DNA from: a virus
Virus record (IMG/VR): IMGVR_UViG_3300024348_000038
Coordinates: 1-59,655 of that record
Direction: 5' to 3' (one strand)
DNA: 59,655 bases
Below the pieces are notes generated by a model that did not search any database, had not been told where the DNA came from, and saw only the letters and a program-made list of their open reading frames with translations. The translations under genes and the position numbers were made by a program. Shown piece by piece: positions 1-59,655 of this stretch; within the stretch, counting starts at the first letter, position 1; every line of letters begins with the position of its first letter.

Positions 1-2
1 GT

Positions 3-305
3 GAACCTATCGACTCAAGTAAAGTATTTTCATTACCATCAAAGGACACTGATATTTCATCTTTAAGTGACGTAGAATTGTCTCCGCAAAGTGAAAATTA
101 TATTTCTAAACAATCTAATATGCGGGATACTTCATCTCTCAAAACATATCCTACTTACTCATATGAAGGAACAATTGCAATTCAACCAATAATTTATACA
201 ATTACCAAGCAAATTCCAGTTCCAATGGATGGTAATAAATCAACTACATTTGTTGTTAGTGGTGGTGTAAATAATAGTAATATGCAAAGTCTAAGCAGAG
301 GATAA
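3..305 (+). CDS. C-terminal fragment of a virion/baseplate protein (5' truncated)
   Basis: This frame is open from the window edge to the TAA at 303-305, so it is the last ~100 residues of a longer protein and its start lies outside the window. The tail is Ser/Thr/Asn rich and ends with a beta-type segment (IQPIIYTITKQIPVPMDG) followed by TTFVVSGGVNN. I recognise no domain. The next gene (baseplate hub) starts 2 nt downstream of the stop, so the two are in one operon and the product is probably a tail or baseplate component (inference from position). Confidence 0.7.
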   Translation, partial: EPIDSSKVFSLPSKDTDISSLSDVELSPQSENYISKQSNMRDTSSLKTYPTYSYEGTIAIQPIIYTITKQIPVPMDGNKSTTFVVSGGVNNSNMQSLSRG

Positions 306-306
306 G

Positions 307-1638
307 ATGTCCGCAGCAAACCGCCACGCACAGGCAGGTGAAGCCCAGATAAAACTATTTGAGTTTTATTCAAATTATAATAACAATAAACCTCTTGATG
401 TTTCAAGTAGTTGTATTGAGTTGAATTATTATGAAAGTATTTTGGATAATACAGTAAGAGCAACCGCCACCTTTGCTGATACTGGGTATAGGGATTCTAG
501 TGATGGATCTGCTATTGTCGAAGAGAATGATTTGAATTTGACTGTTGGTGAGAAAGTGAATTTAAAAGTTACCGATGGAAATCAATTTGATTTAAACTTC
601 ACCGGCGAAAAACATTTAAGAATAAAAGAAACAAGAAACATAGATGAAAGTACAAATAAACTAACCTTTACGGTTGATTTATTTTCAAAAGAGTCTATTG
701 ATAATGAGTTAGAGCAATATCGCGTTAAACAAAGATTTGATGGTAAGGTGTCTGATTCTGTGGAGAAAATCTTAAAAGAAGTTTTAAAAACAGAGAAGGA
801 TGTTGATATTGATACTACGCTTAATGAGTTTTGTTTTATTGGAAATGTGGAAAAACCTTTTTACAAAATTGCTTGGTTGGGACCAAGATCTGTTCCCGAC
901 GTAAAAGATGCAAAAGGAAATCTTGCTGGGTTTTTCTTTTATGAAACTTATGATGGATTTAAATTTAAATCAATTGATAAATTATTTCGACAAGACCCTA
1001 AAAGAAAATTAATATTCAATAATATTATTGAGTCATCTCCACCAGAGGGATATGATATCAAAATTCTTGACTATTATTTTGATAGTACATTTGATTTAAA
1101 AAAATCTCTTGTCACTGGAGACCTGTTTAATACAAAGTTGAAGGCAGTGAATGCATATGAAAGTGCGTATAGGGAGAATGGATTTGATTATAAGAGTCAG
1201 GAGTTGGTAGATAATCTTGGTGGAAAAGAATTTCCTTTAGTTGCTTTTGATTTAAAAGCACAAGAACAAATCACAAGAATATCTTACAAATGGGATGACC
1301 CGGGGTTCCTTGTACCTGGAAAAGATTTATTAACTCAACTTCTTAAATCTACATACATCAATTACAGTAATGATGAAATTTTAAGGCAATCATATGTCAG
1401 ATACAATAACCTTTTTAATGTTAAACTTTCAGTCACAATTGCCGGCGATATGAGTTTGAGAGCAGGAGACTTACTTCATTGCGATTTCCCAGAGGTTACC
1501 TCAAATACAACAAAATCTTATAGCAAGAAGAAAAGTGGTATATATATGATAACAGATGTGTGTCATCGTGTAACCAAAAATAGTTGTTTCACAAGACTCA
1601 ATTTGGTAAGAGAATCAATCGGAAGAAAGTCATCCTAA
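307..1638 (+). CDS. Baseplate hub protein, gp27-like
   Basis: 443 residues. It looks like the large hub protein that precedes gp5 in T4-like cyanophages. The middle contains a run (FIGNVEKPFYKIAWLGPRSV, then GFFFYETYDGFKFK) that I associate with the cyanophage hub family. In T4 the equivalent gp27 trimer forms the torus that holds the gp5 spike. Order supports the call: the OB-fold gp5-like gene begins 217 nt downstream, separated only by a tiny acidic gene. No enzymatic motif is visible. The start ATG follows the previous stop by 1 nt. The gp27 equivalence comes from context and recall, not alignment, so the family call is moderate while the CDS itself is certain. Confidence 0.75.
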   Translation: MSAANRHAQAGEAQIKLFEFYSNYNNNKPLDVSSSCIELNYYESILDNTVRATATFADTGYRDSSDGSAIVEENDLNLTVGEKVNLKVTDGNQFDLNFTGEKHLRIKETRNIDESTNKLTFTVDLFSKESIDNELEQYRVKQRFDGKVSDSVEKILKEVLKTEKDVDIDTTLNEFCFIGNVEKPFYKIAWLGPRSVPDVKDAKGNLAGFFFYETYDGFKFKSIDKLFRQDPKRKLIFNNIIESSPPEGYDIKILDYYFDSTFDLKKSLVTGDLFNTKLKAVNAYESAYRENGFDYKSQELVDNLGGKEFPLVAFDLKAQEQITRISYKWDDPGFLVPGKDLLTQLLKSTYINYSNDEILRQSYVRYNNLFNVKLSVTIAGDMSLRAGDLLHCDFPEVTSNTTKSYSKKKSGIYMITDVCHRVTKNSCFTRLNLVRESIGRKSS

Positions 1639-1639
1639 A

Positions 1640-1855
1640 ATGGAAAAGTCACTTCAACAACACATTAATGATGATCGTGATGAGTTAGATAATCCTAACA
1701 CAGGTAGTCAGCGTCGTCGTCATCTAGAAGATGAACTTGATGCTTTAGAAGCATATCAGGCAAATCATCCAGACGAAGAAAACGATCCAACTCCATTAGA
1801 ACTTTATTGCGATACTCATCCCGATGCCCTTGAGTGTAGAGTTTACGAGGATTGA
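1640..1855 (+). CDS. Small acidic conserved cyanophage protein
   Basis: 71 residues, very acidic and charged. The first half is helix-forming (HINDDRDELDN, then RRRHLEDELDALEAYQ) and the end carries two cysteines in a DTHPDALEC run. I recall the same small protein beside the hub genes of marine T4-like phages, but no function is known to me. It lies between the hub gene and gp5. Its TGA overlaps the ATG of the next gene (TGATG), indicating translational coupling. It might be a baseplate assembly factor (inference from position). Confidence 0.8.
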   Translation: MEKSLQQHINDDRDELDNPNTGSQRRRHLEDELDALEAYQANHPDEENDPTPLELYCDTHPDALECRVYED

Positions 1856-2553
1856 TGAACGCATACTCAGGAAACTTTGATTTAAATACAATCACTGCTC
1901 TACCGACTTGGTTTGGTAGAGTGGTTTCTACTACTTCCTGGCAACCAAATATTGAAGGTTCTCATTTTGATCCAAAAGAGCAAAAAGGTTGGGGATATCG
2001 CTACCGTGTAAGATATTTTGGATTACATTCAGCAAGAACTGATGAACTTCCTGATGAGCAATTGCCAATGGCAAATGTAATTATGCCAGTGACGGGAGGA
2101 TCGGGTATTGGTGGATTTGTAGATACTCCTGCTTTGTCAGCAGGAACGATTGTGGTTGGTTTCTTTTTTGATGGAATGTCAGGACAAGAACCTTATATTT
2201 TTGGTGCTCTGATTAATTCAAATAATGATATTCCAAAACAACAACCAAAAGATGAAACTGGTGGACTTCAAGTTTTTGGTGATGACTATAGGGGAACCAC
2301 GCCACAATTTGCTTATAATATTCCCGATCATTTAACATATACTATTAAACCAGAGAGACCGCCAAATGCTAGTACTCAATATAAAATAGCACAGTCTTTT
2401 CCATATACTTTGGAAGAATTGAGACGGAGAACAGAAGCGAGAGAAGCAGCAAGACCTCAAGTTGGTGATGTAGTAACGGATGCGGAAATTAGAGCAGAAT
2501 TGGAAAAAGAGAGATACATAATAGAGAATGGAACTTTACCACCAACGCAATAA
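1855..2553 (+). CDS. gp5: Baseplate central spike/hub protein gp5-type, OB-fold domain
   Basis: 232 residues from the ATG at 1855. The first ~120 residues match the OB-fold start of gp5/VgrG-type spike proteins: WFGRVVSTT, a hydrophilic stretch, RYRVRYFGLHS, LPMANVIMPVTGG, GTIVVGFFFDG and EPYIFGALINS. In T4 this domain sits in the gp27 torus. The T4 lysozyme domain is not visible here: after residue ~130 the chain is short, Pro/Gln rich and ends in charged helix. The lytic domain is therefore missing or in another protein, as I recall for cyanophages. Downstream genes probably supply the needle. Confidence 0.8.
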   Translation: MNAYSGNFDLNTITALPTWFGRVVSTTSWQPNIEGSHFDPKEQKGWGYRYRVRYFGLHSARTDELPDEQLPMANVIMPVTGGSGIGGFVDTPALSAGTIVVGFFFDGMSGQEPYIFGALINSNNDIPKQQPKDETGGLQVFGDDYRGTTPQFAYNIPDHLTYTIKPERPPNASTQYKIAQSFPYTLEELRRRTEAREAARPQVGDVVTDAEIRAELEKERYIIENGTLPPTQ

Positions 2554-2565
2554 AGGTTATAAATT

Positions 2566-3549
2566 ATGGGAGTAGCACCAGCAGAGAGAAGGTTTCCAAA
2601 TCAAGCTGCGATAGACAAGTCTCACATTATTGGCAATAAGAAAGTAAATTATGCAGCTGCACTTCAAGCAGATGATTTTTCGCGTGTTTATGCTGCTGCT
2701 AGCTCCTGCCAACAAGACAATTCAGATGTAAAAGGAATACAAAGGGTTATTAAAAATCTTCAGAATGCAATAACAACTATTAAAAGATTTTCTAACATCA
2801 ACTCTGCAGTTGATGCATTAATCAATGAAGACGTAGAGCCTGGGAAGACAATTAAAAAAATAGTTAGTATCGCTACTACAGATATTGCTGGATATGTGAA
2901 AAACATTGTTGGAAGAGTTCGTGGATGGGTTTTAAACCAAGTTCAAAATAATGTTAAAAAAGTTCTTCCATTTTTGTTCCCAGGTGAGATGCCATCATTT
3001 TTAGATGGATTGAATAAGGGTGTTAATGGACTATCTTGTGCTTTTGCAAAAATAGTAAGAGCTCTTGCTTCAACTGTTGGGGGATTACTTTTAGACTTGA
3101 TTGATAAGTATGTCAATGGACCTCTATGTATAGTAGAAGATTTTATTGATCAGTTATTGAGAAAAATTACTGATCCTATTTCTGATGCTATTAATGCAAT
3201 TAATGCTTTTCTTGGAAGTATTGTTGGAAAAATTACTAATCTTGCTGATAGTTTGTTCAATGCAATTGATTTTGTTACTGGAATTCTAAATTTCTTTAAG
3301 TGTGACGATGACAAATCTTGCCCTGTTGTGTTTGAGATAGATAGGGGTGGAACATTAAGTCAAGGAGAAAACTTCTTAAGAGGCGAAAATGCGTTGTCTC
3401 CTGGAACAAAATATGCAGAAGGAATGACTAACGGAGATAACTCTGGAACTGTAAATTATGGAACAGTTACTAGCATAGAGACAGATTCTTTAGAACCTCC
3501 TCAAAACTTTGGGGAAACTAGAGGCGGTATTACTTTAGAATTACAATAA
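2566..3549 (+). CDS. Virion protein, helical/amphipathic, function unknown
   Basis: 327 residues inside the baseplate operon. Residues ~70-240 are a long series of amphipathic and hydrophobic helices with regular Ile/Val/Leu spacing (for example LASTVGGLLLDLIDKYV and AINAFLGSIVGKITNLADS), somewhat like tape-measure or membrane-interacting tail proteins. A CDDDKSC pair follows, then a polar Gly/Asn-rich tail. No known catalytic motif. Position between the gp5-like protein and an Ig-domain protein suggests a tail-tip part that could interact with the host membrane (inference). Confidence 0.7.
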   Translation: MGVAPAERRFPNQAAIDKSHIIGNKKVNYAAALQADDFSRVYAAASSCQQDNSDVKGIQRVIKNLQNAITTIKRFSNINSAVDALINEDVEPGKTIKKIVSIATTDIAGYVKNIVGRVRGWVLNQVQNNVKKVLPFLFPGEMPSFLDGLNKGVNGLSCAFAKIVRALASTVGGLLLDLIDKYVNGPLCIVEDFIDQLLRKITDPISDAINAINAFLGSIVGKITNLADSLFNAIDFVTGILNFFKCDDDKSCPVVFEIDRGGTLSQGENFLRGENALSPGTKYAEGMTNGDNSGTVNYGTVTSIETDSLEPPQNFGETRGGITLELQ

Positions 3550-5202
3550 ATGGCAGACCAATATAGAGACTCTTGTGTAGACAAGCAGAATAAAAAAAGA
3601 AAGTCTTTCAATGAAAGACCTAACGATCCAGTTCGTCTTTCTTTTTATGATAAAGATGGAATGAAAGTTAATGATGTAACTCGCAGTGAAGCAAATTGTA
3701 TCGCTAAATTAGACCCAAAACAACTTTTTTATTTTCAAGATGGTAATGGATATCAGAGAGAATTATTAATAGATGAGGTAAATTCTTTAGGATTGAATGA
3801 TCTTCTTCCAACTAATCCACCACCTTGCCCAACAAATCCTCAACTTTGTGGTCCACCAAAGGTTCAGTTTTTTGGTGGTATGGGAATGGGAGCAATGGCT
3901 AATGCAATCATTAGTCCAAACTCAAGTTCTGTGATTGGTTTTGATATTCTTAATCCAGGATTTAATTATCTCAAACCACCATTTGCTCAACTGATTGATG
4001 AATGTGGAAATGGAACTGGAGGTAAACTTCTTGTCAGAACAAAACCTTATGATGGACAAAAAGATCCAGGCAGAGATAGCCCAACAAAAGGTGGACTTGA
4101 GGTAAAGGATATTGTTATTACTGCTCCTGGTGATGGATACCTCCCTGCCCCAAATGGAAGCAAAGGTGGAAATGGGAGAGTCACTGACCCAGCGCCCGAC
4201 CCAAATGATCCATCACCACTACTTCCATTTGTTACATTTACTGCATCAAAGTATCTTATAAATTCTCCAGAAGAAGTAACACTATTTTGGGCAACAGAAA
4301 ATGTTACTACAGTTAGTATTACGGAAGTTGGAAATAATCTTGCAACAACAAGTTCACAAAGAGTCTTAGTTAGAGGAACAACGACATATAGGTTAACTGC
4401 TTCTGGTCCAGGAGGTACTATCAGCACTACTGTTACAATTTCTCTTGTTCCTATTTTACCTCCAGACCCACCAGTTCCAGACCCTGCACGACCACCCTCT
4501 GTAAATTTTGTATCTTCAAAATATGAAGTAACTGATAATGAAGAGTTTGATTTATTATGGCAAGTAACAAATGCAACGAGAGTAGAAATTGACCAAGCAA
4601 TTGGTACAGTAACAAAAGAAGGAAAGATAACTTTAAGTATAGGGAGTACAACAAATTATACTTTAACTGCAATTGGTCCTGGTGGAATTATAAAGCAAAA
4701 AGTCACAGTAAATTATAAGTCACCATTAATTCCTCCTGTTCCACCTGTCCCACCTGTCCCACCAGTCCCACCAGTCCCACCTGTTCCACCAGTTCCTCCC
4801 ACTCCACCAGTTCCACCAGGACCTGTTGATAGTCCTACATATAAAGTACTGATGTGTTTAGATGATATTTACGTTGAAGATGGCGGATTTGGTTTTGTAC
4901 CTGGAGATACTGCAAGAGTTGTTCCTGATAATGGAACTGTAGTTGAATTGGAAATAAATGAAAGAGGTGTGATTATTGCTGTTAGAGTTATTTCTAAAGG
5001 TTGTGGATATACAGATCTTCCAGAGATTGTAATTGAATCTCAAACGGGTTATAATGCAAAACTATATCCCGTATTAAGTGCAACTCCAATCACAAATGAG
5101 CAAGCTTTATTTGATATTCCAGAGGGAGTCCAATTAGTTAGTGTTGTTGATTGTGTAGGAAAAATTCCAGCAAAAACAGAGTTTGATAGAGTACCAAGAT
5201 GA
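3550..5202 (+). CDS. Tail/baseplate protein with tandem Ig-like domains and poly-Pro linker
   Basis: 550 residues. Residues ~224-300 and ~317-391 are two copies of one beta-sandwich module. Each begins FxxSKY, has an FWATENVT or LWQVTNAT strand, and ends TTTYRLTASGPGG or TTNYTLTAIGPGG, typical of bacterial/phage Ig-like domains. A pure (PPV)n linker spans residues ~394-425, from 9-nt repeats in the DNA. N- and C-terminal parts carry small modules with GFNYLKPP, GDGYLPAP and GCGYTDLP that recur in other structural proteins here. Probably an extended carbohydrate- or surface-binding tail component. Its end overlaps the next start by 4 nt. Confidence 0.75.
   Translation: MADQYRDSCVDKQNKKRKSFNERPNDPVRLSFYDKDGMKVNDVTRSEANCIAKLDPKQLFYFQDGNGYQRELLIDEVNSLGLNDLLPTNPPPCPTNPQLCGPPKVQFFGGMGMGAMANAIISPNSSSVIGFDILNPGFNYLKPPFAQLIDECGNGTGGKLLVRTKPYDGQKDPGRDSPTKGGLEVKDIVITAPGDGYLPAPNGSKGGNGRVTDPAPDPNDPSPLLPFVTFTASKYLINSPEEVTLFWATENVTTVSITEVGNNLATTSSQRVLVRGTTTYRLTASGPGGTISTTVTISLVPILPPDPPVPDPARPPSVNFVSSKYEVTDNEEFDLLWQVTNATRVEIDQAIGTVTKEGKITLSIGSTTNYTLTAIGPGGIIKQKVTVNYKSPLIPPVPPVPPVPPVPPVPPVPPVPPTPPVPPGPVDSPTYKVLMCLDDIYVEDGGFGFVPGDTARVVPDNGTVVELEINERGVIIAVRVISKGCGYTDLPEIVIESQTGYNAKLYPVLSATPITNEQALFDIPEGVQLVSVVDCVGKIPAKTEFDRVPR
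4732..4824 (+). repeat. 9-nt tandem repeat coding (PPV)n
   Basis: Imperfect repeats of CCACCTGTC/CCACCAGTC encode a proline-rich rod between the second Ig-like domain and the C-terminal module of the protein at 3550-5202. Such repeats can change length by slippage. Confidence 0.85.
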
Positions 5203-5780
5203 GTTTATCAGAAAATCGTAAAGTAAAAAGAACAGGCACTGCCGATGGAATGATTTCTTTTGGTCATATTCATCCAGACCAAGTTAAATCCTCTGTAATG
5301 ATTCAAGGACAAGAAGCTCTTGAATACATTGCAATTGATCAAACAGAACCAAGAAAACGATGGATGACTCATCGTTGTAGAGGACGTTATCAAGTTGGGT
5401 GTGGTGACGATATTCCTAAAGATCAAGTTGGTTTTTGGGTAAATGCTGAGTCTAGTGATATTCTAATTCAAACCAAAGGAAGAATTAGAATGGAAGCAGA
5501 GAATATTGATTTTATTGCTCGTGGACCTGACCCAACAAAAGGAGTCATTAATATTATTTCTAATGAAAGTGTAAATATTGATACTAAAAAGTTTACCGCA
5601 AACACGAGTGAATCCATCAGTCTATATACTGATGGTGAGATGCAACAAACTGCGATGAATATTATGAAAAGTTTTGCGGGTAGTTTTCAAAAAATGACAT
5701 CTATGAGTGCATCTAAACTGCCATCTGTACCAATACTTGATGGAATCGCAAAAAATCTAACAGAAATATTACCAATATAA
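5199..5780 (+). CDS. Spike/needle-like baseplate protein with beta-repeat
   Basis: 193 residues. Residues ~85-150 are a series of short alternating strands (SSDILIQTKGRIRMEAENI, GVINIISNESVNIDTKKF, ESISLYTDGEMQ). This pattern resembles the beta-prism or beta-helix needle of gp5/VgrG C-termini. As the gp5-like gene at 1855 lacks a needle, this may be the needle supplied as a separate chain (inference). The last 45 residues are Met/Ser rich. ATG overlaps the previous gene (ATGAG). Confidence 0.7.
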   Translation: MSLSENRKVKRTGTADGMISFGHIHPDQVKSSVMIQGQEALEYIAIDQTEPRKRWMTHRCRGRYQVGCGDDIPKDQVGFWVNAESSDILIQTKGRIRMEAENIDFIARGPDPTKGVINIISNESVNIDTKKFTANTSESISLYTDGEMQQTAMNIMKSFAGSFQKMTSMSASKLPSVPILDGIAKNLTEILPI

Positions 5781-5784
5781 TCTT

Positions 5785-6837
5785 ATGTCAAGTTCAAGTG
5801 ATTTTGAGTTGATTCACGGTCAACTTCATGTAACAAAAGATTCGTCAAAACCAGAAGCATTAGGTAGACAAAAAAGAAGCATTCATGGTTCTGCTTATTT
5901 GCAGGGCCCTGTTCAGTTTGGAAATGATAAAACATTCCATTCTGATGAAGTTCCTCCGTTTACTGTACCAATTCCAAAACCAGAAGCGACCGTAATGATC
6001 GGTCCTTTAAAAAATTCAGATTCTCCTTTACCTTCTGTTTGTGATGATAACATAAAGTTTATAGAAAAATGGGAAATATCTCCTTGTGGAGTTGAAGGTG
6101 TTGGAGCAGAAAAATATAAAGAGAAACTTGCAAACCCATATTCTTTAGTTGTCAGATCTGGTTCTCATCAAACAAAAAACCAACAGTGCGGAAAAGAAGA
6201 AATAGACCCAGAAAAAACAAAAGGGCCTGCCGCTGCAATGTTTATTGGTGATGTTGATCTTTATGGATATACTCGAATTAAGGATAAATTATCTGTTGTA
6301 GAAAAGGCAGATTTTAATAATGATATTGTAATCCGACAAGATGTAATCGTAGGTGCTGATGTTGTTGCTAAAGGTAATATTACTGCAGAAGGTGACGTAA
6401 AATCTAATTGCGGTGGACATATACTATCCGCAAAGAAAAACTTTGATATTCCTCACCCAACAAAAGAGGGTTGGAGACTTACTCATACCTGCGTAGAGGG
6501 ACCTGAAGCAGCAGTTTATGTTCGTGGTAGGGTTAAAAATAGTACAGAAATTACTCTTCCTGAATATTGGAAAGGTCTTGTGGATATTGATACTATTACA
6601 GTCAACTTAACTGCAATTGGTGCTCATCAAGATATTATTGTAAAGCGTTGGGATGATGAAAAAGTATACCTCCAATCTCGTGGTGGCATACCTATCAATT
6701 GCTTCTATTATATTATGGCAGAGAGAAAAGATACTGAAAAATTAATTCCAGAGTATCAGGGAACCATTGAGGACTACCCCGGTGACAATTCGCAAAGGTC
6801 CATTGCGGGATACCACTACGACACCAAGGGGGCTTGA
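5785..6837 (+). CDS. Virion structural protein with conserved cyanophage fibre/baseplate C-domain
   Basis: 350 residues. After residue ~160 there is a beta-repeat of fibre type (VIRQDVIVGADVVAKGNIT). It is followed by a block I recognise from T4-like cyanophage structural proteins: KNFDIPHPTKEGWRLTHTC, then VEGPEAAVYVRGRV and EYWKGLVDIDTITVNLT. That block occurs at the C-terminus of several phage fibre and baseplate proteins and looks like a folded tip domain. Last gene of the baseplate operon. Its stop codon lies inside the -35 box of the promoter at 6834. Confidence 0.75.
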   Translation: MSSSSDFELIHGQLHVTKDSSKPEALGRQKRSIHGSAYLQGPVQFGNDKTFHSDEVPPFTVPIPKPEATVMIGPLKNSDSPLPSVCDDNIKFIEKWEISPCGVEGVGAEKYKEKLANPYSLVVRSGSHQTKNQQCGKEEIDPEKTKGPAAAMFIGDVDLYGYTRIKDKLSVVEKADFNNDIVIRQDVIVGADVVAKGNITAEGDVKSNCGGHILSAKKNFDIPHPTKEGWRLTHTCVEGPEAAVYVRGRVKNSTEITLPEYWKGLVDIDTITVNLTAIGAHQDIIVKRWDDEKVYLQSRGGIPINCFYYIMAERKDTEKLIPEYQGTIEDYPGDNSQRSIAGYHYDTKGA

Positions 6838-6847
6838 CAGGGGCCCC
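6829..6847 (+). other. GC-rich hairpin overlapping promoter
   Basis: GGGGC (6829-6833) pairs with GCCCC (6843-6847), with TTGACAGGG as loop. The loop contains the -35 box of the promoter at 6834-6862. There is no T-run after it, so it is a weak terminator at best. Confidence 0.5.
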
Positions 6848-6862
6848 AAAAGGTCCTATAGT
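6834..6862 (+). promoter_or_regulatory. Sigma70-like promoter, -35 in hairpin loop
   Basis: TTGACA at 6834-6839, 17-nt spacer, TATAGT at 6857-6862. The next gene starts at 6888, about 20 nt after the expected start site. It overlaps the stop codon of the preceding late gene, so it separates the baseplate operon from the tRNA/small-gene region. Confidence 0.75.
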
Positions 6863-6887
6863 ACCTAGGTAATCAACGGACGACCGA

Positions 6888-7070
6888 ATGCAAGACGAGT
6901 ACCTCTCACGCTGCGTTGTGGACCCCATCAAGCGTACAGTGTATCTGTACTCCAGTGAAGGGTCAGAAAAGCAAGTGACTTGTGATACGGTAGATGAGTT
7001 TATGAATGTGCTAGAGTACGTTCGTGCTACAGTGGATGAAGAGACACTTTCTTATGCAAGTCCCCTCTGA
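6888..7070 (+). CDS. Small conserved phage protein, unknown
   Basis: 60 residues with strands followed by an acidic helix (VDEFMNVLEYVRATVDEE). It is the first gene after the sigma70-like promoter at 6834. I recall similar short proteins in marine T4-like phages but no function. Codon use fits the phage, and ATG follows the promoter at a suitable distance, although no clear Shine-Dalgarno is seen (CGACCGA). Confidence 0.7.
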   Translation: MQDEYLSRCVVDPIKRTVYLYSSEGSEKQVTCDTVDEFMNVLEYVRATVDEETLSYASPL

Positions 7071-7074
7071 AACC

Positions 7075-7098
7075 AAAATGGACCTTTAATTCCATTTT
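7075..7098 (+). other. Perfect 8-bp inverted repeat (AAAATGGA/TCCATTTT)
   Basis: The hairpin has an 8-nt loop and lies directly after the gene ending at 7070. An alternative pairing GGACCT/AGGTCC shares the same bases. Could be a weak terminator or an RNA stability structure. Confidence 0.4.
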
Positions 7099-7148
7099 AG
7101 GTCCAAAAAAATTCCCGGTAAAAATTGCCCTTATTACTTTTTCAAAAC

Positions 7149-7352
7149 ATGGTTTACAAAATCTCATACAAAGACCTTAAAGAAGAGGCTGTTAAAACCA
7201 CTCCTGAAAATGTAAAAGAGGCAAATGAGGCACTCTTTTCTGCAAAGTGGAATCTTCCCAAAGCAGCAAAGCACTGTGGAATGTCACAAAAAGAAATGAA
7301 GTTGACATTCTGGGAGTATATCAAGTATAATCCTAGTACTTACAAAGCGTAA
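7149..7352 (+). CDS. Small putative helix-turn-helix protein
   Basis: 67 residues from the ATG at 7149; a TTG 24 nt upstream is less likely. Residues ~30-55 (WNLPKAAKHCGMSQKEMKL) have the helix-turn-helix look of sigma-4 or small regulator domains: AAKHCG turn, then MSQKEMK. Could be a phage transcription accessory factor. In T4-like phages such small DNA-binding proteins do occur, but I cannot assign a name. It immediately precedes tRNA-Leu. Confidence 0.65.
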   Translation: MVYKISYKDLKEEAVKTTPENVKEANEALFSAKWNLPKAAKHCGMSQKEMKLTFWEYIKYNPSTYKA

Positions 7353-7359
7353 GTTTTTT

Positions 7360-7443
7360 GGGGCGGTGGTGGAATCGGTAGACACACCAGACTTAAAATC
7401 TGTTGGGCGTATGCCCGTGGGAGTTCAAGTCTCCCTCGCCCTA
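7360..7443 (+). tRNA. tRNA-Leu (anticodon TAA)
   Basis: 84-nt cloverleaf. Acceptor GGGGCGG (7360-7366) pairs with TCGCCCT (7436-7442), discriminator A. The D arm contains GGTAGA. The anticodon stem CAGAC/TCTG flanks loop CTTAAAA with TAA. A long variable arm (GGGCGTATGCCC) is typical of class II tRNA-Leu. T arm is GGGAG TTCAAGT CTCCC. No CCA is encoded. It serves UUA, which suits an AT-rich phage. Confidence 0.92.
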
Positions 7444-7455
7444 TGAGGTTCTACC

Positions 7456-7463
7456 TCTAAATA
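7456..7463 (+). promoter_or_regulatory. Weak late-promoter-like octamer TCTAAATA
   Basis: One to two mismatches from the TATAAATA late octamer, 23 nt upstream of the ATG at 7486, just 3' of the tRNA. Low certainty. Confidence 0.3.
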
Positions 7464-7485
7464 AACAAAAGTAAAGGACTATTCT

Positions 7486-7755
7486 ATGAAGTACAGAATA
7501 GATGCCAGATACGTTTGGTATAATCGCGGAACTCAAATAGTTCTATTGTACTTTATAAATCAAATACCCTTTACTTTTGACGATCTCCCAAAAGACTCTT
7601 TGTTCGATTTGGAACTGATCAAATTGGCAGATAACGAAAGAAGGTTTGAACCAGAAGACCTTTATCAAGCATCATATTACTTAATGCTTGAAGAATGTCA
7701 TCCTCTCTTATATGAGTTGGAACTGGAAAATCCAGAAATGTTACCTGCCGATTAA
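7486..7755 (+). CDS. Conserved phage protein, unknown
   Basis: 89 residues, acidic C-terminus (LYELELENPEMLPAD), a hydrophobic strand at residues ~15-30 (TQIVLLYFINQIPFTF). SD-like AAAGGAC precedes the ATG. The gene sits between the two tRNAs and its stop is 1 nt from tRNA-Thr. No known domain. Confidence 0.7.
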   Translation: MKYRIDARYVWYNRGTQIVLLYFINQIPFTFDDLPKDSLFDLELIKLADNERRFEPEDLYQASYYLMLEECHPLLYELELENPEMLPAD

Positions 7756-7756
7756 T

Positions 7757-7829
7757 GCCCTTGTAGCTCAGCTGGTAGAGCACCGCTTTTGTAAAGCGGT
7801 TGTCGCAAGTTCAAGTCTTGTCGGGGGCT
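7757..7829 (+). tRNA. tRNA-Thr (anticodon TGT)
   Basis: 73-nt cloverleaf. Acceptor GCCCTTG pairs with CGGGGGC with two G-U pairs. D arm is GCTC AGCTGGTA GAGC. Anticodon stem CCGCT/AGCGG has loop TTTGTAA (TGT). T arm is GCAAG TTCAAGT CTTGT. Discriminator T and no encoded CCA. It reads ACA, an AT-ending codon used often in the fibre genes here. Confidence 0.92.
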
Positions 7830-7849
7830 CTGAGTTCTATAACTCCAAA

Positions 7850-8008
7850 ATGTCACTTATTTCACAAACAGACCGTCAAATGGTCATTGAAGCACTTGAA
7901 TATTATGTTCAAAAACTTAAGGAAGATGACTGCACTCCTGCCTCTATCAGTGCTTTCCAAACCCTCCTCAACTGGATTGAACTGGAGCACTTCAAACATG
8001 AAAATTAA
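7850..8008 (+). CDS. Small helical protein, unknown
   Basis: 52 residues (MSLISQTDRQMVIEALEYYV...). Two amphipathic helices, no recognised family. The ATG is 20 nt after tRNA-Thr and there is no obvious SD. Its end overlaps the next gene by 11 nt, which supports co-translation. A larger reading from 7688 runs through the tRNA and is discarded. Confidence 0.6.
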   Translation: MSLISQTDRQMVIEALEYYVQKLKEDDCTPASISAFQTLLNWIELEHFKHEN

Positions 8009-8171
8009 TTTATGGTATTGCGAATCGATGAAACAATGGCGTTGGATTCTTACTGACGATTCACGTCCTGTTCTCAAACAAGAATCTGGTCAACAACCCC
8101 ATCTTCGTGATGCTATGAATGATGTAGCAAATACAGTAGAATATATGTTGCAATGCAAACAAAGTGAGTAA
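7998..8171 (+). CDS. Small conserved phage protein, unknown
   Basis: 57 residues (MKINLWYCESMKQWRWILTD...). Beta hairpin at the start with two Trp, then a helix with HLRDAMNDVANTVEYM. It resembles small cyanophage proteins that transform short W/Y-rich sheets, but no function is known. Overlaps the preceding gene and is 9 nt from the Mom-like gene. Confidence 0.65.
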   Translation: MKINLWYCESMKQWRWILTDDSRPVLKQESGQQPHLRDAMNDVANTVEYMLQCKQSE

Positions 8172-8180
8172 AAATACTTA

Positions 8181-8804
8181 ATGAAATCAGATTTTTGTAT
8201 AGATAAAGTAGGTAAAAATGAAATCAAAGAACTTCTTTATACCTATCATTATTTAAAAGACGAATCAAAAGATTTTAAATCTGGTTTCAATTATGGGCTT
8301 TTCAGATCCTCGGTTTCTGATATTCTTAGGATTGGTGGTTGCTTGGGTGCTTGTGTCTTTACTGGTTTGCCCGTCCCAGAAATAGCAGTTGGTGCCTTTG
8401 GACTACAGAGACACGAACAAGAAGGAATCTATGAGTTATCAAGACTTTGTATTCATCCAGATGTTCAAAAAGAAGAATACAATATTACATCTTGGTTCGT
8501 TAGTCGTTGTATAAGGAGATTTAGAAAAGATGCCAATGTTCGTTGTATTCTTAGTTATGCTGATGCTAATCACCACCTTGGAACTATATACAGAGCTTGT
8601 AATTTTACTTACTACGGTTTAACCGCACCTAAGAAGGACTTCTACTATGCAGACGGAACCAAACATTCTCGGGGTAGCATTAACGGTGCTGATGGTGAGT
8701 GGAGGGATAGGTCTCGTAAACATCGGTATCTTATGGTATTCGATGAGGGACTCCAAAAAAGGTTGACATGGAAGCAAGAGAAGTGGTATAATAATCAGGT
8801 GTGA
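8181..8804 (+). CDS. Mom-like acyltransferase, putative adenine (carbamoylmethyl-type) DNA modification
   Basis: 207 residues with the layout of the phage Mu Mom family, a GNAT-type fold. There is an early HYLKDE helix, strand GACVFTGLPVPEIAVGAF, the core strand YELSRLCIHPD and helix TSWFVSRCIRRFRKD. Next come strand VRCILSYADANHH and GTIYRACNFTYYGLT, and C-terminal KHRYLMVFD. Mom converts adenine to a bulky N6 derivative that blocks host restriction. The family match is by motif reading. The chemistry here is unknown and cofactor use is an inference. A consensus sigma70 promoter lies inside its last codons (8763-8792). Confidence 0.8.
   Translation: MKSDFCIDKVGKNEIKELLYTYHYLKDESKDFKSGFNYGLFRSSVSDILRIGGCLGACVFTGLPVPEIAVGAFGLQRHEQEGIYELSRLCIHPDVQKEEYNITSWFVSRCIRRFRKDANVRCILSYADANHHLGTIYRACNFTYYGLTAPKKDFYYADGTKHSRGSINGADGEWRDRSRKHRYLMVFDEGLQKRLTWKQEKWYNNQV
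8763..8792 (+). promoter_or_regulatory. Consensus sigma70 promoter inside the 3' end of the Mom-like gene
   Basis: TTGACA at 8763-8768, 18-nt spacer, TATAAT at 8787-8792. The predicted start is near 8799, only ~18 nt before the terminator stem at 8817, so transcripts would be ~50 nt unless they read through. Confidence 0.55.
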
Positions 8805-8848
8805 AGGAAGTGCTAAAAGAGACTGGGAGAAATCTCAGTCTCTTTTTT
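8799..8848 (+). ncRNA. Candidate ~50-nt RNA between promoter 8763 and terminator 8817
   Basis: The segment is bounded by a consensus promoter and a strong intrinsic terminator and contains no ORF of note. It could be a small regulatory RNA, an attenuated leader, or a by-product. Only architecture supports it. Confidence 0.3.
8817..8848 (+). terminator. Strong intrinsic terminator
   Basis: AAGAGACTG (8817-8825) pairs with CAGTCTCTT (8836-8844), extended by GGA/TCT with a GAAA loop, followed by a T-run. It separates the tRNA/Mom unit from the fibre operon. Confidence 0.85.
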
Positions 8849-8853
8849 CTTAT

Positions 8854-8861
8854 GATAAATA
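8854..8861 (+). promoter_or_regulatory. T4-type late promoter GATAAATA
   Basis: The octamer lies 31 nt upstream of the start of the 1999-residue fibre gene, directly after the terminator. Confidence 0.65.
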
Positions 8862-8891
8862 ATCCATAACGGAACTATAAGTATTAATAAG

Positions 8892-11800
8892 ATGGGTCTT
8901 TCACGTCTCGATAATTTTCTGAAATCAACACGCGGAACAATCCTTTATGTAGATCCTGGTAGTTTAGATTCTACAGATAGTGTTGAAAACCAAGGCAATA
9001 GCCTTACTAGACCTTTTAAAACCATCCAGAGAGCACTGATTGAAGCATCAAGATTTTCATATCAGAAAGGGTTAGATAACGATAGATTTAATAAAACTAC
9101 AATCATTCTATATCCTGGAGAACATATTGTAGATAATCGTCCAGGATATATCCCAGACGGCGCAAATAATTTTAGACTTCGCAGTGGTCAATCAGTAAAT
9201 GATTTAGTTCCATTCGAATTAGATACAAATTTTGACTTAACAACCGCAGATAATGTTTTATATAAATTAAATTCAATTCATGGTGGGGTAATTATACCTC
9301 GTGGAACTTCAATCGTTGGTATGGATCTTCGTAAGACTAAGATTCGTCCAAAGTATGTTCCAAATCCAGAAAATGACCGTATTGAAAGGTCTGCTGTTTT
9401 CCGTGTAACTGGTGGATGTTATCTATGGCAGTTTACGATTTTGGACGCTGACCCAAATGGTGTATGCTATAAGGATTATACGACAAACACTTTTGTCCCT
9501 AATTTTTCTCACCATAAATTATCTGGATTTGAATATGCAGATGGTGTAAACAACGTAACTATAAAGGATGACTTTTATCCTGCAGGACTATCCTATGATA
9601 GAACTGATTTGGATATGTACTATGAGAAAGTTGGTATTGCTTATGGACAATCTAGTGGAAGACCTATTGAACCTGATTATCCATCATCCTCTCTTGATAT
9701 TCAACCAGTTGTCGATGAGTACCGCATTGTAGGTTCTCGTGGTGCTGAAGTTGGTATCAGCAGCATTAAGGCAGGAAATGGTGTAGTCTCTAATACTAAC
9801 ATCACAGTTACATTAACTTCAGAGTTACCTGGTTTAAATACAGACACTCCAATTCAAATCAATGGAATTGCATCTCCAGGATATGATGGGCAATATGTAG
9901 TCTATCAAGTTAATAATTCCAAGGAGATTGTCTATCGTACTCAAAATGCTCCCCTAGTTGCTTTACCAATAGCGACTGGAGCAACATTGAATATTGCAGT
10001 TGATACTGTAACTTCAGCGTCACCATACATCTTTAACATTTCGCTACGATCGGTGTATGGCATGTGTGGTCTTCTTGCAGATGGAGACAAAGCAGATGGA
10101 TTTAAGTCAATGGTCGTGGCACAGTTCACGGGTATTGGTCTACAAAAAGACGATAATGCTTTTGTAAAGTATGATTCAACTGCAGGCGTCTATAAGGATT
10201 CTCTATCTTATGTAAATTTACACAGCGATTCTTTAGCAAGATTCAAACCAGAATATGAGAACTTCCATATTAAGGCAACCAACAACTCATTCCTTCAGTT
10301 GGTTTCAATCTTTGCGATTGGATATGCGCAACACTTTGTTTCTGAATCTGGTGGTGACCTTTCTATCACCAACTCGAACTCAAACTTTGGTGCAAAGTCA
10401 TTAGTTGCCTCTGGATTTAGAAAAGAGGCATTCCCAAGAGACGATATTGGATATATTACCCACATCATTCCACCAAAAGAAATTGAAACCACCGAAACAA
10501 GTGTAGAATTTGTTGCGATTGATGTTAGCAAGACTGTAGGAATTGCAAGCACAAATCGTCTTTATCTTTACAATGAAATTAACCAAGACTCTGCACCAAC
10601 TACAGTCATAGATGGTTATCGTTTAGGTGCAAAAGAGAATGATAGATTATTTGTTCAAATTTCTCAAAGTGGTGTAACAACTCAATATTCGGCAAGAATT
10701 GTTATGCCGAATACTCAATATACTGCGTCGGAAACTTCATCACAAAAAATATTTAATGTTGGAAGAAGTGTTGCAGGAATCAATAGTATTACATCAAATA
10801 TTTTTACATTAACTTCATCTCATTCATTACTTGCAGGAGAAACTGTCCGTGTCTTCAGTGAAAATGGACACCTTCCTGATGGATTAAATTCAACTCAAGT
10901 TTATTATTCAATCACAAAAGACATTGATATTACTCTTGGTACTAATCAAATTAAAGTAGCACAATCTTATAATGATGCGATTAGAGATATTCCAATTTCT
11001 ATTAATAATAAAGGTGGTGTTTTAAGCATTGTCAGTAGAGTTTCTGATAAAGCAGCAGGGGAAATCGGACACCCAGTTCAGTGGGATGGTTCGCAGTGGT
11101 ATGTGAACGTTGCAACTGCATCTACAGCGAATAATATCTATTCAACAATTGTTGGTGTTGGAACTGCTGGGTTGGGTGCAGCAACGCCAAGAACCTATAT
11201 TAATAGAAAACCAGATACAAGAAGTCTGATTGATTCCATTTATCGCTTCCGTTATGTTCTTCCAAAAGACTCTGCACTTTCTGCACGTCCACCTTTGGAG
11301 GGGTATGTTATTGAAGAATCTAATAATGTAGTTGGTTCTGGTACTACAGAGATTCAAAAATATTTTGATCCAACAAATACATCTACCTTATCAAATTCAA
11401 CAGAACTTCGTAATCCAAGATTTATTGCAAATGCTTCTTGGTCCTCGAATATTGCAAATATTATTACAGAACTTCCTCACGATTTGATAGTTGGTTCTCA
11501 GGTTGAAATTATTAATGTTAAGAGTTCGAATAATATAACTGGTATTGCAAACTCTGCATTTAATGGAACTTTCACTGTTACTGGAATTAGTAGTGCAAAA
11601 CAGTTTAGTTATTCTTTAACTAATAATCCTGGAACATTTACAAATGATACTTCTGCAAGGGATTCAAATCTTCCTGTTTTCAGAAGAAAGAAATATGCAG
11701 GAACATATCAAGTTTACAGAAGTCAGGAGATTAAAAAATATGTTCCTGGACAACAAGATGGCGTTTATCATTTAATTGTTACTAATTCATCTAGTTCACC

Positions 11801-14800
11801 AACAGTTTCTCCATATTCCGATTTAAGGTTCTCACAACCTATTCAAAATCTATATCCACAAACAAATAGAGATAATCCAGTATCAGATCCATCAGCATCT
11901 TCTTGCTTTGCTCTTCCAAACCCAATTGGTCAAGTTGTAACTAATGATTCTCAAAAGAGCATTACAAGAGAAACCCTGAATAAGAGTTTAGTTGATTTTA
12001 ATGTTGGTATTGCTTTAACCAATATTATATCAAATGTGGCAGGAACGGCACACACATTCTATTCTACAATTGACCATGGACTCGCAGGTATCACTTCTGT
12101 AAGTATTGTATCTGGTGGATTAGGGTACGGTTCTTTATCAGGAACTGCAGGAAATGCATATAACGCACGTTTAGTTGGTTTTGCAGGTTCTACGACTGGG
12201 CAAAATGCAACAGCAGTAATTACTTTCAACTCATCAGGAACTGTTACTGCTGTCAAGATTATGGATGGTGGTAGTGCCTATGGCATCGGTAATACTCTTG
12301 CAATTGTTGGGGTCGCAACAACTACAGGATATTCGCAAGCAGTTGTTCAAGTTACGCATATAAGCAATAACATTGATGATAGTATTCAACTTGATGGAAT
12401 TGTACCAAGTTCCAATAATGCTTATAATACACTTTATAAAGTTTCAAATATACGAGTAGGCAGAACAAAAGAGTTTGAAGTTGAATCTTCGACGACTATT
12501 GGTAGTGCATCAACAACTGGACTTGGCGTAACGGCGACTGCATCTGGCAGTGCTAAAATTGTTGGAAAGGTAATTGGTATTACAAGTTTTACTTATGCCC
12601 CATCTGCTGGTTTATCAACTATTACTTTCGCAACTCAACATGGGTATAAAGTTGGAAATAAACTTCGCATTAGTGGTTCAAACAATAATTTCTTTAATGG
12701 AGATTTTATTGTTAGAAAGATTATAGGATTAACTACGTGTGTCATTAATGTTGGTCTCGGAACGAACGTTGTTTCAGCAAGTGGAACGATTACTGCATAT
12801 CGTCATGGATTTGCCTCTTTTGGTGGAGACACTACAGAAGAAAGAGAGAATGTTGGTGGTCGCTTTAACTTTGAATATGCTGGTATTACAACAACTTTAG
12901 CATCTGACATTCTTGCAAATGCATCAGATTCTACTCCACTATCCATTACTAATGCAAATGTACTTGGATTTAGACTTGGTGATTATATTCAAATTGATGA
13001 AGAAGTTTTCAGAATTAAATCTGACATAACAGGAAGTTCGGTATCAGTATTCCGTGGTCTCTTTGGAACTACAAGAGAAACTCATACTTCTAATTCAGTT
13101 GTTAGAAAAATCTTTGTTCGTCCAATTGAGTTAAGAAGAAATTCTATTATTCGTGCATCTGGACATACATTTGAATATCTTGGTTTTGGTCCTGGTAACT
13201 ATTCTACCTCATTACCAGAGAGACAAGATAGAATTCTTTCTCCACAAGAAGAATTAATTTCACAAAATACAAAGGTTGATGGTGGTGTAAGTATCTTCAC
13301 TGCGATGAACAGTGATGGTGATTTCTATACTGGCAATAAGAAAGTTAACTCTGCAACGGGTCAAGAGGAAGTATTTGATGCACCTGTTCCTTCTGTGACT
13401 GGTGAAGAAATTGACACTGGAAACATCAGTGTTGGATTTGACGTTTTAACTCCACTTGAGGTATCTATTACAAGGTCATTGAGGGTTGAGGGTGGAACTG
13501 ATGGAAACCTTATTTCAGAATTTGATGGTCCAGTTGTCTTTAACAATAAGATCACTTCAACTTCAGAGAAAGGTATTGAAGCGAGTTCTGTTTACCTTCA
13601 AGGTAGCGAACTTGTTTCTCGTAAAGTTACTGTAAGTAAAGATGAACCAACACTTGCAGGAAACTATGGGGATATTAGTTTCAATTCTGAACCAGGTAAG
13701 AAAGATTTTATAGGATGGACTTATGTAACTGAAAATGAGTGGGAACCTTTTGGATATATTGGTGGACCTGGTGTTGGAATTTCTTCTAACGGTACTTATG
13801 TTGGTTTCTCCACTCTAATTAATATAGAAACGAACGGAATCACTTTAACCTCCAAATATAATGAACCTTCTGGTATTACTACCGTAAGATTTGATGCTAA
13901 TCCAAGAATTGGTATTTCAAGTGGATCCTTCAATCAATTCGTTGGACTTGCAACACAGATTAACTTTGTTGGGTATGGTGTTACGTTAACTACAGCATTT
14001 AATGAAACTGCGGGAATTGCAACAATTACTGTAGATACGAGTGGATTAGTTGGACTTGGTGGTTCTTTCCCCGGACTTCCAAATTACTCAATTCAGTATA
14101 ATGATTCTAATAAATTCAATGGTGTTCCCACTTTCCTTTACAATTCATCAACAAATGCATTGATGATTAGTGGTAGTTCTACAGAACCAATTCTTAAGAT
14201 AACGCAGAATGGGTCTGGATATGCACTCTATGTTGAAGATATCACATCAGATTCTACTCCATTTGCAATTACAAACAATGGATCGGTGGGTATTGGAAGT
14301 ACTGTTCCTACCGCTCAGCTTGATATTATTGCTACTTCACAACCAGCAATTAATATTAGGTCGACAAGTGGTTCTGGAAATATTATTAGAGTTGACAATA
14401 CTGGTTCTGATACTACTCCATTTATTATTGATGTAAATGGAAATGTTGGTATCAATACTGTTGCAGCAATCGCAGCATTCGATGTTGTTGGAAATGCTGC
14501 TGTCACTGGAGCAGTTAGAATTTATGAGACTGATAGAAGTAACTATGTTGGTCTTCAGGTAGGTTCACTCGGTTCTAATTTGACCTTTACACTTCCAACT
14601 CATTATGGAACTGCCGGACATGTTCTTTACACTGATGGAACTGGAACTCTTGCTTGGAAACAAGTATCTAATCAAGAAGTTGGAGCAGGAATTGGTATTA
14701 CAATTTCATATGCAACTGCAGGAAGTGGGGTGACAGTAGCAACCATCAGTAATACTGGAATCACCAGTGTAACTGCTGGTCTTGGTATTACCGTTTCTTA

Positions 14801-14891
14801 CACTGGTTCAAGTGTAGAGATTGCTGCAACCTCAAGTGGTACATCAAACCTCTACCCATTCACCACTCGTGGGTTTAATATTCCTTTCTGA
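8892..14891 (+). CDS. Very large beta-helix virion protein (tail fibre/baseplate-associated)
   Basis: 1999 residues, the largest gene here. The N-terminus (ILYVDPGSLDS, RPFKTIQRALIEAS, TIILYPGEHIV, IPRGTSIVGMD) has the layout of right-handed beta-helix proteins of the pectin-lyase type. Residues ~470-510 hold GDLSITNSNSNFGAKSL, also present in the 527-residue protein at 23269. The long middle repeats GxGY-type and Ig-like strands. The last ~370 residues are fibre modules (YVGFSTLINIETNGITLT, SVGIGSTVPTAQLDIIA, NVGIN) ending in a short hydrophobic tail. Cyanophages carry such giant structural proteins, likely as side fibres or as adhesion devices. It is preceded by the late octamer at 8854 and has no S74 chaperone domain. 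Confidence 0.8.
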   Translation: MGLSRLDNFLKSTRGTILYVDPGSLDSTDSVENQGNSLTRPFKTIQRALIEASRFSYQKGLDNDRFNKTTIILYPGEHIVDNRPGYIPDGANNFRLRSGQSVNDLVPFELDTNFDLTTADNVLYKLNSIHGGVIIPRGTSIVGMDLRKTKIRPKYVPNPENDRIERSAVFRVTGGCYLWQFTILDADPNGVCYKDYTTNTFVPNFSHHKLSGFEYADGVNNVTIKDDFYPAGLSYDRTDLDMYYEKVGIAYGQSSGRPIEPDYPSSSLDIQPVVDEYRIVGSRGAEVGISSIKAGNGVVSNTNITVTLTSELPGLNTDTPIQINGIASPGYDGQYVVYQVNNSKEIVYRTQNAPLVALPIATGATLNIAVDTVTSASPYIFNISLRSVYGMCGLLADGDKADGFKSMVVAQFTGIGLQKDDNAFVKYDSTAGVYKDSLSYVNLHSDSLARFKPEYENFHIKATNNSFLQLVSIFAIGYAQHFVSESGGDLSITNSNSNFGAKSLVASGFRKEAFPRDDIGYITHIIPPKEIETTETSVEFVAIDVSKTVGIASTNRLYLYNEINQDSAPTTVIDGYRLGAKENDRLFVQISQSGVTTQYSARIVMPNTQYTASETSSQKIFNVGRSVAGINSITSNIFTLTSSHSLLAGETVRVFSENGHLPDGLNSTQVYYSITKDIDITLGTNQIKVAQSYNDAIRDIPISINNKGGVLSIVSRVSDKAAGEIGHPVQWDGSQWYVNVATASTANNIYSTIVGVGTAGLGAATPRTYINRKPDTRSLIDSIYRFRYVLPKDSALSARPPLEGYVIEESNNVVGSGTTEIQKYFDPTNTSTLSNSTELRNPRFIANASWSSNIANIITELPHDLIVGSQVEIINVKSSNNITGIANSAFNGTFTVTGISSAKQFSYSLTNNPGTFTNDTSARDSNLPVFRRKKYAGTYQVYRSQEIKKYVPGQQDGVYHLIVTNSSSSPTVSPYSDLRFSQPIQNLYPQTNRDNPVSDPSASSCFALPNPIGQVVTNDSQKSITRETLNKSLVDFNVGIALTNIISNVAGTAHTFYSTIDHGLAGITSVSIVSGGLGYGSLSGTAGNAYNARLVGFAGSTTGQNATAVITFNSSGTVTAVKIMDGGSAYGIGNTLAIVGVATTTGYSQAVVQVTHISNNIDDSIQLDGIVPSSNNAYNTLYKVSNIRVGRTKEFEVESSTTIGSASTTGLGVTATASGSAKIVGKVIGITSFTYAPSAGLSTITFATQHGYKVGNKLRISGSNNNFFNGDFIVRKIIGLTTCVINVGLGTNVVSASGTITAYRHGFASFGGDTTEERENVGGRFNFEYAGITTTLASDILANASDSTPLSITNANVLGFRLGDYIQIDEEVFRIKSDITGSSVSVFRGLFGTTRETHTSNSVVRKIFVRPIELRRNSIIRASGHTFEYLGFGPGNYSTSLPERQDRILSPQEELISQNTKVDGGVSIFTAMNSDGDFYTGNKKVNSATGQEEVFDAPVPSVTGEEIDTGNISVGFDVLTPLEVSITRSLRVEGGTDGNLISEFDGPVVFNNKITSTSEKGIEASSVYLQGSELVSRKVTVSKDEPTLAGNYGDISFNSEPGKKDFIGWTYVTENEWEPFGYIGGPGVGISSNGTYVGFSTLINIETNGITLTSKYNEPSGITTVRFDANPRIGISSGSFNQFVGLATQINFVGYGVTLTTAFNETAGIATITVDTSGLVGLGGSFPGLPNYSIQYNDSNKFNGVPTFLYNSSTNALMISGSSTEPILKITQNGSGYALYVEDITSDSTPFAITNNGSVGIGSTVPTAQLDIIATSQPAINIRSTSGSGNIIRVDNTGSDTTPFIIDVNGNVGINTVAAIAAFDVVGNAAVTGAVRIYETDRSNYVGLQVGSLGSNLTFTLPTHYGTAGHVLYTDGTGTLAWKQVSNQEVGAGIGITISYATAGSGVTVATISNTGITSVTAGLGITVSYTGSSVEIAATSSGTSNLYPFTTRGFNIPF

Positions 14892-15200
14892 TTAACCTGC
14901 TTCCGGAATAACTACGATATTATATGCACCGCATGTTGCAGTAAAAGTTTGAGATGTAGATAGCATTAGTTCAGTTGGAAGTGCAAATGCGGTGCTACCA
15001 ATAGCATTATTAGCACTTCCAACTGTTGAAATACCTGCAATATTTCTACCTATTGCAGAAGCCCCAGTAGTACTTGCACTTACTCCACCCCAACTAACAG
15101 TTGTTGGTGATGCCATATAATTAATAACAATTCTCACATTCTGACCAGTATTATTCGTATAAGAAGGGTTAGAAGCACCACTCAATACTTGCGAAGCCAT
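14892..15200 (-). CDS. Small virion/fibre-accessory protein on the minus strand
   Basis: 102 residues. It resembles the other small beta-sandwich proteins of the fibre region (24856, 26682): a polar start (MASQVLSGASN), strand NVRIVINYMAS, strand LMLSTSQTFTATCGAYNIVVI. It is convincing as a gene because it has AGGA 8 nt before the ATG and a TATAAATA late octamer 25 nt upstream on its own strand (15226-15233). It is the only minus-strand gene in the fibre region, and its stop abuts the stop of the giant fibre gene. Perhaps a fibre-capping or trimerising subunit (inference). Confidence 0.75.
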   Translation of the reverse strand: MASQVLSGASNPSYTNNTGQNVRIVINYMASPTTVSWGGVSASTTGASAIGRNIAGISTVGSANNAIGSTAFALPTELMLSTSQTFTATCGAYNIVVIPEAG

Positions 15201-15225
15201 ATGATTTCCTAAAAGTGTTTTTTAG

Positions 15226-15237
15226 TATTTATAAATA
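15226..15237. promoter_or_regulatory. Palindromic bidirectional late promoter (TATTTATAAATA)
   Basis: The 12-mer is its own reverse complement, so TATAAATA is present on both strands (15230-15237 plus, 15226-15233 minus). It lies between divergent genes 14892-15200 (minus) and 15264 (plus) at 25 and 26 nt from their starts. Confidence 0.75.
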
Positions 15238-15263
15238 AGTAAAAAGGTTGGCGCTCTCCACCG

Positions 15264-17201
15264 ATGGCAGTACAAAAGAACTTTAAGATTGTTAATGGTT
15301 TAGAAGTTAATACTAATCTTATTTTTGCAGATACAGACTCAAATAAGGTTGGCATTGCTACTACAAGTGTAAGACATACTTTACATGTTAACGGCGGAAT
15401 TGGTGCTACTAGTTTAATTGTAAGTGGAATTTCTACTCTTAATAATCTAACGATTGATGGAAGAATTACTGCAGGAAGTAGTTTAGGTGCACAAGGACAA
15501 TATCTAATTTCTACGGGTGGTGGTGTAAGTTGGGCAAATATACCAAAATTAAGACAAGTAGATAATCAAGTAGCAGCAGTAAATCAAACTACATTCAACA
15601 CTTTATATGCTGTTGGATTACTTGATGTATATGTTAATGGTGTTCGTTTATCAGAGGATGAATTTACTGCAGTAAATGGTGCAACAGTTACATTAGATGA
15701 TGCTTGTTTTGGAGGAGAAACTGTTGAATTCATTTCATATTCTCCATCTGGGGTAAGTGCCGGATATACTGGAATTTCTGGTTTAACAATTCTTGAAGAA
15801 GGAACTCCTATAGGAAGTCCTTTACAAGTCACTTCAATCAACTTTGTTGGTGCAGCAGTTACAGCAGTCGGATCGGGTATTGGAGTTACCGTTTATCTTT
15901 CTGATTATATTAGGTCATCAGGAGTTTCTACATATGCCTCAATTGCAGGTATCGCAACTTACGCATCCGCATCAGGCATAGCAACTTTTGCGACTGCATC
16001 AGGTATTGCAACTTTTGCAACTAATTCGGGAGTTTCAACTTTTGCAACTAGTTCAGGTATCGCAACTTTTGCGACTAATTCGGGAATTTCAACCGTTTCT
16101 CAAGGACTTGTAGGAACACCAAACATTCAAGTTGGAATTGTATCGGCAGTATCTGTTACTATTGGTGCAGCGACAACTCAACTAATTGTAACGGGTGATG
16201 CAAGAATCACTGGAATTCTTACAATTGGAACTTCATCAATCACTCTTAATGGTCCTTCCAATAGTATTAATGTTGGTTCAGGGGTAACGATTGATGGTAA
16301 TACAGGAATAATTAGTGCTACATCAATTGTTGTTGGTGGAACCACTATTACTGGCGGTGGCGTCACTTCAATTACTGCAGGTTCTGGTATTTCAGTAGAC
16401 CAAAGCACTGGTAACGTAACAATTACTGCTACTGGTGGAGGGGGTTCTTCGCAGTGGGTATCAACAGCAGCAGGAATTCACACACTTTCTAGTGTTGGTA
16501 TTGGAACCACAGTTCCATTATTAGCATTGGATGTTGTTGGAGCAGTAAACTTTGATTGCAATGATGGTAGTACATTTACTTCAGTTGGTATTGGCACATC
16601 AACTGTAGATATAACCACACCATCTTTAAATCTTTATGTTCCAAATATTATCTATAATTCTCCCGGAGCATACGTTGATTATAACGTTGGATCATTTATA
16701 CTCAATTCCGATGTAATTTCTTTAAACTCTATTTTCCCACAAACATTTAATATTCCTACCATTTCCGTTGCATCTACAACTTCGTCTGCGATTTTTACAT
16801 TAGGTCAAAATGTTGATGGAACTGGTGAAGATCATATTGGTCTAATTTATGATAATTTTGGAGGAACTGCTGGTGTTGGTGGAACGGCAAGAATCTTTAC
16901 ATCAAATGGTGACTTAAAAATTGTTACTGATTATAATGGAATTGCAACAGGTTCAAATATTACCATTGGGTCTGAAGATATTATTTTTACAGATAAAACA
17001 GAAACTCAAGAACGTTTAAGAGTTGCAAGTTCTGGTGTCGGTATTGGTACTACAAATGCATCATCAAAACTAACCGTTCGTGGTGGTGATATTTCTGTTG
17101 GTGTTAGCACTGCTCACGGTGTTATTCTTACATCGCCCAATGGAACACAGTATCGTCTTATTGTTGATGACTCTGGTACTCTCAGTACTGTTGCTGTTTA
17201 A
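15264..17201 (+). CDS. Tail fibre protein with 9-residue repeats
   Basis: 645 residues. Starts with a short attachment-like N-terminus, then NKVGIATTSVRHTLHVNG. Residues ~110-155 are the DVYVNGVRLSEDEFTA module that occurs three times in the collagen-like fibre at 25187. Residues ~219-279 are seven copies of SG(I/V)xTFAT-type 9-mers, a likely beta-rod. The C-terminal half includes IFTSNGDLKIVTDYNG and GVGIGTTNASSKLTVRG. No S74 domain. Late promoter at 15230. Probably one of several interchangeable side-fibre proteins. Confidence 0.8.
   Translation: MAVQKNFKIVNGLEVNTNLIFADTDSNKVGIATTSVRHTLHVNGGIGATSLIVSGISTLNNLTIDGRITAGSSLGAQGQYLISTGGGVSWANIPKLRQVDNQVAAVNQTTFNTLYAVGLLDVYVNGVRLSEDEFTAVNGATVTLDDACFGGETVEFISYSPSGVSAGYTGISGLTILEEGTPIGSPLQVTSINFVGAAVTAVGSGIGVTVYLSDYIRSSGVSTYASIAGIATYASASGIATFATASGIATFATNSGVSTFATSSGIATFATNSGISTVSQGLVGTPNIQVGIVSAVSVTIGAATTQLIVTGDARITGILTIGTSSITLNGPSNSINVGSGVTIDGNTGIISATSIVVGGTTITGGGVTSITAGSGISVDQSTGNVTITATGGGGSSQWVSTAAGIHTLSSVGIGTTVPLLALDVVGAVNFDCNDGSTFTSVGIGTSTVDITTPSLNLYVPNIIYNSPGAYVDYNVGSFILNSDVISLNSIFPQTFNIPTISVASTTSSAIFTLGQNVDGTGEDHIGLIYDNFGGTAGVGGTARIFTSNGDLKIVTDYNGIATGSNITIGSEDIIFTDKTETQERLRVASSGVGIGTTNASSKLTVRGGDISVGVSTAHGVILTSPNGTQYRLIVDDSGTLSTVAV
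15918..16100 (+). repeat. 27-nt tandem repeat coding SG(I/V)(A/S)TFAT units
   Basis: About seven imperfect 27-nt units encode the rod region of the fibre protein at 15264. Divergence between units is mostly at third positions, plus N/S/A changes at the unit end. Confidence 0.85.
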
Positions 17202-17207
17202 TAAATA
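17200..17207 (+). promoter_or_regulatory. T4-type late promoter AATAAATA
   Basis: Located at the stop of the preceding gene and 19 nt upstream of ATG 17227, with the strong SD AAGGAG in between. Confidence 0.6.
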
Positions 17208-17226
17208 AAAATATAAGGAGAAAGCA

Positions 17227-18756
17227 ATGAGCATAAGGAACAGAGAACTATCTCAATTTGGTTCTTTTATATACATTGATGACGCCACAAAGACCGTTGG
17301 AATTGCAACGACTGCGACTCCTTATGTTGGAATAGGAACCACGAATGCAACTCATAAACTAACAGTTGTTGGAGATACCAATATTTCTGGAGATGCGAAT
17401 GTTACTGGAGTTGTAAGCGCAACTTCTTTTTATCTAAATGGAAACTCTCTTGTAGACGCAGCATTACAAACTTGGGATACCTCTGGTTTTGATATATATC
17501 GATTAACCGGCAATGTTGGTATCGGAACATCAGTTTTTTCATCTAAATTTACTGTATCTGGTGATACTAGTGTTACCGGAGTTGTAACTGCATCAAGATT
17601 CATCTCAACAGTAACAACAGGAACTGCTCCATTTACTGTTTCTTCTCAAACTCTTGTTACAAACTTAAATGCGGATTATCTAAGAGGAAAGACCCCTCCA
17701 ACGGATGATCTTGTAGGAACTACAGATACTCAAACTTTAACAAATAAGACTCTTATATTACCTACCTTTGGTTCAACTGGTGTTGCTTTTAGTGGTTCAA
17801 CCTCTGGTCTTACTACTGTAAGAGCATCTGCAACCGCATCGGGAATTGTTGACATTCCTTCAGTCACAGGAATTCAGACATTTGTTGTAACAAATGCTGT
17901 TGGGGTTGTAACATCCGGAATGATTGCGGACTTGAGTATTGTTAATGCAGATGTTGCTAGCGGTGCGGCAATTGATTATAGTAAATTAAATCTTTCAAAT
18001 TCTATTACAAACAGTGATATTGCTTCAGGAGCAGCAATTGCAATATCAAAACTGGCATCATCAACAATCTCAGGAATCTCTCTTGGAAATAATTTAAATA
18101 ATTTAACTGCTGGTTCCTTTATTAATTATAGTTCTGGAAGCACTTATAACGGTTCATCAGCAATTACCGTATCAGTAGCAGCAACCACGACAAATACTGC
18201 AAATACAGTTGTTGCTCGTAATGCTTCTGGAGATTTTAGTGCTGGAACTATAACTTGTGCGGATGTAAACGCTACGTTTAATCTCCAAGGAAATACTCTT
18301 ATAGTAACAAGGGTTTCTGCTGGATCTACAGTAGGAACTGCTGGTAGTGTTCTTGCATCAACAGGTACTGGTATTCAATGGGTTTCTCAAGCATTTAATC
18401 CAACAACAGGAATAGTTAGTGCAACACAAATAAATGATGCAGGAGGAAATGTCAGAGCACTTACAAACAATATTAAGAGCACATCTTACGTATTAGCAAT
18501 TGGCGATGTTGGTGAATTGATTAATATTTCAACCGGTGGGGTCACAGTTCCTCAAAATATTTTCTCTGCAGGAGATAACGTAACAATTTATAATAACAGT
18601 GCAAGTTCTCAAACAATCACTCAAGGTTCTGGGGTTACTTTAAGACTTGCAGGAACAACCGCAACAGGAAATCGTACATTAGAGTTAAGAGGTTTAGCAG
18701 CAGTTTTATGTGTTGCGTCAAATGAATTTGTGATTTCTGGGGCAGGATTAGCATGA
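17227..18756 (+). CDS. Tail fibre protein
   Basis: 509 residues. It begins MSIRNRELSQFGSFIYIDD, then YVGIGTTNATHKLTVVG and VTGVVSATSFYLNG repeats. Residues ~155-180 contain the NADYLRGKTPP / TDTQTLTNKTL signature of phage fibre proteins. The middle has SGAAIDYSKLNLSNSI twice. The C-terminus (LINISTGGVTVPQNIFSAG, VTIYNNSASSQTITQGSG) looks like the distal head domain of T4-like fibres. The last 4 nt overlap the glycine-rich adhesin gene, suggesting the two act together as fibre and tip, like T4 gp37/gp38 pairs (inference). Confidence 0.8.
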   Translation: MSIRNRELSQFGSFIYIDDATKTVGIATTATPYVGIGTTNATHKLTVVGDTNISGDANVTGVVSATSFYLNGNSLVDAALQTWDTSGFDIYRLTGNVGIGTSVFSSKFTVSGDTSVTGVVTASRFISTVTTGTAPFTVSSQTLVTNLNADYLRGKTPPTDDLVGTTDTQTLTNKTLILPTFGSTGVAFSGSTSGLTTVRASATASGIVDIPSVTGIQTFVVTNAVGVVTSGMIADLSIVNADVASGAAIDYSKLNLSNSITNSDIASGAAIAISKLASSTISGISLGNNLNNLTAGSFINYSSGSTYNGSSAITVSVAATTTNTANTVVARNASGDFSAGTITCADVNATFNLQGNTLIVTRVSAGSTVGTAGSVLASTGTGIQWVSQAFNPTTGIVSATQINDAGGNVRALTNNIKSTSYVLAIGDVGELINISTGGVTVPQNIFSAGDNVTIYNNSASSQTITQGSGVTLRLAGTTATGNRTLELRGLAAVLCVASNEFVISGAGLA

Positions 18757-19634
18757 ATCCTTTTATTCAAACTAGCGACTTATTTCAATATGTCACTTCA
18801 ACACAAGTAAATTTAAATTTGCAGACTATATTTGGTAACACTTTGTATAATGCTGCTTATGGAAAAAGACTTATTATTGCACCGGGAGTAACCATAGGAA
18901 GTAATAGTTCAAGTACAGCAGCTCTCATTATTCCTAGTGGTGTTAAAGGTTTATTAAGAATTGATAATTATGGGTCTATTCAAGGAGCGGGTGGTGCGGC
19001 AAATAGTGGAACTGGAGGAGATGCTATTTCGGCAGCATCATTATGCACCATTAATAATAAAACTGGCGGCATAATATATGCTGGTGGTGGTGGAGGAGGT
19101 GCAGGAGGTAGTGGAGGCACTGGAGGTGGCGGCACCTTTACTACTGAAACTGTATTCAGTTGCGGCGCTGGCGGTTGGGGCGGAGGCTGCCCCGGCGGAT
19201 GCAGTTGTGCTAATTTAGTTTATACTTGCTGCAACCCAAGCACTGGGGGTTTTGATTATTATTGTTACGAATGTACACAAGTCATTTATACTCAGAATTT
19301 TACCAGCGGTGGTGGTGGCGGCGGCGGTGGCGCTGGTGGTAGAGGAAGAGGTTATGATGGTGCATTAGCATCAGGTTCTGGTGGTAGTGGTGGATCTGCT
19401 GGCGGAACTAATGCAGGTACAGGGGGCACTGGTGGTACTGGTGGGTCTGGTGGAGATTGGGGTCAAAGCGGCGCAACAGGAAGTACGGGTGGATCTGGAT
19501 CTAGTGGAAATTATACCGGAGGGTCTGCAGGAAGTGGTGGGGCAGCAGGTGGTCTTGCGGGATTCTATATAAATGGATTGTCTACATATGTTACACTCAT
19601 AAATAACGGAACAGTTGCTGGGAGAACTAATTAA
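18753..19634 (+). CDS. Glycine-rich tail-tip adhesin, gp38-like, with Cys-rich insert
   Basis: 293 residues. An N-terminal ~95-residue part is followed by poly-glycine stretches (YAGGGGGGAGG, TSGGGGGGGGAGG, SGGSGGSAGG) and a short hydrophobic C-terminus. This resembles the T2/S16 gp38 adhesins, whose Gly-rich motifs form a polyglycine-II sandwich that displays receptor-binding loops. Here the loop between Gly blocks (~residues 130-185) carries at least nine cysteines (CPGGCSCANLVYTCC, YYCYECTQ), unusual for a phage tip. It directly follows and overlaps the fibre gene. It may determine host receptor choice (inference). Confidence 0.75.
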   Translation: MNPFIQTSDLFQYVTSTQVNLNLQTIFGNTLYNAAYGKRLIIAPGVTIGSNSSSTAALIIPSGVKGLLRIDNYGSIQGAGGAANSGTGGDAISAASLCTINNKTGGIIYAGGGGGGAGGSGGTGGGGTFTTETVFSCGAGGWGGGCPGGCSCANLVYTCCNPSTGGFDYYCYECTQVIYTQNFTSGGGGGGGGAGGRGRGYDGALASGSGGSGGSAGGTNAGTGGTGGTGGSGGDWGQSGATGSTGGSGSSGNYTGGSAGSGGAAGGLAGFYINGLSTYVTLINNGTVAGRTN

Positions 19635-20119
19635 TGTCAGTTAAATTTACGGTTAGAGAAATTACAACTAATTTCATTACGGTTGATTATGAAGATGGAA
19701 CCTGGGCTCAAGTTCCATTAAGAAATGATTTGACAAGGGATCAAATTGAAAATTTAGTTGCAGATTTTAATCATGCTCAAACAACATTTAAAAAGGTAAA
19801 GGATATTCCTTTTAAAGTTGGAGAAACTGTAACTGCAAAAAATACGAAAGAAAGGAATGAGGAAAGAGCAAAAGAAAACGAAAAATTAAGAAAAAAACAA
19901 TCTATAGATTATAAGCAAATAAGGGCAGAATCATATCCAGCAATAGGTGATCAGTTAGATGCTCTTTATTGGGCTAGAAATGGGGACACCTCCCACTTGG
20001 ATGCTATTGATGAAAAGATTAATGAAGTAAAGGCATCATATCCAAAAAATATGAAACCTATCACTAGAGAAAAATATAATGCTATGATTGAGGAGATTGC
20101 AAATAATGTCTTGGATTGA
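19634..20119 (+). CDS. Fibre-associated protein with YPxIGDQLDALY motif
   Basis: 161 residues. The first ~60 are beta-strand (VREITTNFITVDYEDGTWAQV). The last ~75 are helical, with ESYPAIGDQLDALYWARNG and a closing ASYPKN, the motif found in many phage tail-fibre-assembly or chaperone-like proteins. A related copy of the motif is in the gene at 36294. Start overlaps the stop of the adhesin (TAATG). Probably assists fibre/adhesin assembly. Confidence 0.7.
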   Translation: MSVKFTVREITTNFITVDYEDGTWAQVPLRNDLTRDQIENLVADFNHAQTTFKKVKDIPFKVGETVTAKNTKERNEERAKENEKLRKKQSIDYKQIRAESYPAIGDQLDALYWARNGDTSHLDAIDEKINEVKASYPKNMKPITREKYNAMIEEIANNVLD

Positions 20120-20270
20120 TGATTTAAAAAAAAGAGTTGAAGAACGATTGACAGTTTGTAAAGAGTGTCCATTCTTTCTAAAACCAACGAAACAGTGCAA
20201 AAAATGTGGTTGTTTCCTACCAGCAAAAACTGCAATTCCAGACTCAAGTTGTCCTATTAATAAGTGGTAA
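20106..20270 (+). CDS. Small zinc-ribbon-type protein (DUF6171-like)
   Basis: 54 residues. Pattern CKECPFFLKPTKQCKKCGC, then CPINKW, gives five to six cysteines in the order I recall for DUF6171 phage proteins. Likely binds one Zn or an Fe-S centre. Overlaps the preceding gene by 14 nt and is the last gene before a late promoter. Confidence 0.75.
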   Translation: MSWIDDLKKRVEERLTVCKECPFFLKPTKQCKKCGCFLPAKTAIPDSSCPINKW

Positions 20271-20278
20271 TATAAATA
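20271..20278 (+). promoter_or_regulatory. T4-type late promoter TATAAATA
   Basis: Perfect octamer, 20 nt upstream of ATG 20299. Confidence 0.75.
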
Positions 20279-20298
20279 CTTAAAAATCACTAAAGCAA

Positions 20299-20634
20299 AT
20301 GGCAGTTGCTGAAATCACGAATATAGTTATAGAAAAGGGTACTGATTTTGAGGCAACTTTTAATCTTTTTAACCCAAATCAGTCTGCATCGGTGTTGAGT
20401 GGATTAACAACTACATATGCAACGATTCGCAAATATCCCGATGCAACAAGCGGCGAAGAGTTTTCAAAAACAATCACTGCGGGAACTGGAACTATTAAAC
20501 TCACGTTGACTGCAACACAAACTGCAAATCTCAAAGCAGGTAGAAATTATTTTGATGTTGTTCTCACAATAAATGGGAGAAAAACTAAAGTCATTAAAGG
20601 TACTGCAATCGTAGAAGAGAGTGCATCTGTATGA
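20299..20634 (+). CDS. Small Ig-like/BppU-N-like structural protein
   Basis: 111 residues forming a beta-sandwich pattern: ITNIVIEKGTDFEATFNLF, TTTYATIRKYPD, NYFDVVLTINGRKTKVIKG. This matches the N-terminal domain of baseplate upper proteins, which bind to a virion platform. Late promoter at 20271. It overlaps the next gene by 4 nt, so they may work as a pair. Confidence 0.65.
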   Translation: MAVAEITNIVIEKGTDFEATFNLFNPNQSASVLSGLTTTYATIRKYPDATSGEEFSKTITAGTGTIKLTLTATQTANLKAGRNYFDVVLTINGRKTKVIKGTAIVEESASV

Positions 20635-20969
20635 CTTATAAAGTTACCTTTTCCTCTGGAAACAACTACTCTGCCAAACTTTCTCAACCAACAAATTATA
20701 AAACAACTCTTGGATTTAATGTAGAGATTATGGCACAGAATCTAGACGAACTCTCAGACGTAGAAATCAGTGGTAATAATGATAAATATGTCTTAATGTA
20801 TGATGCTGCAACAGGAAAGTGGAAGGATCGTAATCCTGACGAGGTTCTCAATGCTGCTGCCTCAACAGAAACAACACAACCAGGACTTGTTGGTTATGCA
20901 ACAGCATTTCTGGACCGTGTGGATATTGACCTGGATGATCGTATTAACCTTGATGCGGGCGGTTTTTAA
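20631..20969 (+). CDS. Small structural protein, fibre N-terminal type
   Basis: 112 residues. LDELSDVEISGNNDKYVLMYDAATGKWKDR-type region is what follows the attachment domain of many phage fibres (split here into 'LDELSDVEISGNN' and 'KYVLMYDAATGKW'). C-terminus ends LDAGGF. Probably a connector between virion and fibre. Start overlaps the preceding stop. Confidence 0.65.
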   Translation: MTYKVTFSSGNNYSAKLSQPTNYKTTLGFNVEIMAQNLDELSDVEISGNNDKYVLMYDAATGKWKDRNPDEVLNAAASTETTQPGLVGYATAFLDRVDIDLDDRINLDAGGF

Positions 20970-20972
20970 TAT

Positions 20973-20980
20973 TCTAAATA
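20973..20980 (+). promoter_or_regulatory. Late-promoter-like octamer TCTAAATA
   Basis: Located 27 nt upstream of ATG 21008. It differs from NATAAATA at position 2, so weaker. Confidence 0.35.
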
Positions 20981-21007
20981 CTATTATAATCAAATAGTCA
21001 TAAGAAG

Positions 21008-22972
21008 ATGCCTGCACCAGTACTTCAGTTTAAAAGAGGTAATGCAGGGGTAGCAGGAACCGTACCTGCGCTCCGTCCAGGTGAACCCGCAATTTCGTTA
21101 AACAACTTTGATTTCTTTATTGGTATTGATACCTCTGTCGCAAGTAACAAATTCTTTGGTTCCCATCGCTACTGGGGAAGAGAAGATGGAACTAACTCAT
21201 TAAGACTGAAGTTAGTTGATAAAAATGGAAGCAACTATGTTGCAATCAAGTCACCAAATACTCTTGCAGGCATTGTAACTTATACTCTTCCAGGAACTCA
21301 AGGTGGTGCAAGTTCAGTTCTTACAAATGATGGTAGTGGCAATCTAACGTGGGCAAGTGGATCTGCCAACCCAGTCTTTACTGGTATTGCAACATTCAGT
21401 GATACGACAGATAATACTTTAGGTAATCCTGATACTGGTGCTGTTCAGATTGATGGTGGTGTAGGAATCAATAAGAATGTCACAGTTGGTGGTGGACTTT
21501 CTGTTACTGGACAATCCTACTTTATTGGAACTGCTACTTTCTATGGTGGACAAATCAATCTTGGTGATAGTGATACTGATGATATTGTAGTTGCTGGTGA
21601 GTTTAAGTCTAATCTCATTCCAAGCGATGATGCAACTTATAATCTTGGAACGGTAATAAAAAGATGGAATAATGCCTCTTTTGCTGGTATTGGAACATTC
21701 TCAACAGGTTTAACTGCGGACAATGTTCGTCTTGGGATTGGTGGAAGTGGAGTCGTAGATACTACATCAGGACCTCTTTATCTTGATTCTGCAGGTGGAA
21801 CAACAATTGTTAATGACCGCTTGGATGTTATTGGTGACCTTGACGTAACAGGAAACGTTTATATTGGTGGAACGACGGTTACATTACGTGGTCAAGATGT
21901 AGTTATTGAAAACCGCGACATTCTTCTTGGTTATACCACTTCGGTAACACCAAGTGATACAACCGCAAATCACGGTGGTGTTGCGATTGCATCAACTGAA
22001 GGAACACCTCTAACTTCATTTACTGCAACGGGAATCAATACATTCCCAGACACATACAAGCAATTGATGTGGTTCAGGAGTGGAACTCTTGGATTTGCAA
22101 CTGATGCATTTGCTTTCAACTATGGTGTTGCGATTGGAACTACAACAATGGCAAGTGGGGTTCGCCTTGCTGTTGGGACTGGCGTTACTGTAAGTGACAC
22201 TTCTGTAAGTGCAACAAATTTCTATGGTTCTTTGGTTGGTAATGCATCATCCGCAAACCAAGTTAAGACTATTACTGCAAGTGATACTAATGCAAACTAT
22301 TATGTAACCTTTGTAGATTCTCATAATGGTTCTGCAACAAATGAGACCGTTTATACTGATGATGGTATTTACTACAATCCCGGTGCTAACAAACTTACCA
22401 CGCAACATGCGGAATTTACTGGAAATGTTCTGGTAAGTGGTATTGCAACTGTAGGAACTTCTTTAAGTTCTCCGACAATTAGAACTAATTTAATTAAATC
22501 GTCGGATACGAACGCAACTGCTATTACGATTACTAATAATGATGTTACAGTTGCTGATGACTTAACAGTTAGTGGAAATCTTTATGTAAATGGTAATACT
22601 ACTCAAGTTAATACGTCTTCTATTACTGTAGAAGATAGAACCATTGAACTTGGTGTTGTTGATGGTTCTGCACCATCATCATCTACTACTTGGGACCTCG
22701 GAGTTCTCTTCAACTACTATGATGGGTCTGCTAAAAAATCAGCAGTCATATGGGAACAAGGAGACCAAAGATTTAAGTTAGGTTCTGTAGTTAGTGATGG
22801 TGGAGGAACTGGAAGCACTAATCCACAAATCACCTTTACATCTTTTGCTCCAATTGAAGTTTCCGAACTTTGGATTAATAATACTTGTACAGGCGGTGCA
22901 TCCCAAGTTATTGCATGTTCAGGTGCTGAACTAGTTCTTCAAAATATCACGGTTGATGCTGGAACATTTTAA
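21008..22972 (+). CDS. Tail fibre protein
   Basis: 654 residues. The N-terminus MPAPVLQFKRGNAG with LRPGEPAISLNNFDFFIG is a virion-attachment module common in cyanophage fibres. There follow RLKLVDKNGSNYVAIKSPN, SNLIPSDDATYNLGT, and repeats 'VTGNVYIGGTTVTLRGQDV' / 'VSGNLYVNGNTTQVNTS'. The C-terminus ends with LWINNTCTGGASQVIACS. I recall this N- and C-terminal architecture in the main fibres of P-SSM/S-PM2-type phages. No chaperone domain. Confidence 0.8.
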   Translation: MPAPVLQFKRGNAGVAGTVPALRPGEPAISLNNFDFFIGIDTSVASNKFFGSHRYWGREDGTNSLRLKLVDKNGSNYVAIKSPNTLAGIVTYTLPGTQGGASSVLTNDGSGNLTWASGSANPVFTGIATFSDTTDNTLGNPDTGAVQIDGGVGINKNVTVGGGLSVTGQSYFIGTATFYGGQINLGDSDTDDIVVAGEFKSNLIPSDDATYNLGTVIKRWNNASFAGIGTFSTGLTADNVRLGIGGSGVVDTTSGPLYLDSAGGTTIVNDRLDVIGDLDVTGNVYIGGTTVTLRGQDVVIENRDILLGYTTSVTPSDTTANHGGVAIASTEGTPLTSFTATGINTFPDTYKQLMWFRSGTLGFATDAFAFNYGVAIGTTTMASGVRLAVGTGVTVSDTSVSATNFYGSLVGNASSANQVKTITASDTNANYYVTFVDSHNGSATNETVYTDDGIYYNPGANKLTTQHAEFTGNVLVSGIATVGTSLSSPTIRTNLIKSSDTNATAITITNNDVTVADDLTVSGNLYVNGNTTQVNTSSITVEDRTIELGVVDGSAPSSSTTWDLGVLFNYYDGSAKKSAVIWEQGDQRFKLGSVVSDGGGTGSTNPQITFTSFAPIEVSELWINNTCTGGASQVIACSGAELVLQNITVDAGTF

Positions 22973-22988
22973 TGATTAAATTATAAAT

Positions 22989-22996
22989 TCTAAATA
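22989..22996 (+). promoter_or_regulatory. Late-promoter-like octamer TCTAAATA before terminator
   Basis: It lies immediately before the terminator hairpin at 22996. If active, it would start transcription near the gene at 23022. Confidence 0.3.
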
Positions 22997-23021
22997 AGAG
23001 GAGTTTATCTCCTCTTTTTTT
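22996..23021 (+). terminator. Intrinsic terminator whose T-run abuts a start codon
   Basis: AAGAGGAG (22996-23003) pairs with CTCCTCTT (23009-23016), loop TTTAT, then a T-run to 23021. The ATG of the next gene begins at 23022, so its only SD-like bases (GAGGAG) are in the hairpin. Confidence 0.8.
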
Positions 23022-23210
23022 ATGTCCGAAGAAGATTTGAAGTTAGTTCTTGCAAAGTATCAACAAAAAACATTTGAATTGTTTAATCAAAATATTGTCT
23101 TAGAAACTCAAGTAGAAAAACTTACCTCTGTTGTAAATTCAATGAATATTGAAATTGAAAAAATGAAGAAGTCTAAAAGGGGGACAAAATTAGAAGATGA
23201 TTTCTCATAA
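23022..23210 (+). CDS. Small coiled-coil conserved cyanophage protein
   Basis: 62 residues. Begins MSEEDLKLVLAKYQQKTFEL, then a continuous heptad helix and a basic/acidic tail (KKSKRGTKLEDDF). I recall this protein widely in marine T4-like phages near fibre genes. Probably a trimeric or dimeric coiled coil (virion connector or scaffold). No function assigned. Start is inside the terminator T-run, so its expression may depend on the late octamer at 22989 or on read-through. Confidence 0.75.
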   Translation: MSEEDLKLVLAKYQQKTFELFNQNIVLETQVEKLTSVVNSMNIEIEKMKKSKRGTKLEDDFS

Positions 23211-23213
23211 ATA
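23206..23213 (+). promoter_or_regulatory. T4-type late promoter CATAAATA
   Basis: Overlaps the stop codon of the preceding gene, 55 nt upstream of ATG 23269. Confidence 0.5.
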
Positions 23214-23268
23214 ATAAAAACTCTTATATAAGAGTTCTCTACGGTAGATACCAAAATGCGAGGATTGA

Positions 23269-24852
23269 ATGGCAAATCCTAATATAAGAATTAAACGATC
23301 GGCTGTTCCCGGCAAACAACCAACGGTAAATGACCTTCCGTTGGGGGAACTAGGTCTTAATACATATGATGCAGAGTTATACGCTCGTAGAGAACGTACA
23401 GGAATTGGCACCGATATTGTAAGACTTGGTGCTGGTGCAACAGTTACTAATATTCTTTATGTCACATCAGACGGAATCGACTCCAACACAGGAAAAAAAC
23501 TTGGAGACGCAAAACGAACAATCGGAGCAGCACTCACTGCAGCAACAACAGGAACAGTTATTAAAGTTAGTGCTGGATCTTACGTAGAAAATAATCCTCT
23601 TTCAATCCCCGAGCAAGTATCTATCGTAGGGGACAGTCTAAGAGAGGTTTCAGTAATTCCACAAAATACGAACCAAGATTTATTTTATGTAACTAATGGC
23701 AATTATGTTGCAGAGATGTCGTACACCGGCACTCTAGATGCAGGAAAAGCAATATTTGCCTTTAATCCAGTAGGTGCTGGAACAATCACACAATCACCTT
23801 ATATTCAAAATTGTACTAATTTCATTCCAAATAGTATCGGAATGAAAATTGATGGTAATAATGCTCTAGGTAACACCAAATCTATGGTCCTTGATTCGTA
23901 TACACAATACAATCAAGGTGGAATAGGGGTATCGATTACAAATAATGGTTATGCTCAACTGGTCTCACTGTTCACTATATGCAATGACATTGCAGTTTAC
24001 TGTGGATCTGGTGGGGCTTGTGACCTGACAAACTCAAACTCTTCTTTTGGAAACTATGGATTAGTTGCTGATGGAGTTGGAGCACAAGAGTTTGTTGGTG
24101 TTGTGACAACCTTTGCATCAGCAAATAGTAGTACTTTTGTTGTTGCAGGTCTTGGAAACACTAGACCTTATAGTGGACAGGTTGTTTACTTTGATAAGTT
24201 ATACTATACAGTAGACAAAATTGTAGTTTCTGCTGGAGGAACTGGATATACTTCAACTCCTACAGTTACTATCTCTGCCCCATCAACATCTTGGGGAATT
24301 CAGGCACAAGCAGTCGCTGAAGTTAGTAATGGTACTGTTACTGGAATTGAAATTGTTTCAAGCGGTAGAGGATATGAATCTACTCCATCTATAACAATAT
24401 CTGCACCAAACGTTGGAATTAACACTGCAACTGCAACTCTTTCAATACTTCCCTCATATTACAGTATTGAGAGTTCTACCCCAATTTCTTCTGGTATTTG
24501 TACAATTACTACAACTCAAATTGTTCCTTATGCAGTTGGTGTAGGATCAACCGTTCCATTTTTTAAACAAAGTAGAATACTAGCATCTGGACATTCATTT
24601 GAATACATTGGATCTGGTGTTACAATTGCTAATGCTCTCCCTTCTACTGGGGGTATTCCTATTCAAGATAATGAGGTTGATAATAGAAATGGTGGTCTTG
24701 TAGTTTATACTTCAACCGATCAATCTGGTAACTTTAGAATCGGTGAAGGTGTCGTAATTAATCAACAAACAGGAACTATTTCTGGCAACTTTTATTCCAG
24801 AAGTTTGTTCGCCAATGTTACCCCATTCATTTTAGCACTAGGAGGAGAATAA
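23269..24852 (+). CDS. Beta-helix virion protein (pectin-lyase-like fold)
   Basis: 527 residues. MANPNIRIKRSAVPGKQPTV then LGELGLNTYDAELYARR is a virion-attachment N-terminus. Residues ~60-130 (ILYVTSDGIDSNTG, GTVIKVSAGSYVENNP) start a beta-helix. Residues ~235-270 (YCGSGGACDLTNSNSSFG) are the same element as in the 1999-residue protein at 8892. Two GxGY modules follow (GGTGYTSTPTVTISAPS and SGRGYESTPSITISAPN). The C-terminus 'YTSTDQSGNFRIGEG' is typical of such fibres. SD GAGG. Likely an alternative or companion of the giant fibre. Confidence 0.75.
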   Translation: MANPNIRIKRSAVPGKQPTVNDLPLGELGLNTYDAELYARRERTGIGTDIVRLGAGATVTNILYVTSDGIDSNTGKKLGDAKRTIGAALTAATTGTVIKVSAGSYVENNPLSIPEQVSIVGDSLREVSVIPQNTNQDLFYVTNGNYVAEMSYTGTLDAGKAIFAFNPVGAGTITQSPYIQNCTNFIPNSIGMKIDGNNALGNTKSMVLDSYTQYNQGGIGVSITNNGYAQLVSLFTICNDIAVYCGSGGACDLTNSNSSFGNYGLVADGVGAQEFVGVVTTFASANSSTFVVAGLGNTRPYSGQVVYFDKLYYTVDKIVVSAGGTGYTSTPTVTISAPSTSWGIQAQAVAEVSNGTVTGIEIVSSGRGYESTPSITISAPNVGINTATATLSILPSYYSIESSTPISSGICTITTTQIVPYAVGVGSTVPFFKQSRILASGHSFEYIGSGVTIANALPSTGGIPIQDNEVDNRNGGLVVYTSTDQSGNFRIGEGVVINQQTGTISGNFYSRSLFANVTPFILALGGE

Positions 24853-24855
24853 GAC

Positions 24856-25185
24856 ATGGCTTTACCACTTAATGTATTTCAAACTGTCACTGCTGTTGTA
24901 GGAATTAGTTCAACGGAAGTATATACTGCACCAGTTGGTTATACTGGAGTAGTTCTTCTTGCACAAGTTGCAAATATTGGAGGAACGTCTCATGATGTTA
25001 CTTTCATTCATCGTAGAAGTTCAACTGACACTGAAATTGTAAAAGATTTTCCAATCTCTGCCAATGATAGTGCAAGTCTTTTTTCTGGCAAATTGGTACT
25101 TGAGTCAGGTGATAAATTGGTTATATCAGGCAGTAATGCTACCAATCTCAAATTTATTGCAAGTATTTTAGAAACTCTAAACTAA
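24856..25185 (+). CDS. Small beta-sandwich structural protein
   Basis: 109 residues with alternating strands (TEVYTAPVGYTGVVLLAQVAN, VTFIHRRSSTDTE, DKLVISGSNATNLKFI; each broken here). It resembles small proteins found between fibre genes of cyanophages, and the genes at 14892 (minus) and 26682. Strong SD (GGAGGAG). The stop-to-start distance on both sides is under 4 nt. Confidence 0.7.
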   Translation: MALPLNVFQTVTAVVGISSTEVYTAPVGYTGVVLLAQVANIGGTSHDVTFIHRRSSTDTEIVKDFPISANDSASLFSGKLVLESGDKLVISGSNATNLKFIASILETLN

Positions 25186-25186
25186 G

Positions 25187-26653
25187 ATGACAAAATATAG
25201 CAGCGCTCGTCAAAGAAATCTTAAAGTTGGTATAGTTTCATATACCGAGTCTAATACGGTACTTCAAGTTACTGGAAGAGTTGGTATTGGAACTACCAAT
25301 GCATCGACAAATTTAGACGTTGCTGGTGACATTAGACTTAGAGGTGGTATATATGATAATAATAACACTACAGGTTTAAACAGTTATGTTCCTATTGCAA
25401 ATGGGGCTGGGGGATGGTCTTGGCAACCAGTAACATCCGCTGGAGCAGGAACTTTAAGTGGTATTACTATTGAAGATGAAGGAAGTACTGTAGGATTTGC
25501 TGGAAGTGTAACTACAATTAACTTTGTCGGCCTTGGTGTTACTGCTACAGTATCAGGAGCAGGTGCAACAGTTTCCTTTACTCCAGTTCAAGGTATTCAA
25601 GGAACTACGGGAACACAAGGTTTACAAGGTGTTCAAGGATTTAGTTTTAATCGTGTTGATACTACATTTACTGCTACAGGAGGACAGACTACATTCAGTG
25701 TCAATTATTCTGTTGGTAATGTTGATGTTTATTTGAATGGTGCCAGATTAAGTGCAAATGATTATACTGCAACAAATGGAACAAGTGTTGTTTTAACTGT
25801 TGGTGCTAGTAGTGGAGATGTTATTGATGTACTTGCTTTTGAATCTGCAGGACCTCAAGGTACAACGGGTACACAAGGCACTGCGGGTGTAATAGGATTT
25901 GATGGATCTCAGGGCACGCAAGGTGTTCAGGGAATTCAAGGAATCCAAGGTGTTCAAGGTACAACTGGATCACAAGGATTTAGTTTTAATCGAACAACAA
26001 CATCATTTAATACTACAGACGGACAAACAACATTTAGTGTTAACTATTCTGTCGGCAATATTGATGTTTATTTGAATGGTAATAGATTAAGTTCGGATGA
26101 TTACACTGCAACGAATGGAACAAGTGTTGTTTTATCAGTTGGTGCAAGTAGTGGTGATAGATTAGATGTTGTTGCATTTGAGTCTGCAGGTCCTCAAGGA
26201 ACTACTGGTGCCCAAGGAACTGTAGGTACTAATGGACCTCAAGGAACTACTGGCGCACAAGGTTTAACAGGTTCTCAAGGTTTCAGTTTTAATCGGACAA
26301 CAAATACATTTACAGCAACCGAAGGACAAACTACATTTGCTGTCAATTATTCTCTTGGTAATATTGAAGTATTCTTGAATGGTACACGTTTAAATGGAAA
26401 TGATTATACTGCAACTAACGGAACAAGTATAGTATTAAATGTTGCCGCAAGTGCTGGAGATATTATAGATACTATCGCATTCGTATCTGCAGGTCCTCAG
26501 GGTCTTTCAGGAACTCAAGGTACACAAGGCACTACTGGAGCAGGTACACAAGGTACTCAAGGTATTCAAGGAACTGTAGGCATTCAAGGCACTATAGGAA
26601 CTACACCTCCTGTCAGTAAAGTTGTAGCATTTTCTATCTTATTCGGTAGATAA
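25187..26653 (+). CDS. Collagen-like tail fibre with three module repeats
   Basis: 488 residues. Collagen-type Gly-X-Gln/Thr stretches (GIQGTTGTQGLQGVQG, GTQGVQGIQGIQGVQG, GTQGTQGTTGAG) alternate with three copies of a ~75-residue globular module. Each copy has GFSFNR, QTTFSVNYSVGNxxVYLNG, RLSxxDYTATNGTS and ESAGPQG. N-terminus has VGIGTTNASTNLDVAG. Collagen triple-helix in phage fibres confers a trimeric rod. One module copy is also found in the fibre at 15264. C-terminal ~18 residues are hydrophobic. The repeats are recent enough to be conserved at DNA level and could recombine. Confidence 0.8.
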   Translation: MTKYSSARQRNLKVGIVSYTESNTVLQVTGRVGIGTTNASTNLDVAGDIRLRGGIYDNNNTTGLNSYVPIANGAGGWSWQPVTSAGAGTLSGITIEDEGSTVGFAGSVTTINFVGLGVTATVSGAGATVSFTPVQGIQGTTGTQGLQGVQGFSFNRVDTTFTATGGQTTFSVNYSVGNVDVYLNGARLSANDYTATNGTSVVLTVGASSGDVIDVLAFESAGPQGTTGTQGTAGVIGFDGSQGTQGVQGIQGIQGVQGTTGSQGFSFNRTTTSFNTTDGQTTFSVNYSVGNIDVYLNGNRLSSDDYTATNGTSVVLSVGASSGDRLDVVAFESAGPQGTTGAQGTVGTNGPQGTTGAQGLTGSQGFSFNRTTNTFTATEGQTTFAVNYSLGNIEVFLNGTRLNGNDYTATNGTSIVLNVAASAGDIIDTIAFVSAGPQGLSGTQGTQGTTGAGTQGTQGIQGTVGIQGTIGTTPPVSKVVAFSILFGR

Positions 26654-26659
26654 TAAATA
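26652..26659 (+). promoter_or_regulatory. T4-type late promoter AATAAATA
   Basis: Overlaps the stop of the collagen-like fibre, 22 nt upstream of ATG 26682 with SD AAGGAG. Confidence 0.6.
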
Positions 26660-26681
26660 ATAATTAAGGAGATTTAAACAC

Positions 26682-27050
26682 ATGGCTGCACCAAATATAG
26701 TTAATGTAACAAGCATCTATGGTAAGACGATGGGTGCAGCATTGAGCACTACGGTCACAACATCTATTCTTACATGTGCTACAGATAAAGTTTTAAAAAT
26801 TAACTCTATTATCATTGCAAACGTTGATGGTACAAATAATGCTGATGCAACGGTATATTTTTATGATTCAAGTGCTACTGCAAGATATGCACTTGCATTC
26901 ACAGTAACTGTCCCAGCAGATTCTACTTTAGTTGTACTAGGTAAAGACTCTCCAATTTATTTGGAGGAGGCAGATAGAATTGAAGCAGGTGCTAGTGCTG
27001 TAAGTGACCTGGAAATCATTATTTCTTACGAAGAACTCGATGACGCCTAA
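26682..27050 (+). CDS. Small structural protein
   Basis: 122 residues. Strands such as KVLKINSIIIANVDG, ATVYFYDSSATARYALAF, ADSTLVVLGKDSPIYLEEAD, then an acidic end. Resembles small fibre-region/neck proteins of marine phages. Strong SD (AAGGAG) and late octamer at 26652. Followed 14 nt later by the glycine-rich fibre, so possibly its partner. Confidence 0.7.
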   Translation: MAAPNIVNVTSIYGKTMGAALSTTVTTSILTCATDKVLKINSIIIANVDGTNNADATVYFYDSSATARYALAFTVTVPADSTLVVLGKDSPIYLEEADRIEAGASAVSDLEIIISYEELDDA

Positions 27051-27064
27051 TAGGAGATAAGACA

Positions 27065-28369
27065 ATGCCAAAATGGTTGGGTGGTATATTTGGGAATACG
27101 ATTTCTTCTACTGCGACAGGTGCTGATATAAGAGGAGTTTTTAATTCCCAGGATCAATATTATATGAAGCAAGAAGGTGGATGGGCATTTCCAACATATT
27201 CAGTATCTCCATCAACTTCTTCAGTAAACGAAGGTTCTTCGGTTACTTTTACTACTACGACTACTAGCGTTTCAAATGGAACCACATTATATTGGACTTT
27301 AAATGTAGTTTCAGGAACCATTAATGCATCAGATTTTAGTGGAGGTGCTACTAGTGGTTTTTTTACGATTACTAGTAATAGTGGATCTGTAGTTCTTACT
27401 TTAGCAAATGATGTAACAACTGAAGGATCAGAATCATTTCAACTTCAAGTAAGAACAGGAAGCACTGGAGGACCCATTGTTGCAACAAGTTCTACTGTTA
27501 CTATTAATGATACCTCATTAACTCAAATATCTGCAACCGGAGGAACTATTATTGATTCTGGTGGATTTAGAACTCACGTTTTCACATCTCCAGGTTCTTT
27601 TGTAGTTTCTAATGCAGGGCCAGGAACTGTAGAATATCTTGTGGTTGCTGGTGGTGGAGGTGCTGGCGCCGGACATGGTGGCGGTGGAGGTGCTGGCGGG
27701 TTTAGAACTGCTACTGGATTCCCCGTAACTACTGCCACATATCCTATTACTGTTGGTGGTGGAGGTGCTGGGGGTCCAACTTATGGAACAACCGGTTCAG
27801 TCGGAAGTTCTTCAATTTTTTCATCTATAACATCTGCAGGAGGAGGTGGTGGTGCGTGTTGGGGATATCCTGCAGGAGTTTTAGCAGCTTCTTCTGGAGG
27901 TTCTGGAGGTGGGGGAACAGGAACAGGTGCTACTGCCGGTGGATCTGGAAACACGCCACCAGTAGCACCACCACAAGGAAATCCGGGAGGATCTGGTACT
28001 GGAACTGCAGGATCTACTGCAGTTGCTGGTGGTGGTGGAGGAGGATCAGCATCTACAGGAGGAAACGCTCCCAATACTACAACTCCCGGTGTTGGAGGTT
28101 CAGGGTCTCCTAATAGTTGGTTACCTGCATCTTATGGAACTCCAGGTCCTGCACCCGGTAGATACTTTGCAGGCGGTGGAGGTGGAGGTGGGAGTAGTGG
28201 AAACACCGCAAATGTATCTGGTGGATCTGGTGGAGGAGGAACAGGTAATGCGCCTACAGTTTCTCCAGGAACAACAAACACTGGAGGAGGTGGAGGAGGG
28301 AATTTCCCAGCTACTGCTGGCGGTACAGGTGGTTCCGGTATCGTTGCAATCAGATATCCTTTCGTATAA
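27065..28369 (+). CDS. Calx-beta-like plus glycine-rich tail adhesin
   Basis: 434 residues. Residues ~40-150 resemble a Calx-beta/Ig-like domain (SVNEGSSVTFTTTT, DFSGGATSGFFTI, TTEGSESFQLQV). Residues ~155 to the end are a glycine-rich domain beginning VEYLVVAGGGGAG with GGGGGAGGFRT, interrupted by hydrophobic strands, ending GGSGIVAIRYPF. The same domain occurs twice in the gene at 30277. Probably a polyglycine-type receptor-binding tip. Confidence 0.75.
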   Translation: MPKWLGGIFGNTISSTATGADIRGVFNSQDQYYMKQEGGWAFPTYSVSPSTSSVNEGSSVTFTTTTTSVSNGTTLYWTLNVVSGTINASDFSGGATSGFFTITSNSGSVVLTLANDVTTEGSESFQLQVRTGSTGGPIVATSSTVTINDTSLTQISATGGTIIDSGGFRTHVFTSPGSFVVSNAGPGTVEYLVVAGGGGAGAGHGGGGGAGGFRTATGFPVTTATYPITVGGGGAGGPTYGTTGSVGSSSIFSSITSAGGGGGACWGYPAGVLAASSGGSGGGGTGTGATAGGSGNTPPVAPPQGNPGGSGTGTAGSTAVAGGGGGGSASTGGNAPNTTTPGVGGSGSPNSWLPASYGTPGPAPGRYFAGGGGGGGSSGNTANVSGGSGGGGTGNAPTVSPGTTNTGGGGGGNFPATAGGTGGSGIVAIRYPFV

Positions 28370-28375
28370 TAAATA
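28368..28375 (+). promoter_or_regulatory. T4-type late promoter AATAAATA
   Basis: Overlaps the stop of the Gly-rich gene, only 13 nt before ATG 28389. Confidence 0.45.
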
Positions 28376-28388
28376 AAGCAAAAACAAT

Positions 28389-28811
28389 ATGGCACACTAC
28401 GCAGAACTTAACGAAAATAATGAAGTAATCTATGTTGTCTATATGGACAATGAGATTATTACTGATGAAAATGAAAATGAAGTAGAAGAACTTGGAGTAA
28501 CTCATCTTCATACTCATCACGGTACAGACCGTAGATGGGTAAGAACTTCATACAGAGGAAACTTTAGAAATAAGTATGCTGGTCTTGGTGACACATACAG
28601 AGAAGATCTTGATGCATTTATTGCTCCTCAACCATATTCCTCTTGGACACTAAATGAATCCACTTATGAATGGGAATCACCAATTCCACAACCAGAACTT
28701 ACTCAAGAAGAAATTGATAGTAGATCTTATTATACTTGGGTTCAAGAACTTTATTCGGCAGACAACACCAAAGGTTGGATTCTTATTACACCACAACAGT
28801 CAGAGGCATGA
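28389..28811 (+). CDS. Conserved cyanophage protein, paralogue of 32264
   Basis: 140 residues. Begins MAHYAELNENNEVIYVVYMD, with EVEELGVTHLHTHHG, then RTSYRGNFRNKYAGLGDTY, DAFIAPQPYSSWTL and an end with WVQELYSADNT. The 121-residue protein at 32264 shares the order MAH.A.LDENN, EVEEIGV, W.QTSYNNN.R.RYAGIG.., DAFIPPQPF.SWVL, so they are paralogues. Function unknown. Members are found near fibre genes. Four-nt overlap with the next gene. Confidence 0.75.
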   Translation: MAHYAELNENNEVIYVVYMDNEIITDENENEVEELGVTHLHTHHGTDRRWVRTSYRGNFRNKYAGLGDTYREDLDAFIAPQPYSSWTLNESTYEWESPIPQPELTQEEIDSRSYYTWVQELYSADNTKGWILITPQQSEA

Positions 28812-29191
28812 TTAATTGGATTCGTAGTTTCTTTATTAAAACTCCATACACTTGTTGTATGGAATTACATAATCAATTAGGTTGTTATCTTTCTCTTAAA
28901 ATTCAATCTATAGGTCCCATTGAAGGATTTCATGGATTTTTTCATGAAAATCATTTTATGATTGGACATCGAATGTTCGACCCTGAATGGGATAATAAAA
29001 TTCAATTGGAAGAAATCTATAAAAAACTTTTAATGGTTTATGATTTCAACCCAAAAGATGAGAATCTTATTATTGTAAGAGGTGAGCAAAAAATTTATAT
29101 TCCAGAAAGGAAATTTTATGTTCCACTTCCTCCTGATGGGGTGTTTGTTTATGATAAATCAAAGTTAAAAGTTTATTGTAGGTGTAATTAA
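28808..29191 (+). CDS. Unknown phage protein
   Basis: 127 residues from the ATG overlapping the previous stop (ATGATTA). N-terminus has a hydrophobic basic patch (MINWIRSFFIKTPYTCC). Later strands GFHGFFHENHFMIGH and a proline-rich VPLPPDGVFVYD. No family recognised. Four cysteines. Confidence 0.6.
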   Translation: MINWIRSFFIKTPYTCCMELHNQLGCYLSLKIQSIGPIEGFHGFFHENHFMIGHRMFDPEWDNKIQLEEIYKKLLMVYDFNPKDENLIIVRGEQKIYIPERKFYVPLPPDGVFVYDKSKLKVYCRCN

Positions 29192-29198
29192 ATAAATA
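29191..29198 (+). promoter_or_regulatory. T4-type late promoter AATAAATA
   Basis: Located at the stop of the preceding gene and 28 nt upstream of ATG 29227. Confidence 0.6.
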
Positions 29199-29226
29199 TC
29201 TAAAAGGAACACACATGTTTGAGTAA

Positions 29227-29526
29227 ATGACAAAAACTAGAGAAGCTTCTGATCTAATTAATAACGTTTACTCAGACTTTACTAACAATAATGTTGGTAT
29301 CGGAACCACAAACGCAACATCAAAACTCACTGTTGGTGGAGATGTTTCAATTTCTGGTGTTGTAACTGCAACTACATTTGTTGGAGATGGTTCTCAATTA
29401 TCGGGATTATCTTTATCTAAAACTTTAGTGATTGGTGTTAGAACTGGAACAGCAGTGACATTTAGTTTTACTTCATCAACATTTGATGTTTCTGGAAGAA
29501 GTGGGAATATTCCAATCAACGTGTAA
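29227..29526 (+). CDS. Short fibre-like protein
   Basis: 99 residues. TKTREASDLINN N-terminus, NVGIGTTNATSKLTVGG module, then VVTATTFVGDGSQLSGL and a final ~30-residue strand region. It looks like a truncated fibre keeping only attachment, one module and a short tail. The SD (AAGGAAC) is placed for a 3-codon ORF (ATG 29215, MFE stop) whose TAA abuts this ATG (see findings). Confidence 0.65.
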   Translation: MTKTREASDLINNVYSDFTNNNVGIGTTNATSKLTVGGDVSISGVVTATTFVGDGSQLSGLSLSKTLVIGVRTGTAVTFSFTSSTFDVSGRSGNIPINV

Positions 29527-29528
29527 TT

Positions 29529-29536
29529 CATAAATA
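29529..29536 (+). promoter_or_regulatory. T4-type late promoter CATAAATA
   Basis: 20 nt upstream of ATG 29557; the gene itself lacks a strong SD. Confidence 0.6.
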
Positions 29537-29556
29537 CTTTAAAGTAAAGCATTAAG

Positions 29557-30261
29557 ATGGCTAATAGATTTCCATTAATTGCAAATTCTAGTGTAAATCA
29601 AATACAAGAACTTGCTGCAGGTGATAATCTTGATTTGACTAGTTCGGGAATCAGTAGTGTTGGTAATATTTTCTCAGTTGGTGTTATAACTGCAACTAGT
29701 TTTGTTGGTAACTTAACAGGAACTGCATCAACCGCAACTGCATCAACAATTTCTTTTGGGTTAAGTGGAACTCCTAATGTCACTGTGGGAGTTATTACTG
29801 CTGTTAGTGCTTCATTCAGTGGTAATGTTAATGTCACTGGTATTTCTACTTTTAGAGGAGTTCATTTTAATGGTGGTTCGGCATTAAGAGAAAAGGTTAA
29901 TGTTACTGCCGGAAAACTAAGTGATAATACGAACATCAATTTAGAGAATGGAATGGTTCATTTGTTCACCACAACAGAAACCACAACATCAACTCCAAAT
30001 ATTAGAGTCAGTGCATCTACTTCACTTGATAGTGTTATGGCAGTTGGAGACACTGTTTCTGTTACTATTATTACAACTACTGCCGCAGCTGCTTATTCTG
30101 CACACATAACCATTGATGGAAGTGCTGTTACCGAAAAATGGTTAAATGGTACATCTCCAACGACAGGTGGATCGAGTGGAAATGATGTCTATAGTTTTCA
30201 GATTATTAAAACTGCATCAGCAACATATACAGTTTTAGCAACTAGAACTAACTTTGCTTGA
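29557..30261 (+). CDS. Tail fibre-like protein
   Basis: 234 residues. MANRFPLIANSSVNQIQEL then repeats of GVITATSFVGNLTGTAST and NVNVTGISTF. Residues ~110-234 are a C-terminal domain with ALREKVNVTAGKLSDNTNI and SAHITIDGSAVTEKWLNG that I recall from cyanophage fibre proteins as a distal beta-domain. Probable short fibre. Confidence 0.75.
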   Translation: MANRFPLIANSSVNQIQELAAGDNLDLTSSGISSVGNIFSVGVITATSFVGNLTGTASTATASTISFGLSGTPNVTVGVITAVSASFSGNVNVTGISTFRGVHFNGGSALREKVNVTAGKLSDNTNINLENGMVHLFTTTETTTSTPNIRVSASTSLDSVMAVGDTVSVTIITTTAAAAYSAHITIDGSAVTEKWLNGTSPTTGGSSGNDVYSFQIIKTASATYTVLATRTNFA

Positions 30262-30276
30262 TAGGAGGAATGAAAA

Positions 30277-32139
30277 ATGTTTGAATGGTATAAAAAAGAA
30301 ATCCCACTTCTTAGTATTTTTGGATTAGGTGGAGGTATTGCATCTAAACTACTTAGTAGCAGAGGTTTACCAGGAATTACTGCTACTGGTGGTGTGATTA
30401 GTGAATATACTGTTGGATCTACCATTTATAGAGCACATATTTTTACTTCATCTGGAACTTTTAATGTAAGTGCTATTGGTAATTATGGTTCTAATGTTGA
30501 ATATCTTGTAGTTGCTGGTGGAGGTGGAGGAAGCGCCGGCGGTGGTGGAGCAGGTGGTTTTAGAACTAATTTATCTGGACATCCGTTAGCTGGATCATCA
30601 TTTCCCGTATCAACTTCACCAGGTTCTTATATTGTTACTGTTGGAGCAGGTGGAAATGGATTTATTAATAATTTTAATGGATCTGGTTCCCAAGGGTCCC
30701 CATCAGTATTTGCTCTAGGATATCCCAATGTTATAACGTCAACAGGTGGCGGTGGTGGGGGTGCTTGGTCCACCGCCGGAACACCTGGAGGATCCGGAGG
30801 TGGAGGTGGAAATAGGGGAGCTGTTTCTGGTGGAACAGGAAATACGCCAGCAACAACACCAGCACAAGGAACTAATGGTGGACCTGTTGGAGGAGGTGCC
30901 GAGACAGATTGTGGTGGCGGTGGTGGTGGAGCCGCGACATCTGGAGGTAGTGGAAGTGGAAACACTCCTTCAAGGGGAGGTAATGGTGGAAATGGATCTC
31001 CAATTTCTATCACCGGAATAACAACACATTATGCAGGTGGTGGTGGAGGTGGAGGAAGAAATCCAGGAGGTGCGGCTGGTAGTGGTGGATTAGGTGGAGG
31101 AGGTGCAGCTGATGGTAGTAACGGAACAGGGACCTCAGGAAGCTCTTCAACTGGTGGTGGTGGAGGAGGAAGTGGATATTTTGCTTCTGGAGATAGTTAT
31201 GGAAGTGGTGGTAATGGTGGTTCTGGAATCGTAGTAGTAAGATACCAAATAGGAGAAACTGGAATAGCAAAAGCAACTGGTGGACTCATTAGTTTCTTTG
31301 GCGGCAAAACGATTCACACTTTCTTAAGTTCTGGCACTTTTACTGTCACTAATCCATCACTAACTTCTGTCGAATATCTTGTTGTTGCTGGAGGTGGTGC
31401 TGGTGGTAGCAATGGACAAGCTGGAGGTGGTGGAGCAGGTGGTTTCAGAACTAATGTTTCGGGACATCCTTTAGCAGGTTCACCCTTCCCAGTATCAACT
31501 TCACCCGGTTCTTATACGGTCACGATTGGAGCAGGTTCTGCTCCATCACCAATTGTTCCTGGAAGAAAAGGAAGTGATTCTGTTTTTGGTTCAATAACTT
31601 CTACTGGTGGTGGAGGAGGAGGGGCTTTTCTAGGTGGTCCATCAACAGATAATGGAGGAGATGGTGGATCTGGAGGAGGTTCTGGAAATAATCCAGGAAA
31701 TGACGTAGGTGGATCCGGAAATACACCCCCAACATCTCCATCACAAGGTAATCCCGGTGGAAGTGCTCCAGGATATTCTTCTGGATTTTCTGGAGGAGGT
31801 GGAGGAGGAGCCACGGGTAGTGGTTCTAATGGACCAGGTATCGCGCCTGGTGGGGCAGGATCTTCAATATCAATCACTGGAACATCAGTTACTTATGCTG
31901 GTGGTGGAGGAGGTGGAGGAAATCAAAATCCATCATATAGAACTAGTGACTCTTCTGGTGGAGCAGGTGGAGGAGGAGCAGGTAGTGGAGGTACAACTCC
32001 ACATCCAATTTATGGTTTTGGTGGGGTTCCTGGACAGGTAAATACTGGAGGAGGTGGAGGTGGTTCATCTTTCCCAATGCCTACAACCTCTGGAGGATCT
32101 GGTGGTTCCGGAATTGTCATCATTGCTTATCCAACATAA
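30277..32139 (+). CDS. Tandemly duplicated glycine-rich tail adhesin
   Basis: 620 residues with strong SD (AGGAGG). Two Gly-rich domains in tandem, residues ~30-330 and ~330-620. Each begins with a ~50-residue beta segment (HIFTSSGTFNVSA / HTFLSSGTFTVT). VEYLVVAGGG follows, then GGGGAGGFRTN, SGHPLAGS, FPVSTSPGSY and long Gly/Ser runs, ending GGSGIVVVRYQI / GGSGIVIIAYPT. The repeats SGHPLAGS..FPVSTSPGSY are nearly identical in the two halves. Related to the domain at 27065. Function: host-surface tip by analogy with polyglycine adhesins. A terminator follows. Confidence 0.75.
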   Translation: MFEWYKKEIPLLSIFGLGGGIASKLLSSRGLPGITATGGVISEYTVGSTIYRAHIFTSSGTFNVSAIGNYGSNVEYLVVAGGGGGSAGGGGAGGFRTNLSGHPLAGSSFPVSTSPGSYIVTVGAGGNGFINNFNGSGSQGSPSVFALGYPNVITSTGGGGGGAWSTAGTPGGSGGGGGNRGAVSGGTGNTPATTPAQGTNGGPVGGGAETDCGGGGGGAATSGGSGSGNTPSRGGNGGNGSPISITGITTHYAGGGGGGGRNPGGAAGSGGLGGGGAADGSNGTGTSGSSSTGGGGGGSGYFASGDSYGSGGNGGSGIVVVRYQIGETGIAKATGGLISFFGGKTIHTFLSSGTFTVTNPSLTSVEYLVVAGGGAGGSNGQAGGGGAGGFRTNVSGHPLAGSPFPVSTSPGSYTVTIGAGSAPSPIVPGRKGSDSVFGSITSTGGGGGGAFLGGPSTDNGGDGGSGGGSGNNPGNDVGGSGNTPPTSPSQGNPGGSAPGYSSGFSGGGGGGATGSGSNGPGIAPGGAGSSISITGTSVTYAGGGGGGGNQNPSYRTSDSSGGAGGGGAGSGGTTPHPIYGFGGVPGQVNTGGGGGGSSFPMPTTSGGSGGSGIVIIAYPT

Positions 32140-32173
32140 ATACTCATACCTGAACAGGTGACACTTTTCAGGA

Positions 32174-32200
32174 AAAAGGAGCAGAAATGCTCCTTTTCTA
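32174..32200 (+). terminator. Intrinsic terminator
   Basis: AAAAGGAGCA (32174-32183), GAAA tetraloop, TGCTCCTTTT (32188-32197). It closes the long fibre unit, followed at once by the late octamer at 32206. Confidence 0.85.
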
Positions 32201-32205
32201 TGCGC

Positions 32206-32213
32206 GATAAATA
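32206..32213 (+). promoter_or_regulatory. T4-type late promoter GATAAATA
   Basis: 51 nt upstream of the TTG start at 32264. Confidence 0.6.
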
Positions 32214-32263
32214 CTTCAAGGATTTTGCAAACCACGGATCTTATTAATAAGGAGGATACAACC

Positions 32264-32629
32264 TTGGCACATTTTGCTTGTCTTGACGAAAACAATGTTG
32301 TTACTCAAGTTATTGTTGTGAGTAACGAAGATACTTCTGACGTTAATGGAAACGAAGTAGAAGAAATCGGAGTTGCATTTTGTAAGAAACTCCTAGGTGC
32401 TGATACCAACTGGAAGCAGACCTCATACAATAACAATATGAGAGTTCGCTATGCTGGCATTGGTTATTCTTACAATGCAGAATTAGATGCATTTATTCCA
32501 CCACAACCATTTGCATCTTGGGTACTAGATGATGCAACTGCTGATTGGAAATCTCCAGTACCAAGACCTGATGAAGAAAACATTTATATTTGGAATGAAA
32601 ATACTCAAAGTTGGGATTTATTTCAATAA
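32264..32629 (+). CDS. Conserved cyanophage protein, paralogue of 28389 (TTG start)
   Basis: 121 residues. The start is TTG at 32264, chosen because GGAGG ends 8 nt before it and because MAHFACLDENN then matches its paralogue. The in-frame ATG alternatives are much farther in. Motifs: EVEEIGVAFCKKLLGAD, WKQTSYNNNMRVRYAGIGY, DAFIPPQPFASWVL, and a W-containing end. Function unknown. Located next to fibre genes, as expected from cyanophages. Confidence 0.75.
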   Translation: MAHFACLDENNVVTQVIVVSNEDTSDVNGNEVEEIGVAFCKKLLGADTNWKQTSYNNNMRVRYAGIGYSYNAELDAFIPPQPFASWVLDDATADWKSPVPRPDEENIYIWNENTQSWDLFQ

Positions 32630-32635
32630 ATTTAA

Positions 32636-32664
32636 TTGACATCAGAACCAAACTGATATATAAT
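32636..32664 (+). promoter_or_regulatory. Consensus sigma70 promoter of the modification cassette
   Basis: TTGACA at 32636-32641, 17-nt spacer, TATAAT at 32659-32664. The spacer contains ATCAG..CTGAT, a 5-bp inverted repeat. SD AAGGAG and TTG start of the first oxygenase follow. Confidence 0.85.
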
Positions 32665-32693
32665 ACGACTGAATAACATAAGGAGATTGACTT

Positions 32694-33329
32694 TTGGCAT
32701 TCCAATCAATTTGGTATTTTACGGATATCCCCAACAAAATCATTGACATCATCGAAGAAGACCTCAAAGAAAACTTTGATCCACAACTACAAGACTCGAA
32801 AGTTGGTGGTGGAGATTATGGAACGGTAGATAAAGATAAAAGAAACGCAAGGAATGCATGGGTTCCTACTACACATTGGGTCGCTGGTTTTGTATGGCAT
32901 TATGTACAACGAGCAAACCGTGAGAACTTTTTGTATGATCTGACAAACATTGACGGAGAATCACTTCAATATACGGTGTATGGAGAAGGTGAATATTATG
33001 GTTGGCATAATGATGCAGGTCTGCAATCTTATTACAAACCCATGTCAACGGGTAATCGCGGTCATGGTGAAATGATTGCCTCTGATTTCATCAATGAGAA
33101 CTGTGAAAAGGTAAGAAAGTTGTCCTTCAGTTTGCTTCTTTCTGATCCTGATACTTATGAGGGTGGAAACTTACAATTTATTGACGAGGCAGGGAAATCT
33201 TATTTTGCTCCAAGGCAACGTGGTGCCATTATTCTTTTCGATTCCAGAACTCAGCATAGGGTTCAGAAAGTAACAAAAGGAATTCGTAAGAGTATTGTTG
33301 GTTGGACAGTAGGACCACGTTTCCGTTGA
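32694..33329 (+). CDS. 2OG-Fe(II) oxygenase (prolyl 4-hydroxylase/PKHD-type)
   Basis: 211 residues. A double-stranded beta-helix oxygenase: HND at residues 105-107 (WHNDAG), distal His188 (TQHRV) and Arg198 (KGIRKSIVGW) give the H-x-D...H iron triad and 2-oxoglutarate-binding Arg. YEGGNLQF and GAIILFDSR are also typical. TTG start with AAGGAG. Such enzymes are common in T4-like cyanophages, substrate unknown. First gene of a sigma70-promoted cassette. Modification of collagen-like or proline-rich virion proteins is a possibility only. Confidence 0.85.
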   Translation: MAFQSIWYFTDIPNKIIDIIEEDLKENFDPQLQDSKVGGGDYGTVDKDKRNARNAWVPTTHWVAGFVWHYVQRANRENFLYDLTNIDGESLQYTVYGEGEYYGWHNDAGLQSYYKPMSTGNRGHGEMIASDFINENCEKVRKLSFSLLLSDPDTYEGGNLQFIDEAGKSYFAPRQRGAIILFDSRTQHRVQKVTKGIRKSIVGWTVGPRFR

Positions 33330-33342
33330 GTTTGGAGGTAAT

Positions 33343-34065
33343 ATGGCAGAAGGAATGAATCAAGAACAGATTGACTGGCAAGAGCGAGTCAATTCTGGAA
33401 CATCACCAACAAATAACGAAGAGTTTGATAAGAACGGATATTTGGTTCTAAGAAACCTATGGGATCCAAAAGAACTTTATTCAGAACCACCAGCACTTAA
33501 AGGCCAATACAATTATTACGGAAAAATTGATAAGTACTCTCATATTCCTGTTGAGAATCAAGTAGAAGGATCAACTTCTAGATATTATTGGCCACCTTAC
33601 AAGTATGCTCACTCTCAGATTCGTATGAAACTTGAGAAGGCAATTGGAAACAAACTATACAATACATACTACTACGATCGTTTTTACAATCCAGGTCAGG
33701 CACTTTCAAATCATGCAGATCGACCTGCTTGTGAAATCTCAGTAACAGTTCATGTCAGCACCAATATAAGTCAACCTTGGTCTATTTGGATTAAAACTCC
33801 AGATACTTATGATGATCCAAAGAAAAAAACAATGGTCATCAAAAAAGGTGAGAATCGCTCAGTCATTCTTCAACCTGGCGATGGAATGATCTATAAAGGA
33901 TGTGAAAGACCTCATTGGAGAGATCCAATGCCAACTGAATATCGTAGAACATGGTATGGTAAAAAGATAGAAAAAGAAGGTTTATATTATCATCAAATCT
34001 TCTTCCATTATGTGCTCGCAGATGGTATTCGAGCACACTTTGCAAACGACTCCTGCTCTGGATAA
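33343..34065 (+). CDS. Second 2OG-Fe(II) oxygenase-like protein
   Basis: 240 residues. H124-A-D126 (NHADRPACEIS) matches the H-x-D motif. A distal His may be H191 (CERPHWRD), and LQPGDGMIYKG is the strand before it. ISVTVHVST corresponds to the strand after H-x-D. I recall a cyanophage 2OG family of this size. Strong SD GGAGG, and 13 nt after the first oxygenase. Substrate unknown. Having two in tandem suggests sequential or heterotypic hydroxylation. Confidence 0.75.
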   Translation: MAEGMNQEQIDWQERVNSGTSPTNNEEFDKNGYLVLRNLWDPKELYSEPPALKGQYNYYGKIDKYSHIPVENQVEGSTSRYYWPPYKYAHSQIRMKLEKAIGNKLYNTYYYDRFYNPGQALSNHADRPACEISVTVHVSTNISQPWSIWIKTPDTYDDPKKKTMVIKKGENRSVILQPGDGMIYKGCERPHWRDPMPTEYRRTWYGKKIEKEGLYYHQIFFHYVLADGIRAHFANDSCSG

Positions 34066-34068
34066 TAA

Positions 34069-35043
34069 ATGAATTTTGTAAAACTTGCTCTTGACCGAGG
34101 GGGTTTGATTAAACCCCTCCTTATTAACTCAAAAGATCTTTCTGGACCTTCACTTACAAACCCTTCAGTATTGGTAGTTGACAATAAGATCTTAGTTAAT
34201 ATTCGAAATGTTAACTATACCTTATACCACTCAGAACTGAATCAGTTTGAACATATGTGGGGTCCTTTATCTTACATACACCCTGAGAATGATATGCATC
34301 TCAGGACAACTAATTTTATTGCCGAATTGGATGACAACTTAGATGTTATTCATTATTCAAAGATAGACACCTCTAGGTTTGATACTTACAAACCACAATG
34401 GGACTTTGTGGGTCTTGAAGATTGTCGTCTTATTCAATGGGAAAATAAAGTTTATGTGTGTGGTGTAAGAAGAGATCTTGATAATAAAGGTACTGGAAGA
34501 ATGGAACTTTCAGAATTAGAATTCGATAATCACATTGTTAGAGAGGTCTCTCGTTATCGTATTCCAGGACCTCCTCCAGACAATGAATATTGCATGAAGA
34601 ACTGTACACCTATTGAAGATAATCCATTTCATTTATTGAAATGGACAAATCCAACAGCACTCATGAAATTTTATCCAGAAGGAAAAGACACAGAAGTATT
34701 TGAAAAGAACTCATACATTCCCATGAAAAATGATATGAGAGGTGGTTCTCAGGTTATTAAATATAAAGATGGTTATCTGACTCTTATTCACGAAACTGAC
34801 TTATATAAATCAGAACAAGGAAATAAGAATGCCACGTATAGACATCGATTTGTCTATTGGGATAAGGAATTTAAGAATCAAAAGTTTTCAAAAATATTCT
34901 CATTCTTGAATATGAAAATTGAATTTTGTTGCGGTCTTGCACAATACCATGATGACTTTTTGATTACTTTCGGGGCACAGGATAACGCAGCATATATTTT
35001 ACGAGCACCTATATCTTTTGTTGAGGAGTTTATCAATGAATGA
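34069..35043 (+). CDS. Beta-propeller glycosidase/phosphorylase-like protein (GH130/GH43 clan look)
   Basis: 324 residues. Repeated blade-like motifs: LTNPSVLVVDNKILVNIR, VGLEDCRLIQWENKVYVCG, MRGGSQVIKYKDGYLTLIHE, GLAQYHDDFLITFGAQD. They match five-bladed propellers of the GH130 type: ED before R/L, GGS and HE. It may bind or process a sugar phosphate. Identity is a fold-level reading and activity is unproven. It lies between the oxygenase pair and a methyltransferase, so the cassette may decorate a glycan. Confidence 0.6.
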   Translation: MNFVKLALDRGGLIKPLLINSKDLSGPSLTNPSVLVVDNKILVNIRNVNYTLYHSELNQFEHMWGPLSYIHPENDMHLRTTNFIAELDDNLDVIHYSKIDTSRFDTYKPQWDFVGLEDCRLIQWENKVYVCGVRRDLDNKGTGRMELSELEFDNHIVREVSRYRIPGPPPDNEYCMKNCTPIEDNPFHLLKWTNPTALMKFYPEGKDTEVFEKNSYIPMKNDMRGGSQVIKYKDGYLTLIHETDLYKSEQGNKNATYRHRFVYWDKEFKNQKFSKIFSFLNMKIEFCCGLAQYHDDFLITFGAQDNAAYILRAPISFVEEFINE

Positions 35044-36292
35044 ATTAATTGAATATTCTTTAGATACTGAAAACGGAGAAAAGAACTTTAAACTTGCTCT
35101 ATGGTATGAGAATCAAGGTCATACTGCACCTGCAATTACTTATTACCTAAGAGCATCTGAAAGAAGTGTAGATAAAGATTTGGCATATGCCTCACTTTTA
35201 CGTGGATTTCATTGTTATAATCAACAAGGTTCTAGAGATAATTCCGCAAAAATATTCCTCCAAAATGCAATTGGGTTTCTACCAAAGAGACCTGAGGCAT
35301 ATTTTTTATTATCTCAATTTTATGAAAGACAAAAGAACTGGCAGGAGTCATACATTTATGCAAGTATTGGTCTAGCGAATTGTGATTTTAATTTAGACTC
35401 TCTATCAGTTGATGTTGATTATCCAGGTAAATATGGATTGATCTTTCAAAAGGCCGTATGTGGTTATTGGTGGGGTAAAGGACAAGAGGCACGAATACTC
35501 TTTCAAGATTTGATTGACAATTATCAAATGGAGAAGAAGTATTATGACCTTGTAGTTTCTAATATCACACGTTTAGGATCTGGACCTAAAGAACTTGTGT
35601 TTCGTCAATATACGAAAGAAGACTACAATCGATTAAAATTTAAATTTAATGGTTGTGAATCAATTGAAGAAAATTATTCACAAGTCTATCAAGATATGTT
35701 TGCTCTTTTCATGCACAATGGAAAGAAAAATGGTACATACTTAGAAGTTGGTAGTGGAGATCCTTTTTGGTTAAACAATACATATCTTCTTGAATCTAAA
35801 TTTGATTGGAAAGGTATTGGAATTGAGTATGATCAAAGTCTTTGTGAAAAATATACGGCAAATCGAAAGAATTCCGTTCTTTGTAAGAATGCACATGATG
35901 TAGATTTTAGACAATTGTTAAGAAGTAACTTTGATAGAAAAGAGATTGATTATCTTCAACTTGATTGTGAACCGTCAGAATCGACCTATAGAATTCTAGA
36001 GTCTCTACCACTGGATGAATATAAGTTCGCAGTTATCACATATGAACATGACTATTATGTGGATATTTCAAGAACTTATCGTGATAAGTCTAGAGAGTAT
36101 TTGAAATCTAAAGGTTATGAACTTGTCATTACAAATGTTTCTCCAACAACTTGGAGTTCTTTTGAAGATTGGTGGGTTCATCCCGATCTGATTCCACGTC
36201 ATACAATCGATAAGATTAAAAATATTAGTGATTCTGTTAAAAAAATAGATGATTATATGTTAGGTGAACCCATAATAAAACAAAAAAACTGA
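35036..36292 (+). CDS. TPR-like domain plus FkbM-type methyltransferase
   Basis: 418 residues from ATG 35036, overlapping the previous gene by 8 nt. Residues ~1-130 look like TPR repeats (FKLALWYENQGHTAPAITYY, AYFLLSQFYERQKNWQESYI). Residues ~214 on resemble the FkbM methyltransferase fold: YSQVYQDMFALFMH, TYLEVGSGDPFW (SAM-binding), GIGIEYDQSLCEKY, DYLQLDCEPSEST, YKFAVITYEHDYY. FkbM enzymes O-methylate sugars. Probably modifies a polysaccharide or glycoprotein, perhaps a fibre-attached glycan (inference). Confidence 0.75.
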   Translation: MNELIEYSLDTENGEKNFKLALWYENQGHTAPAITYYLRASERSVDKDLAYASLLRGFHCYNQQGSRDNSAKIFLQNAIGFLPKRPEAYFLLSQFYERQKNWQESYIYASIGLANCDFNLDSLSVDVDYPGKYGLIFQKAVCGYWWGKGQEARILFQDLIDNYQMEKKYYDLVVSNITRLGSGPKELVFRQYTKEDYNRLKFKFNGCESIEENYSQVYQDMFALFMHNGKKNGTYLEVGSGDPFWLNNTYLLESKFDWKGIGIEYDQSLCEKYTANRKNSVLCKNAHDVDFRQLLRSNFDRKEIDYLQLDCEPSESTYRILESLPLDEYKFAVITYEHDYYVDISRTYRDKSREYLKSKGYELVITNVSPTTWSSFEDWWVHPDLIPRHTIDKIKNISDSVKKIDDYMLGEPIIKQKN

Positions 36293-36293
36293 T

Positions 36294-36620
36294 ATGAATA
36301 TTCGTTTACCTGGTGTTGATACCGCTATTAAATATCTTCGTCCTGATGCTAAATGGGACCTTTACAATAGAACCTTCACAAGATGGGAATGTCCGAACGG
36401 GTCTCAACCACCAACTTGGGAAGAAGTTGAAGCACAAGTACAAAAAGATGTAGAAGTTTATAACTACTATCTTTATGCTCGCAATCGTGAAGCAGAATAT
36501 GGTGATTGGAAAGACCAATTGAACCTTTTATATGATGACATCAAATCAGGAAATCTTGAGAATGGTAAATGGGTTCAAATGATTGATTCAATAAAAGAAA
36601 AATATCCAAAACCACAATAA
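36294..36620 (+). CDS. Small protein with YxxWKDQLNLLY motif, tail-assembly chaperone-like
   Basis: 108 residues. MNIRLPGVDTAIKYLRPDAK N-terminus, then EYGDWKDQLNLLYDDIKSG and a KYPKP end. The motif agrees with DQLDALY of the gene at 19634, and with proteins that assist fibre or tail assembly. The 1-nt gap to the methyltransferase gene puts it in the cassette. Terminator follows. Confidence 0.7.
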   Translation: MNIRLPGVDTAIKYLRPDAKWDLYNRTFTRWECPNGSQPPTWEEVEAQVQKDVEVYNYYLYARNREAEYGDWKDQLNLLYDDIKSGNLENGKWVQMIDSIKEKYPKPQ

Positions 36621-36634
36621 AAACTGTCACAGAC

Positions 36635-36661
36635 ACCCCTCCAGGGCGCCCTGGAGGGGTT
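36635..36661 (+). terminator. 26-nt perfect palindrome hairpin, terminator-like
   Basis: ACCCCTCCAGGGC and GCCCTGGAGGGGT (36635-36660) form a perfect inverted repeat, with a short T-run (TTATAG) after. TATAGT (36662-36667) follows like a -10 box. No -35 can be recognised 17 nt upstream, so promoter activity is doubtful. Confidence 0.75.
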
Positions 36662-36691
36662 TATAGTAGGTTCATACCCACAGAGGTCTCT

Positions 36692-36799
36692 ATGAGGTAT
36701 TCAAGTCTAGACAGACTCATTTTCATCACATCAACACTATGGTTGTTTCATTGGGTAACAAGACTCACTGAAGTTATCTTGAAGAACATTCTATCCTAA
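36692..36799 (+). CDS. Small putative membrane peptide
   Basis: 35 residues (MRYSSLDRLIFITSTLWLFH...). One hydrophobic helix (residues ~9-21) then an amphipathic end. AGAGG lies 5-9 nt before the ATG. Located after the palindrome terminator and before the 36810 promoter. Not confirmed. Confidence 0.5.
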   Translation: MRYSSLDRLIFITSTLWLFHWVTRLTEVILKNILS

Positions 36800-36809
36800 T
36801 TATTCCCTC

Positions 36810-36838
36810 TTGACAACCCTATCAGAACCCTGTACAAT
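36810..36838 (+). promoter_or_regulatory. Sigma70 promoter at start of small-gene region
   Basis: TTGACA at 36810-36815, 17-nt spacer, TACAAT at 36833-36838. The gene at 36864 follows with SD GGAGG. This promoter probably begins the long early small-gene unit. Confidence 0.75.
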
Positions 36839-36863
36839 GACCTTTGTGGAGGTTAAAAAAACT

Positions 36864-37082
36864 ATGATCTCAATGAAAGCTCCAAAGACAAAAAAGAAGT
36901 TTGTAAATGTAACTCCTTTGAGTTCCAAAGCAAAGAATCGATTTGTAAACATTATGGGTTCTTTTCATGCAATGGAAGTAGAGCAAGAAACTGACGATAA
37001 GTTCTTCTTGGTTTCTATCAATCGCCAATACTGCACTTGGGTTCCTAAAAAAGGAAACGAACATTGGGGAATTTCTAAATGA
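36864..37082 (+). CDS. Small basic protein
   Basis: 72 residues from ATG 36864 (SD GGAGG at 36848-36852). Lys/Ser-rich N-terminus (APKTKKKFVNVTPLSSKAK), beta C-terminus. Might be a nucleic-acid-binding protein (inference). Overlaps the RlpA-like gene by 4 nt. The longer ORF beginning at 36810 runs through the promoter and is not used. Confidence 0.6.
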   Translation: MISMKAPKTKKKFVNVTPLSSKAKNRFVNIMGSFHAMEVEQETDDKFFLVSINRQYCTWVPKKGNEHWGISK

Positions 37083-37390
37083 TTGGATTGATTGCTGCTC
37101 TTACTTGTGGAATTTCTACATACTATGGAGTAGGAGATGGATTTCATGGAAAAGTTACTGCAAATGGTGAGCGGTTTGACGCTTATTCTTGGAGCGCAGC
37201 TCATCCTTATCTACCTATGGGTACACGCATACGGGTAACGAATCAAGATAACGGTAAACAAGTTATCGTTCGTGTCAATGATCGTGGACCCTACTCTCAT
37301 GCTGATTTGGATTTGTCTTATGCTGCTTTTGCTCACATTTCTTCTGTAAAAAAAGGTAACGCTGTCGTTTGTTGGAGGGTTGTTGGATGA
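37079..37390 (+). CDS. RlpA-like double-psi beta-barrel protein
   Basis: 103 residues. Motifs: STYYGVGDGFHGKVTANGE, WSAAHPYLPMGTRIRVTNQ, VIVRVNDRGPYSHADLDLS, then AYAAFAHISSVKKG, agreeing well with the RlpA/DPBB domain (septal ring lytic transglycosylase type). The DRGP core is intact. The hydrophobic start (MIGLIAALTCG) may be a signal or anchor. Potential cell-wall-degrading or -binding phage protein. Overlaps the next gene, a Sec-type secreted protein, by 4 nt, so both may act in the periplasm. Confidence 0.8.
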   Translation: MIGLIAALTCGISTYYGVGDGFHGKVTANGERFDAYSWSAAHPYLPMGTRIRVTNQDNGKQVIVRVNDRGPYSHADLDLSYAAFAHISSVKKGNAVVCWRVVG

Positions 37391-37740
37391 AAAAACTGAT
37401 TGTTCTTGCTGCACTTTTGTTTTCCTCTCCTGCTTTTGCTCAGGAAACACATCGCCCATTTCGATATGAAACTCCTTGTGGTATTGAAACTAAAGATGCT
37501 TTCTTTGAGGACACTTGTGTTGTGATTGAAACACGAGAATCAAGTGGAGCACTTCGCACTCGTAATATCTTTTCAAATAAGTTCGCGTTGACAATTAAAT
37601 CCCGATTTGATAGTGAAAAAGGATTTGTAACATGGGATTCTCATAACAAATATGAATACAAATGGGAGTATAAACTTGGTGGAAGTGGATGGAGTTACGT
37701 TATGCCAGGAGTTCTTGTTGAAAATGTAAGTTGGGATTAG
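37387..37740 (+). CDS. Secreted protein with Sec signal peptide
   Basis: 117 residues. MKKLIVLAALLFSSPAFAQ is a classical Sec signal with AxA cleavage site. The mature part has two Cys pairs (TPCGIE.., EDTCVV) and beta strands (FALTIKSRFDS, YEYKWEYKLGG). No lipobox. Function unknown; co-translated with the RlpA-like protein, so possibly a periplasmic partner or inhibitor (inference). Confidence 0.7.
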   Translation: MKKLIVLAALLFSSPAFAQETHRPFRYETPCGIETKDAFFEDTCVVIETRESSGALRTRNIFSNKFALTIKSRFDSEKGFVTWDSHNKYEYKWEYKLGGSGWSYVMPGVLVENVSWD

Positions 37741-37773
37741 TCTATTAAATAGTAATCAAATACAAAAGTAAAA

Positions 37774-37947
37774 ATGAACGAAGAATCTCAAATTGACAAG
37801 TGGAATCGTGGAGTAACTCTTTTTGAGGAAAGTGTATTGAAACCAGATCCAGAACTTCGTAATTGTGCGCACAATCAACTTTGTTATAATGAACTCATGG
37901 CAGTTCGTGAACAAGTTTTACAATATATTAAAACCATGAGACAATGA
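37774..37947 (+). CDS. Small helical protein, unknown
   Basis: 57 residues (MNEESQIDKWNRGVTLF...). Two cysteines (NCAHNQLCYNE). Four-nt overlap with the next gene. No family recognised. Confidence 0.6.
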   Translation: MNEESQIDKWNRGVTLFEESVLKPDPELRNCAHNQLCYNELMAVREQVLQYIKTMRQ

Positions 37948-38183
37948 ATTCTACATACATATATTTCATTATTTTCTTTTGTATTGCTTACCTGATTGTA
38001 ACAGACCAATCTGTAGCAAAGGCATTTTATATGCTCACTCAACTAGCAAGAGTGCAATACGAAAAGACAAAGTGGTGGATTTTACATAATCCAGCAAATC
38101 CGATTGTAAAGTATTTGATGTGGAGACGAGCATATAAACTTGCAAAGGAACTGCAAGAAGAGTTAGAATCAAGAAATAAATAA
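37944..38183 (+). CDS. Small membrane protein with N-terminal TM helix
   Basis: 79 residues. Residues ~4-20 (YIYFIIFFCIAYLIVTD) form one transmembrane helix, then a basic amphipathic helix (VKYLMWRRAYKLAKELQEEL). Could be a holin-like or membrane-anchored protein (inference only). Confidence 0.65.
   Translation: MNSTYIYFIIFFCIAYLIVTDQSVAKAFYMLTQLARVQYEKTKWWILHNPANPIVKYLMWRRAYKLAKELQEELESRNK
38175..38182 (+). promoter_or_regulatory. Possible late promoter AATAAATA
   Basis: The octamer overlaps the end of the membrane protein gene and lies 21 nt upstream of ATG 38204. Position fits, but the region otherwise looks early, so use is unclear. Confidence 0.3.
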
Positions 38184-38203
38184 ACATTATCTGAATAATA
38201 CAT

Positions 38204-38521
38204 ATGCTCTCCACGCAGTATCGGTTGAGATTAGAAGAGATTTGTAATAAGATTGTACAGGGGGAATCAGTAGATCTATCAGAAATGATATGGGCAGAAA
38301 AACTTGCAAAAGCAAATCGTTCTGCTGCCACACTTTTAAGGCAAGCAAGACGCCGTGCTGCAAATCCAAATATGCAAGAAGGTGGTTTGGACGATTTTAT
38401 GAATGCCCTAGATTTGGGTGACCCCGATCCCTCAAATCATCGCACTGGATTTAATGGTGCTGATGATATTATTGATTTCTTTAGTCGTGATAATGAAAGC
38501 GACTGGAGGAACCGTGATTAA
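38204..38521 (+). CDS. Conserved cyanophage protein, unknown
   Basis: 105 residues. MLSTQYRLRLEEICNKI then MIWAEKLAKANRSAATLLRQ, which I recall from many cyanophages; C-terminal acidic region with GDPDPSNHRTGFNGADDII. Possible virion or replication accessory protein, function unknown. Confidence 0.75.
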   Translation: MLSTQYRLRLEEICNKIVQGESVDLSEMIWAEKLAKANRSAATLLRQARRRAANPNMQEGGLDDFMNALDLGDPDPSNHRTGFNGADDIIDFFSRDNESDWRNRD

Positions 38522-38630
38522 GTTGTATTAAGTAATCCACACAAACCTCATAGATAGTGGTAGAATAGTAAGGTCATAAAAATGAACTGAAAATTATTTG
38601 TTATGATATTCTTTGTGCGTGGAGGTCATT

Positions 38631-38804
38631 ATGCACAATTTAATTTCTTACAACCAACTTGCCTCTTGGAACCATTTGGAGAAAACAATTAATGAGTATA
38701 TTGAACAAGATGAACTGATTAATGATTATTATCAATGTATAATTGAGTGTGATGATAATCAACAAAGTTGTAAGCGTATATGTAGGTCTATTCTATCGAC
38801 ATAA
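38631..38804 (+). CDS. Small Cys-rich helical protein
   Basis: 57 residues from ATG 38631 (SD GGAGG). Two Cys spaced C(I/C)x..: CIIECDDNQQSCKRICRS. Possibly a metal- or disulfide-linked helical pair. No family recognised. Confidence 0.6.
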   Translation: MHNLISYNQLASWNHLEKTINEYIEQDELINDYYQCIIECDDNQQSCKRICRSILST

Positions 38805-38828
38805 ACCAGTTTAAAAACCGTCCATCTG

Positions 38829-38851
38829 CCCTTGACTTTCGTGGTCAGGGG
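38829..38851 (+). other. Hairpin overlapping promoter 38832
   Basis: CCCTTGAC (38829-38836) pairs with GTCAGGGG (38844-38851), loop TTTCGTG, followed by TTTT. The -35 box TTGACT is in its 5' arm. Confidence 0.65.
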
Positions 38852-38860
38852 TTTTATAGT
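38832..38860 (+). promoter_or_regulatory. Sigma70-like promoter embedded in hairpin
   Basis: TTGACT at 38832-38837, 17-nt spacer, TATAGT at 38855-38860. Gene 38883 starts 22 nt later. Confidence 0.75.
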
Positions 38861-38882
38861 ATGACTACACAAATCAAGAGCA

Positions 38883-39443
38883 ATGACCTACAAAGCACGT
38901 CTCAAAGTTTCTTTTGACACCGAATGGACTTCTACTGGATATGGTACTTTTGATGATGAGACACTCCCAGAAGAACATTATACCTTTGAGATTCCTTGCG
39001 AAGACATTAACACCATTCAACTGTTCCGTTTCTTCGGCAATGTGGCACGCACGATGGGACACCATGAACTTGGTATTATGAAAGGCGCTTGTTCTCTCGT
39101 ATTTAATGATATGCGTGGTGAAGAAGATATGCGTAAAGTCGCTGAAGAGTTTGAACTGAAAATGTTAGAGGATTATTCTAAAGAACTCCGCAAGTTGGAA
39201 GATGAGATTTATGACTTGAAAGCAAAACTGTCACGCTGTCAGCAACCTGATAATCCAAACTATACAGAAGAAGAAATGGAAGCAATGACTGCGGAGGAAT
39301 ATAAGGGATGGAGTGGTCTTGTTCCTGGTTCTCCTGAAGCATACGATAAAGGATGTAAGTGCCCTATTCTCGACAACCATGATACACCTGATGATCGTAA
39401 ATGGGTAAATGGCGATTGTCCTCTACATGGTAAAGCAAAATGA
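38883..39443 (+). CDS. Phage protein with C-terminal Cys motif
   Basis: 186 residues. N-terminal beta region, long coiled-coil helix (KELRKLEDEIYDLKAKLS), and C-terminal GCKCPILDNHD, NGDCPLHGKA that may bind a metal. I recall similar C-terminal zinc-like tails in cyanophage proteins. Unknown function. Confidence 0.65.
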   Translation: MTYKARLKVSFDTEWTSTGYGTFDDETLPEEHYTFEIPCEDINTIQLFRFFGNVARTMGHHELGIMKGACSLVFNDMRGEEDMRKVAEEFELKMLEDYSKELRKLEDEIYDLKAKLSRCQQPDNPNYTEEEMEAMTAEEYKGWSGLVPGSPEAYDKGCKCPILDNHDTPDDRKWVNGDCPLHGKAK

Positions 39444-39718
39444 AAATCTTTCAATGTGGTATAAGAAACGATTACGGAACAGAATGGTATTTTACTCTCT
39501 TTACCACAAGACGATACTCACTTCTTCAATTTGCAATTGATTATGGTGAGTATGGGAGATGGATTGAGTGTCCTTATCTTCAAATCTCTATGGGGTATGG
39601 TAGACTGTTTTCATTCCTATTCTCCATTGGAAGACTAGGTTTCACTTTTGATATCGCTGGTAGGAACTGGCGAGACGAACTCTTTTATTCTCAACCAAAC
39701 GAAATTACTAAAGACTAA
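39440..39718 (+). CDS. Small phage protein, paralogue of 40006
   Basis: 92 residues. It shares DYGTEWYFTLFTTRRYSLLQ, a central Gly-Arg, and a C-terminal strand with the 87-residue protein at 40006 (DYGKEWFFQVLTSRKFALLD). Probably a gene duplication across the intervening membrane gene. Function unknown. Confidence 0.65.
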   Translation: MKIFQCGIRNDYGTEWYFTLFTTRRYSLLQFAIDYGEYGRWIECPYLQISMGYGRLFSFLFSIGRLGFTFDIAGRNWRDELFYSQPNEITKD

Positions 39719-39721
39719 ACT

Positions 39722-40009
39722 ATGAGTTTTTCAAAGACTATTTCTGTTTTTGCTGCACTTGCTAGTATTTTTGGTGCTGGTATTACTGGTTGGAAACTTG
39801 CTGAAGAAAGTAAAAATCCCCCACCAGTAGAAGCACCAAGTATTAATGCATTTGAAGAAAAGATTAGTGAACTTGAAAAACAAATTGAAGAAACTAAAAA
39901 ACCAGTTGAGCAAGTGACACAACCTCAAGTCCAAGAAGTTCAGCAACCTGTTATACTACCTCCAGTAGCACCTCCACCAGTACCAGTACCAGCAGAGACT
40001 CAAGAATGA
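39722..40009 (+). CDS. Membrane-anchored coiled-coil, Pro-rich protein
   Basis: 95 residues. N-terminal TM helix (ISVFAALASIFGAGITGWKL), a coiled-coil (AFEEKISELEKQIEETKK), then a Pro/Val/Gln-rich tail (LPPVAPPPVPVPAE). The architecture is that of a small envelope-spanning protein, perhaps an inner-membrane spanin-like subunit (weak inference). No lysis partner with lipobox was seen. Confidence 0.6.
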   Translation: MSFSKTISVFAALASIFGAGITGWKLAEESKNPPPVEAPSINAFEEKISELEKQIEETKKPVEQVTQPQVQEVQQPVILPPVAPPPVPVPAETQE

Positions 40010-40269
40010 AACTCTTTGATTATGAAACCTATGAGGACTATGGAAAGGAGTGGTTTTTCCAAGTTCTCACATCACGCAAGTTTGCTCTGCTGGATATTAC
40101 AGTTCAGTGGGATGATTTTGGTTCCGATGCTATCCTTCCAGAATTTTCTTTGTGCATCAGTTCTGGTACTTTGCTGGGATTTTTCATCCGATACAAACGA
40201 TTACAATTTGATTTGGATATAATTACTGTTCGCCCACGCAATCTTGACTGGTATCGTAAAAACAAATGA
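40006..40269 (+). CDS. Small phage protein, paralogue of 39440
   Basis: 87 residues with DYGKEWFFQVLTSRKFALLD, SSGTLLGFFIRYKRLQFDLDI. See the gene at 39440. Overlaps both neighbours by 4 nt. Confidence 0.65.
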   Translation: MKLFDYETYEDYGKEWFFQVLTSRKFALLDITVQWDDFGSDAILPEFSLCISSGTLLGFFIRYKRLQFDLDIITVRPRNLDWYRKNK

Positions 40270-40823
40270 CTGAATATTTTGATTATGATATTGATAATGC
40301 AATAGAAGAACAGAAAGAAAACTTTCCTAATCCCGATAAACTTTCTTATGATGACTGGAAAGAGTTGAATTATGATATGTGGAAAAATATTTGTAAAAGT
40401 TTTAATGATTTTGAAACTTTTCTAAAATCAAAATATTTAATATATTTAAAAAAAATGACTGACCCAACACACGAAGAAATGCTTGAAATTGCTGCTCAAA
40501 GAGAAGCAGCAAATGAAGCAATCGTTGCCAAAGTATCCGAAGAAGATTATCAGAAAGTTCTGGATGAGGCAGCAAGACAAAAAGAAGAAAAAGTCCTAGA
40601 CATAGCAAAAAACTTGATGGAAGAAAACAAAGAAGCATTCCAACACCTTGCTGCGATTGAAAGGAAAGAACTTGCTGAGAAAGATTTTGAAGATCTCACC
40701 AGAGATCAAAAAATTCAACTTGCTTTGGAAGAAATTGATTGGATTGTAATTGGTGGGCAAGATGGTGAAGAGTTTTATGGTTCTATTCAGTTTCTTCGTA
40801 AAGTATTGAGGAGTTTGAGATGA
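40266..40823 (+). CDS. Helical charged protein, unknown
   Basis: 185 residues, almost entirely charged helix (DEAARQKEEKVLDIAKNLMEE). An ordered C-terminal strand region includes WIVIGGQDGEEFYGSIQFL. A scaffolding role is a possible reading. No family recognised. Confidence 0.6.
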   Translation: MTEYFDYDIDNAIEEQKENFPNPDKLSYDDWKELNYDMWKNICKSFNDFETFLKSKYLIYLKKMTDPTHEEMLEIAAQREAANEAIVAKVSEEDYQKVLDEAARQKEEKVLDIAKNLMEENKEAFQHLAAIERKELAEKDFEDLTRDQKIQLALEEIDWIVIGGQDGEEFYGSIQFLRKVLRSLR

Positions 40824-40969
40824 ACTTCACAAAACGCCAACTGGTTCTATTGACGACTGCTCTTACTCTGTTCTATGATGAGATCGCAAAGACAGCATCT
40901 GCCGAAATGAAAACAGAGGTGATGGAAATTGCACAAATGGTTCAAGATGCTTATGGTGAAGCAGAATGA
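40820..40969 (+). CDS. Small helical protein
   Basis: 49 residues (MNFTKRQLVLLTTALTLFYD...). Hydrophobic/amphipathic helix start. ATG overlaps the previous stop (ATGA) and its end overlaps the next ATG, which supports translation. Function unknown. Confidence 0.6.
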   Translation: MNFTKRQLVLLTTALTLFYDEIAKTASAEMKTEVMEIAQMVQDAYGEAE

Positions 40970-41307
40970 GATTTGAAAATCCAACAAAATGGGAACTATT
41001 CCTTGACGGGTTTCATAACTTCTGGAATTGTTTAGATTGTTATAATGATGGTGACGATTGGGGTTATGGTAATTTCTGGGAGGGACTATCTTTGGGTTGG
41101 TATATGGAATATATCTATCCTTATGATGATGACTTCAATCCCACCATTTCACCAGAAAGAAAATTACGTCTATCACAAGAACCTTATGTAATGTTCTTAC
41201 CAGAAGAAGATTATAATTTTCTTGTAAAGATGATTGAGAACCCAGAACCACCATCACAGGCACTAATTGATTTGTTTAATCGTAAAATACCTTGGAATGA
41301 ACGATAA
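40966..41307 (+). CDS. Trp/Asp-rich phage protein
   Basis: 113 residues rich in W/Y/D in the first half (FWNCLDCYNDGDDWGYGNFWE); second half helical/Pro-rich. It resembles the 112-residue protein at 41470 in size and in the W/D-rich N-terminus, so they may be related (weak). Confidence 0.65.
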   Translation: MRFENPTKWELFLDGFHNFWNCLDCYNDGDDWGYGNFWEGLSLGWYMEYIYPYDDDFNPTISPERKLRLSQEPYVMFLPEEDYNFLVKMIENPEPPSQALIDLFNRKIPWNER

Positions 41308-41473
41308 GTCTAAAATCTATTACAATATCTGGTGCTGCGCATATCAACGCAGAGGACTATATAAAGGAACGGATAGAGAACACAGAGAGCACGAAACGGT
41401 GCGCATGTGCCTTGATATGAAAGATGTAAAGTTCTACCAGTTTGATACCGAAAAACCGCATTACCTACGATGA
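41297..41473 (+). CDS. Small basic protein, unknown
   Basis: 58 residues from ATG 41297 overlapping the preceding gene. CCAYQRRGLYKGTDREHREHE is basic and may bind nucleic acid (inference). Confidence 0.6.
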   Translation: MNDKSKIYYNIWCCAYQRRGLYKGTDREHREHETVRMCLDMKDVKFYQFDTEKPHYLR

Positions 41474-41808
41474 CTTGGATTGATTACTACATTAACCACT
41501 GTTGGTTTACTGGTTGGCAAAACATTCGCGGTTCATTTTGCATTTGGCGTGATTTGATGACTGGAAACTACAAGGATTATGCACTGATGTGGTATGACGA
41601 TCCATATGAGGAATGTGTGGATTGGTTCTGGCAATGTCTAGGTGATGATGATACTTTACCTAAAGAGTTTCTTGAAAATCTACAGCAGATGGTGGATGAT
41701 ATTGAAAGTGGTAAGGTCAAGACTTATCCACTGACACAGGATATGTTTGATAAACTTAAAGACCTTGTTGATGATATTGAGGTAGATTTGGATGAGAGGT
41801 TAGACTAA
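41470..41808 (+). CDS. Trp/Asp-rich phage protein
   Basis: 112 residues. MTWIDYYINHCWFTGWQN N-terminus, ends with acidic helices (KDLVDDIEVDLDERLD). Probable relative of the product at 40966. Overlaps next start by 1 nt (TAATG). Confidence 0.65.
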   Translation: MTWIDYYINHCWFTGWQNIRGSFCIWRDLMTGNYKDYALMWYDDPYEECVDWFWQCLGDDDTLPKEFLENLQQMVDDIESGKVKTYPLTQDMFDKLKDLVDDIEVDLDERLD

Positions 41809-42200
41809 TGGGAATGATGGATTTTTTACATTCTTCATTTGATTTGGGACCAGACTTTACAAATGTAGAACTGCATACTAAAGATATTGAGGATGGAATA
41901 GGAGGCACGATGTCTCACTATTGGTTAGACCCTCACGGATATTTGTACCATATTGATTATTCACATACAGCAGATTTTGTGGAAATTGTGGAAGGTGATG
42001 ATGAATATGATTTTGTGCATCCGTGGTGTAACATTAAAATAATTCCTAATGGTAATCATGGAAAAATTACTCCATGTATAATTACCCGATATGTTGAGGT
42101 TTATCCTGGGCGGTGGGAAGGACGGTGGGAAGACTGGCCTCGCTGTAAAATCCACTTCAAGTATGGTAGACTTATGGATTATGAGTATTTTGCCCGATGA
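41808..42200 (+). CDS. Conserved phage protein, beta-rich
   Basis: 130 residues. Recalls T4-like/cyanophage proteins starting MGMMDFLHSSF, with SHYWLDPHGYLYHIDYSHTADF and KIHFKYGRLMDYEYF. No enzymatic motif. Good SD context through overlap with the previous stop. Confidence 0.7.
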   Translation: MGMMDFLHSSFDLGPDFTNVELHTKDIEDGIGGTMSHYWLDPHGYLYHIDYSHTADFVEIVEGDDEYDFVHPWCNIKIIPNGNHGKITPCIITRYVEVYPGRWEGRWEDWPRCKIHFKYGRLMDYEYFAR

Positions 42201-42514
42201 TCTCAACCGAACTATTCCCATACGAAAAGTTTGCATTTAGACTAGAGTTTGGTGATAAAAAGAACCCTACAATTTGTTGGTTTGAGTGTCAGGAACACCT
42301 TGACAAATACCTAGAAAGGTATAAACTGGATAGCAAGACAACAAAGATTGATTATCGTGATGGAAAACCCGCTGACTCCAGTAAAAAATGTAAGGGAAGT
42401 GTGGAACAAAAACCTAAACCAAAAAGTAAAGGAAGTTCTAGTACAAGTAAAGGACGAAAACCCAGCGTGGATTCCACTAGAAACACTGCTCGCCCTACAA
42501 AACGCAAAAAATGA
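42197..42514 (+). CDS. Basic C-terminal tail protein
   Basis: 105 residues. N-terminal beta-alpha region (EKFAFRLEFGDKKNPTICW), C-terminal 45 residues Lys/Ser/Pro rich (KPKPKSKGSSSTSKGRK), disordered and basic, suggesting nucleic-acid contact. Overlaps both neighbours by 4 nt. Confidence 0.65.
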   Translation: MISTELFPYEKFAFRLEFGDKKNPTICWFECQEHLDKYLERYKLDSKTTKIDYRDGKPADSSKKCKGSVEQKPKPKSKGSSSTSKGRKPSVDSTRNTARPTKRKK

Positions 42515-42660
42515 ACGACAAGACTAAAACCATTCTTGCTTTAATGCAGATTGATAACCTTACAAAACTATTGGAAGGTAATGAGTATGAATTCATGCTA
42601 ACCAGTAAACTAATTTCAGTGCAAGTAGAACTACAGAGGCAATTAAGTCACTATGAGTAA
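42511..42660 (+). CDS. Small helical protein
   Basis: 49 residues (MNDKTKTILALMQIDNLTKL...), a single amphipathic helix. Overlap-coupled to both neighbours. Confidence 0.6.
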   Translation: MNDKTKTILALMQIDNLTKLLEGNEYEFMLTSKLISVQVELQRQLSHYE

Positions 42661-42871
42661 ACAGTTTTATGACGACGATGCTTTCTATGTGGAGCAAAAA
42701 AAGTATGGACTATGGCAGGCATATTATCCTGATGGTGCTGGTATTATCACTTCATTAACTGAAGAAGAGTGTGTAAGAGCAACACGTTGGTATTTGAAAG
42801 CAAAACAAGAAGGTGAGTTTGACAAATCATCTGAAAAGAGTTATTCTGGAGAAGTTGGAGGAAAACTATGA
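42653..42871 (+). CDS. Small phage protein
   Basis: 72 residues: strand region YVEQKKYGLWQAYYPDG, then helix TEEECVRATRWYLKAK. No family recognised. Overlaps neighbours. Confidence 0.65.
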   Translation: MSKQFYDDDAFYVEQKKYGLWQAYYPDGAGIITSLTEEECVRATRWYLKAKQEGEFDKSSEKSYSGEVGGKL

Positions 42872-43035
42872 CTATTCGCAATTTTGTAGATAAAAATGGA
42901 AACTCTTGGGAGTGGGAAGAAACTGCAGAAACGGTAAAAGCAGTTCAAGAACTTGTAAACTTTGCTGGGAACTATCCTGGACCTCTTTATGCACCACATC
43001 CAGACTTGAAGAATGAAAATGCGTCTAACACCTAA
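42868..43035 (+). CDS. Small phage protein
   Basis: 55 residues (MTIRNFVDKNGNSWEWEE...). Overlaps the next gene by 17 nt. Unknown. Confidence 0.6.
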   Translation: MTIRNFVDKNGNSWEWEETAETVKAVQELVNFAGNYPGPLYAPHPDLKNENASNT

Positions 43036-43186
43036 TCAACAGTTCTGGGCAAATATCTTTCGCTGTGCTGTAGAAAGATCTAACATTTACTTTCAAGATA
43101 AAGACCTTGAACGACACGCACGAGAGCATACGACTGTTGTATTAGCATTGCAAAAAGGAGATCAATTTTGGAAAGAACTACTGTAG
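43019..43186 (+). CDS. Small phage protein
   Basis: 55 residues (MRLTPNQQFWANIFRCAVER...). Charged helix. Its end overlaps the TTG-started gene at 43168 by 19 nt. Confidence 0.6.
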   Translation: MRLTPNQQFWANIFRCAVERSNIYFQDKDLERHAREHTTVVLALQKGDQFWKELL

Positions 43187-43347
43187 ACTATCCCTATCAC
43201 GTTCTTGATAAAACTACTCCTTGGTATGAGTGGTTATGTTATTGCGAAATCTGTCACCAACTAAATGCTCCAGGACAACCATCTCTGGGGCGTTTTATGT
43301 CATATAGGCGTTATCTAAAATCTGTTGGACTTCTTGATAATGATTAG
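43168..43347 (+). CDS. Small Cys-motif phage protein (TTG start)
   Basis: 59 residues. TTG start at 43168 with GGAG 9 nt upstream. CYCEICHQLNAPGQPSLGRF then RRYLKSVGLL. I recall related cyanophage proteins with a CxxC pair and a similar sequence, which supports this frame. Confidence 0.65.
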   Translation: MERTTVDYPYHVLDKTTPWYEWLCYCEICHQLNAPGQPSLGRFMSYRRYLKSVGLLDND

Positions 43348-43561
43348 AAAGTTTATGAAATGGTTTATCTCTCCAAATGAGAAAACTATTGCCGATGATG
43401 TCTATTCTAAACTGATTGAGTTGCAAGAACGCATCGAAGCACTTGAAGCAGAAAATGTAGAAAACAGTAATTGTTTCTATGAACTTTCTAACTGTATTGA
43501 TGCGGTTGATGCACGTATAGATATTCTAACTCTTGAGAATTGGAATAAGAAAGATGTATGA
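43340..43561 (+). CDS. Small helical protein
   Basis: 73 residues from ATG 43340 (overlaps preceding stop region). Coiled coil (KLIELQERIEALEAENVEN). Unknown. Confidence 0.6.
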   Translation: MIRKFMKWFISPNEKTIADDVYSKLIELQERIEALEAENVENSNCFYELSNCIDAVDARIDILTLENWNKKDV

Positions 43562-43736
43562 AGAATTAGATTCATTTGAACGAGCATTAGCACACTTTGG
43601 AACAAGAGTGGATATTATTGTTGCATTAGAAATGGGAGGCAAATTAGATGCTGACGCTGCTTACAAAAATATTAAAATGGAACTTAAAGAACTCAAGCGA
43701 ATCCGAAAGTCCATCAAAAAAGACAAGGATTTGTGA
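43554..43736 (+). CDS. Small helical basic protein
   Basis: 60 residues (MYEELDSFERALAHFGTRVD...), helical, with a basic end (KELKRIRKSIKKDKD). Its last ~90 nt also carry the beginning of the overlapping Zn-finger-like frame at 43648. Confidence 0.55.
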   Translation: MYEELDSFERALAHFGTRVDIIVALEMGGKLDADAAYKNIKMELKELKRIRKSIKKDKDL

Positions 43737-43851
43737 TAAATGTGGAGTGACAAAACCCCTTGACAAGAACCATTACCAGGTAGTAAAGTATTTTCGTGAT
43801 GGTTTTTCTTATTACTGCCACGACTGTTCTAAACCTAAACCAAAAGATTGA
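43648..43851 (+). CDS. Zn-finger-like protein, start uncertain
   Basis: The longest frame from ATG 43648 gives 67 residues, but the conserved part is only the end: CDKCGVTKPLDKNHYQ, then GFSYYCHDC, i.e. C-x2-C ... C-x2-C. The first ~27 residues are polar and overlap the previous gene by 89 nt. The true start may be a non-ATG codon near 43729 (ATT after AGG), which would give a ~40-residue zinc ribbon overlapping the stop of the gene before by 8 nt. Confidence 0.55.
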   Translation: MLTLLTKILKWNLKNSSESESPSKKTRICDKCGVTKPLDKNHYQVVKYFRDGFSYYCHDCSKPKPKD

Positions 43852-43853
43852 TT

Positions 43854-44402
43854 ATGGACTACAAAAAGTATTCTCTTGAGAATCTTGAGAACTGGTTGCA
43901 CGATGCAATGTCTGCTGGTGAAGCAACACCGCAAGAGATTTATGATGTAATTGTAAGTGTGGTAAAAGATAACTACTACACATATAAGGAACAAGTATCA
44001 AAGGCATATGAACTCCTTGCACTGTTGAATGGTAATGGTAAAGGTCATATTAAAGAGTATGATGATTGTGTAGATAAAATCTTGAGTTGTGATAAAGATG
44101 ATCCCTCACCAGAGTGCAAAGGTGCTTGGAATGATTTTTGGCAAGAATACTATTATCCAGAAGAATCCAAACTTCATGTAACTGAAGATGGGGATATTTA
44201 CCCCGTAAAAGATAAAGTAGTTAAATGGCAACTTCCTGTTCAGGTTGATGGATTGTCTGGTGATTGTTTTGTAGAGTTTCCCGATGATTTGTTAGAAGCA
44301 GCAAATCTAAAAGAAGGTGATACTGTTGAGTGGATTGATCGTAAAGATGGTAGTTTTGAATTGAGAAAAGTAACTAAACCCCTAGGAATGGATGAGTGTT
44401 AA
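43854..44402 (+). CDS. Phage protein with C-terminal AbrB/SpoVT-like domain
   Basis: 182 residues from ATG 43854. The first ~60 residues (LENLENWLHDAMSAGEATPQ, DNYYTYKEQVSKAYELLALL) are a helical module that I recall as conserved in cyanophages. Residues ~130-180 (FVEFPDDLLEAANLKEGDTVE, DGSFELRKV) match a swapped-hairpin AbrB-type DNA-binding domain. May be a regulator or a DNA-binding protein. Unusual that the AbrB domain is at the C-terminus. Confidence 0.7.
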   Translation: MDYKKYSLENLENWLHDAMSAGEATPQEIYDVIVSVVKDNYYTYKEQVSKAYELLALLNGNGKGHIKEYDDCVDKILSCDKDDPSPECKGAWNDFWQEYYYPEESKLHVTEDGDIYPVKDKVVKWQLPVQVDGLSGDCFVEFPDDLLEAANLKEGDTVEWIDRKDGSFELRKVTKPLGMDEC

Positions 44403-44404
44403 TT

Positions 44405-44635
44405 ATGGCATTGAGTGAATCAGTAGAACAAAGTTTAAAAGAAGCAGAATCAAATCTAAGGAATGCTTTGGCATATGCTGCAAGACAAGAAAAACCTTTT
44501 GTTTCGCGTGAGATTTCTGAAATGATTTGTCGCATTGATAGTCTAATCAAGACGGATCAACTCTTGGACAAACTGGAAGACAGAATGAAAGGTCTAGGTG
44601 ATGATAAAGGTTCTTTTGGATCTTTCTTCAGTTAA
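44405..44635 (+). CDS. Small conserved cyanophage helical protein
   Basis: 76 residues from ATG 44405. SLKEAESNLRNALAYAARQE and ends with GDDKGSFGSFFS. I recall this family from cyanophages. No function. Confidence 0.65.
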   Translation: MALSESVEQSLKEAESNLRNALAYAARQEKPFVSREISEMICRIDSLIKTDQLLDKLEDRMKGLGDDKGSFGSFFS

Positions 44636-44727
44636 GAACTGTTAATCAATCCCAAAGAGAATATTAAGAAACATCACATCTCCCTTAAATACTGTTAGGA
44701 TATGAGCACAATACTGGGAGCAAAATT

Positions 44728-44892
44728 ATGACTCTTTCATCGGGTAAACAAACTAAACTCACTGATGAAGAATGGAAAGAAATGACTGCACTTAAAAATG
44801 CAATCAATCAACGTCCCCAAGCAGTAGTTCCCGAAAAAATGGAAGAGTTTACCGAATACCTTGTACGAAGTTTAAGGGAAAGAGGTGGTTGA
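44728..44892 (+). CDS. Small helical protein
   Basis: 54 residues (MTLSSGKQTKLTDEEWKEMT...), helical, SD GGGAG. Ends 5 nt before the terminator/promoter at 44898. Confidence 0.6.
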   Translation: MTLSSGKQTKLTDEEWKEMTALKNAINQRPQAVVPEKMEEFTEYLVRSLRERGG

Positions 44893-44897
44893 TTTTT

Positions 44898-44921
44898 AGA
44901 GGGTTGACAACCCTCTTTTTT
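44898..44921 (+). terminator. Intrinsic terminator with -35 box in loop
   Basis: AGAGGGTT (44898-44905), loop GAC, AACCCTCT (44909-44916), T-run 44917-44921. The -35 TTGACA at 44904-44909 straddles the loop. Confidence 0.85.
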
Positions 44922-44931
44922 ATGTTATGAT
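44904..44931 (+). promoter_or_regulatory. Sigma70-like promoter overlapping terminator
   Basis: TTGACA at 44904-44909, 16-nt spacer, TATGAT at 44926-44931. TATAGT at 44935-44940 could be a competing -10. It drives the ParB-like/Dam pair at 45002. Confidence 0.65.
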
Positions 44932-45001
44932 TATTATAGTCCAAATCAGACGATGACTATAAACTCAAGTCCTATTTTCTAAAACTCCATAGGAGAACAA
45001 A

Positions 45002-45988
45002 ATGACATCATATATTCAAGATCCAAAGTTGAAAACTTTGGGAGAAATTGCAGCGACCTTAGGTAAAATTAAATTTGCTAAAGGTGCAGTTGGAAAACAA
45101 TTAGAACTGGTTTATCTGAAAGTATCACAACTTCGTGTTAGTTCAGATTACCAAAGATTTATTCAAACTGCTACTCTGAAGAAAGCAAAGCAGTTTAATA
45201 ACGAACTATGCCAACCTTTGTTTGTTGCTCTGCGTCCTGATGGGATTTATGTAATCGTGGACGGACAACATAAAGCAATTATGGCATATCTGGCAGAATT
45301 GCCTGAAGATTTTGATATTCCTTGCTTCGTTTATATTCACGATGAAGATGCAAGTCTGTCTGATTGCATCGCAAAAGAAGCAAAACTTTTTGAAGACCTA
45401 AACACCACTCGTAAGAACACAAGCACACTTGATAAAGTTCGTGCTGGACTGTCTTATGGTGATGAAGATTCTGTTCAGTTTGAGAACAACTTTATCGCTA
45501 TTGGTATCAAAGCAGAAGGTATTGGGTACAAAAATGGTCCTGAAGTAAATGGATTTGCTAAAGCAGTAGAATCCATCAATAAGTGGAAGATTGGCAACTC
45601 GAAACAAGCAGTAGATTTTCTCTATCCCATCTATAAAAACCAGTGGGGGTGTGATTATATTGATGGTAGTATGATTGGTGGTCTTGCTGCTGTCTTTAAC
45701 TTAATTGATGCTCTTGGTAACGGCAAAAAAGCAGATGGACTTCAGTTCTATTTGAAGAACAACTTTGCTAATGTATCAAAAGCAAAATGGACAGAAAATA
45801 CTAGAGGAAACTCTGATGTTCTGATTGCCAGAAAGATTGTCAAGAAGTATAATGATCTGGTTGAGCAAAATCTATTGCTATCAAACCAAAGAGATGAAAA
45901 TGGAGAACTTAAAGTTATTGATGCTGCTGTGATTGGTGAAGATATGCTCTCCAACAACAAACTTGGTAAATTAGATGAAGTTTCATAA
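45002..45988 (+). CDS. ParB/Srx-fold protein
   Basis: 328 residues. VIVDGQHKAIMAYL (residues ~85-98) is the ParB/sulfiredoxin-type catalytic or nucleotide-binding loop. Earlier QRFIQTATLKKA and ELCQPLFVALRPDGIYV are also typical of the ParB-like nuclease fold. Remaining ~190 residues are a helical C-domain with LFEDLNTTRKNTSTLDKV. Adjacent (3 nt) to the Dam gene, so possibly a DNA-acting partner, not a plasmid partition protein. Driven by promoter 44904. Confidence 0.75.
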   Translation: MTSYIQDPKLKTLGEIAATLGKIKFAKGAVGKQLELVYLKVSQLRVSSDYQRFIQTATLKKAKQFNNELCQPLFVALRPDGIYVIVDGQHKAIMAYLAELPEDFDIPCFVYIHDEDASLSDCIAKEAKLFEDLNTTRKNTSTLDKVRAGLSYGDEDSVQFENNFIAIGIKAEGIGYKNGPEVNGFAKAVESINKWKIGNSKQAVDFLYPIYKNQWGCDYIDGSMIGGLAAVFNLIDALGNGKKADGLQFYLKNNFANVSKAKWTENTRGNSDVLIARKIVKKYNDLVEQNLLLSNQRDENGELKVIDAAVIGEDMLSNNKLGKLDEVS

Positions 45989-45991
45989 TAA

Positions 45992-46810
45992 ATGAACAAA
46001 ACCTTTTTGAAGTGGGCAGGAAACAAAACAAGGGTCCTGCCCCATCTTATTCCTCATATTGGTTATCCAAAGCGTTATTGTGAACCCTTTGGTGGTAGTC
46101 TTGCTGTTGCTCTGAACACACCAGCAGAGCAATACATTCTTAACGATGTGAATAAAGATTTGGTTGCAATCTATCAGAACTTGGTAAATCCAAATGATGA
46201 TAAATTTATTGAATATTGTGAAGAACTATTCACCGTAGAAAATAATACTAAAGAAGCATATTTAGAGTTGCGAGAGCACTTTAATCAAGCAACAGACACT
46301 ACAGAAAGAGCACGACTGTTCATTTACTTGAATCGTCACTGTTTCAATGGTTTATCAAGATACAATAGCAAAGGTGGATTTAATGTTCCTTTTGGTAAGT
46401 ATGATAAACCAACTTGTCCATCAGAAGAGATGATGAACTTCAGGATGTATTTCCTATCCAAACAACTAGTAAGGTTCACTTCACTTTCATTTGAGGATTC
46501 ATCTCTTTATGAGGATTTAGAGTCGGGTGATGTTGTTTACTTTGACCCACCATATGTTCCTGCATCAGAAACTGCAAACTTCACAAGTTATGCGACTGAT
46601 GGATTTACTTCTGACCAGCAGGTTGAGTTAGCACAACTTGCAGAATCTCTTGCATCAAAAGGTATTAGAGTGATTGTATCTAATCATGATGTTCCTATCA
46701 CAAGAGAACTCTACAAAAATGCTACAATCTATCCAATTCAGGTAACTAGAACGATTGCTGCAAAAGGTGGTAGTAGGAAGAAAGCAAGCGAACTGATTGC
46801 AGTCTATTAA
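45992..46810 (+). CDS. dam: DNA adenine methyltransferase (Dam-type, GATC expected)
   Basis: 272 residues, the usual size of phage Dam. FLKWAGNKTRVLPHL (motif X), RYCEPFGGSLAVAL (motif I) and YFDPPYVP with DPPY at 185-188 (motif IV) are all present. RHCFNGLSRYNSKGGFNVPFG is the target-recognition type of Dam. Transfers methyl from SAM to N6 of adenine, usually in GATC. GATC sites do occur in the window. Its stop overlaps the first copy of the 37-nt repeat. Confidence 0.92.
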   Translation: MNKTFLKWAGNKTRVLPHLIPHIGYPKRYCEPFGGSLAVALNTPAEQYILNDVNKDLVAIYQNLVNPNDDKFIEYCEELFTVENNTKEAYLELREHFNQATDTTERARLFIYLNRHCFNGLSRYNSKGGFNVPFGKYDKPTCPSEEMMNFRMYFLSKQLVRFTSLSFEDSSLYEDLESGDVVYFDPPYVPASETANFTSYATDGFTSDQQVELAQLAESLASKGIRVIVSNHDVPITRELYKNATIYPIQVTRTIAAKGGSRKKASELIAVY

Positions 46811-46842
46811 AGTTACTCACCTCTAAAGTGTCTTAGTAATGT
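46806..46842 (+). repeat. 37-nt repeat, copy 1 of 7
   Basis: Invariant 17 nt ATTAAAGTTACTCACCT followed by CTAAAGTGTCTTAGTAATGT. It overlaps the stop of dam and precedes the gene at 46858. Confidence 0.9.
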
Positions 46843-46857
46843 AAGCGCAACACTTAA

Positions 46858-47298
46858 ATGTCAACCCGAGCACGAATTGGTCTTGAACTTAAGGATGGTT
46901 CTATTCTCTCTGCGTATCACCACTGGGACGGTTATCCTGAATGGTTGGGTCGTATTCTGAATACTCACTACAATAACAAAGAACTTGCTGCTGAACTGAT
47001 TGATGGTGGTGATATGAGTTCTTGCTGGTCCGAAGAATGTTGGACTAATGAAGAAATTATTCCTGGCGTGAAAGGAGTTGGTCCTCAAAAATATGGTCCG
47101 CAATACTATTCTCAGCGTGGTGAAAATTGCCCTCCCCGCCTTGATACTGACCTGTGTGAGTATCTGCTGCCTGACAATAGCGAAGAGTTTGCATATGTCT
47201 TTCGTAATGGTGAATGGGTATGCTACAATATGAATCAGTTTGACGATACCAAACTCCCTGAAATCGTTGAAATCCCTTCTGGTGCTCTTGCTGTTTGA
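46858..47298 (+). CDS. Conserved phage/bacterial protein (YHHWDGYPEWLG family)
   Basis: 146 residues. MSTRARIGLELKDGSI, YHHWDGYPEWLGRILN, KELAAELIDGGDMSSCW, later EYLLPDNSEEFAYVF. I recall this family in marine phages and their hosts, with unknown function. First gene after repeat copy 1. Confidence 0.75.
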   Translation: MSTRARIGLELKDGSILSAYHHWDGYPEWLGRILNTHYNNKELAAELIDGGDMSSCWSEECWTNEEIIPGVKGVGPQKYGPQYYSQRGENCPPRLDTDLCEYLLPDNSEEFAYVFRNGEWVCYNMNQFDDTKLPEIVEIPSGALAV

Positions 47299-47300
47299 TT

Positions 47301-47492
47301 ATGAAAACTGCTACTGCTCTTGGTGTTGTATTTGGAGTTGTTCTCCTTGCCACAGTAGGATTACTTGTCCAAACATGGTTGCTTGGCATCATTCTACCTT
47401 GGTTTGGTGTCTCACTGACATTCTGGCAAAACTTTGCTATTATTGTTCTTGCTAACATGATTACTTATAGTTCTGGAGGTTCTTCTAAATGA
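47301..47492 (+). CDS. Small two-helix membrane protein
   Basis: 63 residues. Two TM segments: residues ~5-28 (LGVVFGVVLLATVGLLVQTW) and ~33-55. Starts a run of membrane genes. May be holin-like but no positive proof. Confidence 0.65.
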   Translation: MKTATALGVVFGVVLLATVGLLVQTWLLGIILPWFGVSLTFWQNFAIIVLANMITYSSGGSSK

Positions 47493-47896
47493 AACAACAA
47501 AACGGATTTATTGACCCTGCTGCTGTTCTGCTTGTTGGTGGTGTGGTTTTGATTGGTGGTCTCATCTTTATCGGTGGTCCCCAATACAATGTGTGGCAAC
47601 AATCTCTTGCTGGTAAAGCAGAACTGCAAAAAGCAGAATATACTCGTCAGGTAGCAGTGCTTGAGGCACAAGCAAAGAAAGATTCGGCACAACAACTTGC
47701 TGATGCTGAAATCATTCGTGCTACTGGTGTTGCTAAAGCAAACCAAATCATTGGCAACTCACTGAAAGATAACCGTGAGTATCTTCAGTATCTGTATATC
47801 ACTGGTATCGAAGATGGTGCCAAGAATGGTAATGTAACCATCTATGTGCCCACTGAAGGTGGAATGCCCGTCCCTACACTTCAAATGAACAAATGA
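47489..47896 (+). CDS. SPFH/band-7-like C-domain membrane protein
   Basis: 135 residues. N-terminal TM (residues ~12-30, AVLLVGGVVLIGGLIFIGG), then AGKAELQKAEYTRQVAVLEA, AEIIRATGVAKANQIIGNSL, LQYLYITGIEDGAK and VTIYVPTEGGMPVP. These correspond to the coiled-coil and end of SPFH proteins, without the SPFH core. I recall phage proteins of this shape. May scaffold a membrane patch (inference). Confidence 0.75.
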   Translation: MKQQNGFIDPAAVLLVGGVVLIGGLIFIGGPQYNVWQQSLAGKAELQKAEYTRQVAVLEAQAKKDSAQQLADAEIIRATGVAKANQIIGNSLKDNREYLQYLYITGIEDGAKNGNVTIYVPTEGGMPVPTLQMNK

Positions 47897-48027
47897 AATC
47901 CACACAAATCAGTTACATCTTCCTTGCTTTCATTGCAATTCTTGGATGGAATACGTTTCTAATTCAACGCGATGATGCTCTTTTTAAAGCATACTACCAA
48001 GAGAAAGCAATTCATCCAATGAAATGA
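47893..48027 (+). CDS. Small single-TM peptide
   Basis: 44 residues (MKSTQISYIFLAFIAILGWN...), one TM helix, overlapping both neighbours by 4 nt. Confidence 0.6.
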   Translation: MKSTQISYIFLAFIAILGWNTFLIQRDDALFKAYYQEKAIHPMK

Positions 48028-48149
48028 GTCTTGGAATTGCCTTTGCAATCTACACTGCTCTGATTGCATTTGTATCGTCCATTATGATATATTACTACAA
48101 GGTAATGTATCCTCTTGAAGAAGCACAACTTAACGAGAAATCCAAATGA
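48024..48149 (+). CDS. Small single-TM peptide
   Basis: 41 residues (MSLGIAFAIYTALIAFVSSI...), one TM helix then a short acidic tail (YPLEEAQLNEKSK). Confidence 0.6.
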   Translation: MSLGIAFAIYTALIAFVSSIMIYYYKVMYPLEEAQLNEKSK

Positions 48150-48283
48150 TTCCGAAAAACATCCGCGATCTCATCAAGCAAGCAGAAATGAGCAAAGTGG
48201 CAGAAGAGTTCTGGAAAGAAGTTGAACGTGAAGCAGCAAAACTTGAAGTTCCTGTTGATTATTACTTAGCCGAATTTTATTGA
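48146..48283 (+). CDS. Small helical peptide
   Basis: 45 residues (MIPKNIRDLIKQAEMSKVAE...), amphipathic helix. Its stop overlaps the next ATG. Confidence 0.6.
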   Translation: MIPKNIRDLIKQAEMSKVAEEFWKEVEREAAKLEVPVDYYLAEFY

Positions 48284-48375
48284 TGACTTTTATTCTTGGT
48301 ATGGGAGTTGGCATTCTTCTGACTGTAGGAGTTTCTCTTATAGTTGCCAGTGACATTGACAACGACGACAACTAA
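48283..48375 (+). CDS. Single-TM micro-protein
   Basis: 30 residues (MTFILGMGVGILLTVGVSLI...), one TM helix with an acidic tail (DIDNDDN). Too short for certainty, but overlap-coupled. Confidence 0.5.
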   Translation: MTFILGMGVGILLTVGVSLIVASDIDNDDN

Positions 48376-48407
48376 TCTTAAACTTAAGAGGTAATTTACA
48401 CACAACG

Positions 48408-48638
48408 ATGAAGTATCTTTATTTGGTTGACTACTGGGTTCCTTTTCCTTCCTCTGAATATGGTGGGATAATCAATGTTATTGCTGAAAATGATGTTGAA
48501 TGCCACGATATTCTGCGAGATTCGGACGATTACGACGCTAGGTATCACCCAAAAATTATGGAGCGTGTAGTTGCTGCTCCTCGCTTTGCACTTGTAGATG
48601 CAGAAGAATCCCGTATTGTTGAATCTTTTACGACTTGA
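48408..48638 (+). CDS. Small phage protein
   Basis: 76 residues. MKYLYLVDYWVPFPSSEYGG, then helix/strand with ECHDILRDSDDYD. No family recognised. AGGTAA upstream is a poor SD. Confidence 0.65.
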   Translation: MKYLYLVDYWVPFPSSEYGGIINVIAENDVECHDILRDSDDYDARYHPKIMERVVAAPRFALVDAEESRIVESFTT

Positions 48639-48640
48639 TT

Positions 48641-48808
48641 ATGACTCACCACGTTGCTCACACTAATAAAATGGTGTTTGATTTGAAGACACAGTATCAA
48701 GAACGTATCGATCATCTGCAAAATAAAATTGCAGAACAAGAACACGAAATCTCACAACTGCAGAAGCAAATTGAGTATATGTCGCGAGACAAGTTCTATG
48801 ACTGTTGA
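48641..48808 (+). CDS. Small coiled-coil protein
   Basis: 55 residues: QYQERIDHLQNKIAEQEHEI is a clear coiled coil. Overlaps next gene by 11 nt. Confidence 0.6.
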   Translation: MTHHVAHTNKMVFDLKTQYQERIDHLQNKIAEQEHEISQLQKQIEYMSRDKFYDC

Positions 48809-49091
48809 GCTTCCAACTTCTTTCTTTCATTCTCCGCCAAACGGATACTATTATGAGTGCGAAGAGTTCAAGCGAAATGTGGTCAGTATTTGGTTATGCA
48901 ACACTCGCAAGTTTGTCTATAATGGCGGTGCTCCGACCAGAACTATACACTCCTTCTACAATACCAAAACCCGAGAGTATTTCTCCCCCATCAATAGCAA
49001 AACCATTGGTGCTTGTGTAAATATCAAGGAAACGCGAAATTACACTACAATGCCCATCAAACAATCTCCACTAGATGCGTTCTTTGTATGA
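48798..49091 (+). CDS. Conserved cyanophage protein
   Basis: 97 residues from ATG 48798. MTVELPTSFFHSPPNGYYYE, VSIWLCNTRKFVYNGGAPTR, INSKTIGACVNIKETRNYT. I recall this family in marine T4-like phages. Function unknown. Confidence 0.75.
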   Translation: MTVELPTSFFHSPPNGYYYECEEFKRNVVSIWLCNTRKFVYNGGAPTRTIHSFYNTKTREYFSPINSKTIGACVNIKETRNYTTMPIKQSPLDAFFV

Positions 49092-49351
49092 CCTACAAAC
49101 CACAAGTCAATGATTATGTTGAATGGACAAAAGGTATTGAAGGTTGGGTTTATTTTAGGGATGACGAATATGTAACGATTGAGTACGTTGTACGTCCCAA
49201 AAATGAAGAAAACTATGAATGTTGTCCTATTCATAAGAATGAAAGATTGCTTGTAGTTTGTTACAAGGAGGATTGGAAAGAGTTAAATTATGTCAAATCA
49301 AGAGAATCAGTTTATGAAGAAGAACAAAACTGTTTGGCGACTGCTTGCTAA
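49088..49351 (+). CDS. Small phage protein, SH3-like
   Basis: 87 residues from ATG 49088. Strands VNDYVEWTKGIEGWVYFRDD, VTIEYVVRPK, LLVVCYKEDWKELNYVK look like a small SH3-type barrel. Overlaps the next gene by 62 nt or 38 nt, depending on the start. Confidence 0.65.
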   Translation: MTYKPQVNDYVEWTKGIEGWVYFRDDEYVTIEYVVRPKNEENYECCPIHKNERLLVVCYKEDWKELNYVKSRESVYEEEQNCLATAC

Positions 49352-49583
49352 GGCATTGGGTGAAAAAGCAAGTAAATGTGATAAAGAAGCGGATAAGGTA
49401 GCACTTATCCGCCTTTTGATGTTTCTATCCATTCTTATTACTAACTGTTTTATCGTGGCAAATGCAATTCGCCATTGGAATGATGAAACTAAGATAGAAG
49501 TATTTGTGCAAACTTCCGAGACTCCCGAATATCAAACTCCACCACCATTTCAGAAGGCAAATAGAAACTTTGAGTTTGAATAA
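49290..49583 (+). CDS. Small single-TM protein
   Basis: 97 residues from ATG 49290; ATG 49314 is an alternative (89 residues). Basic helix (NKTVWRLLAKALGEKASKC), TM around residues 42-62 (LIRLLMFLSILITNCFIVAN), acidic/proline end. Terminator follows. Confidence 0.6.
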   Translation: MSNQENQFMKKNKTVWRLLAKALGEKASKCDKEADKVALIRLLMFLSILITNCFIVANAIRHWNDETKIEVFVQTSETPEYQTPPPFQKANRNFEFE

Positions 49584-49591
49584 CTAATAAA

Positions 49592-49614
49592 AAAGGAGGG
49601 ATAAACCCTCCTTT
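49592..49614. terminator. Bidirectional terminator between convergent genes
   Basis: AAAGGAGGG (49592-49600), loop ATAAA, CCCTCCTTT (49606-49614), with T-rich flanks on both strands. It ends the plus-strand small-gene unit and the minus-strand gene 49619-49816. Confidence 0.8.
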
Positions 49615-49618
49615 AATA

Positions 49619-49816
49619 TTATTTGGAACTTACAAATGAATTGATTTTATCTGCAAGTTTTTCGATTTCATCATAGGTTGGAAACTCTGGGTAATCCATT
49701 TTAACCGAATTATCTTTATTCCATTGTTCTACCACTGCAAATTTACAATGATATTCATCTTGCGCTAATCCATTCGCCTGTTTAAATATTTCAAACCGAA
49801 GTTCATAAGGTGTCAT
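49619..49816 (-). CDS. Conserved T4-like phage protein
   Basis: 65 residues. MTPYELRFEIFKQANGLAQDE, later YPEFPTYDEIEKLADKINSF. I recall it as a widespread small protein of T4-like phages, without a firm function. AGGAG lies 8 nt upstream of the ATG on the minus strand. Ends in the shared terminator at 49592. One of only two minus-strand genes in the window. Confidence 0.8.
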   Translation of the reverse strand: MTPYELRFEIFKQANGLAQDEYHCKFAVVEQWNKDNSVKMDYPEFPTYDEIEKLADKINSFVSSK

Positions 49817-49871
49817 AGATATTCTCCTAATGTGTGTGATGTGTGAGTGTAATGCTCAATTGCAAGTATAC

Positions 49872-49879
49872 AATAAATA
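49872..49879 (+). promoter_or_regulatory. T4-type late promoter AATAAATA
   Basis: 21 nt upstream of ATG 49901. Confidence 0.65.
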
Positions 49880-49900
49880 ATCAAAAAAGACAATACTAAA

Positions 49901-50314
49901 ATGCTGACATTTAGAGAGTTCTATCAAATCTGTGAAGGGAAGAAACCTGATACTCCTCCGCACGCAGTTCCTGGAACTTACAAGAGAGATGATGAAGGGA
50001 CAATTTCTTATACTCTTCAGAGTTATGATGGTCCATTAGGTAAACCAAAAAAGAAAGAAATTGATAAGTTAGTTGTAAAGCGTAGTGGTGGCAAAGAAGT
50101 CACAAAGAGATTGAAGAAGTTAGCAAAATCCGTTAGAAAGATTGAAGAACAAACGCCTACGATGGAACCCAATCTTTATAGTAAGCAAGTTGCAATGCGT
50201 CAGGCAGCACAAAAGACTGCACAAATCAAACATGTTCATCAAGAATTGGGTGCAGAAGCAAGAACACAACAAGCAGCAAAACAATCTAGACTAAAATCTA
50301 TCATGAGTCGTTAA
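49901..50314 (+). CDS. Putative capsid-targeted internal protein
   Basis: 137 residues. N-terminus MLTFREFYQICEG matches the T4 internal-protein capsid-targeting layout (x-T-F/Y-x-x-F ... E) and ends I-C-E|G, a prohead-protease (L/I)xE site at residue 12. The remainder is basic and helical (KKKEIDKLVVKRSGGKEVTK), as expected for DNA-packaged proteins. Late promoter 22 nt upstream. Function after injection unknown. Confidence 0.7.
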   Translation: MLTFREFYQICEGKKPDTPPHAVPGTYKRDDEGTISYTLQSYDGPLGKPKKKEIDKLVVKRSGGKEVTKRLKKLAKSVRKIEEQTPTMEPNLYSKQVAMRQAAQKTAQIKHVHQELGAEARTQQAAKQSRLKSIMSR

Positions 50315-50316
50315 TT

Positions 50317-50324
50317 TATAAATA
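50317..50324 (+). promoter_or_regulatory. T4-type late promoter TATAAATA
   Basis: Perfect octamer, 20 nt upstream of ATG 50345. Confidence 0.7.
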
Positions 50325-50344
50325 ACTAAAAAGCGTTTGTAAAA

Positions 50345-52432
50345 ATGAATTCTAAGGAATATAGAGAACTAATCGAGGCATATCAAAATGTCTATGAACA
50401 GCAAATTGGTGTTCCTCTAGATAAACCAACTGATGGTGCTGCAGCAAGAAAACTGCAGCAAATGATTCCCAAAGGTGAAAAAGTTTATATTCCTAAGAGT
50501 GGATTGCAAAAGGCACACTATGAACCAGAGGGTGAACAAATAGATGAAATGGGTCCATTGGCAGGATTAGCAGTTAGAGGAGCTCTTGCTGCTGGAACTG
50601 CTCTTGCGGGCAAAGCAGTTTATGATAAAGCAAAGGGAGTTGCTGGTAAATTAAAACAGAGAAATATACAGACACAAAAATCTATTGATAGTCTTCAAAA
50701 TTCATATGAACCAGAAGGCGAAGAATTGAGTGAAAATCCTCTTGCTTCACTTGATAAATTGGCAAGAGGTACTGCACAAACTGTTGGTGGTGTGATTGGT
50801 AGAAACCAAGGACAAAAAACGGGTATTCCCGGTGGAGGAACTGTTGGAGGACTTCTTGGTAGACAAAAAGGTGGAGAAATATATGGTAGAGTGAAGCAAA
50901 CTGTCGGTGGACTCCTCAAACAGTCTTATGAAACAGAGGGTAATTTAGTTGATGAGCAACAAGACCTTTTTGACATTGTAAAAGGTTATCTTATTGACGA
51001 AGGTTATGTATCAACTGAAGAAGAAGCACTCTATATGATGTCAAATATCAGTGAAGAAGCACTGCAAGATATTATTGAAGCAGCAGTGCAACCCAGTTTA
51101 ATTACTTCAAAAGGAAAGGCGCAAAATTTTACTAAACCAAAAAAAATTCCTTTTACTTCTAGCACCCCAGTTCCAACACGTTCAAGAACACAAGCAACAC
51201 CACCAAAGAAACCACCTGGAGGATTTGGTAACAAACCTGCTGGACAATTAAAACTAGATCTCAATAAACCAGCAGCAAAACCTGTTGCAAAACCAGCAGC
51301 AAAACCTGCTGCAACACCTGTTTCAACACGACAAAGATCTCAACAGTTTAGAGATGTTCAAAGATTGAATAGGGCAACTGGTGGTGGTGTGATGGGGACA
51401 ACTAAACCAACAAATCTTGAACCAAGAGCACCAAAACCTGCTTGGAAATCATCAGCAACTGCAGCAAAACCAACAGCAACTGCAGCAAAACCAGTAGCAA
51501 AACCAACAGCAACTGCAGCAAAACCAGTAGCAAAACCAACTAGTACATCAAAACCAACTAGTACATCAAAACCAAATCCATATAGACCTGGTGCTACTGT
51601 TCGTGCAACTGGTCCTAATATGGATAAGTTCCCACAACTTCAGAGATTTGCTAATACGGCAAGAAAATATGCTGAACCAGTGTCTAAAGTTGCTGGAGCA
51701 GTTGCGGCATTGAGAAATATTACTCCTGCTGGCGTTGCTGCTTCAGTTATGGCACCAAAACCTGCTGCAGATGCCACACTTAAGGGTGCATTGAAGAGTG
51801 GTACCTATAAACCAAAACAGGGTCCAGCAAATCCAGACCAAGGATTGTCAAAAACACAATCATTTGATAAAGCATTTGCTGCTGCTCGTAAATCAGGTAA
51901 GTCTGGATTTACTTGGAATAATAAAACATACACTACAAAAGTAAAAGAATCGGTCGATGATTTTGAACTGATTCAGGATTATTTGATTTCTGAAGGTTAT
52001 GCTGATAATGAAAAAGAAGCACTGATGATTATGGCAAATATCAGTGCAGAGCAAATACAAGAAATCAAGGAAGATTTAGAAGAAAGAAGAAAGCAACTTG
52101 CACAAAGACAAAAACATCAAGTGACCGCATCACAAGAGCGTGTTGTATCTCATCAACAAGCAAGAAAAAATAAGCGTCAAAAAGCAAAAGAGAGAGAACA
52201 AATTAAAGATGAATTGAGAAAAGAGATGCGTCGTGAAGCAGTTGGAGACCCAATCAATCCAAACAGTGTATTTAAGTTGAGCGACCCAGTTCATCAAAAG
52301 AACATTAAATCTGCTGCTACACCTGCTGGACCTCCTCCCATGAAACCAGCAGCACCAAAACCAAAACAACAATCATCTTCGGATAGATTTGTGAAAAGAA
52401 TGGTAGGAAGCACTATGCTTTCCCCACTCTGA
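50345..52432 (+). CDS. Large putative internal (injected) virion protein
   Basis: 695 residues. N-terminus MNSKEYRELIEAYQ has a cleavage-like LIE|A at residue 11. Three short repeats H/SYEPEGEQI, SYEPEGEEL, SYETEGNLV occur at residues ~59, ~119, ~196. Two copies of a ~35-residue helical module (IVKGYLIDEGYVSTEEEALY and LIQDYLISEGYADNEKEALM) lie at ~210 and ~540. The middle is Ala/Lys/Pro-rich low complexity (residues ~310-420). The C-terminus is basic. Virion cores of marine T4-like phages have such proteins. Enzymatic domain not seen. Late promoter upstream. Confidence 0.7.
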   Translation: MNSKEYRELIEAYQNVYEQQIGVPLDKPTDGAAARKLQQMIPKGEKVYIPKSGLQKAHYEPEGEQIDEMGPLAGLAVRGALAAGTALAGKAVYDKAKGVAGKLKQRNIQTQKSIDSLQNSYEPEGEELSENPLASLDKLARGTAQTVGGVIGRNQGQKTGIPGGGTVGGLLGRQKGGEIYGRVKQTVGGLLKQSYETEGNLVDEQQDLFDIVKGYLIDEGYVSTEEEALYMMSNISEEALQDIIEAAVQPSLITSKGKAQNFTKPKKIPFTSSTPVPTRSRTQATPPKKPPGGFGNKPAGQLKLDLNKPAAKPVAKPAAKPAATPVSTRQRSQQFRDVQRLNRATGGGVMGTTKPTNLEPRAPKPAWKSSATAAKPTATAAKPVAKPTATAAKPVAKPTSTSKPTSTSKPNPYRPGATVRATGPNMDKFPQLQRFANTARKYAEPVSKVAGAVAALRNITPAGVAASVMAPKPAADATLKGALKSGTYKPKQGPANPDQGLSKTQSFDKAFAAARKSGKSGFTWNNKTYTTKVKESVDDFELIQDYLISEGYADNEKEALMIMANISAEQIQEIKEDLEERRKQLAQRQKHQVTASQERVVSHQQARKNKRQKAKEREQIKDELRKEMRREAVGDPINPNSVFKLSDPVHQKNIKSAATPAGPPPMKPAAPKPKQQSSSDRFVKRMVGSTMLSPL
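51461..51575 (+). repeat. Tandem (ATAAKPVAKPT)-type coding repeats
   Basis: Repeats of 'GCAACTGCAGCAAAACCA' and 'ACTAGTACATCAAAACCA' encode a disordered Ala/Lys/Pro linker of the 695-residue protein. Confidence 0.8.
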
Positions 52433-52469
52433 ATTAAAGTTACTCACCTCTAAAGTGTTCTAGTAATGT
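52433..52469 (+). repeat. 37-nt repeat, copy 2 of 7
   Basis: ATTAAAGTTACTCACCT then CTAAAGTGTTCTAGTAATGT. Begins right at the stop of the 695-residue gene. Confidence 0.9.
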
Positions 52470-52487
52470 AGGCAACTGATTCTAACA

Positions 52488-52625
52488 ATGGATCATTTTG
52501 ATGACATTCAAGTTGAAGACTTCTCTTCTTTTGATTTTGTTGAAGAGATGAATGAAGGTCTCTTTGAGGAAGAAGAGAATGATAAGTCTTTTGATTCTTT
52601 TCTGAAGTCTAATTGGGACTTCTGA
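52488..52625 (+). CDS. Small acidic protein
   Basis: 45 residues (MDHFDDIQVEDFSSFDFVEE...), strongly acidic. Could be a DNA-mimic or a regulator (inference). 18 nt downstream of repeat copy 2. No SD. Confidence 0.55.
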   Translation: MDHFDDIQVEDFSSFDFVEEMNEGLFEEEENDKSFDSFLKSNWDF

Positions 52626-52685
52626 CAGTTCTCAAACTGTCCACTCAACCCCACACACTGAACACTTTTCCTTTAACATACTCAA

Positions 52686-52886
52686 ATGACTGAACAAATT
52701 CCTAACGTGCTTGTCCACATCAATGAACTTAAAGAGACTTGGAGGCGTCAGGATTTCACCTTTAGTAAGCAACAGCAAGAAGAGTATGATTTGCTTCTTG
52801 CTACTCGTCGTGAGCGTGTGAAGCAATTCTATGCTGAAGGTCGAGTATTCAAGGGTGCATATAAAGCGAAGGAAGAAGACTTCTAA
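52686..52886 (+). CDS. Small helical charged protein
   Basis: 66 residues (MTEQIPNVLVHINELKETWR...). KQQQEEYDLLLATRRERVKQF helix. No SD visible before ATG. Its stop is followed by TCTAAATA (52884-52891). Confidence 0.6.
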   Translation: MTEQIPNVLVHINELKETWRRQDFTFSKQQQEEYDLLLATRRERVKQFYAEGRVFKGAYKAKEEDF

Positions 52887-52891
52887 ATACT
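52884..52891 (+). promoter_or_regulatory. Late-promoter-like octamer TCTAAATA
   Basis: 24 nt upstream of ATG 52916, the third capsid-targeted gene. One mismatch from NATAAATA. Confidence 0.4.
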
Positions 52892-52915
52892 AAAAAGTAG
52901 TGTTTAGATAGAACA

Positions 52916-53593
52916 ATGCGCACATTTCAACAGTTTATGTCTCTTTGTGAAGCATCTGATGCCGATGCTGCTAGTCAACTTGGTTGGGGTGGTGGTGCTT
53001 CCATCATCAAAACTGGTGCTGGCGGTAGAATAGGTAAAGAGCGCAAAAAGACTCCTGTTGAAATTCGCAGAGTAAGAGCAGTTGGTGGTGGAAGAACCGA
53101 ACCTGCTGGACCATATAAAACACGCAAAGATGTTGGTCAGCAAAGAGGTTCTTCAGCACCTGCGCCTGGAAGAGGTCAAGGTGCAACAGAACTGAAACCA
53201 GGAACTGCAGGAACTCAAGGAAGTGCTGCAATGTCTGCTAAAGAAAGGCAGCGTAAAGCATATCTTGAGCGTAAAGCAAAAGAAGGTGGTAAAGAGCAAC
53301 CAAAGACTGCATCACAAGCAATCTCTCAAGCAAAACCACAACAAGAGAAGAAACCTGAAGCAGCAGCACCACGCAGACAGTGGAAAACTGAAACTGGTGC
53401 TCCTATGACAAGAGCAGAAAGAGATGCTGCAAGAAATAAAGAGAAAACTACAAAGGCGCAAGAAACTAAGAAATCTGCTACAGAGATTCTTGCACAAATG
53501 CGCAGAGAATACGAAGAGAAAGGTGGAAAGTGGAATAGTAAAGTTGCTGTTCAAATGAGAGCAAAAGCAAAAGCAGCAGCACAAGCATCTTGA
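52916..53593 (+). CDS. Putative capsid-targeted internal protein
   Basis: 225 residues. N-terminus MRTFQQFMSLCEASD closely resembles the T4 internal-protein leader MKTYQEFIAE|A; cleavage would be after L-C-E at residue 12. The rest is low-complexity Ala/Lys/Gly/Pro (QRGSSAPAPGRGQGATELK), highly basic and helical at the end, typical of disordered DNA-binding packaged proteins. Confidence 0.75.
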   Translation: MRTFQQFMSLCEASDADAASQLGWGGGASIIKTGAGGRIGKERKKTPVEIRRVRAVGGGRTEPAGPYKTRKDVGQQRGSSAPAPGRGQGATELKPGTAGTQGSAAMSAKERQRKAYLERKAKEGGKEQPKTASQAISQAKPQQEKKPEAAAPRRQWKTETGAPMTRAERDAARNKEKTTKAQETKKSATEILAQMRREYEEKGGKWNSKVAVQMRAKAKAAAQAS

Positions 53594-53604
53594 AGTTGAG
53601 TCGA

Positions 53605-53641
53605 ATTAAAGTTACTCACCTTCAAAGTGTTGTAGTAGTAT
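53605..53641 (+). repeat. 37-nt repeat, copy 3 of 7
   Basis: ATTAAAGTTACTCACCT then TCAAAGTGTTGTAGTAGTAT. Upstream of the hairpin promoter at 53664. Confidence 0.9.
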
Positions 53642-53654
53642 AAGCAGGACACTC

Positions 53655-53689
53655 ATAGCACGCTTCACAATCGCCTGTAAGCGTGCTAT
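53655..53689 (+). other. 11-bp perfect stem hairpin overlapping promoter
   Basis: ATAGCACGCTT (53655-53665) pairs with AAGCGTGCTAT (53679-53689), loop 13 nt. -35 TTCACA lies at 53664-53669 and -10 TATAAT starts in the 3' arm (53687). Confidence 0.8.
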
Positions 53690-53692
53690 AAT
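53664..53692 (+). promoter_or_regulatory. Sigma70-like promoter of the helicase, embedded in hairpin
   Basis: TTCACA, 17-nt spacer, TATAAT at 53687-53692. Gene starts at 53734. Confidence 0.75.
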
Positions 53693-53733
53693 GCTTTTTA
53701 GATACCAAACCACCTGAAACTCTGCAATTCGTA

Positions 53734-54975
53734 ATGATTCCTTATTTGCCCGACCTTCGCCCTCACCAAAAGCGTGGGACTGCTGCTATGCAACAGCACA
53801 ACAAGGGTCAAATCATTGTTCCTACTGGTGGCGGTAAGACTCTGAAGATGATCTATGATTGTCTGCGCGAGTTGCAGTCTGAAACTCCCCAGACCATTGT
53901 TGTTGTTGCTCCTCGCATCTTGCTTGCTGAGCAACTCTCTAGCGAGTTCCTGGAGTTTATCACCAACGCTGAAGTTCTTCACGTTCACAGTGGCGAAACG
54001 CACCACGAATCTTCTACTCGTCCCCGTGAGATTCGTAACTGGGTTGATGCCAACGCTGACAATCATCGCCTGATTGTAACCACCTACAACTCTCTGTCGC
54101 GTCTGCAAGTGGCAGAAGTTGATGTGGATACTATCTACTTTGATGAGGCACATAACAGCGTTCAGCGTCACTTTTTCCCCGCAACTGAGCACTTTGCTGC
54201 TAATGCGCGTCGGGCGTACTTTTTCACTGCAACTCCTAAACATTCTGTGGCAGTTGGTAAACCTGGGATGAATGATGCTGCAGTTTATGGTCAGGTAATC
54301 TGTAAAGTTCCTGCTCCTGAGTTGGTTGAGGGTGGTTACATTGTGCCTCCTAAAGTTATCGTCAAGCAACTTGCTATGGTGACTGGCAAGCAGACCAACT
54401 TCGACCGCGATGCTGAGAATCTGCTGGAAACGATTGACGAGAATCAAGTCGGCAAGATTCTGATTTGTGCTAAGGCAACCAAGCAAATCGTGTCCCTGGT
54501 GTCAGAAACTGATTTCTGCTTTGAACTAGAGCAACGCGGTTTCTCTTGGATGTATATCACTGCCAAGACTGGTGCTGTTATCGACGGCAAGAAAGTGAAC
54601 CGCGAAGTATTCTTCGACACGCTATCTGCCTGGGGTAAGGATAACGACAAGAAGTTCGTTGTTCTGCACCACAGTATCCTCGCTGAGGGTATCAATGTGA
54701 GCGGTCTTGAAGCGGTGCTGTTCCTGCGTAATATGGACTTCATTGGTATCAGTCAGACCATCGGACGTTGCATTCGTCTGCATCACGATGACGCTAAAGG
54801 TTTGTGCGATGGACGTATCCAACCTGGCAACCTGAGTCAGTATAGCAAATCGTTCGGTCTTGTGTGCATCCCAGTCTACAGTAAGGTTGGCATTGCTACC
54901 GCTCGCGCTGTGCAGTCTGTGGTTGACACTATCTTTGAGAAGGGCGAACCCGCTATCAGTGTGGTGCGGCGGTAA
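53734..54975 (+). CDS. SF2 DNA/RNA helicase (UvsW-like / DEAH)
   Basis: 413 residues. PTGGGKT at 30-36 (Walker A), IYFDEAHN with DEAH at 137-140, FFTATPK at ~165, and QTIGRCIRL at ~341-349 (motif VI region) define an SF2 helicase. Size is near T4 UvsW-type enzymes, but lacks obvious accessory domains, so naming is not safe. Sequence is visibly richer in G/C than neighbours (28 of 60 in 54421-54480), suggesting acquisition or stronger codon selection. Probable role: recombination or fork remodelling. Confidence 0.85.
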   Translation: MIPYLPDLRPHQKRGTAAMQQHNKGQIIVPTGGGKTLKMIYDCLRELQSETPQTIVVVAPRILLAEQLSSEFLEFITNAEVLHVHSGETHHESSTRPREIRNWVDANADNHRLIVTTYNSLSRLQVAEVDVDTIYFDEAHNSVQRHFFPATEHFAANARRAYFFTATPKHSVAVGKPGMNDAAVYGQVICKVPAPELVEGGYIVPPKVIVKQLAMVTGKQTNFDRDAENLLETIDENQVGKILICAKATKQIVSLVSETDFCFELEQRGFSWMYITAKTGAVIDGKKVNREVFFDTLSAWGKDNDKKFVVLHHSILAEGINVSGLEAVLFLRNMDFIGISQTIGRCIRLHHDDAKGLCDGRIQPGNLSQYSKSFGLVCIPVYSKVGIATARAVQSVVDTIFEKGEPAISVVRR

Positions 54976-54992
54976 CGCCCACACCAGGGGTA

Positions 54993-55013
54993 GGGGCAAA
55001 AACCCCGATTTTT
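54993..55013 (+). terminator. Weak terminator-like hairpin
   Basis: GGGG (54993-54996), loop CAAAAA, CCCC (55003-55006), then GATTTTT. It follows the helicase gene. Short stem. Confidence 0.4.
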
Positions 55014-55078
55014 CTGCAATTTCGCTGCAACCGACCTAGAACCCATTCACCGCATCAAAAACACAGATTTTTTCTAAA

Positions 55079-55609
55079 ATGAACCCCAAGAACTGGAAAT
55101 CTTACTGTCAGGCAACATTCAACTCACTGAATGCTAATGTAGACAACTGGGGCGACCCTGATTTCTTTCGACCCATCACACGCATTTACTATATTTGTGT
55201 CTTTGATTGTGCGCAAGTTAATCACCTTGGATTGATAAGTGAGGAAGCAAAGAATAATCCAAAAGAGCGCACTCACGATCACTGCTTGTCTCCACAATTC
55301 ATCGGTCGAATGATTATGGACAACCCAGACAAATACCTGTCAGATTATGATGTATTTGAGAATCTGTTTTGGTTGTCTTGCTCCACAATTACAGTCACCA
55401 AAGATGAGAATAAGCGGTTGAGTATGTTGACTGAGAATGATGGTATCGACTACAAAGTATATGTTCCAACTAATCTGAAGTACCAACATCTTGGCATCAA
55501 ACTGTATCAAAGGAATGGTGCATTTTGGAAGAATGCTGTAGAATATGATGACAATATCATTCCTGCACCTTCTGATTTGCTGGAGTATGAAAAGAGGTTT
55601 CTGGTATGA
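55079..55609 (+). CDS. Unknown protein (176 aa)
   Basis: 176 residues. RIYYICVFDCAQVNHLGLISE, RTHDHCLSPQFIGRMIMDNPD, KYQHLGIKLYQRNGAFWKN. Looks like a compact alpha/beta enzyme-like domain with H/D clusters (HDHCLS), but no known family. No SD near ATG 55079. Overlaps the next gene by 4 nt. Confidence 0.55.
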   Translation: MNPKNWKSYCQATFNSLNANVDNWGDPDFFRPITRIYYICVFDCAQVNHLGLISEEAKNNPKERTHDHCLSPQFIGRMIMDNPDKYLSDYDVFENLFWLSCSTITVTKDENKRLSMLTENDGIDYKVYVPTNLKYQHLGIKLYQRNGAFWKNAVEYDDNIIPAPSDLLEYEKRFLV

Positions 55610-55785
55610 AAGAAGGATTTACAATGTTTCGTGATGAATATGCTGCAATTCCTTATGGAAAGCAGTATCTCATCATCCACAATGGACAGCAACTTGATAA
55701 AGTCTGCAGGACTGAATCTTCAGCGCGAAAGTTCATCACAGACCACAAGAAAGGTAAGAGTGTAGCAAAACTTCCTATCAATTAA
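55606..55785 (+). CDS. Small protein, unknown
   Basis: 59 residues (MKEGFTMFRDEYAAIPYGKQ...), basic C-terminus. Its stop is inside repeat copy 4. Confidence 0.6.
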   Translation: MKEGFTMFRDEYAAIPYGKQYLIIHNGQQLDKVCRTESSARKFITDHKKGKSVAKLPIN

Positions 55786-55817
55786 AGTTACTCACCTCCA
55801 AAGTGTCCTAGTAGTAT
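55781..55817 (+). repeat. 37-nt repeat, copy 4 of 7
   Basis: ATTAAAGTTACTCACCT then CCAAAGTGTCCTAGTAGTAT. Identical to copy 5. Confidence 0.9.
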
Positions 55818-55854
55818 GGGGAGTCGCTCCTCACAAAATTTTCTAACACAAACC

Positions 55855-56124
55855 ATGACTTTTTACTGGACATTCGTTGATACTCTCGTCAAGAACATTG
55901 CTACCATCAGTGCAATTTTTGTTGGTGTGACTCAATTCCTCATTCGTTCTTTCAATGAGAATAATGGACGTGAGAAAGTTCGTGTTGCAACTCTTCAGTT
56001 TCTGAAGTTTGTTGATACACTGATTGAGTTTGGCAAAGCACAACTTTCTCCTGCTGATGTAGTGGAGCAACCTCAAGTTGTATCTGCTATTGTTACCAAA
56101 ACCAAAAAGCGCATCGCTGCCTGA
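55855..56124 (+). CDS. Small membrane-associated protein
   Basis: 89 residues from ATG 55855; the in-frame ATG 55816 lies inside the repeat. TM or amphipathic N-terminus (TLVKNIATISAIFVGVTQFL), then helices and a basic end (TKTKKRIAA). Confidence 0.6.
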   Translation: MTFYWTFVDTLVKNIATISAIFVGVTQFLIRSFNENNGREKVRVATLQFLKFVDTLIEFGKAQLSPADVVEQPQVVSAIVTKTKKRIAA

Positions 56125-56135
56125 TAAACTGTCAC

Positions 56136-56168
56136 AGGAGCACTTGTCTTTATGCTTGTGCTCCTTTA
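56136..56168 (+). terminator. Terminator-like hairpin
   Basis: AGGAGCAC (56136-56143) pairs with GTGCTCCT (56158-56165), then TTTATT. Preceded by AAACTGTCACAG, also seen before the 36635 hairpin. TTGTCT and TATTGT (below) lie in loop and tail. Confidence 0.7.
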
Positions 56169-56172
56169 TTGT
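56144..56172 (+). promoter_or_regulatory. Weak sigma70-like promoter in hairpin loop
   Basis: TTGTCT at 56144-56149, 17-nt spacer, TATTGT at 56167-56172. Upstream of the gene at 56194. Both boxes are imperfect. Confidence 0.45.
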
Positions 56173-56193
56173 ACTCTTGTTCTTGAAACTCCA

Positions 56194-56397
56194 ATGATTT
56201 TTCTCACTGTTCCTGGTCACGGTTGCGTCTACACTCTCTCGCAAGAAGACGGAGATGAGTTGTATTATGCTCCCATTATGCATGATGGTAGTGTAAATCT
56301 AGAGGAGTTTGCTCCTGTTGGTCTTGATGACGTAGATATGGACGAGATGGAACTTTTTGATATTCGCAATCGTCTTGCTAAACTGGTGCAAGTTTGA
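56194..56397 (+). CDS. Small phage protein
   Basis: 67 residues from ATG 56194 (MIFLTVPGHGCVYTLSQEDG...), acidic C-half (DDVDMDEMELFDIRNRLAKL). Upstream ATG 56152 would start in the hairpin. Confidence 0.6.
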   Translation: MIFLTVPGHGCVYTLSQEDGDELYYAPIMHDGSVNLEEFAPVGLDDVDMDEMELFDIRNRLAKLVQV

Positions 56398-56400
56398 CGA

Positions 56401-56437
56401 ATTAAAGTTACTCACCTCCAAAGTGTCCTAGTAGTAT
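56401..56437 (+). repeat. 37-nt repeat, copy 5 of 7
   Basis: Identical in sequence to copy 4. The final ATG overlaps the start of the gene at 56436. Confidence 0.9.
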
Positions 56438-57356
56438 GAGCAAGCAACCAATGCAAAACAAGCACCTCGAACACCCCGAAGATGTCATCCTTAATGGTGA
56501 TCTTTCGGTGCTCGATTGGTTCAGTGCTGATTCTACTATCAGTGTCAAGATGGATGGTGCTCCTGCTATTGTATGGGGCACAAATCCTGAGAATGGTAAG
56601 TTTTTTGTCTGCACGAAAGCAGCATTTAACAAGCAAAAGATTCGTCTTTGCTACAACCAGGATGACATTTTTGCACACTTTGGACATCAACCAAGTGTAA
56701 CTCAAATCCTTACCTTCTGCCTGGATTTCCTGCCCCGCACTAACAATGTGTATCAGGGGGATTGGATTGGTTTCGGAAAGGGTCTTGATACATTCAAACC
56801 CAATACGATTACCTATCGCTTCCCTGAGATTGTGCGTCAGGAGATTATCATTTGTCCTCACACTTACTACACTGGTGAGCGTCTACCTGAAATGGTAGCA
56901 CACCCTATCACCAGCAAGTTTGCAAGCACTAAGAAATGCTTGTTTGTGCAACCTGCAGTGTCCCTGAATCCTTATCGTGAAGATTTGGAGGATGTGTGTA
57001 AGTTTGCCAAGCAAATGAGCACTTTATGTGAGTTTGTGAGTGACCGCAAGGCATCACAAATCAAAAAAGAGATAAATGCCTGCATCCGTGAGGAAAGAGT
57101 CGTTGATGAAGATGAAATTGCAGAAAAATGTGATTGTGATAAGAACCTCATCCGTTTGTGGAAATTGGTGAAGACTATCAAGGATGATTTGTTCATGTTT
57201 ATTCATGAAGAGGATGAGATTGAATGTGAACTCTGGGGAGTGTCAAGTTTCCACGAAGGTTATGTCATCCACAATGATTATGGCATCTTCAAAGTAATTG
57301 ACCGTGAAGTATTCTCTCACGCCAACTTTACGATTGAAAAAAACTGGGTTAAGTAG
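56436..57356 (+). CDS. Ligase-like nucleotidyltransferase (DUF6267-type)
   Basis: 306 residues. KMDGAPAIVWG with K38 is the motif I (KxDG) lysine of covalent nucleotidyltransferases; ENGKFFVCTKAAFNK follows as in DUF6267 proteins. HEGYVI with E274 and FKVIDRE with K286 look like motifs IV and V. So the fold is that of RNA/DNA ligases or capping enzymes, but the C-terminal OB domain is missing. Substrate unknown. Start may be ATG 56436 or 56451. Confidence 0.75.
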   Translation: MSKQPMQNKHLEHPEDVILNGDLSVLDWFSADSTISVKMDGAPAIVWGTNPENGKFFVCTKAAFNKQKIRLCYNQDDIFAHFGHQPSVTQILTFCLDFLPRTNNVYQGDWIGFGKGLDTFKPNTITYRFPEIVRQEIIICPHTYYTGERLPEMVAHPITSKFASTKKCLFVQPAVSLNPYREDLEDVCKFAKQMSTLCEFVSDRKASQIKKEINACIREERVVDEDEIAEKCDCDKNLIRLWKLVKTIKDDLFMFIHEEDEIECELWGVSSFHEGYVIHNDYGIFKVIDREVFSHANFTIEKNWVK

Positions 57357-57367
57357 AGTGAAGTTAG

Positions 57368-57375
57368 CATAAATA
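57368..57375 (+). promoter_or_regulatory. Late-promoter octamer CATAAATA
   Basis: 16 nt upstream of ATG 57392 of the GIY-YIG gene. Confidence 0.5.
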
Positions 57376-57391
57376 ATAGTGATACTGATTT

Positions 57392-58024
57392 ATGCTAATG
57401 TTTCTTTACAAAATAACAAATACTACTAACAATAAGTGTTATGTTGGTTTTACATCAACGACTATAGAAAAAAGATATAAAGAGCACATTAGATGCTCTA
57501 AGTATGCTGATAAGAACCAAAAACTTTATAATGCTATTAGAAAATACGGACCAGAAAACTTTATTGTAGAGCAAATATATCAAGGCGATGATGCTCTACA
57601 AAGAGAAGATGAGTTTATAAAAAAGTATAATGCAGAATACAATATGATTGAAGGTGGAAATAAACCACCATCACAAAAAGGTAACACCTGGAAGTTGAGT
57701 GAAGAAGCAAAAGAAAAACTAAGAAAACCAAAACCACCAAGAACACCAGAACATACAGAAAAAATAGCATCACAACTTCGTGGAAGAAAACAACCAGAAG
57801 ATTTAGTCAAAAAAAGAACGGAAGCGAATGTAAATCCACACAGACCATATGGCAATACAAATAGAGCAAAAAAATATGTTGTTACCTATCCTGATGGATC
57901 TGAACAAGTTGTTTTTAACATAGCAGAATGGGCAAAAGAGAATAATCTTACAAAATCATCAATTTGTCAAGTTTGTAAAGGAGTGAGAGAACATACGAAA
58001 GGGTTTAGATTTCGGTATCAATAA
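57392..58024 (+). CDS. GIY-YIG homing endonuclease (Seg-like)
   Basis: 210 residues from ATG 57392; ATG 57398 is an alternative. FLYKITNTTNNKCYVGFTS with Y-x-G is the GIY-YIG core, RYKEHIRC follows. NUMOD3-like SEEAKEKLRKPKPPRTPEH and KQPEDLVKKRTEAN lie in the middle, and a NUMOD1/IENR1-like end (EWAKENNLTKSSICQVC) binds DNA. A free-standing mobile gene inserted between the nucleotidyltransferase and repeat copy 6. Confidence 0.9.
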   Translation: MLMFLYKITNTTNNKCYVGFTSTTIEKRYKEHIRCSKYADKNQKLYNAIRKYGPENFIVEQIYQGDDALQREDEFIKKYNAEYNMIEGGNKPPSQKGNTWKLSEEAKEKLRKPKPPRTPEHTEKIASQLRGRKQPEDLVKKRTEANVNPHRPYGNTNRAKKYVVTYPDGSEQVVFNIAEWAKENNLTKSSICQVCKGVREHTKGFRFRYQ

Positions 58025-58030
58025 TTTTGA

Positions 58031-58067
58031 ATTAAAGTTACTCACCTCCAAACTGCCTTAATAGTAT
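58031..58067 (+). repeat. 37-nt repeat, copy 6 of 7
   Basis: ATTAAAGTTACTCACCT then CCAAACTGCCTTAATAGTAT. GTG is changed to CTG in this and copy 7. The ATG at 58066 overlaps its end. Confidence 0.9.
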
Positions 58068-58497
58068 GAGCACTCCTACAATGCAAGCACAAGCACAACA
58101 AACTATCGCAGAGAATGTGTATAAGAACACTCTGCTGCTGATTGAAGCACTGAAAGACAATTACCGTCAGTATTCTATTCGCGGTCATCAGCGTTCTTCT
58201 GAGAAAGGTGAGAATGTAGAGTATCACCTTCGCAAGGTTGATGAACTCAAGTCTGGCAAGTGTGACATTGATTATACGGTTGAAACTGGTAAAAAGTATC
58301 ACAAAGTCATCTTTGTGAGTGGTGGCGGTTCCCGCAGTGTTCATTGCTTCATTGATAAGAACACTGGTGAAGTTTACAAGTCTGCAACCTGGCGTAGTCC
58401 TGCTAAAGGTGTTCGTTATGATCTGCGATTGATCAAAGATCGTGAATATCTGCTAGAGAATGCAGATTGGAGCGGTTCATATTTGTATGCTGCTTGA
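58066..58497 (+). CDS. Phage/bacterial conserved protein
   Basis: 143 residues. KVIFVSGGGSRSVHCFIDKNT, EVYKSATWRSPAKGVRYDLRL. The second block I recall from cyanophages and hosts, perhaps a DUF of unknown function. Start ATG 58066 is inside the repeat; ATG 58081 is alternative. Confidence 0.7.
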   Translation: MSTPTMQAQAQQTIAENVYKNTLLLIEALKDNYRQYSIRGHQRSSEKGENVEYHLRKVDELKSGKCDIDYTVETGKKYHKVIFVSGGGSRSVHCFIDKNTGEVYKSATWRSPAKGVRYDLRLIKDREYLLENADWSGSYLYAA

Positions 58498-58526
58498 TTT
58501 ACACACAAACACAAATCTTTCCTAAA

Positions 58527-58754
58527 ATGAACGACACTATCAAAGAATTGACTGTTACAAAATCACTCAAACTTCTGTGCGATGGTTTCAAGAATGACTT
58601 TGCCCAACATCTGTTTGCCGAAATTCAAAATACAGATCTGTTTGAACAAATTGCAAGTGAATTTGTGATGGAAAACATTCCTGTGATTGATGAGGAAACC
58701 CAGATGGAACTTTCGATGATGCTGTTGGAAACCCTGGATATTGTAGCACGATGA
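58527..58754 (+). CDS. Small helical protein
   Basis: 75 residues from ATG 58527 (MNDTIKELTVTKSLKLLCDG...), acidic helices. Overlaps the next gene by 4 nt. Confidence 0.6.
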   Translation: MNDTIKELTVTKSLKLLCDGFKNDFAQHLFAEIQNTDLFEQIASEFVMENIPVIDEETQMELSMMLLETLDIVAR

Positions 58755-59005
58755 CTAACTCCAATCTCTCAAAGATCCGTCCAAAGCTGAGAACATCTGG
58801 CAATGTCACAGGTAACTTTGGACGACCAAAATCTAAGGCAGGTTCATCACTCAATGAGATCGGTGGTGATGGTAACATTGGACTGACACAAGATGAGTAT
58901 TTGAACCGTCTTTATTATGCTTTTGATAACACTGACGACAACAAACTGAAGCAGTTCATTTATACTCAAATCCGCAACATTCACGTTCAGAGAGGTACTT
59001 GGTGA
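58751..59005 (+). CDS. Small protein
   Basis: 84 residues. N-terminal basic/Gly region (PKLRTSGNVTGNFGRPKSK), C-terminal helix (EYLNRLYYAFDNTDDNK). Function unknown. Confidence 0.6.
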   Translation: MTNSNLSKIRPKLRTSGNVTGNFGRPKSKAGSSLNEIGGDGNIGLTQDEYLNRLYYAFDNTDDNKLKQFIYTQIRNIHVQRGTW

Positions 59006-59313
59006 TGGCAACTTGGAGAGCAAAGTGTTGGTTAGGAACTGCATCTGGTTATCAAGAACTCGAAGTTCAATCTAACACAATCACTGGTGCAAAAGAGCAA
59101 CTTGAGAGGATTTATGGTGCAGAACAAGTTGTTAATCTTCGCAAGGTAAGTTCTGGTGGTTCATCATCAGTTTCTGAGAGTGATGTTGGTGGATATGTAA
59201 TCATTGGTGCGATACTGTTTGGTATCTGGTTGATCGTAGAATACTGGTGGATTGCTGTTCCCATCATAGTGCTATCTTCGATTGCTTTGCTATACAATCA
59301 TTTCAACAATTAA
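59005..59313 (+). CDS. Two-helix membrane protein
   Basis: 102 residues from ATG 59005, N-terminal ~45-residue soluble domain (EVQSNTITGAKEQLERIYGA), then two TM segments (GGYVIIGAILFGIWLIVEYW and IAVPIIVLSSIALLY). Such SAM-like plus TM proteins occur in cyanophages. Unknown function. Confidence 0.65.
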   Translation: MATWRAKCWLGTASGYQELEVQSNTITGAKEQLERIYGAEQVVNLRKVSSGGSSSVSESDVGGYVIIGAILFGIWLIVEYWWIAVPIIVLSSIALLYNHFNN

Positions 59314-59345
59314 AGTTACTCACCTCCAAACTGCCTCAATAGTAT
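59309..59345 (+). repeat. 37-nt repeat, copy 7 of 7
   Basis: ATTAAAGTTACTCACCT then CCAAACTGCCTCAATAGTAT. It overlaps the preceding stop and the ATG of the gene at 59344. Confidence 0.9.
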
Positions 59346-59583
59346 GAGCACTAACATCGTTTCCGAAATCTACTCCTACCACACCGATTGGAAGGAAGGC
59401 AAAGTCAATCAAATGTGGATTGAGCAAATCACTGATAAAGAGTGTGACAATCTCTATGTTGCTGTTGCACACAATCCTCGCAATGGTTCCACAATGGAGA
59501 TGAGCAACCCTCGCACATCTTACCACGAAACTCTAAATTGGGTTCGCGGTTTCTGCGGCACTTTTTGCATCCTTCCTGCCTGA
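59344..59583 (+). CDS. Small protein
   Basis: 79 residues (MSTNIVSEIYSYHTDWKEGK...). NLYVAVAHNPRNGSTMEMSN and a Cys/Phe-rich end (RGFCGTFCILPA). Start ATG lies within repeat copy 7 and no closer internal ATG is suitable. Confidence 0.6.
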   Translation: MSTNIVSEIYSYHTDWKEGKVNQMWIEQITDKECDNLYVAVAHNPRNGSTMEMSNPRTSYHETLNWVRGFCGTFCILPA

Positions 59584-59620
59584 TTGGCAATCAACAACTA
59601 ACCAACAACAAAAACTGATT

Positions 59621-59655
59621 ATGACTACCAAAACTTGGGTTGTTAAACTTGAAAT
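59621..59655 (+). CDS. Start of a gene truncated by the window end
   Basis: ATG 59621 begins an open frame (MTTKTWVVKLE) that runs off the window. No more can be said. Confidence 0.5.
   Translation, partial: MTTKTWVVKLE

Follow-up and report, generated by a model that had tools for sequence, protein, structure and literature searches.

A probable T4-like capsid-targeting leader with a predicted prohead-protease site on two basic proteins of a cyanophage genome fragment

Two genes of a T4-like cyanophage fragment, here named q1 and q3, appear to begin with a T4-like capsid-targeting leader which ends in a predicted prohead-protease site, an assignment that is well supported at the level of sequence. 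The window, i.e. the whole stretch of DNA analysed, has a length of 59,655 bases and represents an entire IMG/VR record; at the nucleotide level it is matched best by Synechococcus and Prochlorococcus myoviruses, and the closest long relative met is an IMG/VR contig of 222,563 bases (G001), with 93% identity for q3. With a probability of roughly 0.8 we consider q1 and q3 to be internal head proteins expressed late in infection, the leader of which would bind the prohead core and be removed by a gp21-type cut, the body being kept with the DNA and probably ejected.

The initial annotation had proposed three genes with such N-termini, starting at 49901, 50345 and 52916, and all three open reading frames are present: q1 (49901-50314, 137 aa), q2 (50345-52432, 695 aa) and q3 (52916-53593, 225 aa). 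Each of them carries an (L/I)-x-E site at residue 11-12, as had been described (the slash marks the predicted cut here and below): QICE12/G in q1, ELIE11/A in q2 and SLCE12/A in q3. The late or late-like octamers noticed at 49872, 50317 and 52884 are found exactly there (Table 1), and the description of the proteins as basic was borne out by a pI of 10.1, 9.9 and 10.5 for the parts of q1, q2 and q3 behind the site. Searches of the three proteins against PHROGs, Pfam and PADLOC gave weak matches only, and a tblastn search with q1 against named phages gave no match. One of the weak matches, phrog_1801 ("tail fiber") on q2 with an E-value of 0.0036, spans the repeated LI.EGY region and was rejected as a function.

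Table 1. Positions in the window of the leaders, bodies and upstream elements of q1, q2 and q3
Feature	Position	Strand	Basis and remarks
Late octamer (T4-type) AATAAATA 5' of q1	49872..49879	+	Sequence; TAAATA at most 50 nt upstream in 19 of 24 q1 homologs
q1 leader MLTFREFYQICE, 12 codons, predicted cut after Glu12	49901..49936	+	Homolog conservation; model helix at residues 4-11
q1 mature body (predicted), 125 aa, pI 10.1	49937..50314	+	C-terminal half behind other leaders in relatives
Late octamer TATAAATA 5' of q2	50317..50324	+	Sequence; exact T4 late consensus
q2, 695 aa, repetitive, basic, N-terminus MNSKEYRELIEAYQNVY of different class	50345..52432	+	Membership in the leader group unsupported
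CTAAATA, late-type, 5' of q3	52883..52889	+	Sequence; TAAATA core starts at 52884; TAAATA at most 50 nt upstream in 34 of 36 q3 homologs
q3 leader MRTFQQFMSLCE, 12 codons, predicted cut after Glu12	52916..52951	+	Homolog conservation; orthologs with 10-residue form MKTLGQFLAE/A
q3 mature body (predicted), 213 aa, pI 10.5	52952..53593	+	Mostly disordered in model

Among the 95 gene models of the window, the N-termini of which were shuffled to obtain expected counts, a [LI]xE[AGS] site whose Glu falls at residues 9-15 occurs in four, compared to 1.1 expected (P = 0.023). The same site accompanied by TAAATA at a distance of at most 45 nt is seen in three models (0.29 expected, P = 0.002), namely q1, q2 and q3. 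The fuller leader M[KRLI][TS][FYL]xxF...[LI]xE[AGS] is present in two of the three genes, and none of 5,000 shuffles contained it twice.

The leaders of q1 and q3 can be summarized in the consensus M-x-T-F-x-x-F-x-x-[LI]-C-E/[AG]. In detail, M1, F4, F7 and E12 are invariant in the 36 q3 homologs and F4, F7, I10, C11 and E12 in the 24 q1 homologs; residue 10 can be L, I, F or V across the q3 homologs and is always I in those of q1. The residue behind the site is usually small in the q3 homologs, with Glu in 8 and Lys in 2 of the 36. At invariant positions the codons vary synonymously, both Phe codons and both Glu codons being used, and this variation at Phe4, Phe7 and the Glu suggests that selection acts on the protein.

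Both leaders share with the capsid-targeting sequences of the T4 internal proteins IPI, IPII and IPIII an (L/I)xE end that is preceded by an aromatic residue at position 4 and by Phe7, and in both the leader is separable from a basic body, the T4 proteins having a pI of 9.0-9.7. In T4, ten IPIII residues are enough for packaging; targeting depends mainly on residues 4 and 7 and processing on residues 8 and 10, and an Asp at residue 10 blocks processing but not targeting (PMC9026906). There are however differences: the Glu is located at residue 10 in T4 ipII and ipIII and at residue 12 in the 12-residue leaders of q1 and q3, the bodies of q1 and q3 are unrelated to any T4 internal protein, and a TAAATA-type octamer lies directly upstream of q1 and q3, whereas the three T4 genes have none within 45 nt. 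The two lengths are connected by the q3 orthologs of phages S-SM2 (MKTLGQFLAE/A) and S-B05 (MKTLRDFLSE/A), in which the leader is two residues shorter and position 4 is Leu instead of Phe; as the Glu is retained, they tie the 12-residue form to the form of T4 length. The S-SM2 ortholog, SSM2_065 (YP_004322221), is annotated as a hypothetical protein; its homology covers 59% of q3 and, like q3, it is located just 5' of the same helicase-containing neighbourhood.

The third gene behaves differently. With its start MNSKEYR, q2 has Lys4 and Arg7 in place of the aromatic residue and Phe7, and in L045 and L088, its closest homologs, the LIE is replaced by LIQ, so that q2 is not shown to belong to the leader group and was rejected as a third capsid-targeting protein. 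The original proposal of a T4 capsid-targeting-like leader with a prohead-protease site consequently holds for q1 and q3, on account of the invariant F4, F7 and Glu, the occurrence of the leader on unrelated bodies, the gp23 junction and the virion-found leader proteins, and is not supported for q2. Nevertheless, it is conceivable, if rather doubtful, that q2 is a third packaged protein which uses another N-terminal class, [LIM]x[EQ]AYxxV, and is cut at several internal (L/I)xE sites. The class, in the form [LIM]x[EQ]A[YC]xxV, is common to 21 distinct proteins, all of them with a late octamer, and q2 contains 10 [LI]xE sites where 4.3 are expected (P = 0.01). In addition, the S-SCSM1 virion protein SSCSM1_92 starts with LNDISKVYMEKVA, a loose likeness judged by eye. 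Besides the missing Phe4 and Phe7 and the change from LIE to LIQ, such a role is opposed by the conservation which continues beyond the would-be cut and by the position of several [LI]xE sites within the repeated LI.EGY domain.

On the side of the protease, neither gp21 nor gp23 is encoded on the window fragment of 59,655 bases; gp21 is encoded in relatives. The substrate side can be followed in gp23, which is a known gp21 substrate. Aligned to T4 FLTE/A, the gp23 junctions of cyanophages read ILTE/T, ILTE/A, MLNE/V, MIAE/Q, FLAE/A, LLTE/A, MLTE/S and MLME/S. The gp23 of the cyanophage relatives keeps an [LIM]xE junction as in T4, the reading as a cleavage site being based on the alignment.

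The leader is found in front of very different bodies. In relatives, the C-terminal half of q1 follows other leaders, namely MKTFQQFM in a protein of 63 residues and MKTFTQFSED in a longer one; some of the short q1 relatives (MKTFQQFMEQ) have Phe4 and Phe7 and lack the canonical site. A DNA pattern for the 10-residue leader, MK[TS]FxxF(hydrophobic)xEA, yielded at least 120 stretches in IMG/VR; an N-terminus was regarded as true if an in-frame stop was present at most 25 codons upstream. Among the matches listed, the leader is a true N-terminus in 115 of 117 distinct ORFs and is preceded by a late octamer in 68 of the 117, counts which include homologous and hence non-independent sequences. At least 43 body clusters without detectable mutual similarity follow it. 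A control pattern in which Ala codons took the place of the Phe codons 4 and 7, and which permitted more codon choices, gave only 20 stretches in the whole collection, N-terminal in 2 of 14 ORFs and with late octamers in none of the 14. The 12-residue form ending in CEA was seen, among the matches listed, in 67 ORFs with 4 different bodies, 66 of them N-terminal and 65 with late octamers. Recognisable cargos of the leader are a cytidylyltransferase, DUF6267, a DPBB lytic transglycolase, a glucosaminidase and a GNAT acetyltransferase, and those of S-CREM2 include a SAM lyase and a kinase-like protein. GIY-YIG homing endonucleases (MNNYYTYAYLRE), which matched a loose regular expression, were discarded as false positives. 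Taken from these sequences, the leader is supported as a putative interchangeable packaging module on many cargos of T4-like cyanophages.

Proteins with this leader are present in published virion proteomes. In S-CREM2 virions 52 proteins were detected (PMC10665884). The 10-residue motif, which had been relaxed at three positions once the list for S-CREM2 was known and was then frozen for the other phages, matches exactly five S-CREM2 ORFs (the SAM hydrolase, ORF13, the APH/ChoK-like kinase, ORF136 and the cytidylyltransferase), and all five are virion-detected; given 52 detected out of 219 genes, our own arithmetic puts the chance of this at about 6 in 10,000. A further virion-detected protein, ORF12, contains LRFASFMAE/AA at residues 17-25 of the annotated protein. 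The frozen motif has one annotated match in S-SM1, the cytidylyltransferase, which is present in the virion; another match, antisense within gp17, is not an annotated gene and was rejected. In S-SCSM1 it has two matches, of which NMNAT carries the mark of a virion protein and SSCSM1_30 does not. The single match in S-SZBM1, SSZBM1_191, belongs to the family of SSCSM1_30; this family was thus undetected in both proteomes having it. The virion-detected cytidylyltransferase of S-SZBM1 has a near-match leader, MRFRQFIIE/A. Counted by family, virion detection applies to 5 of 6 leader families. As a control, the motif recovers ipII, ipIII and 61.1 of T4 and misses ipI, the site of which is located farther in; ipII and ipIII are known internal proteins.

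Two of these cases can be compared to q1 and q3. The cytidylyltransferase/NMNAT (T4-GC190), which is found in the virions of S-SM1, S-SCSM1 and S-CREM2, has a leader of the same type (MKKFSAFLNE/A, MKSFLQFLKE/A), but of 10 residues and on an enzyme body. The SAM hydrolase and the APH/ChoK-like kinase, both found in S-CREM2 virions, have the leaders MKDFDSFLEE and VKRFDAFLTE, and their enzyme bodies are unrelated to q1 and q3.

The authors of the proteome papers note that virion detections may include contaminants and regard virion-associated enzymes as possible cargo or contamination. Together with the mostly late-type character of the leader genes, this would fit the alternative that the leader is a conserved N-terminal element with another role in late genes, e.g. 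at the level of translation or regulation, and that abundant late proteins reached the virion lists as contaminants. This alternative appears improbable to us, since the codons of Phe4, Phe7 and the Glu vary and the residues do not, targeting and processing in T4 depend on these very residues (PMC9026906), and the motif matches of S-CREM2 are virion-detected in five of five cases, compared to 52 of 219 genes overall.

According to the reading we prefer, packaging through the leader, q1 and q3 would be made late in infection from T4-type late promoters. The leader would form a short helix that binds the prohead core via Phe4 and Phe7, and a gp21-type prohead protease would cut after Glu12 during head maturation. 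The mature chain, basic and largely disordered, would remain next to the packaged DNA inside the head and would probably leave the head together with it. Sequence and published proteomes support the conservation and modularity of the leader, the late-type promoters, the leader proteins in related virions and the gp23 junction; we infer core binding, cleavage and virion presence of q1 and q3 as well as ejection and any host target.

It is quite possible, at a little under even odds, that q1 and q3 are packaged via their leader and act only inside the head, as partners of the scaffold core or as DNA-neutralising basic proteins, without any function in the host. The strong basicity of the bodies (net charge +15 in q1 and +25 in q3) and their low content of order-promoting residues speak for this, as does the effect of T4 IPIII on head assembly (PMC9026906). 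In structure models, one of them built on alignment rows from the window and IMG/VR, q3 is mostly disordered (pLDDT 66, pTM 0.27); the q1 model (pLDDT 74, pTM 0.31) has a helix at residues 4-11, and both models are too weak to support a fold comparison. On the other hand, the bodies behind the leader are diverse and modular as in the T4 set of internal proteins, which likewise combines a conserved leader with diverse bodies and in which IPI is an injected restriction inhibitor (PMC3012670), and the other leader cargos are enzymes. A role in the head or on its DNA and a role in the host therefore seem about equally likely for q1 and q3.

T4 and its near relatives are known to have capsid targeting sequences (PMC9026906). 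We found no cyanophage paper describing such a leader in the literature searched, the main texts of mostly open-access papers; the terms "capsid targeting" and "cyanophage" occurred together there in a single paper, a T4 review (PMC9026906), and the accessible parts of the cyanophage proteome papers make no mention of the leader.

A leader that matches the packaging determinants of T4 and is located on virion-found enzymes offers a simple and testable answer to the question of cargo or contamination, and allows the products of many genes without annotation to be predicted as packaged proteins. We give an even chance to the wider suggestion that one short interchangeable tag loads many and diverse proteins into the heads of T4-like cyanophages, including a nucleotidyltransferase, a SAM lyase, a kinase-like protein, an acetyltransferase, a glucosaminidase and the basic q1 and q3, and delivers them into the cyanobacterial cell together with the DNA, so that packaged cargo may be read from the genome. 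It would then be possible to list, from its genome, what a cyanophage carries into its host right at the start of infection.

The leader, a T4-type N-terminal capsid-targeting sequence, was found in front of several unlike proteins. In SSM2_108 of S-SM2 it is followed by a stretch resembling, at 71% over 31 residues, the N-terminal arm of mature gp23 (the major capsid protein), and a resemblance to the same arm was observed behind the packaging-type leader of L336, another of the sequences compared. The arrangement in both looks as though a copy of the gp23 junction had been placed after a leader.

Another conserved family, its proteins about 105 aa long and likewise with leader, is located next to the S-SCSM1 and S-SZBM1 terminase genes. 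Its members SSCSM1_30 and SSZBM1_191 were not detected in two virion proteomes (published protein lists from purified particles); perhaps these proteins are broken down as the head matures, or are not packaged at all.

By its GKGMGKRF motif, the small leader protein of S-CRM01 looks like a GNAT acetyltransferase; it agrees with the GNAT cargo of the compared sequence L057. The name Cas9, given to a virion protein of S-CREM2, is doubtful because this protein has no Pfam match at E 0.01. The DUF6267 genes of the window and of L237 form a natural pair, without versus with leader. The repetitive basic protein q2 of the window contains two copies of a LI.EGY....EEAL..M.NIS.E domain as well as long AKP/ATAAKP repeats, and related genes are arranged in tandem in L090 and L092.

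Features compared ("|", predicted prohead-protease cut)
Feature	Location	Leader
SSM2_108, leader then gp23-arm-like sequence	S-SM2 record 91376-91804 (L188)	packaging-type
Leader then gp23-arm-like sequence	L336 from 3696 (+)	packaging-type
~105-aa family	G001 (close long relative) 4814-5134; SSCSM1_30; SSZBM1_191	MK[ST]FK[QS]F[ILM]SE|SVNISGDFNGNLY
Small GNAT-like protein	S-CRM01 record 139045-139440	MKTFDEFLTE|G
Virion protein annotated Cas9	S-CREM2 record 7704-10313 (L189)	
DUF6267 member	window 56436-57356	absent
DUF6267 member	L237:4695-5942	MKSFKSFITE|A
q2	window 50345-52432	
Post-leader segment	S-CREM2 ORF12 and ORF14 (L189); T4-GC190 proteins (virion-associated cytidylyltransferase/NMNAT); L328	

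Several otherwise different leader proteins have in common a short conserved segment following the leader, like LGL.SDGHGGWYD..GEFVAKT, which may constitute a second packaging or folding element.
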